A DNA stretch of 64,000 nt from assembly GCF_039880525.1 (NCBI RefSeq), contig NZ_CP156989.1, positions 186,001 through 250,000 of the forward strand, written 5' to 3'. The notes under the pieces are model-generated. The model had not been told where the DNA came from. It did no database searches and saw nothing but the letters and a program-made list of their open reading frames with translations. This DNA comes from Agrococcus sp. ProA11. Its GTDB lineage: Bacteria > Actinomycetota > Actinomycetes > Actinomycetales > Microbacteriaceae. Position 1 is the first letter of the stretch, and each line of letters starts with the position of its first letter. This document shows positions 1 through 64,000 of the stretch, piece by piece. The position numbers and the translations under genes were made by a program.

Positions 1-205
1 CGCGGTCGCGGTGCCAGCTGCCGGGATGATCCCAGTCGACCTCCCCCGACTCCAGGCGGGGCAGCGCCGGGTCGTCGCCCTCGCGGTAGAAGTCATCGAG
101 CCGCAGCACGGGCAGCCCGGAGTGCTTCGCGATGCGCGACTTGCCGGATCCCGATGCGCCTCCGATGAGGACGAGCGTCGCGAGGGGCTCGGAGGGCGCA
201 GGCAT
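1..205 (-). CDS. P-loop uridine kinase-like protein (partial, 3' end outside window)
   Basis: The reverse strand reads from an ATG at 205 to the window edge without a stop. The visible 68 residues start MPAPSEPLATLVLIGG and hold a Walker A motif, GASGSGKS, near residues 16-23, followed by a short strand and LRLDDFYREGDD, the lid/DxD-type segment seen in uridine kinase and phosphoribulokinase-like proteins. Such enzymes phosphorylate nucleosides or small metabolites in the cytoplasm. The substrate cannot be told from this N-terminal piece. It is followed on the same strand by nothing visible; the upstream neighbour is the hydrolase at 260-1027, also on the reverse strand. Confidence 0.8.
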   Translation of the reverse strand, partial: MPAPSEPLATLVLIGGASGSGKSRIAKHSGLPVLRLDDFYREGDDPALPRLESGEVDWDHPGSWHRDR

Positions 206-259
206 GGGGACAATTCTGCCGGATGCGCGGCGGCCCCGGGTGCGCCGCCGGCCGCCGCG

Positions 260-1027
260 TCAGTCGTCGGTGAGGAAGCGCGAGAGCACCTCGGTGAACA
301 CCTTCGGCTGCTCGGCGTGCACCCAGTGCCCCGCCTCCTTGATGGTCACGCGTCGCACGCGCGGGAAGCGCGCCTCCATGGCGTCGGCGAACTCGTCGCG
401 CACGTAGCCGGACTCCGCCCCGCCGATCCACAGCACCGGGCCCTCGTAGACGGCGTCGGTCTCCGGGAAGCCGCGCAGCACGTCGAGATCGCGGCGCAGC
501 ACCTCGAGGTTCGGCAGCCAGCGCCAGCCGTCCTCGTCGCGGCGCAGGCTCTGCAGCAGGAACCCGCGGATGCCCCGGTCGGGCACGGCTTCGCTGAGCG
601 CCGCATCGGCGTCGGCGCGCGACTCGACCTGCGCGAGGTCGATGGCGAGCATGCCGTCGATGAAGCCGCGGAACTCGTCGGTCGAGCGATACTGCACCGG
701 CGAGACGTCGACGACCACGAGCCGCTCGACGAGCTCTGGATGCCGCAGCGCCGTGAGCATCGCCGCCTTGCCGCCCATCGAGTGGCCGATGAGCGCGCCC
801 GGCTCGTCGAGCAGGCCCGCCACCGCATCCGCCATCTCGACGTAGTCGAGCCGCTCCGTCCAGTCGGACTGGCCGTGGTTTGGCATGTCGACGAGCGTGA
901 CGCGGTGCCGGGGGCTGAGCGCCTTGCCGATCTGGGTCCAGTTCTTGCCCTGCCCGAAGAGGCCGTGGCAGAAGGTGACCCGGGAGCCGTGCTCACCGAG
1001 CTGCGTGGTGTGGAGCGCGCCGGTCAT
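260..1027 (-). CDS. Alpha/beta-fold hydrolase (esterase, YbfF-like)
   Basis: This 255-residue protein has the alpha/beta hydrolase layout: FCHGLFGQGKNW (HG oxyanion segment) near residue 20, the nucleophile elbow GHSMGGK near 80-86, and AGHWVHAEQP near 235 that supplies the catalytic histidine. The elbow and the NHGQSDW segment resemble the YbfF-type short-chain acyl esterases. It would hydrolyse small esters in the cytosol; the natural substrate is unknown. There is no signal peptide. The start ATG at 1027 gives the full N-terminal strand. It lies 34 bases downstream of the Pr6Pr gene on the same strand, so co-transcription is possible. Confidence 0.88.
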   Translation of the reverse strand: MTGALHTTQLGEHGSRVTFCHGLFGQGKNWTQIGKALSPRHRVTLVDMPNHGQSDWTERLDYVEMADAVAGLLDEPGALIGHSMGGKAAMLTALRHPELVERLVVVDVSPVQYRSTDEFRGFIDGMLAIDLAQVESRADADAALSEAVPDRGIRGFLLQSLRRDEDGWRWLPNLEVLRRDLDVLRGFPETDAVYEGPVLWIGGAESGYVRDEFADAMEARFPRVRRVTIKEAGHWVHAEQPKVFTEVLSRFLTDD

Positions 1028-1061
1028 GCCCCCACGCTACCGAGGGGGTCGGTGGGGCGTG

Positions 1062-1817
1062 TCAGGCGACGACGGCCTCGGCGCCGGATGTGCGCCGGCG
1101 CCAGCGCGCGTAGGCGATGAGGCCGGCGGCCACGAGCACCACCGTCACGGCGATGATGACGCTCATGATGGCCACGCCGCCGTAGCCGTTCGCGTGCGAG
1201 GCCGGGTCGAGGAACGGGTACGGGTACCACCAGTCGCGACCGGTCGCCTGATCCATCGTGAAGGGTCCGCGCAGCAGCGTGTAGGCGAGCCACACGATCG
1301 GGAAGACGATCACGATGCCGAGATCGCGGAACCGCACATCGCGCTTGCCGGAGCTGAGCAGCCAGTCGGCCAGCATCCACAGCGGCGCGACGAGGTGCAG
1401 GATCTCGTTCGACCATCCCAGCGTCGCGCCCTGCGGCAGCTCGATGCCGCGCAGGAGGATGTTGTAGACGATGCCGGTGATGACCATGTAGGAGGTCACG
1501 CTCAGCAGCAGCACGTCGAAGCGGCGGCCGATCCTCGGGCGCCCGAGCTGCGCCGCCACGAGCACGCCGAGCACCACCATGGCCAGCACGTTCGACTCGA
1601 TAGTGAAGAACGAGAAGAAGTTGAGCACGTTGAGCGGGATCGACTCGTCGCCGCGCGCAGTCCAGAACGTGACGCTCGTGATGAGCTGGCCGATCACCGC
1701 AGCCAGGATCAGCAACGCGATGAGGGCGCGGCCGACGAGCAGTACGCGGCGCACGATCGACGGCTGTGGCGCAGCGGGGGCGTGAGTGGTGGGCGCGGGC
1801 TGCGGGGCGGTCGACAT
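1062..1817 (-). CDS. Pr6Pr family membrane protein (copy 1)
   Basis: The 251-residue product has about six hydrophobic helices, starting with VLLVGRALIALLILAAVIGQ after a Pro/Ala-rich cytosolic head. Features of the Pr6Pr family (six-helix proteins with conserved prolines) are visible, such as NFFSFFTIESN in helix 2, HLVAPLWMLADW in helix 4 and WWYPYPFLDP before the last helix. The function of this actinobacterial family is not established. The start at 1817 is preceded by an AGGAG ribosome site; a longer reading frame upstream runs through the neighbouring gene and is not real. It is 39 percent or more alike by eye to the next gene, from which it arose by tandem duplication. Confidence 0.85.
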   Translation of the reverse strand: MSTAPQPAPTTHAPAAPQPSIVRRVLLVGRALIALLILAAVIGQLITSVTFWTARGDESIPLNVLNFFSFFTIESNVLAMVVLGVLVAAQLGRPRIGRRFDVLLLSVTSYMVITGIVYNILLRGIELPQGATLGWSNEILHLVAPLWMLADWLLSSGKRDVRFRDLGIVIVFPIVWLAYTLLRGPFTMDQATGRDWWYPYPFLDPASHANGYGGVAIMSVIIAVTVVLVAAGLIAYARWRRRTSGAEAVVA

Positions 1818-1873
1818 GGTCGCTCCTGGGGATTCGGCTCGTGCTCGGGGCGAGCGCCCCGTCGCGGCCCAGC

Positions 1874-2581
1874 CTAGTTGCGCGAAAGCTGCCGCCAGCG
1901 CACATATGCGACCTGCGCGGCGGCTGCCAGCACCAGCAGCGCGGTCACCGCGAGGCACGTCGTGGCCACGCCGAAGTAGCCGTCGTCGTAGGTCGACGGG
2001 TCCAGATGCGGGTACCAGTACGGGTTCTCCACCGCCTCCTCGGGCGTCTTCGGCGCCCGCAGCAGCGTGAAGGCCAGCCATGCCGCGGGGAAGAGCGTGA
2101 CCGTGCCGACGTCGCGCCACTGCAACTCGCTCTCGCGCGTGCTCGCGATGCGGTCGATCACCATCCACAGCGGCGCGATCAGGTGCAGCACCTCGTTGGC
2201 CCAGTCGAGCGTGGCGGCCGGCGGCAGCTCGATGCCGCGCATCAGCGCGTTGTAGACGATGGCAGTGACCACCATGTAGCTCGTCGCGCCCAGCAGCAGC
2301 ACGTCGAAGCGCCGCCCGAGTCGGGGTCCGCCGAGCTGCGCGGCGACGAGGATGCCGAGCAGCACGAGCGAGAGGATGTTCGACTCGACCGTGAAGAACG
2401 ACAGGTAGTTGGCGACGTTCTGCGCGAGATCGTGCGCGCCCTGCGCATGCCAGAAGACCAGGCTCGTCACCATCTGACCGACCACCGCGGCGAGGATCAG
2501 GGCCGCGATCGAGGCGCGTCCGACGAGCAGCCAGCGACGCCGACGGTCGGTGGCAATGTGCAGGTCTTCGGTGACAGTCAC
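1874..2581 (-). CDS. Pr6Pr family membrane protein (copy 2)
   Basis: This 235-residue membrane protein is the tandem paralogue of the gene at 1062-1817. The shared blocks are LVGRASIAALILAAVVGQ, NYLSFFTVESNILS, RRFDVLLLGATSYMVVTAIVYN, HLIAPLWMVID and YWYPHLDPS. It lacks most of the Pro/Ala-rich N-terminal extension of its sister. The two lie 56 bases apart on the same strand and probably form one transcript with this copy first. No enzymatic residues stand out, and the biochemical role of the family is unknown. Confidence 0.85.
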   Translation of the reverse strand: MTVTEDLHIATDRRRRWLLVGRASIAALILAAVVGQMVTSLVFWHAQGAHDLAQNVANYLSFFTVESNILSLVLLGILVAAQLGGPRLGRRFDVLLLGATSYMVVTAIVYNALMRGIELPPAATLDWANEVLHLIAPLWMVIDRIASTRESELQWRDVGTVTLFPAAWLAFTLLRAPKTPEEAVENPYWYPHLDPSTYDDGYFGVATTCLAVTALLVLAAAAQVAYVRWRQLSRN

Positions 2582-2991
2582 TCCTCCAGCCTAGGCAGAC
2601 TCGTGAGGGTTGCTCGAGCCTTGAGGAAGTCCTGCGGTCGTTCACTGGCGACTCGTGTAGGTTCTCACGCTCCGCGTCGCACGAGATCCGCGCATTTCCG
2701 GGGAAGCCGGAAGGCGGTTGGGCGCCGGCAATTCTCACGTTCGTGTCGCAATCCTCAGATCCAGCGTGCCGCGACGCGAGTTCCGCGAGATTCCGCAGGA
2801 TCCGGCGCGTTCGCATCCAGCAGTCGCATTGGCCGACTCGGCCGGGCGCCGCCAGGCGTTCGACGCGAGCCACGAGCAGAAGGGCGCGCACGCAGAAGGT
2901 CGTGAGTCGCGAGCCCAGCGCCGGAGTACGATCGCGTGGCTCTGGTGCTGGCGGCCAAACCTAGATCGTCTATCGGTGTTAACATCGCTGC
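2582..2991. other. Divergent intergenic region between Pr6Pr genes and arsR
   Basis: About 410 bases separate the reverse-strand Pr6Pr pair from the forward arsR gene. I see no reading frame with coding character in it. The right end holds the probable operator described separately. The base composition drops in GC towards arsR, in line with the left edge of an acquired metal-resistance segment lying here. No terminal inverted repeats were recognised. Confidence 0.5.
2974..2987. promoter_or_regulatory. Probable ArsR-family operator at a leaderless start
   Basis: CGGTGTTAACATCG is a near-perfect 14-base palindrome (one mismatched pair) that ends four bases before the arsR ATG. There is no Shine-Dalgarno-like run between it and the start, so the transcript may be leaderless with the palindrome over the promoter -10. 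ArsR-family repressors bind such dyads and release them on metal binding. The assignment rests on position and symmetry only. Confidence 0.4.
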
Positions 2992-3402
2992 ATGACGATC
3001 AGTAAGCGGCAAAGCGCCGTCTTGGATATTGAAGCCACAGACGCGTTCGCCCATCTATTTCAGGCGATGGCTGATCGGTCTCGGCTGAGCCTGCTTCAGC
3101 ATCTCTCCTTGGGCGAACACCGCGTGCGCGACCTAGTGGATCACCTGGACCTCGCACAATCCACGGTCAGCAAGCACATCGCGTTTCTTGTCGAGTGTGG
3201 CTTGGTCGATGCGCGGCTCGATGGGCGGTCAACCTGGTATGCGTTGACGGAGCCGGTGGCGCTCGGTGCACTGATCGTCGCTGCAGAGCGGCTGCTTGAG
3301 GCTACCGGCTCGCGGTATGCGCTCTGCGCCCATCTCACCGACGCCGCGCGCAGTGTCGAGCGCACTTCACGGGAGGAGCATGTGCATGGGAACGACGCAT
3401 AG
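2992..3402 (+). CDS. ArsR/SmtB family metal-sensing repressor
   Basis: This 136-residue protein has the winged helix-turn-helix of the ArsR family: HLFQAMADRSRLSLLQHL (residues about 21-38), recognition helix LAQSTVSKHIAFLVECGLV (54-72) and wing ARLDGRSTWYAL. Cys69 sits in the recognition helix where CmtR-type Cd/Pb sensors have their second cysteine (Cys61 of M. tuberculosis CmtR); the first CmtR cysteine is Phe65 here. Cys112 and the C-terminal EEHVHGNDA could add ligands. It overlaps the CDF exporter start by 17 bases, so it most likely represses its own metal-efflux operon. Which metal it senses is inferred only. Confidence 0.9.
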   Translation: MTISKRQSAVLDIEATDAFAHLFQAMADRSRLSLLQHLSLGEHRVRDLVDHLDLAQSTVSKHIAFLVECGLVDARLDGRSTWYALTEPVALGALIVAAERLLEATGSRYALCAHLTDAARSVERTSREEHVHGNDA

Positions 3403-4324
3403 CCACGGGTCGACTGGCGGCACTGGGGAGACGGGCGACTTCCGAGTCCGGCTCGGCATCGCTTTCGGGCTCACGGTCACGATCGTTGTTGCCCAGCTGA
3501 TCGGTTCCATCGTGACGGGGAGTCTCGCCCTTCTCACCGACACGGCGCACGCCATTACTGATGCCTCAGGGCTGTTGGTCGCGCTGATCGCGGCGACACT
3601 CATGCGGAAGCCGTCAACATCCAAGCGAACATGGGGGTTCCGCCGCATCGAGGTGATCGCCGCATTGGGCCAAGCCACGCTGCTGCTCGCCGTCGGCGTG
3701 TATGCGGCCGTCGAAGGGATTCGTCGGCTCTTCGAGCCTCCCGAGATCCCAGCATCCGAACTACTCGTGTTCGGCGTGGTCGGACTCGTCGTGAACATCA
3801 TCGCGATCGTGGTGCTCTCGACGAGTCGTGGCGCGAACTTCAACATGCGTGCCGCGTTCCTCGAGGTGCTGAACGACGCGCTCGGTTCTCTCGGCGTCAT
3901 CGCTGCGGCGATCATCATCTGGACGACCGGCTTCCAGCAGGCCGACGCGATCGCAGGCCTCTTCATCGCAGCGCTGATCGCGCCGCGAGCGTTCATCCTG
4001 ATGAAGGAGACCGCCGGTGTACTCATGGAGTTCACACCGAAGGAACTCGACCTCGACGACGTTCGTCGCCACATCCTCGAGCTCGAGCACGTCCAGGATG
4101 TTCATGATCTGCACGCCTCCACCGTCGCGACAGGGCTGCCGACGATCAGCGCGCACGTGGTGGTCGGCGACGGGTGCTTCACCGATGGGCACGCCGCAGA
4201 AGTACTCGAAGACATTCAGCGCTGCGTCGCGGGGCACTTCCGCATCGCCGTGCCCCATTCGACCTTCCAGATCGAGACAGCGCAGATCAGCGAACAGGAG
4301 GCCAGTGCTGTCAGGCACCCATAG
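3386..4324 (+). CDS. Cation diffusion facilitator (CDF) metal exporter
   Basis: The 312-residue product carries six membrane helices and a cytosolic C-terminal ferredoxin-like domain (from about residue 205), as in CzcD/ZitB-type proton-coupled exporters of Zn, Cd or Co. The N-terminus is His-bearing (MGTTHSHGST). In helix 2 the metal site motif H55-x3-D59 is present. In helix 5 the usual HxxxD is ExxxD (E160, D164). The start at 3386 is chosen because GGAGGAG lies seven bases before it; an earlier in-frame ATG at 3380 is too close to that site. It is translationally linked to arsR and forms a two-gene metal-efflux operon. Confidence 0.9.
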   Translation: MGTTHSHGSTGGTGETGDFRVRLGIAFGLTVTIVVAQLIGSIVTGSLALLTDTAHAITDASGLLVALIAATLMRKPSTSKRTWGFRRIEVIAALGQATLLLAVGVYAAVEGIRRLFEPPEIPASELLVFGVVGLVVNIIAIVVLSTSRGANFNMRAAFLEVLNDALGSLGVIAAAIIIWTTGFQQADAIAGLFIAALIAPRAFILMKETAGVLMEFTPKELDLDDVRRHILELEHVQDVHDLHASTVATGLPTISAHVVVGDGCFTDGHAAEVLEDIQRCVAGHFRIAVPHSTFQIETAQISEQEASAVRHP

Positions 4325-4435
4325 GTGGTCGAGGCGGCCTACGGCTTCACCAGGATACGGGTCCATCGGTCAGTGGAAGTGGGGTTGGAGGCGTCAGAGG
4401 ATCGGTCGACGGCGCCGTCGACCTAGGGTGGTCGT

Positions 4436-5074
4436 ATGCTGCTCATCTCCGCCCTTGCAGCGGCCGTCATCCTCCTGCCGTCCCATGCATCCGTTGTCGG
4501 CTCGACCCCGGGCAGCGGAGACGTGGTGGTGGAGCAGCCGGGCACGTTCAGTGTCGTGATGAACGAGGAAATCCTCGCGATCGAGGGGGCGAGCGGCGCA
4601 AACGTGATGCAGCTGACGGACGCCGCCGGGCTGTTCTACGGCGATGGCTGCACCACCGTCGATGGGGACACTATCGCGCTCGACGCCGAGCTCGGGACCG
4701 CCAGCGACTACACCCTGACCTATCAGCTCGTGTCCGCGGATGGCCATGCGGTCGACAGCACGGTCGAGTTCGCCTTCGAGCCGGCATCGGGTGTTGAGGC
4801 TGCGCTGGGTAGCAACACGGCACCGGTGTGCGGCGAAAGCGTTGCGGCTTCGGCGGCGCCCGCTCCCGCTGAGGCCACGGACAGCGCACCGTCCAGCGAG
4901 CCGCAGCCGTCAGCGTCGGCCGATGCGGGTGCCGCGGGTGAGCCGACGGAGGGCTCAAGCTTGCCGCTGCTCATCGGCGGGGGAGTAGCCGCGCTGCTGG
5001 CTTTGGCGGCCGGGATCGTATTCGCGCTCAGTCGACGCTCGAACCGTCGGGCTGGTGAGGCCGAGCTGAGCTGA
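4436..5074 (+). CDS. copC: CopC-domain copper-binding protein, membrane-anchored
   Basis: The 212-residue protein starts with a short hydrophobic export signal ending near PSHAS, so the mature chain would begin with the CopC-type histidine (HASVVGSTPGSG). The CopC beta-sandwich follows, with VSADGHAVDSTVEFAF carrying the second Asp/His pair of the Cu(II) site. A Pro/Ser/Ala-rich linker (about 135-175), one membrane helix (IGGGVAALLALAAGIVFAL) and a basic tail RRSNRR anchor it outside the membrane. The signal lacks the usual basic residues at its very start; a stop codon lies just upstream in frame, so no longer start exists. It fits copper uptake or buffering beside the CtaG-like gene. Confidence 0.85.
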   Translation: MLLISALAAAVILLPSHASVVGSTPGSGDVVVEQPGTFSVVMNEEILAIEGASGANVMQLTDAAGLFYGDGCTTVDGDTIALDAELGTASDYTLTYQLVSADGHAVDSTVEFAFEPASGVEAALGSNTAPVCGESVAASAAPAPAEATDSAPSSEPQPSASADAGAAGEPTEGSSLPLLIGGGVAALLALAAGIVFALSRRSNRRAGEAELS

Positions 5075-5080
5075 TTCGCG

Positions 5081-6259
5081 CTAGCCGGTCTCGAGGCGTG
5101 TCTCGCGGGTCTGCAGCCAGAGGAGGGGGTCGAAGGAGACGTAGTCGCTGTTCTTCATCTCGAGGTGCAGGTGCGGTCCCGTGACCCGGCCGGTGCTGCC
5201 CACCTGGCCGACAACGGTCGAGACGTCGACGACTTGACCGACCTCGACTCGGATTGATCCCGCTTGCATGTGCGGGTACCAGGACTGGACGAATCGGCCA
5301 TCGATGTTGTGGTCGACGAAGACCGCGTAGCCGCCGCCACCGGGGTTGTTGCCCTGCCAGACTGCCGAAACGACACCGTTCGCGATCGGCCGGACCTCCT
5401 GCCCCGGGGGCAACGGGAGGTCGGTGCCGCCGTGGAAGCCGCCGGGCCGGTACCCGAAGCCGCTCGAGACCGGCAGCTGCGCGATCTCCGGGAACGGCGT
5501 CTGCACGTAGTCGGTCTCGAGCATCGCCCACGTGCTGGGGAAGGCCGGGTCGCCGCCGTAGTAAGAGCCGCCTCGCTCGGAATCGGCGACCGCCTGGAAT
5601 GCAGCGAGCTCGCCCGGCGACATCATCGCGGTCTCGAGCGGGTCGTTGACGCCGATCTCGTCGCGGGTGAAGAGGGTCGTCGCATCCCCGGTGACGGGAC
5701 CCAGTGACTGCACTGCCGGTTCGAGCTGTGCGACCTCGGGGGCGATTTCGCTCGGCGACTGCACCGCCTGGGCAGGTAGGGAAGTCACCACGACGAGCGA
5801 GCCGATGAACAGCAGGGCCGCGCCAGCGGTGACCTTCTGCACAACCCTGCGAGCCCGCCGCACGGTGGTGGACGGTCGCGAAGACGGTGAGTGGAGCGCG
5901 GGTCGGGGCACCATCCGGCGCGCGACCCGGGCGGACGGCACATGTTCGCCACCGGTGCCGAGCGAAGGTGCGTCGACGACGATGCGCGGAACCGTGTGGG
6001 TCGGCTCGGCAATCTGGACCGGGAGAGCGTGCGCCGCGCGGGTGGCGGCTTCGCGCATTGCGCGCCGGCTCGTGTAGATCGGCGGGGAGCCCTCAGCGAC
6101 AGTGGCCCTCGCGCCAGCACGAGCCTCCGCCGCGGTCCGCGCGATCTTCGCAGAGGCGCGCTCATGCTCTCGCGCGGCCTTCCGAGTCAGGAAGTGTGTA
6201 TCCGACGGGAATGTACTTTCGAGCGGCGCGCCCGGTGACTGGTCGGGTTCTGGCGTCAC
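5081..6259 (-). CDS. M23 family metallopeptidase, membrane-anchored
   Basis: This 392-residue protein starts at a GTG. Residues 1-140 are a basic, probably cytosolic head; residues 142-164 form one membrane helix; residues 265-380 are a lysostaphin-type M23 domain. The zinc ligands H276-x3-D280 (GGFHGGTDL) and H365 of HLH (GPHLHLE, 363-365) are present, as is the YPHM histidine at 330. M23 enzymes cut peptide bridges of peptidoglycan or activate other hydrolases. It ends seven bases from the copC stop, on the opposite strand. M23 genes are common companions of copper genes in actinobacterial accessory DNA, but why is not known. Confidence 0.88.
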   Translation of the reverse strand: MTPEPDQSPGAPLESTFPSDTHFLTRKAAREHERASAKIARTAAEARAGARATVAEGSPPIYTSRRAMREAATRAAHALPVQIAEPTHTVPRIVVDAPSLGTGGEHVPSARVARRMVPRPALHSPSSRPSTTVRRARRVVQKVTAGAALLFIGSLVVVTSLPAQAVQSPSEIAPEVAQLEPAVQSLGPVTGDATTLFTRDEIGVNDPLETAMMSPGELAAFQAVADSERGGSYYGGDPAFPSTWAMLETDYVQTPFPEIAQLPVSSGFGYRPGGFHGGTDLPLPPGQEVRPIANGVVSAVWQGNNPGGGGYAVFVDHNIDGRFVQSWYPHMQAGSIRVEVGQVVDVSTVVGQVGSTGRVTGPHLHLEMKNSDYVSFDPLLWLQTRETRLETG

Positions 6260-6601
6260 GCGAAACTTGGTCCTCGGGGTGGAACGATCAGGTATCTAAT
6301 TCGAGACACAGCATGAAATGGGTGCTCACCCTCATGCCGTCACCGTGCGAGCAGCCTGTGTCAATCGCGCGATCCTTACCAAGGTAACGGAATGGTAACG
6401 GATGAGCAAGCTAGTCGCGGCGTGATGCATGCAACGGCGGGAGTGCCGATTCGGGACACGCCTGTCTGCGATCCATGAGGCTCGACTCTCAGGTGGAAGA
6501 TGAAAGTTGGTACCTTGTTCAGGCTTAGGTTGTGACGTCTGTTCTGAACCGGGTGCCGACAGCGGACAATGCAGCGGTCTGACGCTGCGAGACGGGGAGA
6601 G
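6260..6601. other. Divergent promoter region between two M23 peptidase genes
   Basis: The 342 bases lie between the outward-facing M23 genes. I see no coding frame. The stretch near 6370-6400 (aaggtaacggaatggtaacggatg) holds a direct repeat of GGTAACGGA-like words and is richer in A/T than its surroundings, so it may hold the promoters. A similar GGTAACGGAATGGTAACGG arrangement precedes many actinobacterial cell-wall hydrolase genes, where cyclic-nucleotide-type control is known (rpf-like leaders); I cannot confirm this here. Confidence 0.35.
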
Positions 6602-7984
6602 ATGGCCCAGCCTGACTGGTCGGCACGCGCCGAACGAGCGCGCTCGCGCTGGCGCCGCCTCCGATTCGGCGCCGCTGCGACTGTCGCCGCCGGCGCCATA
6701 GTCTCGACGCTGATCGTGCCGGGCGTGCCGCAGGCCGATGCTGTCGACGAGTACGGCTTCCCCACCTGGGCGGAGGTCGAGGCCGCACGCGGCAACGTCA
6801 GCGCCAAGAACCAGCAAATCAGCGAGATCCGCGCCCTCATCTCGCAATTGGAGACCGACGCGGTCAACGCGCAGGCCCTCTCCGACCAGCGCGCTGCCGA
6901 GGCGATCGAGGCGCAGCGCGTCTACGACGAGGCCGTCGCGGTCGCCGAGCGGCTGCAGGAGCAGGCCGACGGGGCCACGGCGAGCGCCGAGGATTCGCAG
7001 CTCGCCGCCGGCCAGCTCGCCGCGCAGCTCGCGCGCTCGGGCGGCACCGGCGACATGAGCGCCGAGCTCTTCGCGAACCCCGGTTCCGCCGACTCCTGGC
7101 TCCACCGCCTCGACATGATGGATCGTGCCGCCGGCACCGCAGACACGCTCTACGAGCAGGCACAGCAAGATGCCAATACCGCGCAGGCGCTGCAGGACCA
7201 GGCCGCCGTCGCCCGTGACGAGCTCCAGGCACTCAAGGTCACCGCTGACGAGGCCTACGCGGCGGCACAGGCCGCGGCGATCGCGGCGCAAGAGGCTGTC
7301 GTGGCCCAGCAGGAACGCCGCGTCGAGCTCGCGGCGCAGCTCGAAGTGCTGGTCGAGAACCGTGCGGCGACCGAGGACGACTACCAGGCAGGTCAGCGCC
7401 ACCGCGCGTGGCTGGCCGAGCAGGAGCGGCTGCGGCGCGAACGCGAGGCGCGTGAGCGCGAGGAGGCGCGCCAACGCGCGCTCGAGGAGCAGCGACGGCT
7501 CGCCGAGCAGGCCGCCCAGAACGGTGGAGGCACCGGTGGTGGCGGCTCCGTGCCGGTGACGGATCCGAGCAGCAGCGGCTGGGTCACGCCGCACTACGGC
7601 CGCTTCACGTCTGCGTACGGCTGGCGCAACGACCCCCTCGGGCAGCTGGGCCGCAAGCTGCACGCCGGCATGGATATCGCCGCCGGCTGCGGCACCCCGA
7701 TCTACGCCGTCGCCGACGGCACCGTCACGCTGCGCTCGCGCGACACCTACGGTGCGAACATGCTCTACATCGATCACGGCGGCGGCGTGCAGAGCGAGTA
7801 CTTCCACATGATCCGCCCCGCGAACGTCTACCCCGGGCAGCGCGTCAGCGCCGGTCAGATCGTGGCTTACGAGGGCTCGACGGGGTACTCGACCGGCTGC
7901 CACCTGCACTTCCAACTCCGCGTCGCCGGCACACTGACCAACCCTGAATCGTTCCTGAACGCGCGCGGTGTCCGGCTCCGCTAA
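6602..7984 (+). CDS. M23 family metallopeptidase with coiled-coil (EnvC-like)
   Basis: The 460-residue protein has a basic n-region (RARSRWRRLR), a membrane signal (residues about 21-45) ending near PQADA, a long alanine/glutamate-rich coiled coil (50-310), a Gly/Ser linker and a C-terminal M23 domain with LHAGMDIA (His, Asp ligands) and CHLHFQ (second His pair). The layout is that of EnvC/CwlO-like exported murein hydrolases or hydrolase activators. The ATG at 6602 is preceded by GGGGAG; an in-frame ATG at 6569 is possible. It is divergent from the other M23 gene of this segment. Substrate and partner are not shown by the sequence. Confidence 0.88.
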   Translation: MAQPDWSARAERARSRWRRLRFGAAATVAAGAIVSTLIVPGVPQADAVDEYGFPTWAEVEAARGNVSAKNQQISEIRALISQLETDAVNAQALSDQRAAEAIEAQRVYDEAVAVAERLQEQADGATASAEDSQLAAGQLAAQLARSGGTGDMSAELFANPGSADSWLHRLDMMDRAAGTADTLYEQAQQDANTAQALQDQAAVARDELQALKVTADEAYAAAQAAAIAAQEAVVAQQERRVELAAQLEVLVENRAATEDDYQAGQRHRAWLAEQERLRREREAREREEARQRALEEQRRLAEQAAQNGGGTGGGGSVPVTDPSSSGWVTPHYGRFTSAYGWRNDPLGQLGRKLHAGMDIAAGCGTPIYAVADGTVTLRSRDTYGANMLYIDHGGGVQSEYFHMIRPANVYPGQRVSAGQIVAYEGSTGYSTGCHLHFQLRVAGTLTNPESFLNARGVRLR

Positions 7985-8029
7985 CGGTGGCCGTATGGAT
8001 GCGTCCGCTCACAGTCGCGTCGGCAGAGC

Positions 8030-8338
8030 CACAGGCGAATCTCCGTACGGGACTGTGGTGGGTGCTGCAGTCGCTGGTGCTCGGCCACCTCACCGTCGTC
8101 CGGTTCGCGGCAGGGCTGGGCGTCGCCGGCTCGACGGACCGGCAGGTTTCGACGGGTTCGCGATGCTCGGCGTGGACGAGCACGGTTGGCGTCATGCGCA
8201 TCGCGGTGATCGCTACGTGACCGTCGACGTCGATGCGTAACGACACGGGCCGACGCGGTTGATGGACACGGTCGAGGCCGCTCCAAGAAAGCGGTCAAGC
8301 ACTGGCTCGCCGCCCGGCCGCAGTCTTGGCGGCAGTAG
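8030..8338 (+). pseudogene. ISL3-family transposase remnant (frameshifted)
   Basis: Pieces of one transposase can be read across all three forward frames. GLWWVLQSLVLGHLTVVRFAAGLGV lies at about 8050-8135, LGVDEHGWRHAHRGDRYVTV at about 8163-8228, GPTRLMDTVE at about 8245-8275, and GRSKKAVKHWLAARPQSWR at about 8276-8335. These match, in order, the DNA-binding tail and the first part of the DDE domain (GVDExxWRHxxxGDxYVT) of ISL3 transposases. Frameshifts and a deletion between the blocks make it non-functional, and the rest of the gene is gone. No terminal repeats were found. Confidence 0.75.
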
Positions 8339-8371
8339 GTCGGCGATCGCTCCCGGGTCGACGGGGGCTGT

Positions 8372-9334
8372 TCAGTTCCGCTGTTCCGCGTCGCTGTCCC
8401 GCGCGCGCTGCTGCAGATGCAGCAGGTACTCGTTGTACGCCTCCGTGTCTTCATCGGCGCGGCGCTGGTTCCGCCCCGCTTGCCTCGTGTCTTGGCGTCG
8501 CCAGCGTGCGAGCGTGACGATCAGCATCGCCAGCAATGGCAGCTCCCCGAACGTCCACGCCAGAATCCCAGCTATCCCCTGGTCACGAACCGGGTCAACA
8601 TCCCAGGATTCCGGCGTTGAGGTCGCGAAGTAGGGTACGACCGCAATGGACGAGAAGAGCATCACGAGCCCGAAGGCGGCATGCACCTGCATCTCGAGAA
8701 ACACGTCAAACATCCGGCTCGGATACGAGGGTCGGCGCGGGAGCAGATCCGACGACACTAGCGGCGCGGTGATCAGGATCCCCACGATGAGGAACACGAC
8801 TTCAAGGAGGACGTGGCCGTTCCGGGTTCGCAGAACCAAATCCGCGACGCCACCGGCGTAGAGCCCGAAGAACGACAGCAGCATCAACGGGATGACCAGC
8901 GCCGGATGCAGCGCGAATCGGGCCGCTCTCGAGCGCAGCCCACACAGTGCGACTCGGAGCACCGTGTTGCCAAGCCCACGATGCGGCATGGCGCGCAGGA
9001 GCAGGGTTCCCGGAGATCCGAGAGCGAGCAACGGGGCGATCACCACCATCAACGCGAGCTGCTGGAACATGAATATGGAAAACATCAGCTGGCCATAGGC
9101 GTCGACTCCTGCACCGGTGACCACCGCCATCAGCAGGCAGGCGAGCAGGAAGCAGGCGGTGCGCAACCACGGCCAACGCTGCCCGCGGCGCCGCAAACGC
9201 ACGACACCCGCCAGATACGCGATGGCGAGGATCACCGCGACCGCCGGCAGCACCGGCGCGGCCGGAGAGCCCGGGAGCAGGAACTGGTCGAAGCTTGGGG
9301 GCAACAGTGGACCGACGGTGTCGGAGCCGCTCAT
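8372..9334 (-). CDS. CtaG-like cytochrome c oxidase assembly membrane protein
   Basis: The 320-residue protein has about seven to nine membrane helices and matches the Caa3_CtaG family by the block MFQQLALMVVIAPLLALGSP (about 88-107), the following PHRGLG segment and the HAAFGLVMLF helix (about 218). Members help deliver copper to the CuA/CuB centres of cytochrome oxidase or act in copper tolerance in actinobacteria. The C-terminal tail is cytosolic and charged. It shares the segment with copC and faces the ISL3 remnant. The start ATG at 9334 is the only one before helix 1. Confidence 0.85.
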   Translation of the reverse strand: MSGSDTVGPLLPPSFDQFLLPGSPAAPVLPAVAVILAIAYLAGVVRLRRRGQRWPWLRTACFLLACLLMAVVTGAGVDAYGQLMFSIFMFQQLALMVVIAPLLALGSPGTLLLRAMPHRGLGNTVLRVALCGLRSRAARFALHPALVIPLMLLSFFGLYAGGVADLVLRTRNGHVLLEVVFLIVGILITAPLVSSDLLPRRPSYPSRMFDVFLEMQVHAAFGLVMLFSSIAVVPYFATSTPESWDVDPVRDQGIAGILAWTFGELPLLAMLIVTLARWRRQDTRQAGRNQRRADEDTEAYNEYLLHLQQRARDSDAEQRN

Positions 9335-9496
9335 CGCCGAAGCTCGCGATCCGGTGCGACGGCCCAGCGATCACACGCTGCTCGGCGCTGGTGCGGGATG
9401 GATCGTGGGCGGCTCACGACGCCCGCCACAACTGCGACATTGTTCCATCCCTGGTTCGATGGCCGCGCGTTGCCGCAGCACTCCCTCGGCGCACCC

Positions 9497-9940
9497 TCAC
9501 CAGCCCACCGATCGCCCGCTGTCATCGCTCTGCGGCAGTCGCGGCCGGTGCGGGCGCAGGTGGCGGTAGCAGCAGATGCGGGCGCCCCTGGGCCAAGACG
9601 TGGTTCTCCAGGTGAGCCAAGCGGCGAACATCGTGCCTGCGGCGGCGAGTACGGTGATGAACGGCGTCGCGCTGGCGCCGAGCGAGAATGCCGCGCCGGG
9701 GTTGTAGGCCAGTTGCATCGCGAGCATGTCGCCCAGCACCGGATGACGCTCGCCGATAGCGAGGGTCGCCTCTGCCCAGACCTTGCTGAGTTGATCGATC
9801 GCCATGGCGGCGAGCGCGGTGGCGTAGCCGAGCAGGGCCACCCTCCGCAGTCGAGGTCTCGTGTGTGGAGTGGCTTCGCTCCCCGCGACGACTGCCTGTG
9901 CCGCCGAGGGGCTTGGCGAGCTGCTGTCAGTCGTCGACAT
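9497..9940 (-). pseudogene. lspA: Truncated signal peptidase II (lspA) fragment
   Basis: Residues 30-118 read as a lipoprotein signal peptidase: RRVALLGYATALAAMAIDQLSK (helix 1) and LAYNPGAAFSLGASATPFITVLAAAG (N-P-G-A-A-F motif and helix 2). At about 9585 the family similarity stops and the frame runs on in an arginine-rich tail, RICCYRHLRPHRPRLPQ. The two catalytic aspartate motifs (GNxxDR and FNxAD) of the C-terminal half are absent, so no activity is expected. lspA genes are frequent in metal-resistance cassettes such as pbrABC. The ATG at 9940 shares one base with the stop of the small gene before it. Confidence 0.75.
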
Positions 9941-10095
9941 CAGGCCAGTACCTCGAAGAGGCGCGCTCTTCAGCCTCGATGCGGTCGTACTCGCGGCGGG
10001 CGGTGCGGTCGCCGCGGATGATCATGCGCAGCACCATCCAGAAGATGAGCCCGAGCACGATCGTCGGGATGAGCGAGAAGCTCCGTTCTCCCACC
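9940..10095 (-). CDS. Small single-helix membrane protein, probably 5'-truncated
   Basis: A 51-codon frame reads VGERS, then the membrane helix FSLIPTIVLGLIFWMVLRMI, then a charged tail GDRTARREYDRIEAEERA. This is the pattern of small actinobacterial membrane proteins of unknown function that sit beside lspA-type genes. Its stop shares a base with the lspA ATG (TGATG), which supports real translation coupling. Only GTG (10095) or TTG starts are available and an in-frame stop lies just upstream, so the original N-terminus may be lost. Confidence 0.45.
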
Positions 10096-10186
10096 AACTC
10101 TCAGGCATGCGCCAAGCGTACCGGCCGCCGTCGCGTCGGTATCAAGCAGCTGGCCGCTGCTCATATCTCGAGCATGCGTTACGGCA

Positions 10187-10251
10187 CGAAATTGAGAACG
10201 CTGCGCCACGACGGCGCCACGAAATTGAGAATGCGACATCGAAATTGAGAA
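10187..10251. repeat. Three direct copies of CGAAATTGAGAA
   Basis: The 12-mer CGAAATTGAGAA occurs at 10187-10198, 10220-10231 and 10240-10251, twice preceded by GGC(G/C)A-like bases. Read on the other strand it is TTCTCAATTTCG. Sets of this kind form the subterminal transposase binding sites of IS21-family elements. No istA/istB gene is present here, so this may be a leftover IS end next to the decayed lspA. The IS21 link is an inference. Confidence 0.5.
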
Positions 10252-10310
10252 GCTACAACTCGCCGCGAGCCGAGGTGCATCCCATCTACCCATTCGCGCT
10301 GAATGGGAGT

Positions 10311-10337
10311 AAACTTGAGTCAACACCACTCAAGTTT
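10311..10337. promoter_or_regulatory. HAIR operator (HspR binding site) before clpB
   Basis: The dyad CTTGAGT-N7-ACTCAAG (10314-10320 and 10328-10334) matches the HAIR consensus exactly, and the symmetry extends to ten-base arms (10311-10320 and 10328-10337). HspR represses chaperone genes such as dnaK and clpB through this site in actinobacteria. It lies 50 bases before the clpB ATG. Confidence 0.93.
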
Positions 10338-10387
10338 GAGAGCAGCGGTCGGCCGGGGGAGGCCAGGCCGCAGATCAGGGGGAACCA

Positions 10388-12622
<2,235 letters not shown>

Positions 12623-12648
12623 GCCGCGCCACCTCGTAGGCTGGAGGG

Positions 12649-14115
12649 ATGTCGGCGCTGCCGAACGCGAAGACGACGGCAGGTGCGTGGGCACCACGGG
12701 GGGGTCCATTGATTGCGCTGCCCCCATTGACGCCCGGCCCGCACCGCGCCCGGCTCGGCGTCATCTCGATCGTCGCCTGCTTCGGCGGCCTGCTGTTCGG
12801 CTACGACACGGGCGTCATCAACGGCGCGCTCCGGCCACTGAGCGCCGAGCTCGGCCTCGAGGCGTTCACCGAGGGCATCGTCACGAGCTCGCTCGTGTTC
12901 GCCGCCGCGATCGGCGCGCTCATCGCCGGCCGGCTGTCGGATGCGTTCGGTCGCCGCACGATGCTCATCGCCCTGGCCGTGCTCTTCTTCGTGGGCACCG
13001 TCGTGCTGGTGGCAGCGCCCGGCTTCGCCGTGCTGGTGCTCGGCCGCGTGCTGCTCGGCCTGGCTGTCGGGGGCGCCTCGACCGTCGTGCCCGTCTACCT
13101 GGCCGAGATGGCGCCGTACGAGATCCGCGGCTCGATCTCCGGCCGCAACGAGGTCGCGATCGTGATCGGGCAGCTCGCGGCCTTCATCGTCAACGCCCTG
13201 ATCGGCATCACCCTCGGCCACCTCGACGGCGTCTGGCGCATCATGTTCGCCGTTTGCGCCCTGCCCGCGATCGCGCTGTTCGCGGGCATGCTCCGCATGC
13301 CGGAGTCGCCGCGCTGGCTCGCGCGACGGGGCAGGCGCGACGAGGCGCTCGCCGTGCTGCGCACCGTGCGATCGGAGGATCGGGCCGTGGCCGAGCTCGA
13401 GCAGATCGCGCTCGTCGCCGACGGCGATGGCCTCGCGAAGGCCGGGCTCCTCGATGTGCTGCGCAGCCGCGGCCCGCGGCGCATCCTGCTGGTCGGCATC
13501 GGCATCGGCGTCGCCCAGCAGCTCTCGGGCATCAACTCGATCATGTACTACGGGCAGACGGTGCTGGTGGAGTCGGGCTTCTCCGAGCAGGCCGCGCTCG
13601 TGGCCAACATCGCCCCGGGCGTCATCGGTGTCATCGGCGGCTTCATCGCGCTCTGGATGATGGACAGGGTCGACCGCCGCACGACGTTCCTGCTCGGGTT
13701 CGGGCTCACCACCGTCTTCCACCTGCTGATCGGCATCGCATCCGTGCTGCTCGAGCCGGGCAACCCCATCCGGCCGTTCGTGATCCTCGTGCTCGTCGTC
13801 GCGTTCGTGGGCTCGATCCAGACGTTCCTCAACGTCGCGACCTGGGTCTACCTGTCGGAGATCTTCCCGCTGCGCATGCGCGGGCTCGGCATCGGCATCG
13901 CGGCGTCGGCCAACTGGGTCATAAACGGCACGCTGGCGCTCTGGTTCCCCACGCTTGTCGAGGCGACCGGCATCACCGGCACCTTCTTCCTCTTCGCGGC
14001 CGTCGGCGCGCTCGCGGTGCTGTTCGTCGCGACGCAGGTGCCGGAGACGCGCGGTCGCACGCTCGAGGGGCTCGAGGCCGACATCACCTCCGGCAGCGCG
14101 TACGCGCGGCAGTGA
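12649..14115 (+). CDS. Sugar porter family MFS transporter
   Basis: This 488-residue, twelve-helix protein carries the sugar porter signatures: GLLFGYDTGVINGAL in helix 1, GRLSDAFGRR in the 2-3 loop, PESPRWLARRG before the central loop, AQQLSGINSIMYYG in helix 7 and PETRGRTLE after helix 12. Members move hexoses or polyols by proton symport across the cytoplasmic membrane; the substrate is not visible. It begins 26 bases after the clpB stop with a GGAGGG site, but a shared transcript with clpB is not certain. It ends 58 bases before map. Confidence 0.92.
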   Translation: MSALPNAKTTAGAWAPRGGPLIALPPLTPGPHRARLGVISIVACFGGLLFGYDTGVINGALRPLSAELGLEAFTEGIVTSSLVFAAAIGALIAGRLSDAFGRRTMLIALAVLFFVGTVVLVAAPGFAVLVLGRVLLGLAVGGASTVVPVYLAEMAPYEIRGSISGRNEVAIVIGQLAAFIVNALIGITLGHLDGVWRIMFAVCALPAIALFAGMLRMPESPRWLARRGRRDEALAVLRTVRSEDRAVAELEQIALVADGDGLAKAGLLDVLRSRGPRRILLVGIGIGVAQQLSGINSIMYYGQTVLVESGFSEQAALVANIAPGVIGVIGGFIALWMMDRVDRRTTFLLGFGLTTVFHLLIGIASVLLEPGNPIRPFVILVLVVAFVGSIQTFLNVATWVYLSEIFPLRMRGLGIGIAASANWVINGTLALWFPTLVEATGITGTFFLFAAVGALAVLFVATQVPETRGRTLEGLEADITSGSAYARQ

Positions 14116-14173
14116 CCGCGCGCGGCCGGCCGTCGGGCATCGGCCACCGGCCGGCGACTGCCAGGATGGAAGC

Positions 14174-14956
14174 ATGATCGAGATCCTGAGCCCGACAGAA
14201 GTCGAGCGCGGCAAGCGGACGGGTGCGCTCGTCGGCGACATCCTGCATGGCCTCAAGGCGCGCGCGAAGGCAGGCACGAACCTGCTCGAGATCGACCGCT
14301 GGGCGAAGGCGATGATCGAGGCCGCGGGCGCGCAGTCCTGCTACGTCGACTACGCGCCGTCCTTCGGCCGCGGCCCCTTCGGGCACTACATCTGCACCGG
14401 CGTGAACGACGCGGTGCTGCACGGCAAGCCCCACGACTACCGGCTCGCCGACGGCGACCTGCTGACGCTCGACCTCGCGGTGCTGCTCGACGGCGTGGCG
14501 GCGGATGCCGCGATCAGCTTCGTCATCGGCGGCACGGGCGACGACGAGAGCCGTGCGCTGATCGAGGTGACCGAGCGCGCGCTGGCCGCCGGCATCGCGG
14601 CGGCTGCGCCGGGCGCCCGCACCGGCGACATCTCGCACGCGATCGGCACGGTGCTGCGCGAGGCCGGCTATGCGATCAACACCGACTTCGGCGGCCACGG
14701 CATCGGCACCACGATGCACCAGGATCCGCACATCCCGAACGACGGCCGCCCCGGCCGCGGCTTCCCGCTGCGCCCCGGCATGATGCTCGCGGTGGAGCCG
14801 TGGGTGATGGCCGACACCGACGTGCTGGTGACGGATGCCGACGGCTGGACGCTGCGCAGCAAGACCGGGTGCCGCACGGCGCACTCCGAGCACACCATCG
14901 CGATCACGGCCGATGGCGCAGAGATCCTGACGCTGCCGAAGACGCAGCGCGACTGA
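14174..14956 (+). CDS. map: Type I methionine aminopeptidase
   Basis: The 260-residue product is a type I MetAP that removes N-terminal methionine from new proteins. The five metal ligands can be placed: Asp in LTLDLAV, Asp in AADAAISF, His in GGHGIGTTMH, Glu in AVEPWVM and Glu in AHSEHTIAI. The substrate-side motif YICTGVNDAVLHGKP is typical. The ATG at 14174 follows an AGGATGGAAG site; a longer frame to the left overlaps the sugar porter and is rejected. It is a stand-alone copy away from the ribosomal operon, so a second map gene elsewhere in the genome is likely. Confidence 0.95.
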   Translation: MIEILSPTEVERGKRTGALVGDILHGLKARAKAGTNLLEIDRWAKAMIEAAGAQSCYVDYAPSFGRGPFGHYICTGVNDAVLHGKPHDYRLADGDLLTLDLAVLLDGVAADAAISFVIGGTGDDESRALIEVTERALAAGIAAAAPGARTGDISHAIGTVLREAGYAINTDFGGHGIGTTMHQDPHIPNDGRPGRGFPLRPGMMLAVEPWVMADTDVLVTDADGWTLRSKTGCRTAHSEHTIAITADGAEILTLPKTQRD

Positions 14957-15394
14957 TCAGACGGATTCGGCGCCGAGATTGATGATGGCGTTGGGCGAGT
15001 TCGATTGGTGCACGCCCGCGAGCGATGGGCCGTCGTCGACGAGCTGCCGATAGCCGAGCCAGCCGAGCACGATGCCGACCGGCAGGAGCGCGATCAGGCC
15101 GATCACGAGCACGAGCTCGAGCACGGAGCCGCTCGTGCCCATGAAGTAGTACGCGGCGGGGTCGACGCCGCTGTCGCGCGCAGCGTCGAACGCCGGGAAC
15201 ACCCGGGCGCCGAGCGCGATCAGCGCGGCGGCCGTCAGGCCGAGGCCGACGACCAGCATGGCGATGCCGACGCTGGTGCGTCGCTTGGTGCCCCAGCCGG
15301 TGGCGCGGCCCGCCACCATCGGCGCCGCCTCGGGCGCGGTGCGGTGCCTGATCGGCGTGTGCTGCCGCCCGCTGCGCTGCTGCTCGGTATCCAT
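14957..15394 (-). CDS. Hypothetical two-helix membrane protein
   Basis: A 145-residue protein with a basic, hydrophilic head (MDTEQQRSGRQHTPIRHR), helix 1 (GIAMLVVGLGLTAAALIALG), an extracellular loop FDAARDSGVDPAAYYFMG, and helix 2 (LELVLVIGLIALLPVGIVLG), ending in a short tail. I do not recognise the family. The ATG at 15394 is preceded by GAGGGGG; an earlier in-frame start at 15454 would overlap the P450 gene. It lies directly downstream of the P450 on the same strand with a 44-base gap and may share its transcript. It touches the map stop (convergent, no gap). Confidence 0.65.
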   Translation of the reverse strand: MDTEQQRSGRQHTPIRHRTAPEAAPMVAGRATGWGTKRRTSVGIAMLVVGLGLTAAALIALGARVFPAFDAARDSGVDPAAYYFMGTSGSVLELVLVIGLIALLPVGIVLGWLGYRQLVDDGPSLAGVHQSNSPNAIINLGAESV

Positions 15395-15438
15395 GGCGAC
15401 CCCCTCGTCGTGCTCCGACCGTACGCGATGGCGCGGCT

Positions 15439-16767
15439 TCAGTGGAAGGGACACCGCGGGGCAGCGGCGGGCGCGGATGCGGCACGCACGAGGCCGCCGG
15501 ACGCGGGCTTGGTCGGCAGGCGGCGCCGGTTCACCGCCAGGCCGTCGCCGAGGATCGTCACGCGCGGATCGCTCAGAGCCGCGATGGCGGCGGCGAGGCC
15601 GGCGATGGCGACCTTCTCGCCCGGGCAGCGGTGGCCGCTGGTCGGGTCGCCGCCGCCGTGCGGGATGAAGGCCGCGATCGACTCCCAGTCATCGCGACCG
15701 ACGAAGCGCTCGGGCTCGAACTCGTGTGCGCGCTCCCACGACTCGACGTCGGTGTTCGTGCCGAGGATGTCGAGCAGCACGCGATCGCCGGCCTGCACGC
15801 GCTCCCCGTCCAGCTCGATGTCGACGGTCGCCTGCGCGGGCAGCATCGGCACGAACGGCGCGGTGCGCCGCAGCTCCTGCGCGAAGGCCGTCGCGAGCGG
15901 CCCCTCGACGAGGGAGCGCCGCTCGGCGGTCTCCGCGGCGATGCGTTCGCGCCACTCCGGCCGGTCGTGCAGGTGCTTGGCGGCGAAGGCGACGAAGCGT
16001 GCGACCGCGATGGTCGGCCGCAGGACGTTCTGCAGCTCGACGCCTGCGAGCTTCGGCTCGAGCAGCGCTCCGCCGGGATCCCGATGCCACGCCCAGGCAT
16101 GCAGGGCGGTGCCCTCGGCGGCCTCGAGCGTGCCGGCCCGCACGGCTTCGATCAGCGCCTTCGCATGCCGGTCGCTCCAGAGCCGGTTGAGGCCCGCGAG
16201 CAGGAACTCGGGCGAGTAGGGCACCCCGAACCCATCGACGATCTGCGCCTCTCGAGCGGCCCAGCGCGTCTTGGCGTCTGCCGTGCCTGGCAGCCCTGCC
16301 CAGCGCATGATCGCGCGGCCGAGCGCCCCGACGGCCGCGTCGTAGGCGGAGCGCTCGCCTCCGGCGACCCAGGCGTCGAGCTCCGCCTGCCACTCGCGCT
16401 CCAGGTGGGGCAGCAGCCGTGCCACCTGCTCGTCCTCGTAGGCGAGGTCGAGGAAGGTGGCCTTGCGATGGCGGTGCGCTGCCCCGTCCAGCGAGTGCAC
16501 CGATCCGTGGCCGAAGAGCGTCTCCTGGACGAACGCGGGCATCGCGCCGTGGCGACGCATGCGGCCCTCGTCGTAGAAGAGCTCGACGCCCTCGGCGCCT
16601 CGCACCAGCAGCGAATCCCTGCCCAGCAGCCGCAGCGGCACGGCGCGGGCGCTCGCGCTGTGGGCGCGGCGCCAGACGTGGCGACCGAAGCCGTATCCCT
16701 TCGCGAGGAAGGCGAGCGTGTCGTCGCGCAGCGGTGCGTGGCCGTCAGAGGTCGAAGCGGTCGCCAT
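15439..16767 (-). CDS. CYP152-family cytochrome P450 (fatty acid peroxygenase/decarboxylase type)
   Basis: The 442-residue protein has the heme-ligand loop GGGDPTSGHRCPGE with Cys381, and R250-P251 in LQNVLRPTIAVARF. The Arg-Pro pair replaces the usual acid-alcohol pair of P450 monooxygenases and marks the H2O2-using CYP152 family, where Arg holds the fatty acid carboxylate. At the position of Gln85 in P450-BSbeta the sequence has His91 (LFGHGSVHSLDG), as in the alkene-forming OleT. The expected substrates are long-chain fatty acids, giving hydroxy acids or terminal alkenes. The start ATG at 16767 fits the family length. No redox partner is nearby, as expected for a peroxygenase. Confidence 0.9.
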   Translation of the reverse strand: MATASTSDGHAPLRDDTLAFLAKGYGFGRHVWRRAHSASARAVPLRLLGRDSLLVRGAEGVELFYDEGRMRRHGAMPAFVQETLFGHGSVHSLDGAAHRHRKATFLDLAYEDEQVARLLPHLEREWQAELDAWVAGGERSAYDAAVGALGRAIMRWAGLPGTADAKTRWAAREAQIVDGFGVPYSPEFLLAGLNRLWSDRHAKALIEAVRAGTLEAAEGTALHAWAWHRDPGGALLEPKLAGVELQNVLRPTIAVARFVAFAAKHLHDRPEWRERIAAETAERRSLVEGPLATAFAQELRRTAPFVPMLPAQATVDIELDGERVQAGDRVLLDILGTNTDVESWERAHEFEPERFVGRDDWESIAAFIPHGGGDPTSGHRCPGEKVAIAGLAAAIAALSDPRVTILGDGLAVNRRRLPTKPASGGLVRAASAPAAAPRCPFH

Positions 16768-17098
16768 GGGTTCGTCCTTCCGTCGCGGCCGACGCTAGCG
16801 GACGCGCCCTGACCGGTCGCCGAGCGAGGAGCGGTCTCGAGCGCGACCGCTCGGCGATGTCAGACCCCACCTGCTATGGTGGGATCACTGCGCGAGCAGG
16901 GCATCGCTGCCGGCTCGCCTGCGTCGTTGAACGCTCCTCTCTCCGTCCGGGTTCTCCGGACGTCGATGAACTTCCACGGCGAACGATCGCGGCCTCCGCC
17001 GCGCTCGCCGAATTGCGTCGACGCATCCACCCAAGAAGAACGCCTGCACCTGCGTGCAGACGGCAGGGTGCGCGCGCATGCTCACAGAAAGAGCAACC

Positions 17099-18739
17099 TT
17101 GACTGACACCATCACGACCCCCGTGGTCGCCACGACCTTCGCCGAGCTGGGCGTGCCCGCCAGGCTCGTCACCGCACTGCAGTCGATGGACCGCGAGCAC
17201 CCGTTCCCGATCCAGGCCGACACGCTGCCCGACACGCTCGCAGGCCGCGATGTGCTCGGCCGCGGCAAGACCGGCTCGGGCAAGACGCTCGCGTTCTCCA
17301 TCCCGCTGATCGCCCGCCTCTCCGGCGACCTCGCCGGCGGCGGCCGCCGCAAGGGCCTGCCGCTCGGCCTGGTGCTCGCACCGACGCGTGAGCTGGCAAC
17401 CCAGATCGCCACCGAGATGGCGCCGCTCGCGAAGGCCGCCGGCCTGACCGTCACCACCATCTTCGGCGGCGTCTCGCAGCGCCCGCAGGAGACCGCGCTG
17501 CGCAACGGCGTCGACATCATCGTCGCCTGCCCGGGCCGCCTCGAGGACCTCATGAAGCAGGGCGTCGCCTCGCTGCAGGCGATCGAGATGACCGTCATCG
17601 ACGAGGCCGACCACATGGCCGACCTCGGCTTCCTGCCGGTCGTCACGAAGATCCTCGACAAGACCCCGCAGTCGGGCCAGCGCCTGCTGTTCTCGGCCAC
17701 GCTCGATAACGGTGTGGACAAGCTCGTCAAGCGCTTCCTCACCAACGAGATCATGCACTCCGTCGACGAGGCCAACTCGCCGGTCGCCGCGATGACGCAC
17801 CACGTCTTCGAGGTCGCCCCCGACGACAAGAACCTGCTCGTGCGCCGGCTTGCGTCGGGCGAGGGTCGCCGCATCCTCTTCACCCGCACGAAGCACCAGG
17901 CGAAGAAGCTCGCGAAGACCCTGACCGCATCCGGCATCCCCGCCGTCGACCTGCACGGCAACCTGTCGCAGAACGCTCGCGACCGCAACCTGGCGCAGTT
18001 CTCCGACGGCACCGTGCGCGTGCTGGTGGCGACGGATGTCGCTGCCCGCGGCGTCCACGTCGACAACGTCGAGCTCGTCGTGCACGTCGACCCGCCCATG
18101 GAGCACAAGGCCTACCTGCACCGCTCGGGCCGCACGGCTCGCGCCGGCTCGCAGGGCGACGTCGCCACGGTCATGCTGCCCGCGCAGCGCCGCGACACCA
18201 TGACGCTGCTGCGCAAGGCTGACATCAAGGTGCAGCCGCAGATCGTCACCGCCTCCTCGGATGCGGTCGACACGCTCGTCGGGCCGTACGCGCCCCACGT
18301 GGCACCGGCCCCCGGTGGCCCCGGCTCGGGCAACGAGCTGCCGCAGCAGCGCGGCGGCGGCTCCTCACAGGGCGCCAACGCGCGCCGCAAGCGTGCCTCG
18401 CGCGACGGTGTCGCCGGCTCGGGTGCGCACGGCGCCGACGGTGGCGCGGCTCGTGCCGACCGTCCCCGTCGCGACCGCTCGGGTCGCCCGGACACGGGCG
18501 GCGGCGCAGCTGGTAGCCGCGGTGGCCAGGGAGCACAGGGCGGCCGCCAGGGCCAGCCCGCACGTGGCCAGCGCAGCGGCCAGCCCGCTCGCGGCGGTCG
18601 CGGTGCGGCTCCCCGCGGCGGCTCGGCTGTCGCTTGGTCGTCGACCGGCGGCGGCTCGCTGCAGGGTGGCGACTCGGGCGGTCGCTCCGGTGGCCGCTCG
18701 GGCGGCGAGCGCCGCGCCCCGCGTCGTGCGCAGGGCTGA
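17099..18739 (+). CDS. DEAD-box RNA helicase with Gly/Arg-rich tail
   Basis: The product (546 residues from a TTG start) has the two-domain DEAD-box core: Q-motif FPIQADTLP, motif I GKTGSGKT, motif Ia APTRELATQ, DEAD in VIDEADHMAD, SAT, and motif VI HRSGRTARAG. Residues after about 420 form an RGG/QG-rich tail (GRGAAPRGG and similar) that would bind RNA. Such helicases act in ribosome assembly or mRNA decay, often in the cold. The TTG at 17099 is preceded by AGAAAGAG; an ATG at 17078 in frame is the alternative. A 330-base leader without genes lies upstream. A strong terminator follows the stop. Confidence 0.88.
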   Translation: MTDTITTPVVATTFAELGVPARLVTALQSMDREHPFPIQADTLPDTLAGRDVLGRGKTGSGKTLAFSIPLIARLSGDLAGGGRRKGLPLGLVLAPTRELATQIATEMAPLAKAAGLTVTTIFGGVSQRPQETALRNGVDIIVACPGRLEDLMKQGVASLQAIEMTVIDEADHMADLGFLPVVTKILDKTPQSGQRLLFSATLDNGVDKLVKRFLTNEIMHSVDEANSPVAAMTHHVFEVAPDDKNLLVRRLASGEGRRILFTRTKHQAKKLAKTLTASGIPAVDLHGNLSQNARDRNLAQFSDGTVRVLVATDVAARGVHVDNVELVVHVDPPMEHKAYLHRSGRTARAGSQGDVATVMLPAQRRDTMTLLRKADIKVQPQIVTASSDAVDTLVGPYAPHVAPAPGGPGSGNELPQQRGGGSSQGANARRKRASRDGVAGSGAHGADGGAARADRPRRDRSGRPDTGGGAAGSRGGQGAQGGRQGQPARGQRSGQPARGGRGAAPRGGSAVAWSSTGGGSLQGGDSGGRSGGRSGGERRAPRRAQG

Positions 18740-18768
18740 CCCCTTCGCGGCCTGAGCCCGCTCGCATC

Positions 18769-18799
18769 GAAGCGCCCCTTCCACGCGGAGGGGCGCTTC
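18769..18799 (+). terminator. Hairpin terminator after the helicase gene
   Basis: GAAGCGCCCCT (18769-18779) and AGGGGCGCTTC (18789-18799) form a perfect 11-pair stem with a nine-base loop, 30 bases after the helicase stop. No long T-run follows, which is usual in this GC range. Confidence 0.75.
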
Positions 18800-18808
18800 T
18801 GCGTCCCC

Positions 18809-19331
18809 GGTACGAAACGGTCGCCCCGAGCGCCGCGGCGCGACGCTTTGGTACCGCTCGCGGCTCGGGGTGACCCGCATCCGCTGGCCGCGCGCCCGAC
18901 CGGTACCGAATGGTCGCCTCCTGCCCCGCCGCGCGTCGCTTTGGTACCGCTCGCGGCTCGGGGTGACCCGCATCCGCTGGCCGCGCTGTAGAGCGGTACC
19001 GAATGGTCGCCTCGAGCCCCGCCGCGCGACGTTTTGGTACCGCTCGCGGCTGGGATGGCCCGCATCCGCTGGCCGCGCCGCCGAGCGGTACCGAATGGTC
19101 GCCTCGAGCCGTGCCGCGCGACGCTTTGGTACCGCTCGGGGCTCGGGGTGACCCGCATCCGCTGGCCGCGCGGCCGACCGGTACCGAATGGTCGCCTCAA
19201 GCCCCGCGGCGCGACGCTTTGGTACCGCAACGCGGCTCGGGCGGGTGGGCGCCCGCTGGCTGCGCGGCCGAGCGGTACCGAATGGTCGCTTCGAGCCTCG
19301 CCGCGCGAAGTTTTGGTACCGCACGCGGGCA
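18809..19331. repeat. Six-copy ~93-bp tandem repeat array with internal dyad
   Basis: Units begin with GGTAC at 18809, 18902, 18995, 19087, 19180 and 19274, so the period is 92-94 bases. Each unit starts with GGTACCGAATGGTCGCC and holds a second GGTACC about 42-48 bases later, preceded by GCGCGACGCTTT. The two ends are imperfect inverted repeats and could fold into a long hairpin. The second half (gctcggggtgacccgcatccgctggccgcg) is spacer-like but also conserved, except in the last copies, which drift. The array fills the space between the convergent helicase and ROK genes. All six-frame readings through it are artefacts. Confidence 0.92.
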
Positions 19332-19393
19332 GGCGGGGCAGGCGGAGCGAGATGCGCAGAGCGGGATGCGCGGCGGTGCGCGGGCGGCGCGGG

Positions 19394-20356
19394 CTACGCG
19401 GCCAGGACCGCGGCGCCGATGGCGGCCGCGTGGCCGCCGAGCTGCGCGAGCGCGAGGCGCCGCGGCTGCGGCACGCCGGGCAGCGTCGGGCGCTCGTCGA
19501 GCTCGCGCTCGATCACGGGCAGCAGCAGGTCGGCGCACGTGAGCATGACCGTGCCGCCGAGCACCACCACCTCCGGATCGAACGCGGGCAGCAGTCGGCG
19601 CAGCCCCGCGGCGACCGCCTTGGCGGCATCGTCCATCGCCGCGATCGCGGCGGGATCGCCGGCTCGCGCTGCGTTGGCGAGGTGCTCGGCCGTCGGAACG
19701 CCCCCAGGCGACAGCGCCACCGCGGCAGGCACGCCCGCCGCCTCACGCCGCAGCGCGTTGCCGCCCGCATACGCCTCGAGGCAGCCGTGCCCCGAGCAGG
19801 AGCACAGCGGCCCGTCCTCGTGGATCGTCACGTGACCGAGCTCGGCGCCCAGTCCGTGGGCCCCGATCAGCGGCCGCCCGTCGGCGACAAACGCCCCGCC
19901 GACGCCGGTGCCGAGGGCGAGCAGGATCGACGACGACGCATCCGACGCCGCACCCATCGCCGCCTCGCCCACCAGGTAGCCGTTCGCATCGTTGTCGATC
20001 GTCACCGGCAGGCCGAGCCGGTCGGCGAGCGCCGCCCGCAGCCCGAAGTCGCGCACGCCCAGGTGCGCGGCCCAGATGACGGTCTCGCGGTCGCGCGTCA
20101 TCCAGGCGGCGATGGCGAGGCCGACGGCGGTGATCCGCGGCTGGCCCTCGGCGGCGAGCTGCGCGTCGAGTTCATGCACGGCCGCCGCGAGGGCGTCCAC
20201 GAGCGACACCGGACCGTGGATGCTGTGCGCCCGGTGGCTGCGCGCGAGCACGTCGTCGAGCGTCCAGGGGCGAGCGGCGTCACGGCCCTCGGCCGGTACG
20301 GCGAGCGCAACGCCCGCGATCTTGGTTCCGCCCACGTCGAGGCCTGCGACTGTCAC
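19394..20356 (-). CDS. ROK family sugar kinase/regulator
   Basis: The 320-residue protein carries the ROK ATP site DVGGTKIAG at the N-terminus, the phosphate-binding block LALGTGVGGAFV, the general base region TIDNDANGY and the zinc site CSCSGHGCLEAYAGG. There is no N-terminal helix-turn-helix, so it is a kinase (glucokinase, N-acetylglucosamine or fructokinase type) rather than a repressor. The GTG at 20356 is preceded by AGGATGAGG; the earlier GTG at 20374 is less likely. It is divergent from the EEP gene, with about 60 bases between the two starts, and converges on the repeat array. Confidence 0.88.
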   Translation of the reverse strand: MTVAGLDVGGTKIAGVALAVPAEGRDAARPWTLDDVLARSHRAHSIHGPVSLVDALAAAVHELDAQLAAEGQPRITAVGLAIAAWMTRDRETVIWAAHLGVRDFGLRAALADRLGLPVTIDNDANGYLVGEAAMGAASDASSSILLALGTGVGGAFVADGRPLIGAHGLGAELGHVTIHEDGPLCSCSGHGCLEAYAGGNALRREAAGVPAAVALSPGGVPTAEHLANAARAGDPAAIAAMDDAAKAVAAGLRRLLPAFDPEVVVLGGTVMLTCADLLLPVIERELDERPTLPGVPQPRRLALAQLGGHAAAIGAAVLAA

Positions 20357-20415
20357 AACCTCATCCTGCCGCACGGCGCCGCCGAATCCGCGCGCTACCC
20401 GGCAGGATGGGCCGC

Positions 20416-21285
20416 ATGCGCCTGGTGACCTGGAACGTGCTGCACGGCAGGACCATGGGCGACGCCCACGTCGACGCCGACCGCTTCGCAGATGCCGTGC
20501 GCGCGCTCGATGCCGACGTGCTCGCGCTGCAGGAGGTCGATCGCGGGCAGCCGCGCTCCGACTCGATCGACCTCACGGCGCTCGCGGCCGAGGCCATGGG
20601 CGGCGCGAGCGCGTGCTTCGTGCCGACGCTCATCGGCGACCCGGCGCGCTCGTGGCGACCGGCCGACAACCGTGATCTGGACGCGGTCGCCGACGGCTAC
20701 GGCATCGCGCTGCTCTCGCGGTATCCGGTGCAGCGCTGGCACGTGCTGCGACTGGCGCCGGGCGGCGCGCGGCGGATGCCGCCGGTGGATCCGGAGACCG
20801 GCATGGCACACAGGCTGAGCGAGGAGCCGCGCGCGGCCGTCGCCGCGACCATCCGCTCACCGCTCGGCGTCTTCACCATCGTATGCACGCACCTGAGCTT
20901 CGTGCCGGGCTCGAACATCCGCCAGCTGCGCCGCGTCATGCGCTGGATGCATGGCCTGCCGGGCCCGCGCATCCTCATGGGCGACCTCAACCTGCCGCAC
21001 ACCGTCGTGCGCCGGCTGACGCGAGCGCATGCGCTGGCGCACGGGGCGACCTTCCCGGTGATGCAGCCCATGGTGCAGATCGACCACATCCTCAGCCCCG
21101 ATCCGCTGCCGCCGGTGCGGCAGATCCGGCTCGCCAGGCCGCCGCTCTCCGACCACCTGCCGCTCGCCGTCGAGCTGGGGCGGGGTGCGGTGCACCGACG
21201 CGGGCGGCAGTGGGAGCACGCGACAGCGGATGGTGCCGACACCGAGGGCGCGTCGTCGACCGCGGGTGCAGGATGGGAGTCGTGA
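20416..21285 (+). CDS. Endonuclease/exonuclease/phosphatase (EEP) family protein
   Basis: The 289-residue product has the EEP fold signatures: RLVTWNVLHG (Asn ligand), LALQEVDRGQ (metal Glu), CTHLSFVPG (His), MGDLNLPH (Asp, Asn) and LSDHLPLAVEL (Asp-His pair). It belongs to the DNase I/sphingomyelinase-like Mg-dependent phosphohydrolases. There is no signal peptide, so it acts in the cytosol on an unknown phosphodiester or phosphate. The ATG at 20416 has AGGATGGG at good spacing; ATG 20407 sits inside that site. Its stop overlaps the GTG of the next gene (GTGA). Confidence 0.87.
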   Translation: MRLVTWNVLHGRTMGDAHVDADRFADAVRALDADVLALQEVDRGQPRSDSIDLTALAAEAMGGASACFVPTLIGDPARSWRPADNRDLDAVADGYGIALLSRYPVQRWHVLRLAPGGARRMPPVDPETGMAHRLSEEPRAAVAATIRSPLGVFTIVCTHLSFVPGSNIRQLRRVMRWMHGLPGPRILMGDLNLPHTVVRRLTRAHALAHGATFPVMQPMVQIDHILSPDPLPPVRQIRLARPPLSDHLPLAVELGRGAVHRRGRQWEHATADGADTEGASSTAGAGWES

Positions 21286-22424
21286 AGATCCTCCTGACCG
21301 GGTTCGAGCCCTTCGGCGGCGACGCCGAGAACGCCAGCCGCGCGGCGGTGCAGCTGCTCGCCGATGCGTGGGCGGCCGACTTGCAGCCCGGCATCGACCT
21401 CGTCACGGGCACGCTGCCGGTGGTGTTCGCCACCGCGGGGCCCGCGCTCGAGGCGCTCGTCGCGCAGCACGCGCCGGATGCGGTGCTCGCCGTCGGCGAG
21501 GCCGGGGGACGCACCGCCATCACCCCCGAGCGCTGGGCCGTGAACGAGGACGACGCGCGCATCCCCGACAACGCGGGCGACCAGCCGCGCGGCACCGCGA
21601 TCGATCCGGACGGGCCCGCGCGACGCGCATCCGGCTTCGACGCCGATGCGCTCGTGAGCGCGATCCTGCAGGTCGGCCTCCCTGCGGATGCCAGCGACGA
21701 CGCGGGCCGCTTCCTCTGCAACCACGTCGCCTACCTCGTGGCGGGGCTCGAGGTGCCCGGCGGCTTCGTGCACGTGCCAGCCGTGCGGTCGCACGGCGTC
21801 GCCACCGTCGGTGCCGAGACCGACCCGGGCAGCGCCGTCGGCGCACCCGTGCTCACCCACGCCGGCCGGGCGCTCACCTTCGACGACCTCGCGCTGGGCC
21901 TGGCGGCTGCGGTGCGCGCGATCGCCGCGGGCCGAGCGCACCCGGATGCCTCGACATCGACGCGGGAGCTGGGTCGCATCGACCGCGCATCCACCGTCAT
22001 CGCCGCCGACGCCGCCACGATCTACCGGGCGCTCCTCGATCCGCTCGCGCTCGCGATCTGGCTGCCGCCCGTGGGCGCCACGGGCGAGATCGAGCAGATG
22101 GATGCCCGAGTGGGTGGCGGCTTCCGGCTCGTGCTGCGCTTCGCCGACCCGGTCGACCCGAAGACGACGCCGGATTCGGATGCCTCGCTGGTGCGGTTCA
22201 TGGAGCTGGTGCCAGGGCAACGGGTGGTGCAGAGCGTCGCGTTCGAGTCGAGCCAGGAGCGGTTCGGCGGCGAGATGCTGCTGCGGTGGCAGCTGGAGCC
22301 GGTGGCTGCCGGCACCCGCGTGACCGTGTCAGCCGCGGATGTGCCGGCCGGGATCTCGCAGTCGGACCACGAGCTGGGGCTGGGATCGTCGCTGGCGAAC
22401 CTGGCGCGCTACCTGGAGCGCTGA
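21282..22424 (+). CDS. pcp: Pyroglutamyl-peptidase I fused to an SRPBCC/AHSA1 domain
   Basis: Residues 1-215 are a C15 pyroglutamyl peptidase: KILLTGFEPFGG at the start, Glu83 in TPERWAVN, Cys146 in GRFLCNHVAYLV and His164 in GGFVHVPAVRS form the full catalytic triad. The enzyme removes N-terminal pyroglutamate from peptides. Residues about 235-380 are an AHSA1/START-like SRPBCC domain, with TIYRALLDPLALAIWLPP, VGGGFRLVLRF and VVQSVAFESS. The normal family length is about 215, so the protein is a two-domain fusion of 380 residues. The GTG start overlaps the EEP stop by four bases. The C-terminus overlaps the opposite YdeI-like gene by 16 bases. Confidence 0.88.
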   Translation: MKILLTGFEPFGGDAENASRAAVQLLADAWAADLQPGIDLVTGTLPVVFATAGPALEALVAQHAPDAVLAVGEAGGRTAITPERWAVNEDDARIPDNAGDQPRGTAIDPDGPARRASGFDADALVSAILQVGLPADASDDAGRFLCNHVAYLVAGLEVPGGFVHVPAVRSHGVATVGAETDPGSAVGAPVLTHAGRALTFDDLALGLAAAVRAIAAGRAHPDASTSTRELGRIDRASTVIAADAATIYRALLDPLALAIWLPPVGATGEIEQMDARVGGGFRLVLRFADPVDPKTTPDSDASLVRFMELVPGQRVVQSVAFESSQERFGGEMLLRWQLEPVAAGTRVTVSAADVPAGISQSDHELGLGSSLANLARYLER

Positions 22425-23095
22425 CCGCTGGCGGCCGCCGCCGCGGCTGCCCGCTCCACCCACTTCGGCGTCTCGCCGTAGCGCTGCGGCGGGATCAGGC
22501 GGCCAGCGGCGGAGTCGTCGGCCAGTTGCCGGGCCCGCTGCTCCCGCGTCGCCTCGCGCTTTGCGGTGAGCACCCAGGAGATCGCCGCCTTGCGGTACGT
22601 CGCGGTCGCCTCGGCGAGGAAGGCCAGCGCGGCAGGGGAGGCATCGATGTGTTGCTGTAGCTCAGGCGGCAGCTCACGAGCACGCGTCTCGGAGGAGTAG
22701 CCGACGATGTTCTCGCCGCGCCGCGCCTCGAACACGCGGAGGCCCGCCGGATGCATCCGCCCTGCTGCCTGCAGTCGCTCGACATGCGCGACATTCACCG
22801 CAGACCAGACGGACGTCGCCTTGCGCGGCGTCCAGCGCTGCCTGCGCGCGTCGTCGTCGATGCGCTGCGACAGCGAATCGATCCAGCCGAAGCAGAGCGC
22901 TTCCGGCACGGCCTCCGCCCAGGTGAGCCCGCGCGGCTCGACGTGCTTCGAGCGAAGGCCCATCCAGAGCTCGGTGCTCGTCTCGTGATTGGCCTCGAGC
23001 CAGGCACGGAACTCCGCCGCATCGCGGAAGAACACCGCCGGCCGCTCGTCGCTGCCACCGGGGGTGCCGGGCTGCCCTGCCATGCGCATCAGCAT
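22409..23095 (-). CDS. YdeI/OmpD-associated family protein
   Basis: The 228-residue product shows the YdeI-type pattern: FFRDAAEFRAWLEANH, ELWMGLRSKH, TWAEAVPEALCFGWIDS, RQRWTPRKATSVWSAVN, and later a C-terminal helical block ending in PKWVERA. These cytosolic proteins are annotated as bacteriocin-protection or OmdA-like, but their activity is unknown. ATG codons at 23095, 23089 and 23083 are all possible; none has a strong ribosome site. It is convergent with the pcp fusion (16-base overlap) and lies 22 bases downstream of the threonine aldolase on the same strand. Confidence 0.83.
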   Translation of the reverse strand: MLMRMAGQPGTPGGSDERPAVFFRDAAEFRAWLEANHETSTELWMGLRSKHVEPRGLTWAEAVPEALCFGWIDSLSQRIDDDARRQRWTPRKATSVWSAVNVAHVERLQAAGRMHPAGLRVFEARRGENIVGYSSETRARELPPELQQHIDASPAALAFLAEATATYRKAAISWVLTAKREATREQRARQLADDSAAGRLIPPQRYGETPKWVERAAAAAAASGQRSR

Positions 23096-23117
23096 GCCAC
23101 CGGCCACCGACGCGCGG

Positions 23118-24164
23118 CTAGGAGACGGCGCTCCGCACCGCCGCGGCGAACGCATCGACATCGGCCTCGGTCGTGTCCCACGTGCACATCCAGCGCACCT
23201 CGCGTGCCGCTGCATCCCAGTCGTAGAAGAAGAACGCGTCGCGCACCGCGTCGGCCACACCCTCCGGCAGCCGCGCGAACACGCCGTTCGACTGCGTCGG
23301 GTAGGCGAACTCCACACCCGGCAGCTGCTCGACCGCGGCGCGCAGGCGCGCGGCCATCGCGTTCGCGTGCGCGGCGTTCTGCTCCCACAGGTCGCCCTCG
23401 AAGAGCGCGATCAGCTGCGCCGAGATGAAGCGCATCTTCGACGCCAGCTGCATGTTGAGCTTGCGCAGGAAGACGAGGCCCTCACCTGCGCGCTCCGACA
23501 GCACGACGACCGCCTCGGCGCCCATCGCGCCGTTCTTCGTGCCGCCGAGCGAGAGGATGTCGACGCCGGCATCCGTCGTGAACTCGCGGAACGGCACGCC
23601 CAGCGACACCGCCGCGTTCGACAGCCGCGCGCCGTCGACGTGCAGCAGCATGCCCTTCGCGTGCGCGTGGTCGGCGATCGCGCGGATCTCGTCGGCGGTG
23701 TAGAGGGTGCCGAGTTCGCTCGACTGCGTGATCGAGACCGCGAGCGGCTGCGCGCGGTGCTCGTCGCCCCAGCCCCACGCCTCCTGGTCGATCAGCTCGG
23801 GTGTCAGCTTGCCGTCGGGGGTCGGCACGGTGAGCAGCTTCATGCCGCCGACCCGCTCGGGCGCGCCGCCCTCGTCGACGTTGATGTGGGCGCTCTTCGC
23901 CGAGATCACGGCCCCCCAGCGGGGCAGCAGCGACTGCAGGGCGATGACGTTGGCGCCGGTGCCGTTGAAGACGGGGAACGCCTCGGCGCTCTCGCCGAAG
24001 TGGCCGCGCACGACCTGCTGCAGCCGGGCGGTGTAGTCGTCGGCGCCATAGGCGGTTTGGTGGCCGCCGTTCGCGTCGGCGATCGCGGCGAGCACGTCGG
24101 GGTGCACGCCGGAGTAGTTGTCGGATGCGAAGCCGCGGCGGTCGGTGTCGTGGAGGATCTGCAC
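23118..24164 (-). CDS. Low-specificity L-threonine aldolase (PLP)
   Basis: This 348-residue fold-type I PLP enzyme has FASDNYSGVHPDVLAA at the N-terminus, the aromatic-stacking segment SAKSAHINVDEGGAPE, the PLP Asp/Arg block LHVDGARLSNAAVSLG and the Schiff-base lysine K210 in LSLGGTKNGAMG. It would split L-threonine or L-allo-threonine into glycine and acetaldehyde. Length and motifs fit the family end to end. The ATG at 24164 is preceded by a short GGAAAG-like run. It precedes the YdeI-like gene on the same strand. Confidence 0.92.
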   Translation of the reverse strand: MQILHDTDRRGFASDNYSGVHPDVLAAIADANGGHQTAYGADDYTARLQQVVRGHFGESAEAFPVFNGTGANVIALQSLLPRWGAVISAKSAHINVDEGGAPERVGGMKLLTVPTPDGKLTPELIDQEAWGWGDEHRAQPLAVSITQSSELGTLYTADEIRAIADHAHAKGMLLHVDGARLSNAAVSLGVPFREFTTDAGVDILSLGGTKNGAMGAEAVVVLSERAGEGLVFLRKLNMQLASKMRFISAQLIALFEGDLWEQNAAHANAMAARLRAAVEQLPGVEFAYPTQSNGVFARLPEGVADAVRDAFFFYDWDAAAREVRWMCTWDTTEADVDAFAAAVRSAVS

Positions 24165-24308
24165 CCGATGATCTTTCCAGACCGGATGCGCACTGCCCCA
24201 ACCAAGGCTCTGTCAGAACTCAGGCTCGCGCGTCACAATGAGCCCGGGGGAGACCCCGCGGAGTCGGCGACGCTCACGAGCGTCACCGCCAGACGATCGG
24301 AGATGCAG

Positions 24309-24710
24309 ATGCACGACACCACGCAGCCGGGCCACCATGACCATGAGGGCGAGCACGGCCACGGGCACGATGCCGAGCACGATGTGACGGCCGAGGCGCA
24401 CGAGTCGACGTCCGACCAGGACTCGCCATCGCAGGGCCTCGGGCCGTCGACCACCGGCACCGGTTCGCCCGTGCAGGACGCGGATTCGCCCTCCGAGGGC
24501 CTCGGCGGCTCGGCGACCGGCACCGGTTCGCCCGTGCAGGAGGCGGAGTCGCCTGCCGACGGCCTCGGCAGCCCGGCGGTGGGCGGCACCTCGCACGTGC
24601 AGGATGCCGAGTCGCCCGAGCACGGCACTGGCGCCGGCGGTGGCGGTCACACCGAGCACACCGAGCACCACGAGCACCACGAGCACGAGCACCACGAGCA
24701 CAAGGACTGA
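24309..24710 (+). CDS. Histidine-rich repeat protein of unknown function
   Basis: The frame encodes 133 residues with no cysteine and no membrane helix. The head (MHDTTQPGHHDHEGEHGHGH) and the tail (TEHHEHHEHEHHEHKD) are His/Glu-rich. Between them lie three ~21-residue repeats of the form DSPSxGLGxSxTGTGSPVQDA, the third degenerate and followed by ESPEHGTG. Such ends would bind Ni, Zn or Cu. A CGGAG site precedes the ATG at 24309, and ATG 24303 is an alternative. I know no named family with this layout. The reverse-strand open frame over the same bases is a shadow. It stands alone between the aldolase and the photolyase. Confidence 0.6.
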   Translation: MHDTTQPGHHDHEGEHGHGHDAEHDVTAEAHESTSDQDSPSQGLGPSTTGTGSPVQDADSPSEGLGGSATGTGSPVQEAESPADGLGSPAVGGTSHVQDAESPEHGTGAGGGGHTEHTEHHEHHEHEHHEHKD

Positions 24711-24786
24711 GCGCGCTCCACGACCGAGCGGGCGCCGCGACGGCGCTCGCTCGGCGTCGTGGAGCCCGGCTCGGTAGCCTCCGGCC

Positions 24787-26145
24787 ATGACCACGCAGAT
24801 CGTCTGGTTCCGCCGCGACCTCCGGGTGGGCGACCAACCCGCGCTCGCCGCCGCGTCGGCAGCGGGCGACGTGCTGCCCGTGTTCATCGTCGATCCGGCG
24901 TTCGACGCCGCAGGAGCCGCTCGCACCGCGGCGCTGCGCACGGCGCTCGCGGCCCTGCACGCGGCGACCGACGGCGCGCTCGTCGTGCGCTCCGGCCCAC
25001 CCGAGCGGGTGTTGCCCGCGCTCGTGCGCGAAGCGGCCGCGGCCGCCGTGCACGTCTCGGGCGAGACCACGCCGCTCGGGCGGCGCCGCGACCGTCGCGT
25101 GGAGGCCGCCCTCGACGTGCCGCTGATCGCCACCGGCACGCCCTACGCCGTCTCGCCCGGCAGGGTGCGCAAGGCCGACGGTGACCCCTTCCGCGTCTTC
25201 ACGCCCTTCTCGCGCGCCTGGCTCGAGCACGGCTGGCGCGCGCCCGCCGAGCTGCCCGCCGGGCACCGCTGGGTGCGGCACATCGAGAGCGAGCCGCTGC
25301 CGCAGCCGCCAGCGGTATCCGCCGACCTGACGTGGGCGAGCGAGGAGGGCGCGCTCGAGCGCTGGCACGCCTTCCTCGAGGACGACATCGACGACTACGA
25401 CGAGCAGCGCGACCGTGCCGACCTCGACGGCACCTCCCGGCTGTCGATCGCGCTGAAGCTCGGCGCCGTGCATCCGCGCACGCTGCTGGCCGACCTCGAT
25501 CGCGTCGCCCCCGGCAGGAGCAAGGCGGCGCAACGCTCCCTCAAGCGCTTCCAGACCGAGCTCGCCTGGCGGGAGTTCTATGCCGATGTGCTCTTCCACC
25601 ATCCGCGCTCCGCCTGGCACGACTACGGCGAGCAACTGCAGGGGATGCCCTACGACGAGCCGGGCGACGGCTTCGACGCGTGGTGCGCCGGCCGCACCGG
25701 CTTCCCCTTCGTCGACGCCGGCATGCGGCAGCTGCTCGCGGAGGGGTGGATGCACAATCGCGTGCGGATGGTGACGGCGAGCTTCCTGACCAAGGATCTG
25801 CACGTGTGGTGGCCGATCGGCGCCCGGCACTTCCTGCGGCACCTCGCCGACGGCGACCTCGCCTCCAACAACCACGGCTGGCAGTGGACGGCGGGCACCG
25901 GCACGGATGCATCCCCGTACTTCCGGGTCTTCAACCCGGTGCTGCAGGGCCAGCGGTTCGATCCGCAGGGCGACTACGTGCGCCGCTGGATCCCCGAGCT
26001 GCGGCACGTGCCCGGTGCCGCGGTGCACGAGCCGTGGAAGGTCGACGGCGCGCTCGCGCAGGGGTACCCGGAGCGCATCCTCGACCACAAGGCGGAACGC
26101 GAAGAGGCGCTTGCCCGACTGGAGTGGGCCAAGCGCCTTCGCTGA
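24787..26145 (+). CDS. phr: Deoxyribodipyrimidine photolyase (CPD class I)
   Basis: The 452-residue protein has the N-terminal antenna domain (IVWFRRDLRVGDQPAL) and the C-terminal FAD domain. Key blocks are GTSRLSIALKLGAVHPR (FAD phosphate), ELAWREFYADVLFHHP, GFPFVDAGMRQLLAEGWMHNRVRMVTASFLTKDL and NNHGWQWTAGTGTDASPYFRVFNP, which hold the electron-transfer tryptophans and the lesion pocket. It repairs cyclobutane pyrimidine dimers with blue light. The start is at 24787, directly at the first strand. A bidirectional terminator follows. Confidence 0.95.
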   Translation: MTTQIVWFRRDLRVGDQPALAAASAAGDVLPVFIVDPAFDAAGAARTAALRTALAALHAATDGALVVRSGPPERVLPALVREAAAAAVHVSGETTPLGRRRDRRVEAALDVPLIATGTPYAVSPGRVRKADGDPFRVFTPFSRAWLEHGWRAPAELPAGHRWVRHIESEPLPQPPAVSADLTWASEEGALERWHAFLEDDIDDYDEQRDRADLDGTSRLSIALKLGAVHPRTLLADLDRVAPGRSKAAQRSLKRFQTELAWREFYADVLFHHPRSAWHDYGEQLQGMPYDEPGDGFDAWCAGRTGFPFVDAGMRQLLAEGWMHNRVRMVTASFLTKDLHVWWPIGARHFLRHLADGDLASNNHGWQWTAGTGTDASPYFRVFNPVLQGQRFDPQGDYVRRWIPELRHVPGAAVHEPWKVDGALAQGYPERILDHKAEREEALARLEWAKRLR

Positions 26146-26158
26146 GCGGTTGGGATGC

Positions 26159-26188
26159 GGGGGCCGGCAGTGCTGGCCGCCGGCCCCC
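26159..26188. terminator. Bidirectional hairpin terminator
   Basis: GGGGGCCGGC (26159-26168) and GCCGGCCCCC (26179-26188) form a ten-pair perfect stem with a ten-base loop. It lies between the convergent photolyase and ABC permease genes and can serve both. Confidence 0.75.
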
Positions 26189-26193
26189 GACCG

Positions 26194-26913
26194 CTACCGG
26201 GCCTGGGCCCGCCGCACGAGCGTCAGCCAGATGGCACCGCCGATGGCGCCCCAGACCGCGGTCACGACCATCCATCCGCCCCAGCCCATGCCGGCGATTT
26301 CCAGTGCGGTGGTGCGGAAGCCCTCTGAGACGAACATGCCTGCCCCGATGGCGAGCACGACGACGGCGAGCGAGAGCCAGAAGATCCACAGGAACGACTG
26401 GCCCCAGCGCTGGAACGCCGTGGTGATCGCGGCGCCGACGAGGGCGACACCGAAGATCAGCAGGAAGGTCTGGATCAGCGTGTGCCACCACGGCCCGAGT
26501 CCCGTGAACGCGACGTCGAAGAAGCGGATGCTGAGCCCGAAGCCGCCGGTCGCGACCTCGATCACCTTGCCGATCGTGATGAGGACGGCGTAGAAGACAG
26601 CGTTGCCGAGGAACACGGCGGTGGTGCCGACCGCGAACTCGCGGCGGGTGAGCCCGAGCCCGAGGGCAAGCGGGAAGTACTGCCCCATCGCGGTGAAGCC
26701 GAAGCCGATCATGGGCCCGAGCAGCGCGAAGATCGCGCCGTTGTACTGCATGCCCATGTTCATGCCGGCGCGGGCCTCGGGCCCGCCCACGCTGATCACC
26801 AGCGCGCCGATGATGAGCACGATGATGAGCGAGAAGCACATGATCAGGAGCGGCCAGCCGAAGGCCTGCAGCTTGTTGACGGTGTGGAGCTGGATGACGT
26901 TGCGGATGCGCAT
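26194..26913 (-). CDS. ABC-2 type transporter permease
   Basis: The 239-residue protein has six membrane helices with no other domain, beginning with LLIMCFSLIIVLIIGALVI after a short head. The pattern (helices 1-2, a long polar stretch NMGMQYNGAIF, the LTRREFAVGTTAVF connection) is that of small ABC-2 permeases partnered with YtrB/EcsA-type ATPases. It is 11 bases downstream of its ATPase and is the last gene of the GntR-ATPase-permease operon. The cargo is not evident; related YtrA-controlled exporters respond to cell-wall antibiotics. Confidence 0.82.
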   Translation of the reverse strand: MRIRNVIQLHTVNKLQAFGWPLLIMCFSLIIVLIIGALVISVGGPEARAGMNMGMQYNGAIFALLGPMIGFGFTAMGQYFPLALGLGLTRREFAVGTTAVFLGNAVFYAVLITIGKVIEVATGGFGLSIRFFDVAFTGLGPWWHTLIQTFLLIFGVALVGAAITTAFQRWGQSFLWIFWLSLAVVVLAIGAGMFVSEGFRTTALEIAGMGWGGWMVVTAVWGAIGGAIWLTLVRRAQAR

Positions 26914-26924
26914 GACGACTCCTC

Positions 26925-27827
26925 TCAGACAGTCGCGCGGTCGCCCGCGCGCTCGGCGGCCGAGGCCGCGTTGGCGGTGGTCAGGTGCACGAAGAGCGCC
27001 TGCAGGGAAACCTGGCCGATCTCCAGGCCGGCCTCGCGAGCGGCGAGCTCGTCGCCGTTCCGGGGCGTGAAGGTGGCGGTGGCGAGCGAGCCGAGCGTCT
27101 TGTGCTCGAGCACCTCGCGGCCCGCCAGGAACGCATCCACTGCGCCCGCCCTGCCCGAGACGGTGATGGCCGCGCCGTGCAGGTCGTCGGTGTCGACGTC
27201 GAGCAGCACCCTGCCCTCGTCGAGGATCACGACGTGCTCGAGCAGGTTCGCGACCTCGTCGATGTGGTGGGTCGACAGCACGACCGTGCGTGGATGCTCG
27301 GTGAAGTCGGCCAGCAGGTCGTCGAAGAACATCTGCCGGGCGACCGCATCGAGGCCGAGGTAGGGCTCGTCGAAGAAGGTCAGCCGCGCGCGGGAGGCGA
27401 GCCCGACGATGATGCCGATCGCCGAGAGCTGGCCGCGCGAGAGCTTCTTGATGCGGCGCTTCACCGGCAGGCGATACCGCTCGATCAGGGCGTCGGCGTA
27501 GGCCTGATCCCAGTTCGGGTAGGCGCCGGCGGCGATGCGCAGCACGTCGATGGCACGGAACGTGTCCGGGTACTTCTGGCTCTCCTGGATGAACACGGTC
27601 TGCGAGAGCACGCTGACGTTCTCGACCGGCGTCTCGCCCAGCACCTGCATCTCACCGGAGGTCGCGAAGACCTGGCCGGTGAGCAGCTGCATGAGGGTGG
27701 TCTTGCCTGCGCCGTTGCGGCCCAGCAGGCCGTGGATGCGGTGCTCCTCGAGTCGGAGCGAGACGCCGTCGAGGGCGACGACCTCCGGGTAGCGCTTGAC
27801 GATGTCGGTGGTGACGATGGCGCTCAT
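26925..27827 (-). CDS. ABC transporter ATP-binding protein
   Basis: This 300-residue ATPase has Walker A GRNGAGKTT (about 35-43), a Q-loop around QTVFIQESQKYP, a signature motif written LSRGQ rather than LSGGQ, Walker B LTFFDEPYLGLDA, and the switch His in LSTHHIDEV. A C-terminal extension of about 80 residues follows. It pairs with the permease downstream. The start overlaps the GntR stop by four bases (ATGA), so the regulator and the ATPase are translationally coupled. Confidence 0.9.
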   Translation of the reverse strand: MSAIVTTDIVKRYPEVVALDGVSLRLEEHRIHGLLGRNGAGKTTLMQLLTGQVFATSGEMQVLGETPVENVSVLSQTVFIQESQKYPDTFRAIDVLRIAAGAYPNWDQAYADALIERYRLPVKRRIKKLSRGQLSAIGIIVGLASRARLTFFDEPYLGLDAVARQMFFDDLLADFTEHPRTVVLSTHHIDEVANLLEHVVILDEGRVLLDVDTDDLHGAAITVSGRAGAVDAFLAGREVLEHKTLGSLATATFTPRNGDELAAREAGLEIGQVSLQALFVHLTTANAASAAERAGDRATV

Positions 27828-28183
27828 CGTGCGACCTCCTTGGTGATCATGCCCGCGAGCTCTTCCGGCGTGATGCCGAGCTGAGCCGCTTCGCGGAGCA
27901 GCGGTGCGATGTACTGGTCTTGGAACGCGAACTTCCGACGTTGCCGGAGCGCTTCGCGAGCGCCTGGAGCGACGAACATGCCGATCCCTCTCCTCTTGGT
28001 GAGCACATCCGCGTCGACGAGGAGCCCGAGGCCCTTGCCGGCGGTTGCGGGGTTGATGCGGAGGAAGGCGGCCAGCTCGTTGGTCGAGGGGACCTGGCTG
28101 TCTTCCGGGTAGGTGCCGTCGAGGATCCCGTCCTCGATCTGCTCGGCTACCGATTGGAAGATCGGCTTGCTCTCATCGAGCAT
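27824..28183 (-). CDS. GntR-family regulator, YtrA subfamily
   Basis: The 119-residue protein is a short GntR regulator: a winged helix at about 8-75 (PIFQSVAEQIEDGILDGTY, STNELAAFLRINPATAGKG) and a short helical tail of about 40 residues instead of a ligand domain. This size marks the YtrA subfamily, which commonly represses an adjacent ABC exporter operon until a cell-envelope stress signal arrives. It is the first gene of the operon here. A strong palindrome lies 46 bases upstream. Confidence 0.9.
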   Translation of the reverse strand: MLDESKPIFQSVAEQIEDGILDGTYPEDSQVPSTNELAAFLRINPATAGKGLGLLVDADVLTKRRGIGMFVAPGAREALRQRRKFAFQDQYIAPLLREAAQLGITPEELAGMITKEVAR

Positions 28184-28228
28184 GTCTGCCTCCTGATGGT
28201 CTGGGACGAGCTGCGCATCTCACCCCGT

Positions 28229-28254
28229 TGGTTCGTTACTCCACTAATGAACCA
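28229..28254. promoter_or_regulatory. Probable operator of the YtrA-type regulator
   Basis: TGGTTCGTTA (28229-28238) and TAATGAACCA (28245-28254) are inverted repeats with one mismatch and a six-base spacer. It sits 46 bases before the GntR start and 54 before the leader ORF of the MFS gene on the other strand, so it could control both directions. Confidence 0.65.
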
Positions 28255-28307
28255 CGGCACCCGCCAACCTGTCAAGGGCGTGTCGCGCATCCGCATAGGA
28301 TCGGGCC

Positions 28308-28382
28308 ATGGCAGTGATGTGGCTGCGGGCGGTTGCCGGGCTCGACGTGGCGGGCACCGATCCCACCGGGCTCGATCGATGA
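28308..28382 (+). CDS. Possible 24-residue leader peptide upstream of the MFS gene
   Basis: An ATG at 28308 opens a frame that reads MAVMWLRAVAGLDVAGTDPT and four more residues, ending in TGA at 28380-28382. That stop overlaps the ATG of the MFS gene (ATGA). A GGATCGGG site precedes it. Such an arrangement usually means translational coupling through a short upstream ORF. It has no family resemblance. Confidence 0.35.
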   Translation: MAVMWLRAVAGLDVAGTDPTGLDR

Positions 28383-29791
28383 GCGCACCGAGCGATGCGG
28401 TCGGCCGCGCCACGGCGGCCGCGCGGCTGCCGCGATCGACGATCTGGCGCTACGGCATCGGGTCGCTGGGCACAGGCGGCTTCTCGACGCTCCCCGGTCT
28501 CGTGCTCGTCTACTACCTCACCGATACCCTCGGCGTCTCGGCGCTGATCGCCGGTCTGATCCTCACGATCGCGAAGGTCTGGGATGTCGTGGTCGACCCG
28601 GTGATCGGCGGGTTCAGCGATCGTGGCCTCGCGCGCGACGGCACGCGCCGGCGCTTCATGCTGATCGGCAGCGTTGCGCTGCCGCTGTGCTTCGTGCTGA
28701 CCTTCTCGGTCGTGCCGGACATCGGCCCGGCGGCGTCCGCGACCTGGGTCGGGCTCGCCTTCATCCTCAGCGCCACCGCATTCAGCCTGTTCCAGGTGCC
28801 CTACATCGCGCTGCCCGCCGAGCTCACGGCCCGCTACGACGAGCGCACGCGGCTGCTCACCTGGCGCGTGGTCGTGCTGGCGGTGGCGATCCTGCTGTTC
28901 GGCGCCGGCGGACCGCTCGTGCGCGACCTCTTCCCGGCTGACCCGCACCGGGGCTATCTCGTGATGGCGATCGTCGCGGCAGCGGTGCTCGCCGTCGCCC
29001 TGCTGCTGTCGTCGACGGTCGCGCCCCGGGGCCCGGCTGCGACCGCCGCCGCGCCGCGGGTCGCGCTCGCACAGCACTACCGCAGCGGCATCCGGGTGCT
29101 GCAGCGCAGCCAGCCGCTCCGCGCGCTGCTGGCGACCTACATGCTGCAGGGACTCGCGACCGGCATGATGCTCGCCGGCGCCCAGTACGTCGCCACCTGG
29201 GTGCTGCGCGATCAGACCGCGGTGACGCTGCTGTTCGTCGCGCTCATCGCACCCGCGCTGCTGCTGGCGCCGGTCTGGGGCATGGTCGCGAGACGGGTCG
29301 GCAAGGAGCGCGGGTTCCGCATCGCCAGCGCGATCTTCCTTGCCGCGACCGCCTCGCTCGTGCTGCTGCTGTGGGCCCCGGGCCCCTGGGCCTACCTGCC
29401 CGTCGCGGTCGCCGGTGCGGCCTACGCCGGGATGCAGTCGCTGCCGCTGGCGATGCTGCCGGATGTGATCACGGACGACGCCACGCGACACGGCGAGGGC
29501 CAGGCCGGCATGTTCGGCGGCGTGTGGACGGCGGGAGAGACCGCCGGGATGGCCTTTGGCGCGACCGCGCTAACCGTGGTGCTCGCCATCACGGGCTATC
29601 GCGAATCGGTCGGTGCCGCGGTCGTCGAGCAATCCGGCGCCGCGATCGTCGGCATCGTGCTGAGCTTCAGCGTCGTGCCAGCCGCCGCGATGCTGCTGAG
29701 CCTCGGCACGCTGCGCCGCTACCGGCTGCGTAGGGCAGACATCGACCAGGCAGGCACCGGGTCGACGGACACCGCACAGGCAGGCGCCTGA
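28379..29791 (+). CDS. MFS transporter (glycoside-pentoside-hexuronide/MFS_2 type)
   Basis: The 470-residue protein has twelve membrane helices. The N-terminal half matches the MFS_2 group (MelB-like): VYYLTDTLGVSALIAGLILTIAKVWDVVVDPVIGGFSDR in helices 1-3, including the conserved DPVIG aspartate region. The substrate may be a sugar or another small solute symported with a cation. The ATG at 28379 overlaps the stop of the possible leader peptide. The stop is one base before the next start, so the PLP lyase is co-translated. The frame also reads open to 27920, but that part overlaps the GntR gene and is not used. Confidence 0.85.
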   Translation: MSAPSDAVGRATAAARLPRSTIWRYGIGSLGTGGFSTLPGLVLVYYLTDTLGVSALIAGLILTIAKVWDVVVDPVIGGFSDRGLARDGTRRRFMLIGSVALPLCFVLTFSVVPDIGPAASATWVGLAFILSATAFSLFQVPYIALPAELTARYDERTRLLTWRVVVLAVAILLFGAGGPLVRDLFPADPHRGYLVMAIVAAAVLAVALLLSSTVAPRGPAATAAAPRVALAQHYRSGIRVLQRSQPLRALLATYMLQGLATGMMLAGAQYVATWVLRDQTAVTLLFVALIAPALLLAPVWGMVARRVGKERGFRIASAIFLAATASLVLLLWAPGPWAYLPVAVAGAAYAGMQSLPLAMLPDVITDDATRHGEGQAGMFGGVWTAGETAGMAFGATALTVVLAITGYRESVGAAVVEQSGAAIVGIVLSFSVVPAAAMLLSLGTLRRYRLRRADIDQAGTGSTDTAQAGA

Positions 29792-29792
29792 G

Positions 29793-31292
29793 ATGGCGCA
29801 GCTGAGCGAGCGATCGGCCGCCATCATCGAGCGGCTGCGGCAGCTGCGCGAGGCCGATGCCGCCACCCACGGCGGTCGGGTGCTCTCGTACGTGTACGAC
29901 CCCGGCCTCGCCGAGCTCGACGAGCTGGCTGCGCAGGCGATGCGGCTGATGCAGCCGGTGAACGGGCTCGACCCGACCGTCTTCCCCTCGGTTGCGGCAC
30001 TCGAGCGAGAGCTGGTCGGCTTCGCCAGGCAAATGCTGCACGGCGACGAGACCACGGTCGGCACGGTCACCAGCGGCGGCACCGAGAGCTGCATGCTGGC
30101 GGTCAAGACGGCACGGGAGGTCTGGGCGGCGCGGTCCGAGCGGCCGCCGGGATCACGGGCGCGGATCATCGCACCCGTCACCGTGCACGCCGCCTTCCAC
30201 AAGGCCGCCGCGTACTTCGGCCTCGAGCTCGACCTCGTGCCGGTGGATGCCGGCGGCGTGGTGGCGACCGACGACATCGCCGCCCGCTTCGGCCCCGACG
30301 TCGCCCTCGTGGTGGTCTCGGCACCGGGCTACCCGTTCGGCGTGCTCGATCCGATCGCCGAGGTCGCGGCAGCCGCGGCGAGCGCCGGCATCCCGTGCCA
30401 CGTCGACGCGTGCATCGGCGGCTTCGCGCTGCCGTGGTGGGGCGACCTGCCGGCGTGGGATCTCGCGGTGCCCGGGGTGACCAGCATCTCCGCCGACCTG
30501 CACAAGTACGGCTACGCGCCCAAGGGCGCCTCGGTGCTGCTGCAGCGCGGTCGCGACCGGCAGCGCCGCCAGTTCTTCGCCTCCGCCGGCTGGCCCGGCT
30601 ACCCGATCGTGAACCCGACGCTGCTGGGATCGAAGTCGGCCACCGCGCTCGCCGCCGCGTGGGCGATCGTGCAGCAGCTCGGCGATGACGGCTTCGCCGA
30701 GCTCGTCGCCTCGTGCCGCCGTGCGACCGAGCAGCTGCACGCGCACATCGATGGGCTCGCCGGGCTGCGGGTGGTGGGCGATCCCACCGGGCCGCTGCTG
30801 GCGGTCGCCGCCGACCCCGCGGAACCGAAGCGCGCCCGCGTCGACCCGCATCACTGGGCCGATCGCGTCGCGCAGCTCGGCTTCACGCTGCAGCTGCAGC
30901 CGGGCTTCGCGCAGCCGGACGGCACCCGCCTGCCCCGCACCACGCACCTGACGATCACCCCGGTGACCGAGCAGCGGCTGCCGGAGCTCACCGAGGCCCT
31001 GACCCGCGCTGCCGACGACGTGCGCGGCAGGGCGCCGGCTGATCCGCGACTGGCGGTGCGGGCGCTGCGGCTGACGGGCGCCTTCCGACGCGAGCTGACC
31101 GCGGATCGGGCGCAGGCGCTCCTGCGACGCTTCGGTGTCGGCCGGCGGGGCGCCGGCGCCACACTGCCGACGCGGATGGCGCCGCTCATGGCGCTGATCG
31201 AGCAGCTGCCGACCGCGTTCACCGAGCGGCTCCTCATCGAGGTGCTCGCCCGGCAGGCCGAGCCGACGACCGACCCGGCCACCGGGCGATAG
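29793..31292 (+). CDS. PLP-dependent lyase/decarboxylase, sphingosine-1-phosphate lyase-like
   Basis: This 499-residue group II decarboxylase-fold enzyme has VNGLDPTVFPSVAALERE, the PLP phosphate block TSGGTESCMLAVKTAR, the PLP Asp/Cys region HVDACIGGFALPW and the Schiff-base K238 in SADLHKYGYAPKG. The order and spacing fit bacterial sphingosine-1-phosphate lyase homologues and related aminotransferase-class decarboxylases. The natural substrate is unknown; most such bacteria lack sphingolipids. It is coupled to the MFS gene with a one-base gap, so the MFS may import its substrate or export its product. Confidence 0.87.
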   Translation: MAQLSERSAAIIERLRQLREADAATHGGRVLSYVYDPGLAELDELAAQAMRLMQPVNGLDPTVFPSVAALERELVGFARQMLHGDETTVGTVTSGGTESCMLAVKTAREVWAARSERPPGSRARIIAPVTVHAAFHKAAAYFGLELDLVPVDAGGVVATDDIAARFGPDVALVVVSAPGYPFGVLDPIAEVAAAAASAGIPCHVDACIGGFALPWWGDLPAWDLAVPGVTSISADLHKYGYAPKGASVLLQRGRDRQRRQFFASAGWPGYPIVNPTLLGSKSATALAAAWAIVQQLGDDGFAELVASCRRATEQLHAHIDGLAGLRVVGDPTGPLLAVAADPAEPKRARVDPHHWADRVAQLGFTLQLQPGFAQPDGTRLPRTTHLTITPVTEQRLPELTEALTRAADDVRGRAPADPRLAVRALRLTGAFRRELTADRAQALLRRFGVGRRGAGATLPTRMAPLMALIEQLPTAFTERLLIEVLARQAEPTTDPATGR

Positions 31293-31334
31293 CCGCCTGC
31301 CCGGACGCTCCGGACACAACGCGAGGAAGAGCGG

Positions 31335-32462
31335 TCAACCCTTCAGTGCGTCCTTCCACTTCACCATCGCGCCGGTCTTCAGCAGCGACCGCTCGTAGAT
31401 CCTGGCGGCGAAGCCGATCACCAGCACCGTGAAGGCGATGAGGATCGCGAGCGACAGGTACGGCTCCCACCACTCCATCGTGCCCAGGTAGACCCGCATC
31501 GGCACCGCCACGGGGGCCGAGAAGGGCACGTACGACATGGCCTGCAGCGCCACCGGGTTGTTGTTGAAGATGATCACGAGGAAGTACGGGATCATCACGA
31601 ACAGCAGCAGCGGGCTCGTGGCGGTCGCGATGTCCTCCGAGCGCGAGACGAGCGCGGCCGCTGCCGAGTAGAGCGCGGCGAGCATCACGAAGCCCACGGT
31701 GAACAGCACCACGAACCACACGATCGGCATGCCGAGCCCGTCGAGCAGCAGCTGCGACCCCGTGACCGCGCCGCCCAGCAGCACGAAGGCCGCGATCAGC
31801 ACGATCTGCGCGAACGCGAGCACCGAGTTGCCGAGCACTTTGCCGGCCAGGATCGCCCGCGCCGAGACGGTCGCGAGCATGATCTCGACGATGCGCGACT
31901 GCTTCTCCTCGACCACCGACTGCGCGATGGTCTGGCCGTAGGTCGTCGCCGACATCAGGAACACGATGCCGAACGCCAGTCCGATGAGGTACGTGAGCAT
32001 CGGGTCGGGCGCGTTCGGGTCGAGCAGCTCGAGATCCGGCGCGACGCTGAGCATCTGCAGCAGCGACGAGGGCGCCTCGCGGTCGCCGATGACGAGCAGG
32101 CCGGAGGGGCCATCGCCCGCCACGACCCCGGCCTCTGCGGTGCCGTCGAGCACCGCCTGCCGCACCGCATCCGCATCGTCGAGCGTCTCGACGGCGACGC
32201 CGTCGATCGACTGCAGCGTCGGCGAGAGCTCCGAGGTCGTCGCGACGCTGGTGTCCTCGTCGAAGAGTTCGGGGCCGACGGAGGAGAGGATGACGGCGGC
32301 GAACACGAGCGCGAGCAGGATCGCGGTCGAGATGATGTAGCTCTTCGAGCGCACCTTCGTCAGGATCTCGCGCTGGGCGACGATGCCCGTCGCCTGCCAG
32401 AAGCCCGTGCGTCCACGCTGGTCGGCGCCGCGGTTCGGGGCGGATGCGGTGGTGGTGCTCAT
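31335..32462 (-). CDS. ABC-2 type exporter permease (NatB-like)
   Basis: The 375-residue protein has one N-terminal membrane helix (SYIISTAILLALVFAAVILS), a large external domain (about 60-165) and five to six more helices at the C-terminal side, with EEKQSRIVEIMLATVS between helices. This is the ABC2_membrane_3/NatB layout found in Na+ or drug exporters. The ATG at 32462 overlaps the stop of its ATPase by four bases. The end is 43 bases from the convergent PLP lyase gene; no clear terminator hairpin was found between them. Confidence 0.87.
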   Translation of the reverse strand: MSTTTASAPNRGADQRGRTGFWQATGIVAQREILTKVRSKSYIISTAILLALVFAAVILSSVGPELFDEDTSVATTSELSPTLQSIDGVAVETLDDADAVRQAVLDGTAEAGVVAGDGPSGLLVIGDREAPSSLLQMLSVAPDLELLDPNAPDPMLTYLIGLAFGIVFLMSATTYGQTIAQSVVEEKQSRIVEIMLATVSARAILAGKVLGNSVLAFAQIVLIAAFVLLGGAVTGSQLLLDGLGMPIVWFVVLFTVGFVMLAALYSAAAALVSRSEDIATATSPLLLFVMIPYFLVIIFNNNPVALQAMSYVPFSAPVAVPMRVYLGTMEWWEPYLSLAILIAFTVLVIGFAARIYERSLLKTGAMVKWKDALKG

Positions 32463-33340
32463 CGGACGACCTCCTGGAAGATCTCGGTCAGCGGGCGGAC
32501 GGTGGGGGAGAAGCTGCGCACGGATCCGCGCTCGATCGCCTCGCGCAGCACGCGGTCGGCGTCGGCCTCGGTGGGCGCGGCGAAGCGCACGTGGCCGCCG
32601 TCGTACTCGATCACCTCGATGCCGGGGATGCCGCGCACGAAGCCGGCGTCGTCGGTCTCGAGGATCCACTCGGGGCGGGCGTGGGCGGCGCGGATCTCCT
32701 CGCGCGTGCCAGCGGCGCGCACCTCGCCGTGGGCGAGGATGACGAGCGAGTCGCAGAGGCGCTCGACGAGGTCGAGCTGGTGGCTCGAGAAGAGCACGGG
32801 CGCGCCGGAGCGGGCGACCTCGCGGAGCACGCCGAGCGTCGTCTCGACGGCCATCGGGTCGAGGCCGGAGAACGGCTCGTCGAGCACGAGCGCGGTGGGC
32901 TCGTGCACCAGCGCCGCGGCGATCTGCGCGCGCTGCTGGTTGCCGAGACTGAGCGACTCGAGGGCGTCGTGCTGGCGCTCGCCGAGGCCCAGCTGCTCGA
33001 GCAGCGTCGCGGCGCGGGCGGCCGCATGCTTCGCCGACATGCCGTGCAGGCGCCCGAGGTAGACGAGCTGCTCGTGCACCTTCATCTTCGGGTACAGGCC
33101 CCGCTCCTCCGGCATGTAGCCGAACTGGGCGCGGTCATCGGCGGTGACCGGCCGGCCATCCACCTGCACCGAGCCGGAGTCGGGGTCGAGCACGCCGAGG
33201 ATGATGCGCATGGCCGTGGTCTTGCCGGCACCGTTCGCGCCGACGAAGCCGGTCATGAGGCCGTCGCGCACGTCGAAGCTGACGTCCTTGAGTGCTTGGT
33301 GCCCGCTGAACGAGCGGGAGATGGATCGGATGGAGAGCAT
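32459..33340 (-). CDS. ABC exporter ATP-binding protein (NatA-like)
   Basis: This 293-residue ATPase has Walker A GANGAGKTT, the Q-loop region MPEERGLYP (typical of the NatA/DrrA group), a signature LSLGNQQ and Walker B ALVLDEPFSGLDP, then SSHQLDLVE. A C-terminal domain of about 80 residues (ETDDAGFVRGIPG and on) follows as in exporters of this group. It forms an operon with the NatB-like permease. The response regulator gene lies upstream on the same strand, which may control it. Confidence 0.9.
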   Translation of the reverse strand: MLSIRSISRSFSGHQALKDVSFDVRDGLMTGFVGANGAGKTTAMRIILGVLDPDSGSVQVDGRPVTADDRAQFGYMPEERGLYPKMKVHEQLVYLGRLHGMSAKHAAARAATLLEQLGLGERQHDALESLSLGNQQRAQIAAALVHEPTALVLDEPFSGLDPMAVETTLGVLREVARSGAPVLFSSHQLDLVERLCDSLVILAHGEVRAAGTREEIRAAHARPEWILETDDAGFVRGIPGIEVIEYDGGHVRFAAPTEADADRVLREAIERGSVRSFSPTVRPLTEIFQEVVR

Positions 33341-33380
33341 GCGTCAAACCTACGATCGCGCCCGCGGGCGGGCCTCCCCC

Positions 33381-33426
33381 TGACGGCTGGAGTTCCGGCT
33401 CCGCCGAGCGGGGGAGCGAGCCGTCA
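33381..33426. terminator. Imperfect stem-loop between response regulator and ABC genes
   Basis: TGACGGCT (33381-33388) and AGCCGTCA (33419-33426) pair as an outer stem; the interior has smaller GC stems (ggctccgcc and cgggggagc). A GCCGAGCC micro-repeat follows at about 33431-33460. It lies downstream of the response regulator and upstream of the ABC ATPase on the reverse strand. It may end or attenuate transcription. Confidence 0.4.
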
Positions 33427-33523
33427 AGGCTCCGCCGAGCCGCCGAGCCGCCGAGCCGCGCCCCTTCGACGAGCATGAAGATCGCCGCGGCCGCCGCGAC
33501 CACCAGCACCCGGTCGGTGGGCG

Positions 33524-34210
33524 TCAGCCCTGCGGCGCGACCACGCCGTGCTCGTAGGCCCAGATGACCGCGTGGATGCGGTCGCGGATGCCGAGCTTCA
33601 GCAGCACGTTCGACACGTGGGTCTTCACGGTCGCCTCGCCGACGAAGAGCTCGCGTGCGATCTCGGCGTTCGAGCGGCCGCGGGCGAGCAGCAGCAGCGT
33701 CTCGCGCTCGCGGTCCGTGAGCTGCTCGAGCTCGGGGGCGGTGGCGGATGCGTCGGGCTCGGCGCCGCCGGCCGCCGGCGCCGACGGGGGCGTCGCCGCG
33801 AAGCGCTCGATCACCCGCCGCGTCACGGCCGGAGAGAGCAGCGCGTCGCCGCGGGCGAGGGCATGCACGGCATCGATCAGATGCTCGGGCTCGGCGGTCT
33901 TCAGCAGGAATCCGCTCGCGCCGGCCGCGAGCGCGTCGAACAGGAAGTCCTCGCGGTCGAAGGTCGTGAGCATGAGCACGGCCGGGTGCGCCGAGCCCTG
34001 GGTGATCTGCAGCGTGGCCTCCAGCCCGTCCATGACCGGCATCTGCACGTCCATGCAGATCACGTCCGGCGTGAGCGCCGCTGCCAGCCGCACGCCCTCC
34101 GCGCCATCCTTCGCCTGCCCCACGACATCGAAGCCGGGCTCGCTGGTCAGGATCGTCTCGAATCCGGCGCGCACGAGCGCCTGATCGTCCACCAGCAGAA
34201 TCCGCGTCAC
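33524..34210 (-). CDS. NarL/LuxR-type response regulator
   Basis: This 228-residue protein has a receiver domain (residues 1-120) with the acidic pair D8-D9, phospho-acceptor D54 in ICMDVQMPVMDG and K104 in SGFLLKTAEP, then a Ser/Pro/Ala linker and a LuxR helix-turn-helix (LTDRERETLLLLARGRSNAEIARELFVGEATVKTHV, about 168-203). It would be phosphorylated by a HisKA_3-type kinase. The best candidate, at 36359-37585, is on the same strand but separated by a forward-strand gene. The start is at the first strand of the receiver. Confidence 0.94.
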   Translation of the reverse strand: MTRILLVDDQALVRAGFETILTSEPGFDVVGQAKDGAEGVRLAAALTPDVICMDVQMPVMDGLEATLQITQGSAHPAVLMLTTFDREDFLFDALAAGASGFLLKTAEPEHLIDAVHALARGDALLSPAVTRRVIERFAATPPSAPAAGGAEPDASATAPELEQLTDRERETLLLLARGRSNAEIARELFVGEATVKTHVSNVLLKLGIRDRIHAVIWAYEHGVVAPQG

Positions 34211-34314
34211 GCTTCCACGCTAGCGGCCGCCAGACTCGAGAGATTCTTCTGTGCGTTGCGGCAATCCTGACGCTAACCTGAGCACAACCTTTGCCCAACC
34301 CGAATGGTTGCAGG

Positions 34315-36372
34315 ATGCGCTCACGCCCTCGTCTGATCGTTGCCGCCGTCGTCACCGCGCTGCTGGGCGCTCTGCTGACCGTCGTCCCCACCGCTGGCCC
34401 CGACGGTGAGGCGGTCGCGGCGTCCGCCGCCGACTTCGACCCCGGCTTCCTGGTCTCCGACCAGCAGTTCTACGACGGCAGCGTGATGACCGCCAGCCAG
34501 GTGCAGGCATTCATTGACTCGGTGCACCCCGGCTGCTCCGCGGGCTACACCTGCCTCGACACCTACGCGCAGGCGACACCGTCGATTGCCGCGGACGCCT
34601 ACTGCGACGCCTTCACCGGCAGGTCGAACGAGTCGGCGGCGAGCATCATCGCGCGCGTGGGAGCGGCCTGCGACATCTCGCAGCGCGCGCTGCTGGTGAT
34701 CCTGCAGAAGGAGCAGGGGCTCGTCACGAGCCGAGCTCCCAGTGCTCGGGCCTACACGGCAGCGACCGGATTCGGCTGCCCCGACACCGCGCCCTGCGAC
34801 TCGAGCGTCGCCGGCTTCTTCTACCAGATCTACTACGGGGCCAGGCAGTTCCAGCGGTACGCGGCGCATCCCGAGCGCTGGGCGCACCGGGCGGGCGTGC
34901 AGAACTGGGTCTGGTGGCATCCGAACACGGCCTGCGGCCGCAGTTCCATCTTCATCCGCAATGCCGCCACCGCGGGCCTCTACAACTACACGCCGTACCG
35001 TCCGAACGCGGCGGCGCTCGCGAACCTCTACGGCACCGGTGACGCCTGCTCCGCCTACGGCAACCGCAACTTCTGGCGCATGTGGACCGACTGGTTCGGT
35101 GACCCGACCGTGACGCTGCCCAGCGCCAAGCGCCTGGCTGGAGCCAATCGCTACGAGACGGCCGCGGCGGTCTCCCGCAGTGCCTTCGCGCCCGGGGTGC
35201 CGGTGGTCTACCTCGCGAGCGGCGAGAAGTTCCCCGACGGGCTCTCGGCCAGCGCCGCCGCCGCGCACCAGGGCGGCCCGGTGCTGCTGACATCGCGCGA
35301 CTCGCTGCCGCAGAGCGTGCGCGATGAGATCGTGCGGCTGCGACCGCGCCAGGTGGTCATCGTCGGCGATACGCAGTCGATCTCGGTGAGTGTTGAGGCC
35401 GCGGTCCGAGCGCTCGTCCCGGGCTCCGGCACTCGCGCGGCGGTGACGGAGCAGGAGGCGCTACCGAGTTCGTCGACGCCCACGCCCGAACCGACCGCCA
35501 CACCGTCGCCCGAGCCGACAGCGTCGCCGTCGCCGGAGCCGACAGTGACACCATCGCCGGAGCCGACCGATGCGGCACTCGAGCCGACGCCGGCGCCTAC
35601 CGACGAGCCGCTCGAGCCGACGCCCGAGCCTACCGACGAAGCGCTCGAGCCCGCGCCTGCTTCCACCGATGCTGCGCTCGAGCCGTCCCCGACGTCGACG
35701 CCGACGCCCTCGCTCACCGAGCGAGCGCCGGAGGACGCCCAAGTCGCATCCGCAGCGCAGCCGGATGCCTCCACCTCCGGCGTGCTGCGGCTCGGCGGCG
35801 CGAACCGCTACGCGACCAGCCGGCTGATCGCCGAGCATGCCTTCGATGGGGCCGCCTCGGCGTTCGTCGCCACGGGGCTGCGCTTCCCGGATGCGCTCTC
35901 CGCCGGCCCCGCGGCAGCCCGCCGCGATGGTCCGGTGCTGCTCGTCGACGGCAGGCAGCAGTCGCTGGATGCGGCAACCCGTGCCACGTTGCAGCGCCTG
36001 GGCGTGCGCTGGGTCGGGGTCGTCGGCGACACGGCCTCGGTGCAGGCGGGGATGGCCACAGGCATCGGTGCCACCGGCGCCCAGGTCGTCCGCTACGCCG
36101 GCAGCAACCGGTTCGAGACGGCCGTGGCGCTCGCCGCGGACTTCGGCGATGTCGACACCGCCTACCTCGCGAGCGGCCAGGGCTTCGCAGACGCGCTGGC
36201 CGGGGCGGCCGCTGCCGGGGTGCGAGGCGCACCGCTGCTGCTGACGAGCAAGTGGTGCATGCCTGCGGAGACGCGCACCGCGCTCATCCGATCCATGCCC
36301 GACGAGGTGGTCGTGCTCGGCGGCCCACCGACGATCAGCACGGCGAGCGCCCAGTACGTCAGCTGCCGCTGA
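34315..36372 (+). CDS. Secreted cell-wall-binding repeat 2 protein with putative lytic domain
   Basis: The 685-residue protein has a Sec-type signal (RPRLIVAAVVTALLGALLTV). Residues about 40-265 form a conserved actinobacterial domain with LLVILQKEQGLVTS, reminiscent of lytic transglycosylase glutamate helices, and paired cysteines. Three cell-wall-binding repeats follow, each starting RxxGxNRYxT: at about 275-370, 495-590 and 590-685. Between the first and second lies a Thr/Pro/Glu/Ser-rich spacer (SPEPTASPSPEPT and on, about 385-485). It is probably bound to the wall and modifies it. It starts at ATG 34315; TTG 34291 is the alternative. Its last 14 bases overlap the opposite kinase gene. 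Confidence 0.87.
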   Translation: MRSRPRLIVAAVVTALLGALLTVVPTAGPDGEAVAASAADFDPGFLVSDQQFYDGSVMTASQVQAFIDSVHPGCSAGYTCLDTYAQATPSIAADAYCDAFTGRSNESAASIIARVGAACDISQRALLVILQKEQGLVTSRAPSARAYTAATGFGCPDTAPCDSSVAGFFYQIYYGARQFQRYAAHPERWAHRAGVQNWVWWHPNTACGRSSIFIRNAATAGLYNYTPYRPNAAALANLYGTGDACSAYGNRNFWRMWTDWFGDPTVTLPSAKRLAGANRYETAAAVSRSAFAPGVPVVYLASGEKFPDGLSASAAAAHQGGPVLLTSRDSLPQSVRDEIVRLRPRQVVIVGDTQSISVSVEAAVRALVPGSGTRAAVTEQEALPSSSTPTPEPTATPSPEPTASPSPEPTVTPSPEPTDAALEPTPAPTDEPLEPTPEPTDEALEPAPASTDAALEPSPTSTPTPSLTERAPEDAQVASAAQPDASTSGVLRLGGANRYATSRLIAEHAFDGAASAFVATGLRFPDALSAGPAAARRDGPVLLVDGRQQSLDAATRATLQRLGVRWVGVVGDTASVQAGMATGIGATGAQVVRYAGSNRFETAVALAADFGDVDTAYLASGQGFADALAGAAAAGVRGAPLLLTSKWCMPAETRTALIRSMPDEVVVLGGPPTISTASAQYVSCR

Positions 36373-37585
36373 GGTCGGGGGCAGGCATCCTCGCCCGCAC
36401 GAGCCAGCCCCCGCGGGAGCGCGGACCGGCCTCGAGCGAGCCGCCCATCGCGCCGACGCGCTCGCGCATGCCCACCAGGCCGGCGCCTGCCCCGTGCGGG
36501 CCGGAGCCCGCGCCGTGGCCGTTGTCGGCGATCTCCACCTCGAGCTCGTCGGCGAGGTAGCGCACGCGCACGTCGACCTGCGCCACGGGGCCGGCGTGCT
36601 TGCGCGCGTTGGTGAGCGCCTCCTGCACGGTGCGAAAGGCCGTCAGGCCGGCCATCGGCGAGACCGCCCGGGGCGTGCCGATCTCGGTGAGCGTCACGTG
36701 CTGGCCGCTCGTCTTCGCGGCTTCGACGAGCGAGGCCAGGGCGTCGAGTCCCGGCGCCGACGAGGCGTCGTCGTCCTCGGAGCGCAGCGTCACGACGAGC
36801 GACCGCAATTCACCGATCGCGTCGCGGGCCGACTGCTCGACGTGCCGCAGCGCATCCGCCGTCTTGTCCGCGTCGACCGTGAGCATCCGGCGCGCGGCAC
36901 CGGCCTGCACGCCCATCGCCGAGACGTGGTGCGCGACGACGTCATGCAGCTCACGCGCGATGCGCAGCCGCTCGAGCGAGACCGCCTGCTCTGCGAGCTG
37001 CGCCTGCTGCGCCTGGATCTCGGCATGCGCGGCCGCGAGGCGCTCCTGCTCGAGCGCGCTCGCCCAGGCGCGGTTGCCGAAGAGCCACGCGCCGCCGAAG
37101 TAGGCGACATTGATGACGACCTGGATCATCAGCAGCGCGAAGAACGCGGAGACGCCGCGCTCGCCGGTCTCCGGGTCGAAGAAGCCGCGCACGGCCGACG
37201 ACGCGAGCCACGCGGCCATCGCGATCACGATCACCAGGCGCACCCAGTGGGCCCGCTTGCGGTTCGGGTCCCACGCGCCGATCGAGTAGAAGCCCATGAA
37301 GAGCGCGACCTGCGAGGCATAGAGCTCGACGACCCCAAGCTCGCCCGCGGTGATGTAGACGACGGCCTGCGAGATCGACACGGCCACCGGATGCCGCCGG
37401 CGCAGCACCAGCGGTGCCGCGAGTAGCGCGGCGGCGAGCAACGGTTGCCAGATCGGCACGTCGACGAACTGCAGCCCGGTCATGGCGCTGAGCGCGACCA
37501 TGACGCAGCCGACGAGCGCGAGCGCGCCGGCGAGCACCACATCGCTCCGCAGCGAGCGAGCGTCGGGGGCGGGGCGCACGGGCAT
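36359..37585 (-). CDS. Sensor histidine kinase (HisKA_3 type)
   Basis: This 408-residue protein has five to six N-terminal membrane helices (residues about 15-170), a short coiled coil, the phospho-acceptor H214 in RIARELHDVVAHHVS and an HATPase_c domain at the end (GLTAFRTVQEALTNARKHA, EIADNGHGAGSGPHG, GLVGMRERVGAMGG). It matches NarL-type response regulators such as that at 33524-34210. The short loops between helices suggest intramembrane sensing of envelope stress, as in DesK/LiaS-like kinases; the signal is unknown. Confidence 0.92.
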   Translation of the reverse strand: MPVRPAPDARSLRSDVVLAGALALVGCVMVALSAMTGLQFVDVPIWQPLLAAALLAAPLVLRRRHPVAVSISQAVVYITAGELGVVELYASQVALFMGFYSIGAWDPNRKRAHWVRLVIVIAMAAWLASSAVRGFFDPETGERGVSAFFALLMIQVVINVAYFGGAWLFGNRAWASALEQERLAAAHAEIQAQQAQLAEQAVSLERLRIARELHDVVAHHVSAMGVQAGAARRMLTVDADKTADALRHVEQSARDAIGELRSLVVTLRSEDDDASSAPGLDALASLVEAAKTSGQHVTLTEIGTPRAVSPMAGLTAFRTVQEALTNARKHAGPVAQVDVRVRYLADELEVEIADNGHGAGSGPHGAGAGLVGMRERVGAMGGSLEAGPRSRGGWLVRARMPAPDLSGS

Positions 37586-37691
37586 GCGTTCGAGCCTAGG
37601 CGTGGGGCAGGCGGCGTGCCTCCCTCCACTGGCGGGCGGACGCGGCGGGTCGGCTCCGTCGCGCGGGGGAGGGCGGCGCAGCCGCTCCGGC

Positions 37692-38126
37692 TCAGCCCTC
37701 CAGGATCGACCGCAGCCGCTGCAGGTCCTGCTGGTTCGCCCGCCGCATCGCCCCAGCGAGCAGTGGTGCCGCCAGCCGCGAGAAGCCTGCCGGCTCGCCG
37801 CTGTTGCGCAGCATCATCTGCGTGCCGCCCGGGGCATCGGACCACTCGTAGATCGTCGTCATCGGGAACGGCCCCTGCGCGGTGCTCATCACGAGGCGCT
37901 CATCGGGCACGTGCTCCCGCACCTCATACGTGTAGGCGAGGCGTCGACCGAGGAAGCGCGCAACGAACGCGACGCGGCTGCCGACGCCCAGGGGCGGCTC
38001 CGTCTCCCATTCGACCGAGCGGATGTTCTCGTACCACTCGGTCGCGTTGTCCGGGTCGGCGACGTACGCGGCGACAACGGAACGCGGCCGGGCGATCTCG
38101 ACCGACGTGCGGACATCCACAGGCAT
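37692..38126 (-). CDS. SRPBCC family protein (polyketide cyclase/dehydrase-like)
   Basis: A 144-residue single-domain SRPBCC (START-like) protein: VEIARPRSVVAAYVADPDNATEWYENIRSVEW at the N-terminus, GVGSRVAFVARFLGRRLAYTYEV in the beta-sheet and a long C-terminal helix (LLAGAMRRANQQDLQRLRSILE). The fold binds hydrophobic ligands in a deep cavity; no catalytic role is evident. It is not in an obvious operon: 107 bases separate it from the kinase gene upstream on the right-to-left strand, and the DUF6153 gene is divergent. Confidence 0.85.
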   Translation of the reverse strand: MPVDVRTSVEIARPRSVVAAYVADPDNATEWYENIRSVEWETEPPLGVGSRVAFVARFLGRRLAYTYEVREHVPDERLVMSTAQGPFPMTTIYEWSDAPGGTQMMLRNSGEPAGFSRLAAPLLAGAMRRANQQDLQRLRSILEG

Positions 38127-38201
38127 GCCGGAACCGTAGCGCGCATTGCGCCATTTCCGCCCCCGCCTGATGCGGAGCGGCGGCGGCGTAGACTGGAGCC
38201 G

Positions 38202-38735
38202 ATGGGAACCTGGCAGCCGGAGCGGGCCCGCGTCGTCTCACGCGGCCTGCCGTTGCGCGCGCTGCTGCTGATGGGCACGACCGTCGTGCTCCTCATCGTG
38301 GGACTGCTGGGGATGCACGCGCTGGCCGGCTCGACGGGCGGGCACACCGGAGCCGGTGCCGTGCAGAGTGGTGCCGCTCATGCCGACACCTCGGTCGCGG
38401 CGACCGGTGCGCACCATGTCGAGGCCGGCTCGCCGCCCGCGGTCGCGCTGCAGCATGCCCACACCTCCGCTCATGCGGATGCGGCTGTTGGCGCCGCCTC
38501 GCACAAGGATCTGCAGTGTGCAGAGACCTGCGCCGGCACCCCGCTCGGCCACGAGCACATCGCCGTCGCCTGCGTGCTCGCGCTGCTCGCGGGACTCCTC
38601 CTGCTGACGCCGCCGCGTGTGCTCGCCCGCGGCTGGATGCCGGCGATGCCGGCGCTCGGCGCGCTCAGCGTCGGCTCGACGCAGATCGGGCCGCCGCCTC
38701 CCTCGCTCATCCAGCTCTCGATCAGTCGGACCTGA
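38202..38735 (+). CDS. DUF6153 family membrane protein
   Basis: The 177-residue product has a basic head, helix 1 (ALLLMGTTVVLLIVGLLGMHAL), a His-rich external loop (SGGHTGAG, GAHHVEAG, LQHAHTSAHAD, HKDLQCAETCAG) and helix 2 (HIAVACVLALLAGLLLLTPP), then a tail. This is the DUF6153 pattern, a family that sits beside DUF305 genes in actinobacterial copper loci. The His and Cys residues outside the membrane suggest metal binding. A GGAG site precedes the ATG at 38202. It heads a three-gene run in one direction. Confidence 0.8.
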   Translation: MGTWQPERARVVSRGLPLRALLLMGTTVVLLIVGLLGMHALAGSTGGHTGAGAVQSGAAHADTSVAATGAHHVEAGSPPAVALQHAHTSAHADAAVGAASHKDLQCAETCAGTPLGHEHIAVACVLALLAGLLLLTPPRVLARGWMPAMPALGALSVGSTQIGPPPPSLIQLSISRT

Positions 38736-38827
38736 TCGGTCTGCCTGGCCCCCGGCCAGGCCGCGCGGCCACCGCATTCGCGGAGGCCGCCAGACCGACA
38801 CATCCGATCGAGAACAGGACCACCACC

Positions 38828-39418
38828 ATGAAGCAGTACCGCCGCGCGCTGGCAGCCAGCGCCCTCACCCTCGCGCTCGTCCTCACCGGCTGCAGCGCTA
38901 CCACCCAGGCGCCCGCCGAGACGAGCGCCCCCGCAGCGACGGCATCGTCGTCGGCCAATCAGGTCGACGAGATGTTCGTCACGATGATGATCCCCCACCA
39001 CCAGCAGGCCGTTGAGATGGCCGATCTCATGCTCACGAAGACGGATGCCGATGCTGACGTGCTCGCGCTCGCCGAGCAGATCCGTGCCGCACAGGCCCCC
39101 GAGATCGAGCTGATGCTCGGCTGGCTGGAGGAGTGGGGCGTGCCCTACTCGCCCGACGACGATCACGGCATGGGCGACGGAGCCGGCGAGGGCATGATGT
39201 CGGAAGCGGACATGACCGAGCTGGAGGAGGCGACCGGCGATGAGGCGAGCCGGCTCTTCCTCGAGCAGATGATCGTGCACCATGAGGGCGCCGTGCTGAT
39301 GACCGACATGCAGCTCGAGAACGGGCAGGACCCGGATGTGCTCGAACTCGCACAGCAGATGAACGACGACCAGTCGGCCGAGATCCTGACGATGCGGCAA
39401 CTGCTCACCGAGATCTGA
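38828..39418 (+). CDS. DUF305 lipoprotein, copper-type
   Basis: The 196-residue protein has a lipoprotein signal with lipobox LTGC at about residues 19-22, then a DUF305 ferritin-like helical domain with the paired motifs MMIPHHQQAVEMADLML and QMIVHHEGAVLMTDMQL. DUF305 proteins are exported and often found with copper-resistance genes; the HH and Met residues may bind the metal. It lies 92 bases after the DUF6153 gene. A 14-pair hairpin follows its stop, so it may end the transcript or reduce expression of the next gene. Confidence 0.9.
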   Translation: MKQYRRALAASALTLALVLTGCSATTQAPAETSAPAATASSSANQVDEMFVTMMIPHHQQAVEMADLMLTKTDADADVLALAEQIRAAQAPEIELMLGWLEEWGVPYSPDDDHGMGDGAGEGMMSEADMTELEEATGDEASRLFLEQMIVHHEGAVLMTDMQLENGQDPDVLELAQQMNDDQSAEILTMRQLLTEI

Positions 39419-39429
39419 CGGATGCATCA

Positions 39430-39465
39430 GGTTGCGCCCGAGCCGAGACGCGCTCGGGCGCAACC
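39430..39465 (+). terminator. Strong hairpin after the DUF305 gene
   Basis: GGTTGCGCCCGAGC (39430-39443) and GCTCGGGCGCAACC (39452-39465) pair perfectly over 14 bases with an eight-base loop, 11 bases after the DUF305 stop. Confidence 0.8.
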
Positions 39466-39535
39466 CCATCCGCGTGCGGCTGGTGGCCATCGCTGCCGCC
39501 GCTCCATCGATCGCACCCTCGCCGGAAGGCCCACT

Positions 39536-40444
39536 ATGAGACTCACCCCATCCATCACCGTCGCCGCGGCGGCCCTCGTCATCGGGCTCGCCGGCTGCAG
39601 CGCTGGCAACCCGCCCGCGACCCCCGCCCCGGCATCTGACGCCGCGCCGCCCAGCAACACGGCCCAGTCCGACGCTCCGGCGCAGTCCAGCGCGGGCGAG
39701 GCCAGCCTGGAGCAGCTCGGCCACATCCATGCCATCGACAGCACAGCTGACGGCGAGATCCTGCTCGCCAGCCACAGCGGCCTCTACCGGCTCGACGACG
39801 CCGGCACGCTCGCCGGGCCGATCGGCGGCGACGACTTCGACGGCATGGGCTTCACCGTGGTCGGCAGCACGCTGTTCGCGTCCGGTCACCCCGGTTCGCA
39901 GACGCCGGCTGAGCTCGGCAGCCCCAGCCTCGGCATCATCCGCAGCGACGACGGCGGCCAGTCGTGGTCGCCGGTCGCGCTCTCCTCTGAGGCCGACTTC
40001 CACGTGCTGACGGCCAGCCCCGACGGCAGGCTCCACGGCATCGCGACGCGAGCGCCGGAGCTGCTCTCGAGCGCCGACGAGGGCGCCAGGTGGGTGGCAG
40101 GCACGGAGCTCGCGGCGGTCGACCTGGCCGCCACCGATGACCGCCTGTTTGCCGCCACCGAGCAGGGCGTGCAGAGCAGCGACGACGGGGGCGCGAGCTT
40201 CACGCTGCTCGACGGTGCACCGCTGCTGTACACGATCGAGGTGCTCGGCGACGGCTCACTCGTTGGCGTCGACACCAGTGGTGTCGTGCAGCTGCAGACG
40301 GCCGAGGGCTGGGAGCGGCTCGGCTCGGTGGACGGCGCGGGTGCGTTCGGAGTCGTCGGCGACGACCGCATCCTGGCCGTCGACGATCGCGGCGTCGTCG
40401 AGATCACGGGCGGCGACGCGGTGGTGCTGGTGCCGATCGGCTGA
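39536..40444 (+). CDS. F510_1955-type sortilin/BNR-repeat lipoprotein
   Basis: The 302-residue lipoprotein has lipobox LAGC near residue 20, a Pro/Ala/Ser linker, then a beta-propeller with BNR/sortilin-like turns: HIHAIDSTADGEILLASHSGLYR, IIRSDDGGQSWSP, LLSSADEGARWVAG and VQSSDDGGASFTLLDG. This is the pattern of the F510_1955 family, annotated as glycosylhydrolase-like, found beside DUF305 and DUF6153 genes in copper loci. Enzymatic activity is unproven. A GGAAGG site precedes the ATG at 39536. Confidence 0.82.
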   Translation: MRLTPSITVAAAALVIGLAGCSAGNPPATPAPASDAAPPSNTAQSDAPAQSSAGEASLEQLGHIHAIDSTADGEILLASHSGLYRLDDAGTLAGPIGGDDFDGMGFTVVGSTLFASGHPGSQTPAELGSPSLGIIRSDDGGQSWSPVALSSEADFHVLTASPDGRLHGIATRAPELLSSADEGARWVAGTELAAVDLAATDDRLFAATEQGVQSSDDGGASFTLLDGAPLLYTIEVLGDGSLVGVDTSGVVQLQTAEGWERLGSVDGAGAFGVVGDDRILAVDDRGVVEITGGDAVVLVPIG

Positions 40445-40454
40445 TCGGTGCCCG

Positions 40455-40811
40455 GTGTGGGACCCAGGAGCGGCGCCGGACATCGGACCGAAGTGGCACA
40501 TCGGCCACACCATCCTCGAGCAGCAGCGCGTCGCTGGCTGCGGAGGGAAGGTCGTGCAGCAGCTTGCCCAGGAGCTGCGGAGTGAGTTCCGGGCGATGGC
40601 CGGTCTGTCGCGCTCGAAATTGCTGTACATGCGCAGTTTCGCAGAAGCGCGGCCCTACGGATTCTCAATCGTCCCGCAGCATGTGGGACATTTGCCCTGA
40701 GGCCACTTCGGCCTGCTGATCGACAAGCTCGACGCGCGTCAGGACCGCGACTGGTGCGCGGAGTGCGCCGTCGATGAGGGCTGGTCCCGCGCGGCGCTCG
40801 GAGCAGCTTGA
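40455..40811 (+). pseudogene. DUF1016 (YhcG/PDDEXK) N-terminal domain remnant
   Basis: One frame reads WHIGHTILEQQRVAGCGGKV, VQQLAQELRSEFRAMAGLSR, SKLLYMRSFAEARP, then LP-stop-GHFGLLIDKLDARQDRDWCA and DEGWSRAAL. This follows the DUF1016_N block of YhcG-type proteins (IGRxILxxQ, LxxxFPxMxGFSxxNLxYMRxFA, LPWGHxxxLLDKL). At 40698-40700 TGA replaces the conserved Trp codon TGG. The C-terminal PD-(D/E)XK nuclease half is missing. It is a dead piece of an accessory, probably defence-related gene. Confidence 0.8.
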
Positions 40812-40832
40812 ACGGGCGTTCGGTCGCCGCGT

Positions 40833-42068
40833 CTACGCGGGCTGGCCTGGCAGCTTGAGTGAGCCCGTTGCCGCGCGACCCGGGAAGGCGAGCATGACGG
40901 CGGCGCTGACCAGCCAGACGCCGCCCGACCCGGCGAGCAGCAGCAGCGGCTCGACCCCTGCGAGCGCCCCGGCGATCGCGGTGCCCGCCGCGGCCGCGGC
41001 CGTGCGCAGCGCCGATCCGACCGTGAACACCTGCGCGACCACGTCATCCGGGCTCTCCGTGCGGCGCAGCAGGAGCATCGCGGCGGTAGGCGCCGCCGTG
41101 CAGAGGCCCGAGAGGCCGACGAGCGCGATGGTCCAGCCGAGGCCGATGTCGAGCGCGGCAGCGAGGGTCGCGAGGCCGGTCAGGCCGTAGCCGATCGCCA
41201 TCGTCAATTGCGGGGAGATGCGCTGGCGGCGCAACGGCTCGATCACCGCGCCGACGAGCGCCCCGACCGCGAATGCGGCGACGATGAGCGCGCTCATCGC
41301 GGCGTCACCGGCGGCGACCACGGCGATGCCGATCGCGGCGATCGGCATGATGCCGCGGCCGAGCTCGGCGAGCGTGCCGGAGGTGGTGACGACGGCGAGC
41401 GGCCGATGCGTGGTGAGCGTGACGATGCCCGCGCTCATCGAGCGCAGCAGTCCCTTGCGCTCCGTCTCGCGCGGCTGCACGCGCAGCAGCGCGTAGGCGG
41501 CGACAGCTGCCAGCGCCACGGCCGCCATCAGCAGCAGCGCCGCCCGTGCCCCGAGCGTCGGGGCGAGCACGGCAACGGCCGCGGGGCCGGCGACGCCGCT
41601 GACGTTGTAGCTGAGCGAGTCGAGCGCATACGCCTGCCGGGCGTTGGAGCCTGGCGGGGCGATGAAGCTCGACAGGCCGCCGAAGCCGAAGGGCGTCAGC
41701 AGCCCGCTGATCACGAGCGCGATCGCGACCGCCCACACCGGCACCGGCCCGATCGAGGCGGCGATGGCGTAGGCGGCGGCGGTGCCGGCCGCGGCCGTCA
41801 TCATCATCGCGCGAGGCCGGTGGGCGCCATCCAGCAGCGCTCCCACGAGCGGTGCCGCGACGATGCCGGGAACGAGCGCGAGGGCGACGAGCATCGCGCC
41901 GAGCCCGACGTCGCCGAACTCCTGCACCGCCAGGATCGGGATGGCGATCTGCGCGCCGGAGGCCGCCGTGCGGATCGGCACGGAGGCGGCGAGCTGCCGG
42001 GGCCCGCCGACGGACCCCGCCGAGCGCTGCGCGCTGGGCGGGCTCGTCGACTGGCCGGTGCGGGTCAC
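40833..42068 (-). CDS. MFS transporter coupled to metQ
   Basis: The 411-residue protein has about eleven to twelve membrane helices after a hydrophilic head (TRTGQSTSPPSAQRSAGSV). The block VGALLDGAHRPRAMMMTAAAG is the MFS 2-3 loop, and FGGLSSFIAPPGSNARQAYALDS is a typical helix 4-5 region of MFS_1/enterobactin-exporter-like drug pumps. The GTG at 42068 overlaps the metQ stop by four bases (GTGA), so it is the last gene of the metNIQ operon. A role in methionine-related export is possible but not shown. Confidence 0.83.
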   Translation of the reverse strand: MTRTGQSTSPPSAQRSAGSVGGPRQLAASVPIRTAASGAQIAIPILAVQEFGDVGLGAMLVALALVPGIVAAPLVGALLDGAHRPRAMMMTAAAGTAAAYAIAASIGPVPVWAVAIALVISGLLTPFGFGGLSSFIAPPGSNARQAYALDSLSYNVSGVAGPAAVAVLAPTLGARAALLLMAAVALAAVAAYALLRVQPRETERKGLLRSMSAGIVTLTTHRPLAVVTTSGTLAELGRGIMPIAAIGIAVVAAGDAAMSALIVAAFAVGALVGAVIEPLRRQRISPQLTMAIGYGLTGLATLAAALDIGLGWTIALVGLSGLCTAAPTAAMLLLRRTESPDDVVAQVFTVGSALRTAAAAAGTAIAGALAGVEPLLLLAGSGGVWLVSAAVMLAFPGRAATGSLKLPGQPA

Positions 42069-42892
42069 TCGGCGATGGGGACGATCAGGCCGCCCCACGT
42101 CTCCAGGATGTACGCCTTCGTCTCGTCGCTCGTGAGCAGGTCATACAGCGCGGTCACGCGCGGGTCGTCCTGCAGCTCGGGCGTGGTGACGAGCGAGTTG
42201 AAGTAGTTGGAGTCGGTGCCTTCGGTGAGGATCGCCTGCTCCTGCGTGAGCCCGGCCGGCAGCGCGAAGGAGGCGGTGACGAAGACGGCGTCGTTGTCGG
42301 GGATCGCCAGCGGCAGCGTGGCGTTCTCGACCTCGGTGAACTGGAAGTCCTTCGGGTTGGCGGTGACGCCGTCGAGGTTGGTGGTGCCCTCGGCGATCTC
42401 GATCAGCCCCTCGGCCGCGAGGATCTCCAGCGCGCGCGCTTCGTTGGTCGGGTCGTTCGGGATGGCGATGGTGGCGCCGTCCTCGAGCTCGTCGAGCGAC
42501 GAGAGCGACTCCGAGTAGAAGGCGGCAGCCGGCAGGTAGACCTCGCCGACCGCGACCAGCTCGCCGCCCGCCTGCGAGTTGTAGGTCTCCATGAAGGTGG
42601 AGTTCTGGAACAGGTTGGCCTCGGTGGAGCCATCCGTCAGGGCCGGGTTGGGGGTGTTGTAGTCGGTGAACTCGACCCACTCGATGTCGAGACCGGCTTC
42701 TGCTGCGAGGTTCTCGTCGACCCAGGTGAGCATGTCGCCGGCCGGCACCGGCAGGGCGCCGACGCGGATGGTGCCGAGCGAGCCGTCCTCGGGGGCCTCG
42801 GCGGGGGCGCTCGCCGAGCAGGCGGCGAGGGTCGCGACCGTGAGGCCGGCGGCGATGGTCGTCGCGATGCGACGCTTGAGGGTGAACTGCAT
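42065..42892 (-). CDS. metQ: Methionine-binding lipoprotein
   Basis: This 275-residue lipoprotein has lipobox LAAC (residues about 22-25) and the NlpA/MetQ fold: IRVGALPVPAGDMLTWV, VEFTDYNTPNPALTDGSTEANLFQN, ATIAIPNDPTNEARALEILA and DNDAVFVTASFA. It would bind D- or L-methionine or related peptides outside the membrane and hand it to MetNI. It is the third gene in the order metN-metI-metQ, nine bases after metI. Confidence 0.92.
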   Translation of the reverse strand: MQFTLKRRIATTIAAGLTVATLAACSASAPAEAPEDGSLGTIRVGALPVPAGDMLTWVDENLAAEAGLDIEWVEFTDYNTPNPALTDGSTEANLFQNSTFMETYNSQAGGELVAVGEVYLPAAAFYSESLSSLDELEDGATIAIPNDPTNEARALEILAAEGLIEIAEGTTNLDGVTANPKDFQFTEVENATLPLAIPDNDAVFVTASFALPAGLTQEQAILTEGTDSNYFNSLVTTPELQDDPRVTALYDLLTSDETKAYILETWGGLIVPIAE

Positions 42893-42901
42893 GGGGCTTC
42901 C

Positions 42902-43717
42902 TTAGAAGTCGGAGCCAGACGGGCGCGTCTGGGCTCGGGTGGTGGGGACTGCGACGTCGGCATCCAGGTGCGCCTGCGCATCCGTCGTCGCGTCCTTCTT
43001 GGGGCCGCGGCGATTGGGGACGGCGCCGAGGCGCTTGGCGAGCACGGTCAGCGCCCACTGGATGGCCTGCACGAGCACGAACAGGATGATGACGACGCCG
43101 ACGATGTGGAGCACGCTGTAGCGCTGCATGCCGTAGGTGAGGGCGACGTTGCCGAGGCCGCCGCCGCCGACCACGCCGACCATCGCCGAGAAGTTGATGA
43201 TCGAGGTGATGGTGGTGGCGGTGCCGAGCAGGATCGCCGGCCATGCCTGCGGCAGCAGCACGCGCTTGACGAGCAGCCAGCGCGAGGCGCCGAGCGACTC
43301 GGCCGCCTCGAACAGGCCAGGGTCGACTTCGCGCACGGCGATCTCGACCACGCGCACGAAGAAGGGGATGGCGACGAGCGTGAGCGGCACGATCGCGGGC
43401 CCGGTGCCGATGAACGAGCCGAGCAGCCAGCGGGTGAGCGGGATGAGCGCGATCATCAGCACGATGAACGGCACCGAGCGGCCGAGGTTCACGATGAAGC
43501 CGAGCAGCCGGTTGATGGTGGTGCCGAGCCAGCGCTGGCCGAGCGGCGCCTCCAGGAAGCGCCCGCGCTCGGTGCCGACCAGGATGATGCCGAGCGGCAG
43601 GCCCACGGCGAAGGTGATCGCCATGGCGATGCCCGTCATGTAGACGGTCTCCCAAGTGCCCTCGAGCAGCACCTCGATGAGCTTCTGCCAGAAGTCGGGC
43701 GCGTTGACGTCGATCAC
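42902..43717 (-). CDS. metI: Methionine ABC transporter permease
   Basis: The 271-residue permease has five to six membrane helices and the EAA loop AAESLGASRWLLVKRVLLPQA typical of the MetI family. The N-terminal segment FWQKLIEVLLEGTWETVYM precedes helix 1. A charged tail of about 45 residues (KRLGAVPNRRGPKKDATTDA) is longer than usual. The start overlaps the metN stop by four bases (ATGA). Confidence 0.93.
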   Translation of the reverse strand: MIDVNAPDFWQKLIEVLLEGTWETVYMTGIAMAITFAVGLPLGIILVGTERGRFLEAPLGQRWLGTTINRLLGFIVNLGRSVPFIVLMIALIPLTRWLLGSFIGTGPAIVPLTLVAIPFFVRVVEIAVREVDPGLFEAAESLGASRWLLVKRVLLPQAWPAILLGTATTITSIINFSAMVGVVGGGGLGNVALTYGMQRYSVLHIVGVVIILFVLVQAIQWALTVLAKRLGAVPNRRGPKKDATTDAQAHLDADVAVPTTRAQTRPSGSDF

Positions 43718-44700
43718 GGGTGCACCTCCCAGGCGGTGACGCCCTGCGCGGTGAGCGAGTCGATCACCTTGAGGGCGACGGATGCGTCACCGGGCACGGC
43801 GAGGCGAGTGCGGCCGGCCTGCTGGCCGCCGATGGTCTCGAGGGCGGCGCCGAGGATCGAGACGTCGAGACCGAAGTCGCGGCTCAGCTGCGCAATGACC
43901 GGCCGGTCGGCGCTGAGGCCCGTGTAGGTGACGTCGATGACGCGGTGGCCGGGCATGTAGTGCGCCTCGCCGACGGGGAAGAGCTCGGCGGCGATGCGGG
44001 AGCCGGGCGTGCGAATTAGGTCATCGAGCTGCCCCTGCTCGATGACGCGGCCGGTCTCCATGAGTGCGGCGGCGTCGCAGATGCGCTTGACGACTTCCAT
44101 CTCGTGCGTGATGAGCAGCACGGTGAGGCCGAGCTCGCGGCTGAGGCGACGGATGAGCTCGAGGATCGAGCGGGTGGTCTCGGGGTCGAGGGCGCTGGTG
44201 GCCTCGTCGCTGAGCAGCACGTCGGGGCCGGAGGCGAGGGCACGGGCGATGCCGACGCGCTGCCGCTGACCGCCGGAGAGCTGGCCGGGGCGGTCGTCGG
44301 CGCGGTGGGCGAGGCCGACGAGGTCGAGCATCTCGAGCGCCTTCGGGCGGCGATCCTTGCCCGGCGTGCCGACCGCTTCGAGCGCGAACTCGACGTTCTG
44401 CGCCACGGTGCGGTTGCCGACCAGATTGAAGTGCTGGAAGACCATGCCGATCTGGTGGCGCTCCTTGAGCAGCGCCTTGCCGCTCAGCGCGGTGACGTCG
44501 ACGCCGCCGACGACGACGCGGCCGCTGTCGGGCCGCTCGAGCGCATTGACGGTGCGCAGCAGAGTCGACTTGCCGGCGCCCGACTGCCCGACGACCCCGA
44601 AGATCTGCCCCTTCGCCACCTCGATGGAGACGTCGTCGAGCGCGACGACGGCGTCGGGGCCGTCGCCGAAGCGGCGGCTGACGTGCTCGATCGAGATCAT
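43714..44700 (-). CDS. metN: Methionine ABC transporter ATPase with NIL domain
   Basis: The 328-residue ATPase has Walker A GQSGAGKST, signature LSGGQRQRVGIARAL, Walker B LLSDEATSALDPETT and switch His in LLITHEMEV. A C-terminal NIL domain (residues about 250-328) would sense methionine inside the cell and shut the transporter. It is the first gene of metNIQ. I looked for a SAM-type riboswitch in the 190 bases upstream and saw none. Confidence 0.94.
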   Translation of the reverse strand: MISIEHVSRRFGDGPDAVVALDDVSIEVAKGQIFGVVGQSGAGKSTLLRTVNALERPDSGRVVVGGVDVTALSGKALLKERHQIGMVFQHFNLVGNRTVAQNVEFALEAVGTPGKDRRPKALEMLDLVGLAHRADDRPGQLSGGQRQRVGIARALASGPDVLLSDEATSALDPETTRSILELIRRLSRELGLTVLLITHEMEVVKRICDAAALMETGRVIEQGQLDDLIRTPGSRIAAELFPVGEAHYMPGHRVIDVTYTGLSADRPVIAQLSRDFGLDVSILGAALETIGGQQAGRTRLAVPGDASVALKVIDSLTAQGVTAWEVHP

Positions 44701-44892
44701 GGAACTCCAAGCGGGGGCGCGGTCAGCGCCCTGAGAAAGTGGTGGGTGAGCTCATCGTCGACGGCGAGCTATCAGACATTGTCTCGCGGATGCGGTGACG
44801 GCGCGAGCATGTGACGTTGCGTGACGCCCGTGGTGCAGCGACCTAACTCTCAGCGCCCCGATCGAAGAAGTGGCCACGGAAGCCGGCCAGCT

Positions 44893-45969
44893 CTAGTCGA
44901 GGCCTACGGCTTCTCCCCCAGAACGTAGGGGCGTCGAACGCAGCAGCAGCTGAGACTCAATGGCTGATTGCGCTGCAGACCGATGCCATTCGACCCACGG
45001 GGCACTTGCGGCAATGGCAGAGGCGGGAAGCAAGACGTGTGAGCTCACGTGCGAGAAAGCCGCCTGCCAAGAGGCGTCACGAGATATGGCCCGCTCGAGA
45101 GGTCGAGACACTTCAATTCTGCCGTCTGATTGCACCGTCAAGAGATGAGCCTCGAACGCGGCATCGTGCGTGGGGCAAGCGGCGAAGCCGTTGCTCGAAG
45201 AGTTTCGCTCTGTCCTGGAGGAATGTCGCCAAGGCTTAATGTGGCCAGCAACCAGCATTCGCGCAGACGGCAGTCCAACTCGGCGCGTGCTCAGTCCGCA
45301 GAACACGCAGCAGAAGTTGGACCGTTCCAGAACAGCCCTTGCGAAACGCTGTTGAGACAATCGAACGGATACGACGCGCTGCACTGTTGTAAGGGCGCCA
45401 TCGCCCGATGTCGAGCTCGCTTCGATTGATTCCCACAGCTGGTCGTCGCTGATTCGGCTGGCGTCGATGACCGCACGCAATTGGCCGGAGCCGTTCCCGA
45501 GAAAATCACTGAGGCGGTCATCGCTGATCCCTTCTGCGCGAGCAGCGTCAATCGCGCGCGCGTAGTAGGAGGCGAAACGATCGAGGTCTGAGGCGAAGAA
45601 CTGGCCGACTGCTGGGTCGGAGAAGCGGCCGCCATCACGACCAGGTCGCGCTTCGAGGTTAGAATGCTTGCTTTGCAGGCTCCCGGGCGGCCGGCCGAGC
45701 AGAACAGCTATCTGCTTCGTCACGGGCGACGCCTTCTTCACGTTCACGAAACCACTGGGAGAAGGGTCCGTTGCGAGTCCGAGGGCGAAGCAGAGCATCG
45801 TCTCGACCGGGAGGAAGTCCGCCCGCGCAGCACGGCCCTCGCGGGCGAGCACTTGCCGCCACATTTTCGCAAGCTCCTCGTCTGAGGGGTCGACGAAACG
45901 TCGGAGATCGTCGTTCGTAACAGCGGAGAAGGCCGCCGTTGCTGATGTGAGTTCTCTCTCTAGTGACAT
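44893..45969 (-). CDS. HNH endonuclease, probable restriction enzyme
   Basis: Residues 1-200 of this 358-residue protein are a helical domain of unknown fold with NVKKASPVTKQIAVLLGRPPGS, a segment common in HNH restriction proteins. Residues 205-290 hold the HNH nuclease: a C221-x2-C224 pair (FCCVFCG), H243 in AGHIKPW, N260, C265 and H268 in GFAACPTHDAAFEAHLL. The zinc-finger HNH is of the type found in type II restriction enzymes with C5-cytosine methylases. The methylase gene at 48258-49352 and two forward genes between complete the locus. The text is visibly richer in A/T than the met operon beside it. The sequence recognised is unknown. Confidence 0.85.
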   Translation of the reverse strand: MSLERELTSATAAFSAVTNDDLRRFVDPSDEELAKMWRQVLAREGRAARADFLPVETMLCFALGLATDPSPSGFVNVKKASPVTKQIAVLLGRPPGSLQSKHSNLEARPGRDGGRFSDPAVGQFFASDLDRFASYYARAIDAARAEGISDDRLSDFLGNGSGQLRAVIDASRISDDQLWESIEASSTSGDGALTTVQRVVSVRLSQQRFARAVLERSNFCCVFCGLSTRRVGLPSARMLVAGHIKPWRHSSRTERNSSSNGFAACPTHDAAFEAHLLTVQSDGRIEVSRPLERAISRDASWQAAFSHVSSHVLLPASAIAASAPWVEWHRSAAQSAIESQLLLRSTPLRSGGEAVGLD

Positions 45970-46219
45970 GGTGAACGAATCTTGGCACGAGACGTCTGTG
46001 ACGCACGACTGCCGGATCTGCGCCGCTGCACTAGATAGGAATGGTCATCCGGGGTTGGCAACCGACTCCAGGGGTCAGCTCGGTTCGCGATCGGCCGCGT
46101 GACGAAAGCGCTGGAGAGGACCCGGCGTCGCTTTGCAGCGTACTACGCCCGCCGAGGAGTGGCGCGCGGGGCCGTCCACGACCAACTACTCTGGCGTGCA
46201 GCGCAACCATTGGAGCCTC

Positions 46220-47308
46220 GTGCGAACCATTCCTGATGTCGCTCTGTCCGACCTCTTACTCGACTCAGACAATCCTCGACTGCCGCGTGGACTCGATGAT
46301 CGCTCTCAACAGGCGATGCTAGTCCACCTCTATCGCCGCGCGGCTCTGCAAGAGCTTGCAGAATCTATCTACTCGAACGGCTACTTCTCGAGTGAGCCGT
46401 TGATCGTTTCGGGAGCCGACGCATCTGGCAAACGAACGGTCCTGGAAGGCAACCGGAGACTTGCGACGTTGCTCATCCTTGCTCAGGACCCGCGCGCGAC
46501 AGCCGGCGATCTTGTCTTCAGAGTAGACGGGCAAGCAGTTACCCACGACGCAACTGCGGTCCCGGCAGTCGAGGTAGACGACCCGGACGAGTTTGAGGCG
46601 TATCTCGGCTTCCGCCACATCAGTGGACTACGCATGTGGGGGGCGGGTGAAAAGGCGGCGTACTTGTGGTCCCGCGTGACCGAATCTGCTCAGCCTGAGG
46701 AGGCCTTCTACCTTGTAGGCCGCCAGGTCGGGAGCAACGCCCGGGGAGTGCGAAGCGCGTACATTGCGTATGAGCTACTCGAGTTCGGCCGAGGTGCGGG
46801 GATCGCGGATAGTCTCATTGACTTCGTCCTCTCAGAGCGATTCGGAGTGTGGACGCGTCTCTTGGGCACCCGGAACATCGCGAGTTTCATCGAGCTGGAC
46901 ACATCGGCCACGACACGGACAGAGGTGGATGCAGCGATCTCTCGAGTCTCAAAGCGCCGCCTTGAGTCAGTGCTTAGCGACTTGCACCCGCGGCCAGGGA
47001 GATCGGAGGCCGTGCTCCGAGACAGCCGACAAGTCACGGACTACTCGGATGCGATCGGCGACGAAGCGGCACTGGCGGTGCTTCGCGCGAGCGGCAATCT
47101 TGATCTGGCAGCCGCGGTAGCCAACCGACCAGAAGTCGACGCTCAAATACAAGAGATGGTCGACCGGGTGGACATTCTTGTTCAGTCGGTTTCGGACGGC
47201 GCAGCGATGACGGGGCAATCCCAATCATTGGCCGATCGCCTGCTCGCGAGCGTTCGCCTGTTGAAGGCGGCGGTGGCGGCGTTCGCGGACGCGGACGCTG
47301 ACGCATGA
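46220..47308 (+). CDS. ParB/sulfiredoxin-like N-terminal domain protein
   Basis: From the GTG at 46220 the product has 362 residues. The start fits a ParB-like fold: IPDVALSDLLLDSDNPRLP, then ELAESIYSNGYFSSEPLIV and the nucleotide-binding VLEGNRRLATLLIL motif at about 80-92. The rest is helical with no clear motif. ParB/Srx-like domains are CTP- or ATP-binding and occur in many conflict systems. A TTGGAG site precedes the GTG; the frame is open further left to 46133 but without coding character. It overlaps the next gene by four bases. It lies inside the restriction locus, between nuclease and methylase. Confidence 0.75.
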   Translation: MRTIPDVALSDLLLDSDNPRLPRGLDDRSQQAMLVHLYRRAALQELAESIYSNGYFSSEPLIVSGADASGKRTVLEGNRRLATLLILAQDPRATAGDLVFRVDGQAVTHDATAVPAVEVDDPDEFEAYLGFRHISGLRMWGAGEKAAYLWSRVTESAQPEEAFYLVGRQVGSNARGVRSAYIAYELLEFGRGAGIADSLIDFVLSERFGVWTRLLGTRNIASFIELDTSATTRTEVDAAISRVSKRRLESVLSDLHPRPGRSEAVLRDSRQVTDYSDAIGDEAALAVLRASGNLDLAAAVANRPEVDAQIQEMVDRVDILVQSVSDGAAMTGQSQSLADRLLASVRLLKAAVAAFADADADA

Positions 47309-48261
47309 GCGGGAGCGCTGCGGCGATCTCCATCTCCGTCGACGGCTACGGAAAATATGCGCGCGCGAGCTTGCTCGCTGACTTTCTGGAGTTGATCGCT
47401 CTCCGCAGGGGCTCCGCGCTACAGACTGACCTTCAGCTAAGCCTCGAGCGGGACAACTGGCATCGCGTCAGACGCGGCCTGTTCACAGTGGATCCGGACT
47501 TCGAGCTCGACCAGGTCGAAGAACTCGAAGGCGAAGACGGGACCGAGGATCCGGGGGATGCGGATTGGCCGCAATGGGCAATGGCGTTGATTCGGCAGCG
47601 GCTGGACGTGCTCGGAACCTCGTACCCTTTCCGGGTCCTGAGTGACGGAATCGAAGCGCGATCAGATTCTGCAAGCTCAGAATATTCGCGGCTCTTGGCG
47701 TTGACCCTCGCGCACGTGCACTCTGCGCCGCTCGAGAATGATCCACGCGAGACCTTCGAGCTTGTTGTCGTCGCCTCCCTCGGCTCAGCGGGGCTTCGCT
47801 CTGTCGGGATGGGGACCGCCACCTCTAAGGGCAAGGCTTTTCCGCTTCAACTTCAGGAGTCGGCCGCGGCAGTCGGCCTATTCTCTGCGCCGGTGCCGAA
47901 GCCAGCGAAGGTTTTCGCGAAGGATGCCGGCGTGGATGCGATTGCCGTTTTACACTGGGGAGATCGGCGGCCCGGGCAGCTGATTCTGATTGCTCAGGCG
48001 ACAATGACTGAGAGTGCACAGTGGGAAAGAAAAATCGCTGAGCCGAAGGCGCATCACTGGGCAAACTATCTACTAGAGGCAGTGAACCCGATCTCTATGC
48101 TCGCCGTTCCATACCACGTGGAGGACGATCACTTCCGTTATCTTCTCGCGCCCGGGGCGACTATCGTCGATCGACTGCGCCTAGTAGGAAAGCTCGGGCC
48201 GGTGTCGGTAGGAGAAGTTGAAGCATTGACCTGGTTGCGCTCGGCACAGCTGGAATACTAG
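47305..48261 (+). CDS. Putative PD-(D/E)XK-like nuclease of the restriction locus
   Basis: The 318-residue protein has no firm family. A candidate nuclease core lies at about 205-245: Asp211 in VDAIAVLHWGDRRPG, then QLILIAQATM with Gln231, and Lys243 after Trp240. The order D, strand with GQLxxxxQ, W, K recalls the Q-variant PD-(D/E)XK enzymes. The N-terminal region is acidic (DQVEELEGEDGTEDPGDADW). It is coupled to the ParB-like gene (ATGA overlap). Its stop and that of the methylase share CTAG, so the two genes are convergent. It may be the second effector of the locus. The nuclease call is an inference. Confidence 0.7.
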   Translation: MSGSAAAISISVDGYGKYARASLLADFLELIALRRGSALQTDLQLSLERDNWHRVRRGLFTVDPDFELDQVEELEGEDGTEDPGDADWPQWAMALIRQRLDVLGTSYPFRVLSDGIEARSDSASSEYSRLLALTLAHVHSAPLENDPRETFELVVVASLGSAGLRSVGMGTATSKGKAFPLQLQESAAAVGLFSAPVPKPAKVFAKDAGVDAIAVLHWGDRRPGQLILIAQATMTESAQWERKIAEPKAHHWANYLLEAVNPISMLAVPYHVEDDHFRYLLAPGATIVDRLRLVGKLGPVSVGEVEALTWLRSAQLEY

Positions 48262-49352
48262 GCAGCGAGAGTGCGGTCTTGACGCTCGGTGGTTCCACCG
48301 GCTAGCGCAGTCCTGAGCGTATCTGCGACCGCCTGGGCCAGCAGGGGCGGGACGGCGTTGCCGATATTGCGCAAGGTTGCCGAGACTGTTCTGTGCCAGG
48401 AGACAGCAGCCGGGAACGTTTGCAGCACAGCCGCCTCTGTCACCGACAGTCGGCGCCACGCTTCGGGAACAGCGGGGTGTCCGCCGTCGAGCACCGAACG
48501 GTGGTACTCAATAATCGATGTACCGGCTTCACTGGGGTCGTCAAGCCATGCCTGGTCAATGATGGGCGTGTGATTCCCGCCTAGAGATGCGCTAAGTGTT
48601 GGGGCGACAGACTCCAGGTTGAGTGGGCGTCCTTGACCATTGAAGAGCATTCCAGCGAACGGCGAAGCGCGAGTGACCGGATTGCTTGCCGGAACAATAC
48701 GCGCCCGACAGTGTTGCCAGACCTCCTGCTCTTCAAAATGCGAAATTGAGGACAGCGCTGATCGTATTGTCCTGGGCGTGATTAGCGGAGCGTCATCCAA
48801 TGCTTGCATTGTACCCTCGGACGCTTCGTTCGCCGTGATCCCGACCAGAAACATGCGGTGACGAGTCTGTGGCACCCCGTGGTCCGCAGCATTCATGACA
48901 AGGATCTTCGACGCGTAACCGAGGTTATCCGCGCGACGCAGTATATCGTCGCGGACGAGTCGCCACTTGGCATCTAGTGCCAGAGATCGCACGTTCTCCA
49001 TCACAAATGCTCGCGGCCTAACGGCGGCGACGGCGTCGAGGAAGCGTCTGACGTGTTGCGATCTCGGGTCCTCGGGGTCCATGCGGCCGGCTCGCGAGAA
49101 ACCCTGACACGGTGGGCCGCCGACAAGAACAGCATCCTCATGGCGACCGATCACTGAGTAGTCATCGCTTATGTCACCTAAGCGGAAATGGCGAGAGGGC
49201 AGAACTATCCCCGCACTGGCCATCAACGCAGAGTAGTTGAAGGCTGCGAACCGATCGACATCATTTGCAAAAATGGGGGAAAATCCCGCGCGCACGAATC
49301 CAAGATCTAGTCCGCCGGTCCCGGAGTAAAGCGAGATCAGAGGAGTTGACAC
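48258..49352 (-). CDS. C5-cytosine DNA methyltransferase
   Basis: The 364-residue enzyme carries the ordered motifs of the Dcm family: I SLYSGTGGLDLGF at the N-terminus, IV GGPPCQGFSRAG with the catalytic Cys, VI FVMENVRSL, VIII VPQTRHRMFLVG, and IX-X near the end (LQTFPAAVSW, IGNAVPPLLAQAVAD). It methylates C5 of cytosine in an unknown site and protects the host from the restriction partner. The GTG at 49352 has GGGAGGG upstream; the frame is open further, but without that site. It is convergent with the PD-(D/E)XK-like gene. Confidence 0.93.
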   Translation of the reverse strand: MSTPLISLYSGTGGLDLGFVRAGFSPIFANDVDRFAAFNYSALMASAGIVLPSRHFRLGDISDDYSVIGRHEDAVLVGGPPCQGFSRAGRMDPEDPRSQHVRRFLDAVAAVRPRAFVMENVRSLALDAKWRLVRDDILRRADNLGYASKILVMNAADHGVPQTRHRMFLVGITANEASEGTMQALDDAPLITPRTIRSALSSISHFEEQEVWQHCRARIVPASNPVTRASPFAGMLFNGQGRPLNLESVAPTLSASLGGNHTPIIDQAWLDDPSEAGTSIIEYHRSVLDGGHPAVPEAWRRLSVTEAAVLQTFPAAVSWHRTVSATLRNIGNAVPPLLAQAVADTLRTALAGGTTERQDRTLAA

Positions 49353-49869
49353 CTTGTTTGCCCTCCCGCGAAGCTGGATCAACGCGCGTCGACCTCCACG
49401 ACGCAGCATGAGCCTCGATGGCTCAGTTGGTGGCAGGTTTTCACGGCTAGCGCTTATCGCTCACAAGCGCTCGCGCCAGTCTACCTCTGTCGCGAGGGGA
49501 CAACGCCGCGACGTGACGGGGCTGTGGACTGGCTGGCCAGGGTGTGAGCCGCGGGGCCGCTAGCTTTCTGCCCCGCGCGTCCCCACGAGAACAATTGCCG
49601 CTCGGTCGCCTGGTGCAGGTCGCGCGCGGGCTGCCCGGCTCTCGGTGGTCTCGCGCTCCCACCGCACGGTCGGCATCAGCGTGTCCCTGGCTTCCTCGAT
49701 GTCCTCTCGTCAGGCCGGTACGCGGCATATGGCGGCACGCGGCGCTCGAGTTCGTGGGCGCCGTGCCGCAGGATCGCCGCGACTCTCGTCACCAGTCGGC
49801 TCGGATCGAGATTGGCACGGGTGAGCGTGGCGCTCTGCGGCACGATGGTGCGGTGCTCAAGCCGCCTCG

Positions 49870-50256
49870 TCAGCTTGCCCCCGATGTTCGCGAATCAGAC
49901 CGCCTGTCAGATCGGGTACCCCGGGACGCGCCCCTTTCGCTTGATCTAATTCCGGATGCTGCGACTGGTGTCCAGGCCCGGTAATACGGGGAGCGCGTCG
50001 TGGGCTCAGCGCCGCCGAAGCGCCATCCTTCGTCGTCGACGCTGATGCCCGCGTGCAACTTCACCTCGACCACGAGGATGCCCTCGCCCGGCACCGTGGT
50101 GACGAAGTCGGTGTCGCGGTCCACATCAGTGTCGTGGTGACGGATGGACAGGCCGTGCCAGACGAGCCAGCACTCGGTGCCGGGGTGGTCGCGCAGCGAC
50201 TCGAAGACTGTTGCTTCGCCGGAGGGCGATCGAGGGCGCGTGACCGCGGGCCGCAT
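49870..50256 (-). pseudogene. NERD (nuclease-related) domain remnant
   Basis: The frame reads PSGEATVFESLRDHPGTECW, LVWHGLSIRHHDTDVDRDTD, FVTTVPGEGILVVEVKLHAG and SVDDEGWRFGG. This follows the NERD domain (GExxVFxxLRD, DFVVxxPGxGVxxxEVKxG, W), including the DF and EVK residues of its PD-(D/E)XK site. After about residue 80 the frame turns to Arg/Ser-rich nonsense and no helicase follows. Normal NERD-UvrD proteins are much longer. It is a remnant of a second defence-type gene in the island. Confidence 0.65.
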
Positions 50257-50337
50257 TGAAGCAATGCATGGAGCGTATCGAGCGGATCGACCAAACCCAG
50301 CCGTTCGATCGAGGTCCTGCCGGTCGCGGGCCGATCA

Positions 50338-50520
50338 TCAGATGCAGCTGTGGTTGAAGCCGGCCGCAATAGTCGAGGCGGCTGAGCAGTCGATGAACAT
50401 TCTCGTGTAGATGCTCGCGCCCACGTACTCGACGCCCCAGTCGCAACTCTGGTGGCTGGTTCCGCTGCCGATGGACATCTTGATCTTTCGAATCCCGATG
50501 CTCGGAAGGCGGCCGGCCAC
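50338..50520 (-). CDS. Small Cys/Ser/Thr-rich ORF, unassigned
   Basis: The frame from GTG 50520 (or ATG 50478, 46 residues) reads MSIGSGTSHQSCDWGVEYVG, then ASIYTRMFIDCSAASTIAAG, ending FNHSCI. Three cysteines with many Ser/Thr near the end look more like a real exported or modified peptide tail than chance, but no signal peptide or ribosome site is convincing. It could be the end of a broken secreted protein gene. Confidence 0.25.
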   Translation of the reverse strand: MAGRLPSIGIRKIKMSIGSGTSHQSCDWGVEYVGASIYTRMFIDCSAASTIAAGFNHSCI

Positions 50521-50876
50521 ATGGAGCGCGCAGCTTGGAGCTGCGAATCACCGCTGATCCCCGCGTGGGACTGATCATCATGCCGCGGTCGAAGGGCGGG
50601 CCCATGGGTGTTCAGCAACGGGAAGGCGCTCTGCAGGATGCACTCTCGCGCCGAGGGCGCTTCGCGCACCGACCGGCTCATTCGCCTGGCCGACCAGCCT
50701 CTTCTGTGATCCGTCGCACTTCGAGGGACAAGCCGCCAACTGAGAGGCCTAGCGACAGGGCTCCGCCGCGGACCATTGCGTACCCGGGCGAGCCATTCTA
50801 GCCCGGTGCAGGGGCCGCACCATCCAGTTCGCCGACGTCGCAGGCGACCCGGCGTGAGTGAAGATCTGCAAGAGCT

Positions 50877-53800
50877 TTACGAGCCTTGGTCGAGGAGTCG
50901 GGGCTCCCATAGGCGTAAGCCGTCATGGGTGAACGCCAGATAGCCCTCGATTCGCTCATTGTCATGGCGGCCCTTGATGACGCCAGCTCGCTGCGGAACG
51001 AAAAAAGCCGGCATGCCTTTCACGTCTGCGGTGCCGGCTTGCGGTCCGCGGATCTGGCTCACCCGCGCCTGAACAGTTCGTAGTCGCGTGGTATCCGCCC
51101 AGAAGTCCAGAGCGGGGTCCCATTGGCCCAGTTCAGAGTGATGTACGAGCGAAGCAATACCGTCCCCATCGCCGTACCAATCCAACGACCGGGTTCTCGT
51201 CCCTTCGTTGCGTGCGATATCCGCACTCCTTCTAGCGTGTTTGACAGCGTCAGGCAGAGAACTCGGAAGGTCTTCCAAGACGTCTAGAGCGTAAGCGACG
51301 GCCGAGCAATATTCGGCATCGAGGCACGGATTGGACGCACGCCAGTACGCCAGGATTTCTTTGACTCGTTCGTGCGAGACTGCCGGGTTCTTTAGGCGAA
51401 CCGCCCTCCACCATGCCAGCGCGTCGGCAGACGCGTAGCCTGCCTGGGTAAGGTTCTCGTCTAGCAGCGATATGACGCGCACCACCTCACGGGGCGTCAA
51501 AGAGCGCCAGTCTCGGCCCGCGCGGGCAAGGTAAGTCCAAACTATCTGGCGCCTAACTATAGGAGGCGGCACAGGACCCTTGGTGAGCATGCCATCGAGA
51601 AGTTGCAAGGACCGCTCGTAGTCGCCGTACAAGCGGTTGAGCTTCGCTCTTTCTGTTTGTTCGAAGCCGCTTTGCTGGCGCGGGTCGCCGCGGTAGCGCA
51701 GCGTAGAGATCAGGTCTTCGGCCTTTTCGACGCACGCCACCACAAGCGGGTGTGGGGCACTAGCGAGATACTTTGCAAGTGTCGCGCCACGTGTGCCGTA
51801 TTCAACCACGCGAATACGCATCTGAATTTCGCTCACGAAGCCATAGTCCTTTGATCCCGACCCCTTCTCGCGAGAGACCGAGAACTCCTCTGCGGAATCG
51901 TTGACCCATGGAGCGAGTTCGTCCAGTGGGATCCGGCGGCCGATGCCGTCGTAGACGCGCGCTCGGTGGACCATGCCGAGTATGTGATGAAGCGTGGCGT
52001 TGTCCGGCGCCAGGCTGCTTGCGTGCCGCGCGAAGTGTTCAGCTTTGACGAAATTGTTCAGCCGGAAAGCGAAGTAGCGGGCCGTGTGGGCCCAGAGGTG
52101 GGCGTCGTTGGGCCGTCGATTAGCGACATATGTCAGGAGCTCCGCGGCACCGTCACGCGAAGGGATTCGCTCGATTAGCCTGGCGAACGTCTCCCGAGCG
52201 CTGTCACCTCCGGAGGCTCCGGCGCCGTCCCCGCGGTCGGTGAAGACGCTCTCGATGAGCTGCTGCATCGCGTCGTCCTCGCCACCGGCAAGACAGAAAT
52301 CAGCAAATGTCATGCCCCATCTCGCAAGCGCGTGTTTCCATTGCACATCGTCGCCCCCGCCAAGCTGCCTGAGAACCTCCTCCGCAATCAGCGCATGGGT
52401 AGTCCTCCATTCGCCATCACTGGATCTCCACAGCAACCCGCGCAATTCAGGCGCCAAAGTACGTGCGAAGCCCCCCGCTCGTGAGGGTGGCAGCCCTACC
52501 AGTCGCGCCAGCGCATACTCGGGAACTGCGGACTGGCCGAAAAAGTGCGCGAAACTGCAGACTAGTATGGCCTCCCGCTGGACGCCTTCAATCCCGATCA
52601 GCCTGCCCGACACGAACGACTCGAGGCCGTGAAATTCTTCTTCGAAGGCGACGAGCCCGAAATAGAACGCATTTCGTCGATGGTCTGAATACGATGCGAT
52701 CGCTTCGAGATTTCGCTTAGCTGTGTAGGCGCGTGCAGCGTAGGCGTCGACGAACGCGGCGGCTTCGTTGTCGGCTAGCACCTCAGGCAGATATGGCGAG
52801 GACGACTGCGTCGACGGCGGCGAGTAACGACGCGACACGGCCAGAACCACAGCAGGAACTGAAAGCGCGTGCAAATCATTGGTTAGAGCCGCGATTTGGT
52901 CTTCCCGAAGGTGTGGCGAGTCGCACACCACCAGGACGGCGTTCTTGCTCTGCCTCACCACGGCATCGATACGCTTGGCCGTTTCTCCTTCGCGGAAGCG
53001 ATGGAGGAAGACCACGGGGAATCTCGTCCTGATGTTGAACCCAAGACGTCTGGCGACCGTTGTTCCGCCGGCGCCAGGAGCGTGGAACAGATTCTGACGG
53101 ACCGTTCTGCGCTTACCGAGCATGCCGAGCAATTGCCGCTGCAGGCTCGCAGTCTCGGTGCGAGTCACGTCAGCGTCTCGAGCGAGAGCCGCAGGCGTTA
53201 GTTCTCCGCCACGTAGGAAGTCGAGAGCGTCAGCGTCTGCGGTGGAGGTGTCGGGATCTGCCGCCCAGTAGATAGTGCCATCCTCGGCGATCCAAGCCGC
53301 GTCTTCCCGCGAGATCTCGACCGACCCTTCCGGCCCCGGCACTATGCGTTGAGACGGAGATTCTAATGCTGGAGACAGCGGACTCAGCGCATCCATCAAA
53401 CCAGACGGAGAGAGCGCAATCCGGAAATCCGGCTCAAGCGCGCGGCCTGCCCCTAGCGTGCCGATATACGCGCGCTCGCCAAATTCCGTGAGGAGGTCAT
53501 CGACTATCGCGGAGAGCCAGGGACTCCACTCGCTGCCTGCATCATCAGCAATGAGCACGGTAATCCGTCGACCGCCGAAGGTCGCCGAGAAGTTGCCAAG
53601 CAAGGCACGCCAAGGCTTGCGCAGCGTACGTGTCCACTCCGTTGTCAGTTCGGCTGCCGAGTCGAATCCTCGGACGCTCAGCCAAGCTGTGGCACTTCGC
53701 CCGAGCGGAGGAGGGTTAGTCGGGGAGCCGAGATGCACAGGCTGCCGCGCGACGATCTCCGCCCTAACTTTGGAGAGAAGCCCATCTGCATCGGTCGCCG

Positions 53801-54698
53801 GGTCAAGGTCGACTACCATGGCGAACGGCAGGCCTCCCATGATCGCTGCTTCGGCTCGCGGGGAGCCGACGGGGGCGACTAGGACGAAGCACTCCGACGC
53901 CCCCGGTAAGGGGAGTCCCGCGGCCAGGACGTCTCCGCTCGCCTGCGCGAGTGGCACACTAAGTCCAAGCTTGCTGTCCCAAGCAGCGATGAGGCGAAGT
54001 GCTACTGTCCGCGCGTTTTCTGTCGCTTCCTTCTGACTACCACCCGCGTCGCTTTCCGATTTCGCTGCAATCAGATCTGACACCCCACGCACTATGAAGA
54101 AGTCAGGTGTAATTTCCGCGCGGTCGATTGCCGCTAGCACCGCGTTGCCCTCCATCTCAAGAGCCAGAGCGTCGCCACTGTGCGCGTGAATTCGCGCGAG
54201 CTCGTCGGACTTGACGTCCGCGATTACCTTCTCGCCGCTGGCCAGCGCGCCAACGAAGATCTGGAATGACGCCAAATTTGGCTGTGCCCGGATTCTTCGC
54301 GCGATACCGGCAAGAGTCGCTGGCACCGTTCTTGTGTCAGATCTCGCCTGAAAAGCGCCGTCGACAAGTTTGCCTGATTCGTAATAGTAAACCTTGTCGG
54401 CCACTACGACGTCACCGATTGCAACGTCCTTGATTCCTCCAGCAACTCCGATGAACAGGACGAGACGCGGCTGGTACTTCTCGATTGCGCTGAGCGTAGA
54501 CATTCCCGACTTGGTGGACCCGACGCCAACTTCAACGAGCGCAACAGAAAGGCTCCTCCCCTCAAACTCCAGGCGGCCACGTATCGCTGGATCGTTGAGA
54601 ACAGGATCTTCGACAGGGTCGCTCACGAGCGTTTTGAGTGAGTCCCATTCAACTGGAACTGCGCAAAGCAGCAGTACTTCTACCCCGTCGACGCGCAT
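50877..54698 (-). CDS. Nucleoside phosphorylase-STAND NTPase-helical repeat conflict protein (SAMD9-like)
   Basis: From the ATG at 54698 (TGAGG six bases before) the product has 1273 residues. Residues 5-245 are a PNP/MTA-SAH nucleosidase-type domain: LLLCAVPVEWDSLK, LFIGVAGGIKDVAIGDVVV, E181-M182-E183 in ALEMEGNAVLAA and S207-D208 in VRGVSDL, the catalytic glutamate and aspartate. A spacer domain with VSVRGF-like strands follows (270-480). The P-loop is APGAGGTTVARRLGF (540-547 core), with Walker-B-like AVLVVCDSP about 45 residues on, then helical domains and TPR-like repeats (about 830-1190). The end, FFVPQRAGVIKG and GYLAFTHDGLRLWEP, is probably an OB-like domain. This order is known from SAMD9-like STAND NTPases of animals and bacteria. 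Confidence 0.82.
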   Translation of the reverse strand: MRVDGVEVLLLCAVPVEWDSLKTLVSDPVEDPVLNDPAIRGRLEFEGRSLSVALVEVGVGSTKSGMSTLSAIEKYQPRLVLFIGVAGGIKDVAIGDVVVADKVYYYESGKLVDGAFQARSDTRTVPATLAGIARRIRAQPNLASFQIFVGALASGEKVIADVKSDELARIHAHSGDALALEMEGNAVLAAIDRAEITPDFFIVRGVSDLIAAKSESDAGGSQKEATENARTVALRLIAAWDSKLGLSVPLAQASGDVLAAGLPLPGASECFVLVAPVGSPRAEAAIMGGLPFAMVVDLDPATDADGLLSKVRAEIVARQPVHLGSPTNPPPLGRSATAWLSVRGFDSAAELTTEWTRTLRKPWRALLGNFSATFGGRRITVLIADDAGSEWSPWLSAIVDDLLTEFGERAYIGTLGAGRALEPDFRIALSPSGLMDALSPLSPALESPSQRIVPGPEGSVEISREDAAWIAEDGTIYWAADPDTSTADADALDFLRGGELTPAALARDADVTRTETASLQRQLLGMLGKRRTVRQNLFHAPGAGGTTVARRLGFNIRTRFPVVFLHRFREGETAKRIDAVVRQSKNAVLVVCDSPHLREDQIAALTNDLHALSVPAVVLAVSRRYSPPSTQSSSPYLPEVLADNEAAAFVDAYAARAYTAKRNLEAIASYSDHRRNAFYFGLVAFEEEFHGLESFVSGRLIGIEGVQREAILVCSFAHFFGQSAVPEYALARLVGLPPSRAGGFARTLAPELRGLLWRSSDGEWRTTHALIAEEVLRQLGGGDDVQWKHALARWGMTFADFCLAGGEDDAMQQLIESVFTDRGDGAGASGGDSARETFARLIERIPSRDGAAELLTYVANRRPNDAHLWAHTARYFAFRLNNFVKAEHFARHASSLAPDNATLHHILGMVHRARVYDGIGRRIPLDELAPWVNDSAEEFSVSREKGSGSKDYGFVSEIQMRIRVVEYGTRGATLAKYLASAPHPLVVACVEKAEDLISTLRYRGDPRQQSGFEQTERAKLNRLYGDYERSLQLLDGMLTKGPVPPPIVRRQIVWTYLARAGRDWRSLTPREVVRVISLLDENLTQAGYASADALAWWRAVRLKNPAVSHERVKEILAYWRASNPCLDAEYCSAVAYALDVLEDLPSSLPDAVKHARRSADIARNEGTRTRSLDWYGDGDGIASLVHHSELGQWDPALDFWADTTRLRTVQARVSQIRGPQAGTADVKGMPAFFVPQRAGVIKGRHDNERIEGYLAFTHDGLRLWEPRLLDQGS

Positions 54699-55332
54699 CG
54701 AAACCTCATTCATCTGGCTTGCTCGTGGCCTTGAGTATGCCCGAGTTTCCGGACGAGAGCGAGCGTCCCGATAATGTGGTCTGGCTGGTCACATCACGCC
54801 CGAGCCGCAGATGGCTGGGGGAGCACTAAGACAGCATCGAATTTTGCTCGCGTACCTGCCGTCCGTGTAGTGGTGGTGGTTGCGGCGATCAGCATCGTTA
54901 ACATCATGACCGGCGCCCCTTGCAGTGGCGCACAGGTGGTGACGCGCTCGATCCCGTCGATGTGTTGGGCAGCTCTGTTGCTAATCGTGCGGCACAACCT
55001 GCTCAGCGAGGATTCTGAGGGAGTAGCCCTCAGCAGCCCCCTCCCGCTTCGCGATTGTGTGCTTCTGGAAGCCGTGTTCAGCGGTCGAGAATGAGAGCCG
55101 ATACTGCTCGCCGGCCATGACGGCCTGTTCAAGCCGGTGGACCGGATTGTCAGGCTCACTAGATACTCTGGCCGGGCGTCGTTCTTGAGCGATCGGCGAA
55201 ACAGCCGCCCGACGACTTCTGCTGCGAGCCGCTGAAGTCCATCGCGCGGAAGCCTGGTCCAGCGTGGTCACCAGTGCCGACCGCGTCATTCCGAGCGCGG
55301 CGCCGCTTCGAAAGTGGCAGTAGCGTCGAAGC
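54699..55332. other. Intergenic region right of the defence island
   Basis: About 630 bases with no convincing gene. A 45-codon reverse frame at 54981-55118 reads AGEQYRLSFSTAEHGFQKHT, then IAKREGAAEGYSLRILAEQ; it has some coding character, but its origin is unknown. The A/T-richer text of the island fades out around here, so the right island border probably lies in this stretch. No direct repeats or integrase remnants were recognised. Confidence 0.4.
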
Positions 55333-55536
55333 ATGAACGAGACGATCACACCGGTAGAGCTGTCACGCGAGCTGGGCATGGACCGCAAAGGTCGGCAGAT
55401 TCGCGGCTTCCTGCGGAACCCCGCCGACGGCGGAGGACCGTTCGAGGGGCATGAGATCGGGACCGAGTGGCATCTGACGCCGGAGCAGGCGGATCGGATT
55501 CGGAAGCACTTCGGGAAAGACGGGTCGGTCTCGTGA
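55333..55536 (+). CDS. Small hypothetical protein (DNA-binding-like helix pair)
   Basis: The 67-residue product reads ITPVELSRELGMDRKGRQIR, then GFLRNP, HEIGTEWHLTPEQADRIRKH. Two helical segments with a turn, ELSRELG and LTPEQADRIR, are typical of small actinobacterial hypothetical proteins that accompany methyltransferase or repair genes. I do not know its function. Its end overlaps the first hairpin repeat of this region by ten bases. Confidence 0.65.
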   Translation: MNETITPVELSRELGMDRKGRQIRGFLRNPADGGGPFEGHEIGTEWHLTPEQADRIRKHFGKDGSVS

Positions 55537-55612
55537 CGCGCGCGGCCTCCGGCCGCGTGCTCCTCGACCTGCGGTGGGGTGCGGCCTGCGGCCACTCGCT
55601 TCTCGACCTACG
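55527..55612. repeat. Hairpin repeat (copy 1 plus a partial copy)
   Basis: Copy 1 (55527-55569) reads GGTCTCGTGACGCG, palindromic core CGCGGCCTCCGGCCGCG, then TGCTCCTCGACC. A shorter partial copy with another core (GCGGCCTGCGGCC) and CTTCTCGACC follows to 55612. The same element occurs twice at 56534-56639. Confidence 0.8.
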
Positions 55613-55651
55613 AGGCTACGCGGGCCTTGACCCGCGGGCGGGTGGCCTCTG

Positions 55652-56527
55652 ATGGACGTCGTGCTGACCGTTCTGGGGATCGCGATCATCCTGGTCGCGC
55701 TGCGCGACATGTTCCACACGCTGCTGCATCCCGCCGGCAGCGGCGGCATCAGCTCGGTGGTGCTGTCAGTCGCCTGGCGGCTCTCACGCGCGACCGGTCA
55801 CCGCTTTGGGCCCATCGTCGGGCCCGCCGGCATGGTGGTCGTGATCGGCATCTGGGTCGCACTGCAGGTCGTCGGCTGGGCGCTCATCTATCTGCCGGGG
55901 GTGCCCGAAGCCTTCACCTATTCGCCGGGCGTCAACCCGGCCGCCTACTCCGACTTCGCAGAAGCGCTCTACTTCTCGTTCGTCACCTTCACTACGGTCG
56001 GGTTCGGCGATGTCGCGGTCATCGACCCGTGGATGCGTCACGCCACACCGCTCGAGGCGCTCACGGGCTTCGCGCTGCTGACGTCGGCGCTGACCTGGTT
56101 CACGCAGATCTACCCGCCCCTCACGCGCCGTCGCGCGCTTGCGCTGCGGCTGCACGGGTTCGTGGAATCTGAGGGAGTCGAGCGGATCGCCGCACTCGAC
56201 CCGGTCACGCTCTCGCGGATGCTCGACACCGTCGCCAACGATGTGGCGAGCGTTCGGGTCGACTTCCTGCAGCACAGCGAGGGCTTCTACTTCGCCGAGA
56301 ACGAGGCGCAGCTGTCGCTCGCTCGGCAGCTCCCGGTGGCGCTGCGGCTGCGCGATGCGGCGCTGGAGCGCGAGGAGGCCGAGGTGCAGCTGAGTGTGCG
56401 GCAGCTGGCGGTGGCGCTCGATGACCTGGCGGCGACGCTGCGCTCGCAGTTCCTGCGCACCGGGGATGGGGCGGAGGAGGTCTTCGAGGCGTTTGCGGTT
56501 GATCACGGGTGGGATGTGCGGGAGTAG
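55652..56527 (+). CDS. Potassium channel family protein (two-helix, TVGFGD)
   Basis: The 291-residue protein has one early hydrophobic helix (VVLTVLGIAIILVALRDMF), then a two-helix pore module with helices at about 60-80 and 130-150 and the selectivity filter TTVGFGD (114-120). The C-terminal 140 residues are cytosolic and helical (LDTVANDVASVRVDFLQHSE and on), without an RCK domain. It would conduct K+ across the cytoplasmic membrane. It starts at 55652, between the two sets of hairpin repeats, and seems to be a stand-alone gene. Confidence 0.87.
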   Translation: MDVVLTVLGIAIILVALRDMFHTLLHPAGSGGISSVVLSVAWRLSRATGHRFGPIVGPAGMVVVIGIWVALQVVGWALIYLPGVPEAFTYSPGVNPAAYSDFAEALYFSFVTFTTVGFGDVAVIDPWMRHATPLEALTGFALLTSALTWFTQIYPPLTRRRALALRLHGFVESEGVERIAALDPVTLSRMLDTVANDVASVRVDFLQHSEGFYFAENEAQLSLARQLPVALRLRDAALEREEAEVQLSVRQLAVALDDLAATLRSQFLRTGDGAEEVFEAFAVDHGWDVRE

Positions 56528-56533
56528 GCATCC

Positions 56534-56639
56534 GGTCTCGTGACGCGCGCGGCCGGAGGCCGCGTGCTCCTCGACCTGCGTAGGGGAGGGGCGACCGGTC
56601 TCGTGACGCGGGCAGCCTTCGGCTGGCCGCTCCTCGACC
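56534..56639. repeat. Hairpin repeats (copies 2 and 3)
   Basis: Copy 2 (56534-56576) and copy 3 (56597-56639) share the flanks GGTCTCGTGACGCG and GCTCCTCGACC with copy 1 at 55527. The core differs: CGCGGCCGGAGGCCGCG in copy 2 and GGCAGCCTTCGGCTGGCC in copy 3. Pairing of the stem is mostly kept in each. They separate the convergent channel and merR genes and may act as terminators. Confidence 0.8.
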
Positions 56640-57052
56640 TACGGATTCGCGGAGACGCGGGACAGCAGGGCGTCTGCGTTCTGGAGCTGGGCTGCCAGCT
56701 TGTCGCGGCGGGTGCGCATCTCGGTGGCGAAGAAGGTGGCGCGGTCGGCGGGCAGGACGGCGAGCGGGTCGGTGGGGGAGGACTCGATGGCGGTGGCCAG
56801 CTCGGCGAGCTCCTCGAGGGTGAAGCCGAAGGGCTTCATGCTCATGATGAGGCGGATGCGGCGCTCATCCGCCGCCGTGTAGAGACGGAAGCCGCCCTCG
56901 GTGCGGCCCGACGCCTGCACGAGTCCGACCTCGTCCCAATGCCGCAGCGAGCGCAGCGAGAGCCCGGTGCGCTCCGCGAGCTCGCCGATGTGCATGGTGG
57001 CGGCGGAGTCATCGCGAGGTGCATCCTCGGCGGGGGCCGTGCGGTCGGTCAT
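56639..57052 (-). CDS. MerR family transcriptional regulator
   Basis: The 137-residue protein has a MerR helix-turn-helix (IGELAERTGLSLRSLRHWDEVGLV, then GGFRLYTAADERRIRLIMSMK) and a dimerising helix (MRTRRDKLAAQLQNADALL). There is no C-terminal ligand domain and no metal cysteine. It is divergent from the SulP gene and probably regulates it and itself through the dyad at 57068-57093. An AGGGA site precedes the ATG at 57052. The stop touches hairpin repeat copy 3. Confidence 0.92.
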   Translation of the reverse strand: MTDRTAPAEDAPRDDSAATMHIGELAERTGLSLRSLRHWDEVGLVQASGRTEGGFRLYTAADERRIRLIMSMKPFGFTLEELAELATAIESSPTDPLAVLPADRATFFATEMRTRRDKLAAQLQNADALLSRVSANP

Positions 57053-57067
57053 CTGATTCCCTCTTCA

Positions 57068-57093
57068 ACTCTACCGTCACGTTAGGGTAGAGT
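57068..57093. promoter_or_regulatory. Probable MerR operator
   Basis: ACTCTACC (57068-57075) and GGTAGAGT (57086-57093) are perfect eight-base inverted repeats with a ten-base spacer holding gtcacgttag. The dyad lies 16 bases before the merR start and between it and the SulP gene. MerR proteins bind such dyads placed in a long promoter spacer. Confidence 0.65.
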
Positions 57094-57238
57094 GTCCCGG
57101 GTCGCTCAGGCGACCTCGCTGTCCATTCTGGCCCCGTTCTGCGGCTCGCCCGTTCGGCTGGACGGCCCCGCGTGATGACGCGCACCACACACTTCACCCG
57201 TCGTGCGGCACGCCCGCGCGAGCCAACCGAGGAGCACC

Positions 57239-58759
57239 TTGGCTACCAGCACCCCCGTCGACCGCCGCGCGCGGTACCGCGACAACCCATCCGTCATGAC
57301 CGTCCTGCGCAACCCGCGCCTGCTCACCCGCGAGGCGCTCGCCGGCCTGGTCGTGTCGCTCGCGCTCATTCCCGAGGCGATCTCGTTCTCGATCATCGCC
57401 GGCGTCGACCCGGCGGTCGGCCTCTTCTCGTCGGCCGTGATGGCCATGTCGATCGCGTTCCTGGGCGGCCGCCCCGCCATGATCACCGCCGCGACCGGTG
57501 CCATCGCGCTCGTCATCGCGCCGATCATGCGCGAGTACGGCTTCGACTACTTCATTGCGACCGTGCTGCTCGCGGGCGTGCTGCAGGTGGTGCTCGGCCT
57601 GCTGGGGGTGGCGAAGCTCATGCGCTTCATCCCCCGCAGCGTCATGGTCGGTTTCGTCAACGCGCTCGCGATCCTCATCTTCATGGCGCAGATCCCACAG
57701 CTGGTGGGCGTGCCGTGGCTCGTCTACCCGCTCGTCGCCGGCGGCCTCGTGATCCTCGTGCTCATGCCGCGCATCACCAAGGTGGTGCCGGCGCCGCTGT
57801 TCGCGATCATCCTCATCACCGGTGTCGTGCTGGCCTTCGGATGGAGCGTGCCGAACGTCGGCGACCAGGGAGAGCTGCCCACCAGCCTGCCCGCACTGTT
57901 CTTCCCCGACGTGCCGTTCAACCTCGAGACGCTCTCGATCATCGGCCCGACCGCGATCGCCATGGCGCTCGTGGGCCTGATGGAGTCGCTCATGACGGCG
58001 AAGCTCGTCGACGACATCACCGACACCCACTCCGACAAGACGCGCGAGTCGTGGGCGCAGGGCGTCGCCAACGTGCTCTCGGGCCTCTTCGGCGGCATGG
58101 GCGGCTGCGCCATGATCGGCCAGACAATGATCAACGTGAAGGCGTCGGGCGCTCGCTCGCGCATCTCAACGTTCCTCGCCGGTGCGTTCCTGCTCGTGCT
58201 CATCGTCGCCCTCGGCGGCATCGTCGGCCTCATCCCGATGGCCGCGCTCGTCGCCGTCATGATCATGGTCTCCGTCGGCACCTTCGACTGGCACTCGATC
58301 CAGCCCGCGACCCTCAAGCGGCTGCCGATCAGCGAGACGCTCGTCATGCTCGTCACCGTCACGGTCGTCGTCATCACCCACAACCTGGCGCTCGGCGTGA
58401 TCGTCGGCGTGATCGCCGCCATGGTGGCCTTCGCACGCCGGGTGGCGCACTTCGCCAATGTCTCGCGCGAGCTGCGCGAGTCGGATGGCGGCACGGCTGC
58501 GCACTACACGGTCGAGGGCGAGCTGTTCTTCGCCTCCTCCAACGACCTGACGACGCTGTTCGAGTACACGGAGGATCCCGACCACATCGTGATCGACCTG
58601 TCGCGCTCGCACATCTGGGATGCATCCACGGTGGCCGCGCTCGACGCGATCGAGACGAAGTACGAGCGGCTCGGCAAGCGGGTCGAGCTGCACGGGCTGA
58701 ACGCGTCGAGCGTGCGGATGCGCGAGCGGATGACGGGGCAGCTCGGCGGCGAGGGCTGA
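57239..58759 (+). CDS. SulP family inorganic anion transporter with STAS domain
   Basis: The product (506 residues from TTG 57239) has about ten to twelve membrane helices. The SulP signature is seen as ALAGLVVSLALIPEAISFSIIAGVDPAVGLFSS (helices 1-2), GLMESLMTAKLVDD and MGGCAMIGQTMINVKASGARSR. A C-terminal STAS-type domain follows (AAHYTVEGELFFASSNDL, HIVIDLSRSHIWDASTVAAL). Members carry sulfate, bicarbonate or related anions. GAGGAG lies four bases before the TTG. It is divergent from merR. Confidence 0.9.
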   Translation: MATSTPVDRRARYRDNPSVMTVLRNPRLLTREALAGLVVSLALIPEAISFSIIAGVDPAVGLFSSAVMAMSIAFLGGRPAMITAATGAIALVIAPIMREYGFDYFIATVLLAGVLQVVLGLLGVAKLMRFIPRSVMVGFVNALAILIFMAQIPQLVGVPWLVYPLVAGGLVILVLMPRITKVVPAPLFAIILITGVVLAFGWSVPNVGDQGELPTSLPALFFPDVPFNLETLSIIGPTAIAMALVGLMESLMTAKLVDDITDTHSDKTRESWAQGVANVLSGLFGGMGGCAMIGQTMINVKASGARSRISTFLAGAFLLVLIVALGGIVGLIPMAALVAVMIMVSVGTFDWHSIQPATLKRLPISETLVMLVTVTVVVITHNLALGVIVGVIAAMVAFARRVAHFANVSRELRESDGGTAAHYTVEGELFFASSNDLTTLFEYTEDPDHIVIDLSRSHIWDASTVAALDAIETKYERLGKRVELHGLNASSVRMRERMTGQLGGEG

Positions 58760-58909
58760 TTCACGGCCGCACTGCGGCAGGATGACCTTCGGGTCCGTAT
58801 GACCGCGCCTCGTCTCCAAGGCGCGCTGTCTGTACGCCGGCGCACCGTGCGTCGCCGACCTCGAGCGTGAGACTGGGAGACCAGTGAGCGCGAGCATGAG
58901 GAGGTGCGC

Positions 58910-60331
58910 ATGGCTGAGCCCGACCAGTGGGATCTCGTCGTCATCGGCGGGGGCAGCGCGGGGCTGACCGCGGCCAGGAGTGCGGCCGGCTTCGGCGCGC
59001 GCGTGCTGCTCATCGAGCGCGATCGCCTCGGCGGCGACTGCCTCTGGACCGGCTGCGTGCCGTCGAAGGCTCTCATCGCGGCCGCTCGGCACAGCGCCGA
59101 GCAGGATGCGCCGGCGACGGGTCGGACACAGCAGCAGACCTTCGCCGCGGCGACGGCCGGCGTGCACGCCGCGATCGCTGCCGTCGCGCCGAGCGACTCG
59201 CAGGAGTCGCTTGAGGCGGCAGGGGTTGCGGTGCGCTTCGGCGAGGCGCGCTTCACCTCCGAGCGCGCGCTCGTCGTGGACGGCGACCGGATCGGATTCG
59301 CCCAGGCCGTCATCGCCACCGGCACCAAGCCGCGCGTGCCGCGCATCGAGGGCGCCGACACCGTGCACATCCGCACCAGCGGCGACATCTGGCAGCTCGA
59401 GCGACTGCCCGAGCGGCTCGTCATCCTCGGCGGCGGACCGATCGGCTGCGAAATCGGCCAGGCGATGGCGCGGCTCGGCGCGCATGTGACGATCGTGCAG
59501 CGCGGCACTCGCCTGCTCGCCAAGGAGGACGCGGCCGCCAGCGCCATTATCGAGACGGCACTGCGGGCGGACGGCATCGACGTGCGCACGGGCACCGCAG
59601 CGGTGTCGGTGCGCTCCGAGGACGGCGTCGCCGGCGAGCTGACGCTCGATGACGGCGAGGTGCTGCCCTTCGACGTGCTGCTGGCCGCCACCGGCCGCGA
59701 GGCCCACGCGACCGACCTCGGCTTCGACGCCGCGGGCGTGCGCGTCGACGCCGACGGATTCGTCGAGGTGGATGCGACCATGCGCACCAGCGCCTCGCGC
59801 ATCTGGGCCGCCGGGGAGACCGCGGGGCTGCCGCAGCTGACGCACATCGCCGGCGTCACCGGCAACCAGGTCGCGATCAACGCGATCCTCGGGCTGCGAC
59901 GCACCTTCGACCGCGATCGCACACCCAGAGTCACCTTCACCGCGCCGGAAGTCGCCTCCATCGGCGTGCTGCCCGATCGCGCCGACCGGCGCCGCCACCG
60001 CGTTGTCGAATGGCAGCACGAGCATGCCGACCCCGCGATCGCCGACGGCGACTCGAGCGGCTACACGGCGATCGTCGTGGACGGCCGCGGGCGCATCGTG
60101 GGCGGCACCATCGTCGGCCCGCGGGCGGGGGAGACCATGGGCGAGCTCTCGCTCGCCGTGCACGCGGGGCTGACGACGCAGGATGTGGCGGGCGCGACGC
60201 ATCCCTACCCCACCTACAACGACGCGCTCTGGAATGCCGCGATCAAGGACTACCGCTGGCGCGCCGGTCAGGGCGCGACCGGCACGGCGATCGGCGTGCT
60301 GCGCAGCCTCACCGCGCGGCGCCGGCGATGA
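58910..60331 (+). CDS. FAD-dependent disulfide oxidoreductase, mercuric reductase-like
   Basis: The 473-residue flavoprotein has the FAD fingerprint VVIGGGSAGLTAARSA, the redox pair C44-C49 in GGDCLWTGCVPSKALI, the NAD(P) fingerprint VILGGGPIGCEIGQAMARLG and a dimerisation domain (HPYPTYNDALW near the end). This is the class I pyridine nucleotide-disulfide oxidoreductase family, mercuric reductase-like subgroup. There is no N-terminal metal-binding domain and no C-terminal Cys pair, so mercury reduction is unlikely. The ATG at 58910 has GAGGAGG five bases before. It heads a three-gene operon coupled by ATGA overlaps. Confidence 0.9.
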   Translation: MAEPDQWDLVVIGGGSAGLTAARSAAGFGARVLLIERDRLGGDCLWTGCVPSKALIAAARHSAEQDAPATGRTQQQTFAAATAGVHAAIAAVAPSDSQESLEAAGVAVRFGEARFTSERALVVDGDRIGFAQAVIATGTKPRVPRIEGADTVHIRTSGDIWQLERLPERLVILGGGPIGCEIGQAMARLGAHVTIVQRGTRLLAKEDAAASAIIETALRADGIDVRTGTAAVSVRSEDGVAGELTLDDGEVLPFDVLLAATGREAHATDLGFDAAGVRVDADGFVEVDATMRTSASRIWAAGETAGLPQLTHIAGVTGNQVAINAILGLRRTFDRDRTPRVTFTAPEVASIGVLPDRADRRRHRVVEWQHEHADPAIADGDSSGYTAIVVDGRGRIVGGTIVGPRAGETMGELSLAVHAGLTTQDVAGATHPYPTYNDALWNAAIKDYRWRAGQGATGTAIGVLRSLTARRRR

Positions 60332-61674
60332 CCTCGGCATCCGCGGCCGCAGCGGCTCCTGCGACGAGCGCGCCGGCGACATCCGGCCCGCGCGGCCTCG
60401 GCGCCGTCATCACCTCGCAGCTGCTGCTGCGCATCGCCTCGGCCGCTGCCGCTCTCGTGATCGGCAGCTACTTCGTCGACCTGTCGAGGGAGGGCGTGCC
60501 TGTCGGGGCGGTGCTGCTGGGCGTGCTCTCCGGCCTCGCCTACCTAGCCGAGCTCATCATCGCCCCCATCGCCGGTGCCGCGAGCGACCGGCGCGGACGA
60601 CGGATCTTCCTCGTCATCGCGCCCGTGCTCGCCGCGCTGGGCGTGCTCCTGACGCCCGGCGCATCGCTGGGCGACGCGGCACCCGCGCTCATCCTGGTCG
60701 TCGCCGCCGTCGGCACCGCCCAGGTCATCGGGGGTGCCGGCGGTGCGCTCGCGGCACCCGCCACGCTCGGCCTGCTCGCCGACGCGACCGACGGCGACCG
60801 GATGCGGCGCGGCCGCCTCGCGAGCCTGTACGAACTGGCATCCGCGGGCGGCATCGCGGTCGGCGCCGCGCTCGGCCCGATCCTCTACGCCATCACCGGT
60901 CTCGGCGCCTTCGCCGTGCTCGCCGGCATCTACCTGCTCGCCGCCTTGCTGGTACTGCTCTTCGTGCGCGACGGGCCGAGCGTCGCCCGGTCGCACTCGG
61001 TCGGCCTCCGCGCCCAGATCGCGGTGTTCGGCAACCGCCGCCTGCTCGCGTTCCTGCCCGCCTGGATCGCCGTCAACGCCATCCTCGGCACCTGGGTCAC
61101 GGCGCAGATCACCTACGTGCTCGCGGGAGACCGCCAGATCGAAGGACAGCTCTTCACCGGATCGCTTGCCGGCCAGGACGGCTGGCTCTCGGCAATCCTC
61201 GGCGGCTACGTGCTGTTCTTCAGCGCCTGCGTCGCCGCCTGGGTCTTCATCGCCGGCCGAGTGCCCACGAAGGCGACGCTGCTCGTCACGATCGGCGGCG
61301 CCGTGCTCGCCTCCGTCGGCCTGATCCTGGCCAACCACGGCCTGCCGCTGCCCATCGCGGCCGTGATCGTGGGCGTCGGCATCTTCCTCGAGGCCGGCTT
61401 CACCCCCGCCGCGCTCATGCACCTCGCCGATATCTCTGGCGAGCAAACCGCCGACCGCGGCTTGATCATGGGCGTCTACTCGGTGGTGCTCGGCCTCGGC
61501 TACCTGCTCGGCAACGTGCTCGGCGGCGTCTTCGCCGCCTGGCTGGCCTTCGACAGGCTCGCGCTCCTGACAATCCTGTTCGCCGTGGTCGGCATGGCTT
61601 CGGTCGCGGTGATGATCCGGGTCGATCGGCGGCTGGAGCGCGAGGCTGTCGTCGCGGAGGGCACCACGGCATGA
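60328..61674 (+). CDS. MFS transporter of the flavoprotein operon
   Basis: The 448-residue, twelve-helix protein starts with an Ala/Ser/Pro-rich head and has the MFS loop IAGAASDRRGRRIFLVIAP between helices 2 and 3, with LGLLADATDGDRMRRGRLASLYELAS in the middle. The drug:H+ or solute antiporter class fits best; the substrate is unknown. The ATG overlaps the reductase stop (ATGA) and the stop overlaps the methyltransferase start (ATGA). Confidence 0.86.
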   Translation: MTSASAAAAAPATSAPATSGPRGLGAVITSQLLLRIASAAAALVIGSYFVDLSREGVPVGAVLLGVLSGLAYLAELIIAPIAGAASDRRGRRIFLVIAPVLAALGVLLTPGASLGDAAPALILVVAAVGTAQVIGGAGGALAAPATLGLLADATDGDRMRRGRLASLYELASAGGIAVGAALGPILYAITGLGAFAVLAGIYLLAALLVLLFVRDGPSVARSHSVGLRAQIAVFGNRRLLAFLPAWIAVNAILGTWVTAQITYVLAGDRQIEGQLFTGSLAGQDGWLSAILGGYVLFFSACVAAWVFIAGRVPTKATLLVTIGGAVLASVGLILANHGLPLPIAAVIVGVGIFLEAGFTPAALMHLADISGEQTADRGLIMGVYSVVLGLGYLLGNVLGGVFAAWLAFDRLALLTILFAVVGMASVAVMIRVDRRLEREAVVAEGTTA

Positions 61675-62291
61675 ATCGAGAGCACGTCTATGGGCGAGGC
61701 GCGCGCTGGTACGACGCGCTCTCGGGCGAGTTCGTGTACCGCGCCGGTCGAGTGGCAGGCATCGAGCTGCTGGGGCTGCGCGAGGGCGACGCCGTGCTGG
61801 ATCTGGGGTGCGGCACGGGCCTCAACCTGCCGGAGCTCGTCAAGCGCGTCGGCGCCACGGGTCGCATCGTCGGACTCGACCGCAGCGCCGACATGCTTGC
61901 GGTGGCCGAGCGCCGCGCCGAGCGGCACGGCTGGGCGAATGTGACGCTCGTGCACGCGGACGCCACCGACTTTGGCCCACGGGATCTCGCCGATGGACCG
62001 GTGGACGCCGTGCTCGCGACCTACGCCCTGAGCGTGTTCCCGGACGCAGATGCCGCGTGGCGCAACGCGCGCTCGGCGCTGCGGCCGGGCGGCCGCGCCT
62101 GCATCGTCGACATGCAGCCGCCGACGGGCGCGGCCCGGTTCCTGTCGCCGGTCGCGCATCTGGCCGCAGCCGCCGGTGGCTCCGACCTTGAGGCGCGCCC
62201 CTGGCGGATGCTCGAGCGCGACGGCAGCCGGCTCGTGCGCCGCACGCTGCGCGGCGGCCACATCGTGACGGTCGCCGGCATCGTCGGCTGA
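61671..62291 (+). CDS. SAM-dependent methyltransferase (class I)
   Basis: The 206-residue enzyme has motif I VLDLGCGTGLNLPEL, the acidic residue in IVGLDRSADML, VTLVHADATDF and the post-motif ARSALRPGGRACIVD. It belongs to the Methyltransf_25/UbiE-like type and is cytosolic. The substrate may be a small molecule handled by the reductase and MFS of the same operon. It ends the operon. No terminator hairpin was recognised before the convergent parE gene. Confidence 0.9.
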   Translation: MNREHVYGRGARWYDALSGEFVYRAGRVAGIELLGLREGDAVLDLGCGTGLNLPELVKRVGATGRIVGLDRSADMLAVAERRAERHGWANVTLVHADATDFGPRDLADGPVDAVLATYALSVFPDADAAWRNARSALRPGGRACIVDMQPPTGAARFLSPVAHLAAAAGGSDLEARPWRMLERDGSRLVRRTLRGGHIVTVAGIVG

Positions 62292-62325
62292 CGCCTGGGG
62301 GCGTCGTCGCGCTCGTTGCCGCCGG

Positions 62326-62685
62326 CTACTCCCAAGACTGGGGTGAAGCGATGTGTCTGCGGAGTTCCATCGCGTCGCGGAGTATTCGACCGACCACCAG
62401 CGTCTCGCCGTCGTATCGGCAGATCAGGAAGTGACGCGGGCGGTGCACCCTTCCACCTGCCGAGTGCCTGTTGCTCTGCGCCAGATGCCACGAGAACACG
62501 CCATCCCCGAGTTCAGGGCGCATCGTTCGCCCGACCCCGTCTACATGCGAGGCCACGTCTCGGATCGCCGCGGTGATCAACGCCTCGTATCGAAAGCGCG
62601 CTTCTGCACCGAACTCGGCGTGCGACCAAGCGAGAATCGAGACGATGTCGGACTGGGCTGCGTGGGTGAGCCGATACTTCGCCAT
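62326..62685 (-). CDS. parE: ParE/RelE-type toxin
   Basis: The 119-residue protein follows the ParE pattern: YRLTHAAQSDIVSILAWSHAEFG, a Tyr/Arg helix region and FLICRYDGETLVVGRILRDAMELRRHI at the end. It is somewhat longer than the usual 95-100 residues because of an insert around HLAQSNRHSAGGRVHRPRH. ParE toxins poison DNA gyrase. The ATG at 62685 shares one base with the antitoxin stop (TGATG), so the pair is coupled. Confidence 0.85.
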   Translation of the reverse strand: MAKYRLTHAAQSDIVSILAWSHAEFGAEARFRYEALITAAIRDVASHVDGVGRTMRPELGDGVFSWHLAQSNRHSAGGRVHRPRHFLICRYDGETLVVGRILRDAMELRRHIASPQSWE

Positions 62686-62972
62686 CAGTCGGCTGACTGA
62701 GCCTCTGCCGCGCGACTGCCGAGCTGCCGCACGAAGTCGTCGAGAGTGTCGTCCTCGACGTCGTCGAAGCGCCCCGCGGAGAGATCCGACCAGCCGTGCT
62801 GAGCGGCTCGACGAAGAACGGCGATCTTGGCCTGCTCTTCAGCGTTCTCGCGCTCCAGCAGCCGAAGCCCGTCGCGCAGCACCTCGCTGGCGTTCTGATA
62901 GCGCCCAGATTTCACCAGCGACTCGACGAGCTCATGCTGGTGCTGGCTGAGAACGACGTTCCTCGTGGCCAC
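62685..62972 (-). CDS. parD: ParD-type antitoxin
   Basis: The 95-residue antitoxin starts TRNVVLSQHQHELVESLVKS and GRYQNASEVLRDGLRLLE, a ribbon-helix-helix DNA-binding domain, then a long acidic helix ending in DDTLDDFVRQLG that would wrap the toxin. A CGAGG site lies before the GTG at 62972; GTG 62981 is the alternative. It would repress its own operon through a palindrome upstream, which I did not identify. Confidence 0.87.
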   Translation of the reverse strand: MATRNVVLSQHQHELVESLVKSGRYQNASEVLRDGLRLLERENAEEQAKIAVLRRAAQHGWSDLSAGRFDDVEDDTLDDFVRQLGSRAAEAQSAD

Positions 62973-63020
62973 GGCGATCACCTCGATTGGCAGTATATGC
63001 CATTGCCGCGGTGCGGGTGG

Positions 63021-64000
63021 CTACAGCATCGAGCCTAGATCGGAGCCGACCGTCGGGTAGCCCATCCGCGCCGACCGAAGCTGCCGGGTCGTGAGGCCCA
63101 GCTGGATGGCGAGCGCGAACACGTTGACGAGCTCGGCGTACCCGGGCCCCAGCAGGTGGGCGCCGAGGATGCGGTCGCTCTCGCGGTCGATCAGCACCTT
63201 CACGGCGGCCGTGGTCTCGCCGAGCCGGTAGTTCGAGAACCAGTCGGTCGTGTCGAGCGAGCGCACGACGACGTCGTGCCCGGCATCGCGAGCCTCGTCC
63301 TCGAGCATTCCGACGCGGCAGAGCTCCGGCACCGTGAACACGATGGAGGGCTCGCCGGTGTAGTCGGGCACACGAGTATTGCCCTTCAGCATGTTGGAGG
63401 CGGCCACCGATCCTTCCGCCGTCGCGACCGGCGTCAGCGGCTTGCCCTCGGTGTCGGCCGAGTCGCCGGCGGCGAACACCCGCGGATTCGACGTGCTCTG
63501 CAGGTGCGGCTCGACCTGCACGCCCTTCGAGCTCCACTCCACTCCTGCTGCATCGAGATCCAGCGACGCGAGGTTCGCCACGCGGCCGGCGCCGTGCACG
63601 ACCAGATCGACCTCCACGGTCATCCGCTCGCCGTCCTGCTCGATCGTGACCGCCATGGCGCCGCCGTCCGCCCGCTCGATCGCCACCACGTCGGCGTTGC
63701 GGCGCAGGCGGATGCCCGCCTCTTCCGAGCGATCCACGAGCCGCTCGACGAGCTCGCCGTCGAAGCCGCGCAGCGGTCGGTCGTGCCGGTCGAGGATGCT
63801 GCAGTCGGCGCCCGCCCGCGCGGCGATGTGCGCGAACTCGAACGAGATGTAGCCGCCGCCGACGAACAGGATGCGCTCCGGCAGCTCGGCGAGGTCGAGG
63901 AACCCGGTGCTGTCGATGACGTGTTCGTGGCCGGAGAACTCGAGCGGGCGCGGTGTCGCACCGGTCGCGATCAGGAAGCGCTTCGATGTGTATCGCGTGC
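63021..64000 (-). CDS. Flavoprotein disulfide reductase (glutathione reductase-like), partial
   Basis: The reverse strand is open from the window edge to the stop at 63021. The visible part starts RFLIATGATPRPLEFSGHEH, has the NAD(P) fingerprint ILFVGGGYISFEFAHIAARAG, the FAD aspartate block RVFAAGDSADTEG, and a dimerisation domain. The latter has GPGYAELVNVFALAIQLGLT and MGYPTVGSDL instead of the usual HPT/S-E motif of glutathione reductase. The CxxxxC redox centre lies outside the window. It may reduce a thiol or a quinone-type partner. It is the second such enzyme within 5 kb. Confidence 0.87.
   Translation of the reverse strand, partial: TRYTSKRFLIATGATPRPLEFSGHEHVIDSTGFLDLAELPERILFVGGGYISFEFAHIAARAGADCSILDRHDRPLRGFDGELVERLVDRSEEAGIRLRRNADVVAIERADGGAMAVTIEQDGERMTVEVDLVVHGAGRVANLASLDLDAAGVEWSSKGVQVEPHLQSTSNPRVFAAGDSADTEGKPLTPVATAEGSVAASNMLKGNTRVPDYTGEPSIVFTVPELCRVGMLEDEARDAGHDVVVRSLDTTDWFSNYRLGETTAAVKVLIDRESDRILGAHLLGPGYAELVNVFALAIQLGLTTRQLRSARMGYPTVGSDLGSML

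Follow-up and report, generated by a model that had tools for sequence, protein, structure and literature searches.

A single gene in the 64,000-nt stretch of DNA analysed here (the window) encodes a protein whose core is homologous to SAMD9. We propose, with a probability of roughly 65%, that it is a bacterial SAMD9-family protein of the STAND type working as a single-gene defence switch with a candidate nucleotide-cleaving PNP head. The course we infer, from the trigger and NTP binding through switching to substrate and outcome, is one of phage sensing and abortive infection. In the resting state, the protein would be kept inactive by its TPR and C-terminal regions; once a phage-derived or infection-linked signal is sensed, the core, with NTP bound via its lysine-less P-loop, would rearrange or oligomerise; the PNP head thus activated would cleave a purine nucleotide, possibly ATP or dATP, at its N-glycosidic bond; and phage production would be stopped, the cell being sacrificed. 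Cleavage of dATP was reportedly observed by Rousset et al. 2023. The searchable literature yielded no phage-defence assay of this protein or of bacterial SAMD9 relatives.

The gene is intact and lies on the minus strand (Table 1). The initial annotation had given the same coordinates and 5' end, and no strand. The longest ORF (50877-54713) comprises 1278 aa, with an in-frame ATG at 54713 adding 5 aa; the ATG at 54698 is the better start, since GAGG is found 5 nt upstream of it and GGAGG precedes the equivalent ATG in both full-length relatives. Residue numbers refer to the 1278-aa frame throughout, and subtracting 5 converts them to the 1273-aa frame of the initial annotation. The two full-length relatives (L002 and L003) come from two other actinobacteria, Labedella endophytica and Williamsia muralis, at 66% and 64% identity respectively, which excludes a chance ORF.

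Table 1. Features of the gene, of the protein it encodes and of the neighbouring low-GC3 genes (positions in the window; residues in the 1278-aa frame)
Feature	Position	Strand	Remarks
Intact gene	50877..54698	minus	1273 aa; start ATG at 54698
PNP/nucleosidase head	53988..54674	minus	residues 14-242; Pfam PF01048, alignments, tree
Region colinear with the SIR2-like part of SAMD9	53229..53894	minus	residues 274-495; six-sequence SAMD9 profile match begins here
STAND-type P-loop module	52794..53228	minus	residues 496-640; SAMD9 profile match and weak nSTAND_NTPase5/7
Lysine-less P-loop HAPGAGGTT	53058..53084	minus	residues 544-552; upstream histidine conserved
Helical region linking P-loop module to TPR array	52182..52793	minus	residues 641-844; inside continuous SAMD9 profile match, helices in model
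TPR-type helical array	51204..52181	minus	residues 845-1170; SAMD9 match at 843-951, repeats at pLDDT mostly 75-94
Five-stranded barrel, probable OB fold, with GYLAFTHDGLRLWEP segment	50895..51077	minus	residues 1213-1273; predicted model
HNH gene	44893-45969	minus	low-GC3 cargo
ParB-like gene	46133-47308	plus	low-GC3 cargo; matches PD-Lambda-5_A models
318-aa protein without family match	47305-48261	plus	low-GC3 cargo; 4-base overlap with ParB-like gene
C5 methylase	48258-49409	minus	low-GC3 cargo
NERD remnant, truncated	49870-50256	minus	low-GC3 cargo

A search of solved structures with the single sequence matched SAMD9 at residues 843-951 (E=0.0012), and core profiles built from three, four and six sequences matched it at E=2e-9, 1.8e-18 and 1.8e-31, respectively; next after SAMD9 in the six-sequence search were IFIT TPR proteins (7.8e-05). 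The six-sequence alignment is colinear and continuous, pairing profile positions 19 to 711 with residues 271-1036 of the 1450-residue SAMD9 chain, and takes in the SIR2-like part upstream of the P-loop. Searched alone, this SIR2-like region gave nothing significant, and model confidence is low to moderate there. The nSTAND_NTPase5 model scored 17.3 bits on the window protein, against a cut-off of 34 bits, versus 36.8 and 35.3 on relatives with the same core. The P-loop of the rare GAGGTT type pointed out in the initial annotation is indeed present (Table 1): HxPGxGG[TS] is kept in all six proteins with the core, and the aligned SAMD9 chain reads HHPGCGGTT. A P-loop without the Walker lysine and with an upstream histidine is a signature of the SAMD9 family according to Mekhedov et al. 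(PMC5445408). As the catalytic lysine is missing, just as in SAMD9 itself, this P-loop may bind NTP rather than hydrolyse it.

Structure prediction gave a concordant picture. Six sequences were used to model the core with AlphaFold2 (mean pLDDT 77.9, pTM 0.58); this model, superseding an earlier four-sequence one that was too weak (pLDDT 55), retrieved SAMD9 structures first in a fold search (E=3.9e-31, TM-score about 0.4, ~1200 alignment columns), followed by the Avs5 filaments (E=1.7e-10). Profile and fold both match the central region to SAMD9, as had been suggested from the sequence; the domain arrangement in the model is not trustworthy, given the modest TM-score and high rmsd. The TPR-like region of the initial annotation appears as TPR-type helices in the predicted model. 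Its C-terminal OB-like domain fared less evenly: the model contains a five-stranded barrel (959-968, 972-977, 980-984, 1000-1008 and 1011-1019 in core numbering) whose strands are compatible with an OB fold and whose GYLAFTHDGLRLWEP segment is conserved in relatives, while the C-terminal part searched alone gave no sequence-profile match.

At the N-terminus, PNP_UDP_1 (PF01048) is matched at E=2e-19. The catalytic E-M-E and S-D previously read in this domain correspond to E186-M187-E188 and S212-D213, both conserved and, by alignment, intact across relatives. E22, M187, E188, S212 and D213 do not vary when the head is aligned with the PNP heads of STAND proteins, an MTA/SAH nucleosidase, a Detocs-like PNP from Klebsiella and a SAVED-CBASS PNP from Nostoc; they correspond to E12, M173, E174, S196 and D197 of the MTA/SAH nucleosidase (MTAN). 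Judged from the alignment and its intact catalytic residues, the substrate pocket appears undisrupted. PNP heads from STAND proteins and from orphan PNP proteins are 33-38% identical to this head, the CBASS PNP (Nostoc) 29%, the Detocs-like PNP (Klebsiella) 25% and the MTA/SAH nucleosidase 24%. The head also has YESGK and GEKV segments in common with its counterparts in STAND and CBASS proteins, along with two lysines, K115 and K162, that are found in STAND-type and CBASS heads (K115 in the Detocs-like head as well) and are both absent from the nucleosidase compared; one may speculate that they contact phosphates. A PNP tree groups the head with STAND and orphan PNPs, and was used for this broad grouping only, several of its forks being weakly supported and one branch (Detocs) very long. 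In sequence, the head has more in common with the PNP domains of STAND and other defence proteins than with MTA/SAH nucleosidases. The host chromosome carries one further PF01048 gene, so that the head is not the sole enzyme of its superfamily in the cell.

The core is rare. In 84,980 species genomes, a pattern scan, which is sensitive to close relatives only, returned just the two full-length relatives above; profile searches of further genomes added three more core proteins (L027, L021 and L028), all from one bacterial family, putatively Streptomycetaceae, which share 27-31% core identity with the window protein. Their N-termini differ from that of the window protein: L027 carries SLFN_AlbA_2 (E=2.4e-11) where the window protein has PNP, L021 has a TCAD9-like N-terminus, and the N-terminal part of the longer L028 aligns with that of L021. 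The AlbA_2 domain is the tRNase effector of SAMD9 (PMC12331169, PMC13245274); since a relative with the same core bears this domain there, the PNP domain of the window protein sits in the effector position. L028 (8369-14461) and L021 (7359-12203) have long C-terminal extensions beyond the SAMD9 core, the one in L028 containing repeated segments that look OST-HTH/LOTUS-like by eye and have no Pfam match. Two further matches, in G258/L015 and G102/L013, were discarded for want of a plausible homologous ORF in that frame.

Mobile elements yielded little. No relatives were found on viral contigs; in phage records the core had no match and the PNP head alone matched, in one Leptospira phage. Plasmids returned PNP heads only, neither the window core nor the cores of two putative Streptomycetaceae relatives being matched. 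Among the plasmid-borne genes, a stand-alone PNP-like gene lies near a BREX PglW gene in Streptomyces (L064:2474-3280), and in Calothrix two divergent phosphorylase-family genes flank a small membrane-protein gene (L067:332-4116), an arrangement resembling effector-plus-membrane-protein pairs.

With SAMD9 and SAMD9L the window protein has in common the colinear SIR2-like region, the lysine-less GGT P-loop with its upstream histidine, the TPR array and, as predicted, a C-terminal barrel, but it bears a PNP head instead of AlbA_2/tRNase and lacks both SAM and DEATH-type domains. According to PMC5445408, some SAMD9-family members have lost AlbA_2, which is therefore not family-defining. Immune PNP effectors (Cap17 in CBASS and NLR-like systems; Detocs) share the PF01048 fold, the catalytic residues and the fusion to a sensor or switch; their switch, however, is SAVED, a response regulator or NB-ARC, whereas that of the window protein is SAMD9-type. 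Fusions of PNP to STAND modules in Streptomyces and cyanobacteria (e.g. WP_331763507.1, PNP-NB-ARC-TPR) share the N-terminal PNP, YESGK and GEKV-like segments and a central STAND NTPase, but this NTPase matches NB-ARC/AAA models. Avs5 (SIR2-STAND), whose structural similarity to SAMD9 was noted previously (PMC12931631), is the second-best fold match to the window core; it differs by its head, and its match is much weaker than that of SAMD9. In PADLOC, PDC-M60C and one PN-superfamily effector model were matched, both via the PNP head, and no Avs model matched the window protein.

PNP effectors on other switches are already known, and actinobacterial relatives of SAMD9, kinase-headed ones among them, were described in 2017 (PMC5445408). 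A literature search, covering only a minority of subscription journals and none of bioRxiv's own records, turned up no report of a SAMD9 core with a PNP head. As a broader and more tentative proposal, to which we would give slightly less than even odds, the SAMD9 core could be a bacterial immune chassis in which the N-terminal effector is exchanged (AlbA_2 tRNase, PNP nucleosidase, TCAD9-like) and the switch kept constant, here driving an ATP/dATP nucleosidase. If so, the switch of a human disease gene would become open to study in bacteria through a nucleotide-depletion readout. SAMD9 and SAMD9L are human antiviral and disease proteins, for whose activation a compact bacterial relative bearing an enzyme head of predictable chemistry would be a tractable model; as one host has this core with a tRNase-type head and another has it with a nucleosidase-type head, switch and effector could be studied apart. 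Catalogues of phage defence would gain a rare, horizontally moving, single-gene candidate of which PADLOC caught only the head.

On the chromosome, the gene is flanked by metN (43714-44700) on one side and by a small conserved gene (55333-55536, 67 aa) on the other, and the interval they bound (window 43714-55536) forms a spot that varies from species to species within the genus: in congeners where both flanks were found it measures 4 to 10 kb and its content differs. Genes found beside metN in congeners comprise C5 methylases, DrmA of DISARM, a type IV restriction enzyme, and ParB and adenine methylase genes; metabolic genes also occupy the spot in some of them. The A/T-richer DNA and the neighbouring restriction locus remarked on in the initial annotation are both borne out: GC3 is 0.62-0.68 for the main genes at 44.9-54.7 kb, versus about 0.9 in most flanking genes, and HNH, C5-methylase and ParB-like genes lie in the same interval. 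Together with the 318-aa protein, these (window 44893-49409) possibly form one compact restriction-type system. The HNH endonuclease is weakly related to phosphorothioate-dependent restriction enzymes, and a 573-aa version of the NERD protein occurs at the same chromosomal spot in a congener (L048:5586-7307). The gene itself has a GC3 of about 0.66 in the window host, Labedella and Williamsia, below most neighbours in each, and this atypical composition in three hosts indicates horizontal transfer. Its distribution is not that of a housekeeping gene: in a search of 149 related genomes, no congener carried it. The three full-length copies have no conserved neighbour in common, so that the gene appears to be a one-gene system; the Labedella and Williamsia copies lie in no obvious defence island, an N6/N4 methylase and Imm33 being among the nearest hits, in Labedella only.

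These data also bear on other readings of the protein. The head could make a signal or act on a small metabolite (MTA, SAH or a modified nucleoside) and thereby regulate other machinery with no depletion of the nucleotide pool, base release being an alternative signalling mode for a PNP head (PMC7159879). Fold and catalytic residues are those of MTA/SAH nucleosidases, which are also the best PDB matches to the head in single-sequence searches. We nevertheless consider this reading unlikely: the head scores far under the cut-offs of curated MTA/SAH nucleosidase models (72.7 vs 169 and 48.3 vs 73.8 bits), is closer to immune PNP heads, and has no conserved receptor gene adjoining it in the two full-length relatives. 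It further departs from MTAN in that the GDxFI phenylalanine is a valine and a 1000-aa switch is fused to the enzyme.

Less probable still, the protein might exclude plasmids or integrative elements, or be an addiction-like module, instead of being directed at phages. Foreign composition and a variable chromosomal spot would suit such a role, but the cargo of congeners in that spot consists mostly of restriction and defence genes, and no antitoxin-like partner recurs next to the relatives. We assign an equally small chance to a role in regulating stress responses or development, outside immunity. Such a role recalls the signal transduction that Mekhedov et al. (PMC5445408) proposed for bacterial SAMD9 relatives with kinase domains; the very sparse distribution, the evidence of horizontal transfer and the head, which is of a type usual in immune effectors, argue against it. 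The defence switch with a nucleotide-cleaving head thus stays our preferred reading. As for the rest of the window, it contains no tRNA genes, and at 62326-62981 a ParD-family antitoxin adjoins a small ParE/RelE-type-like ORF, making up a probable toxin-antitoxin pair.
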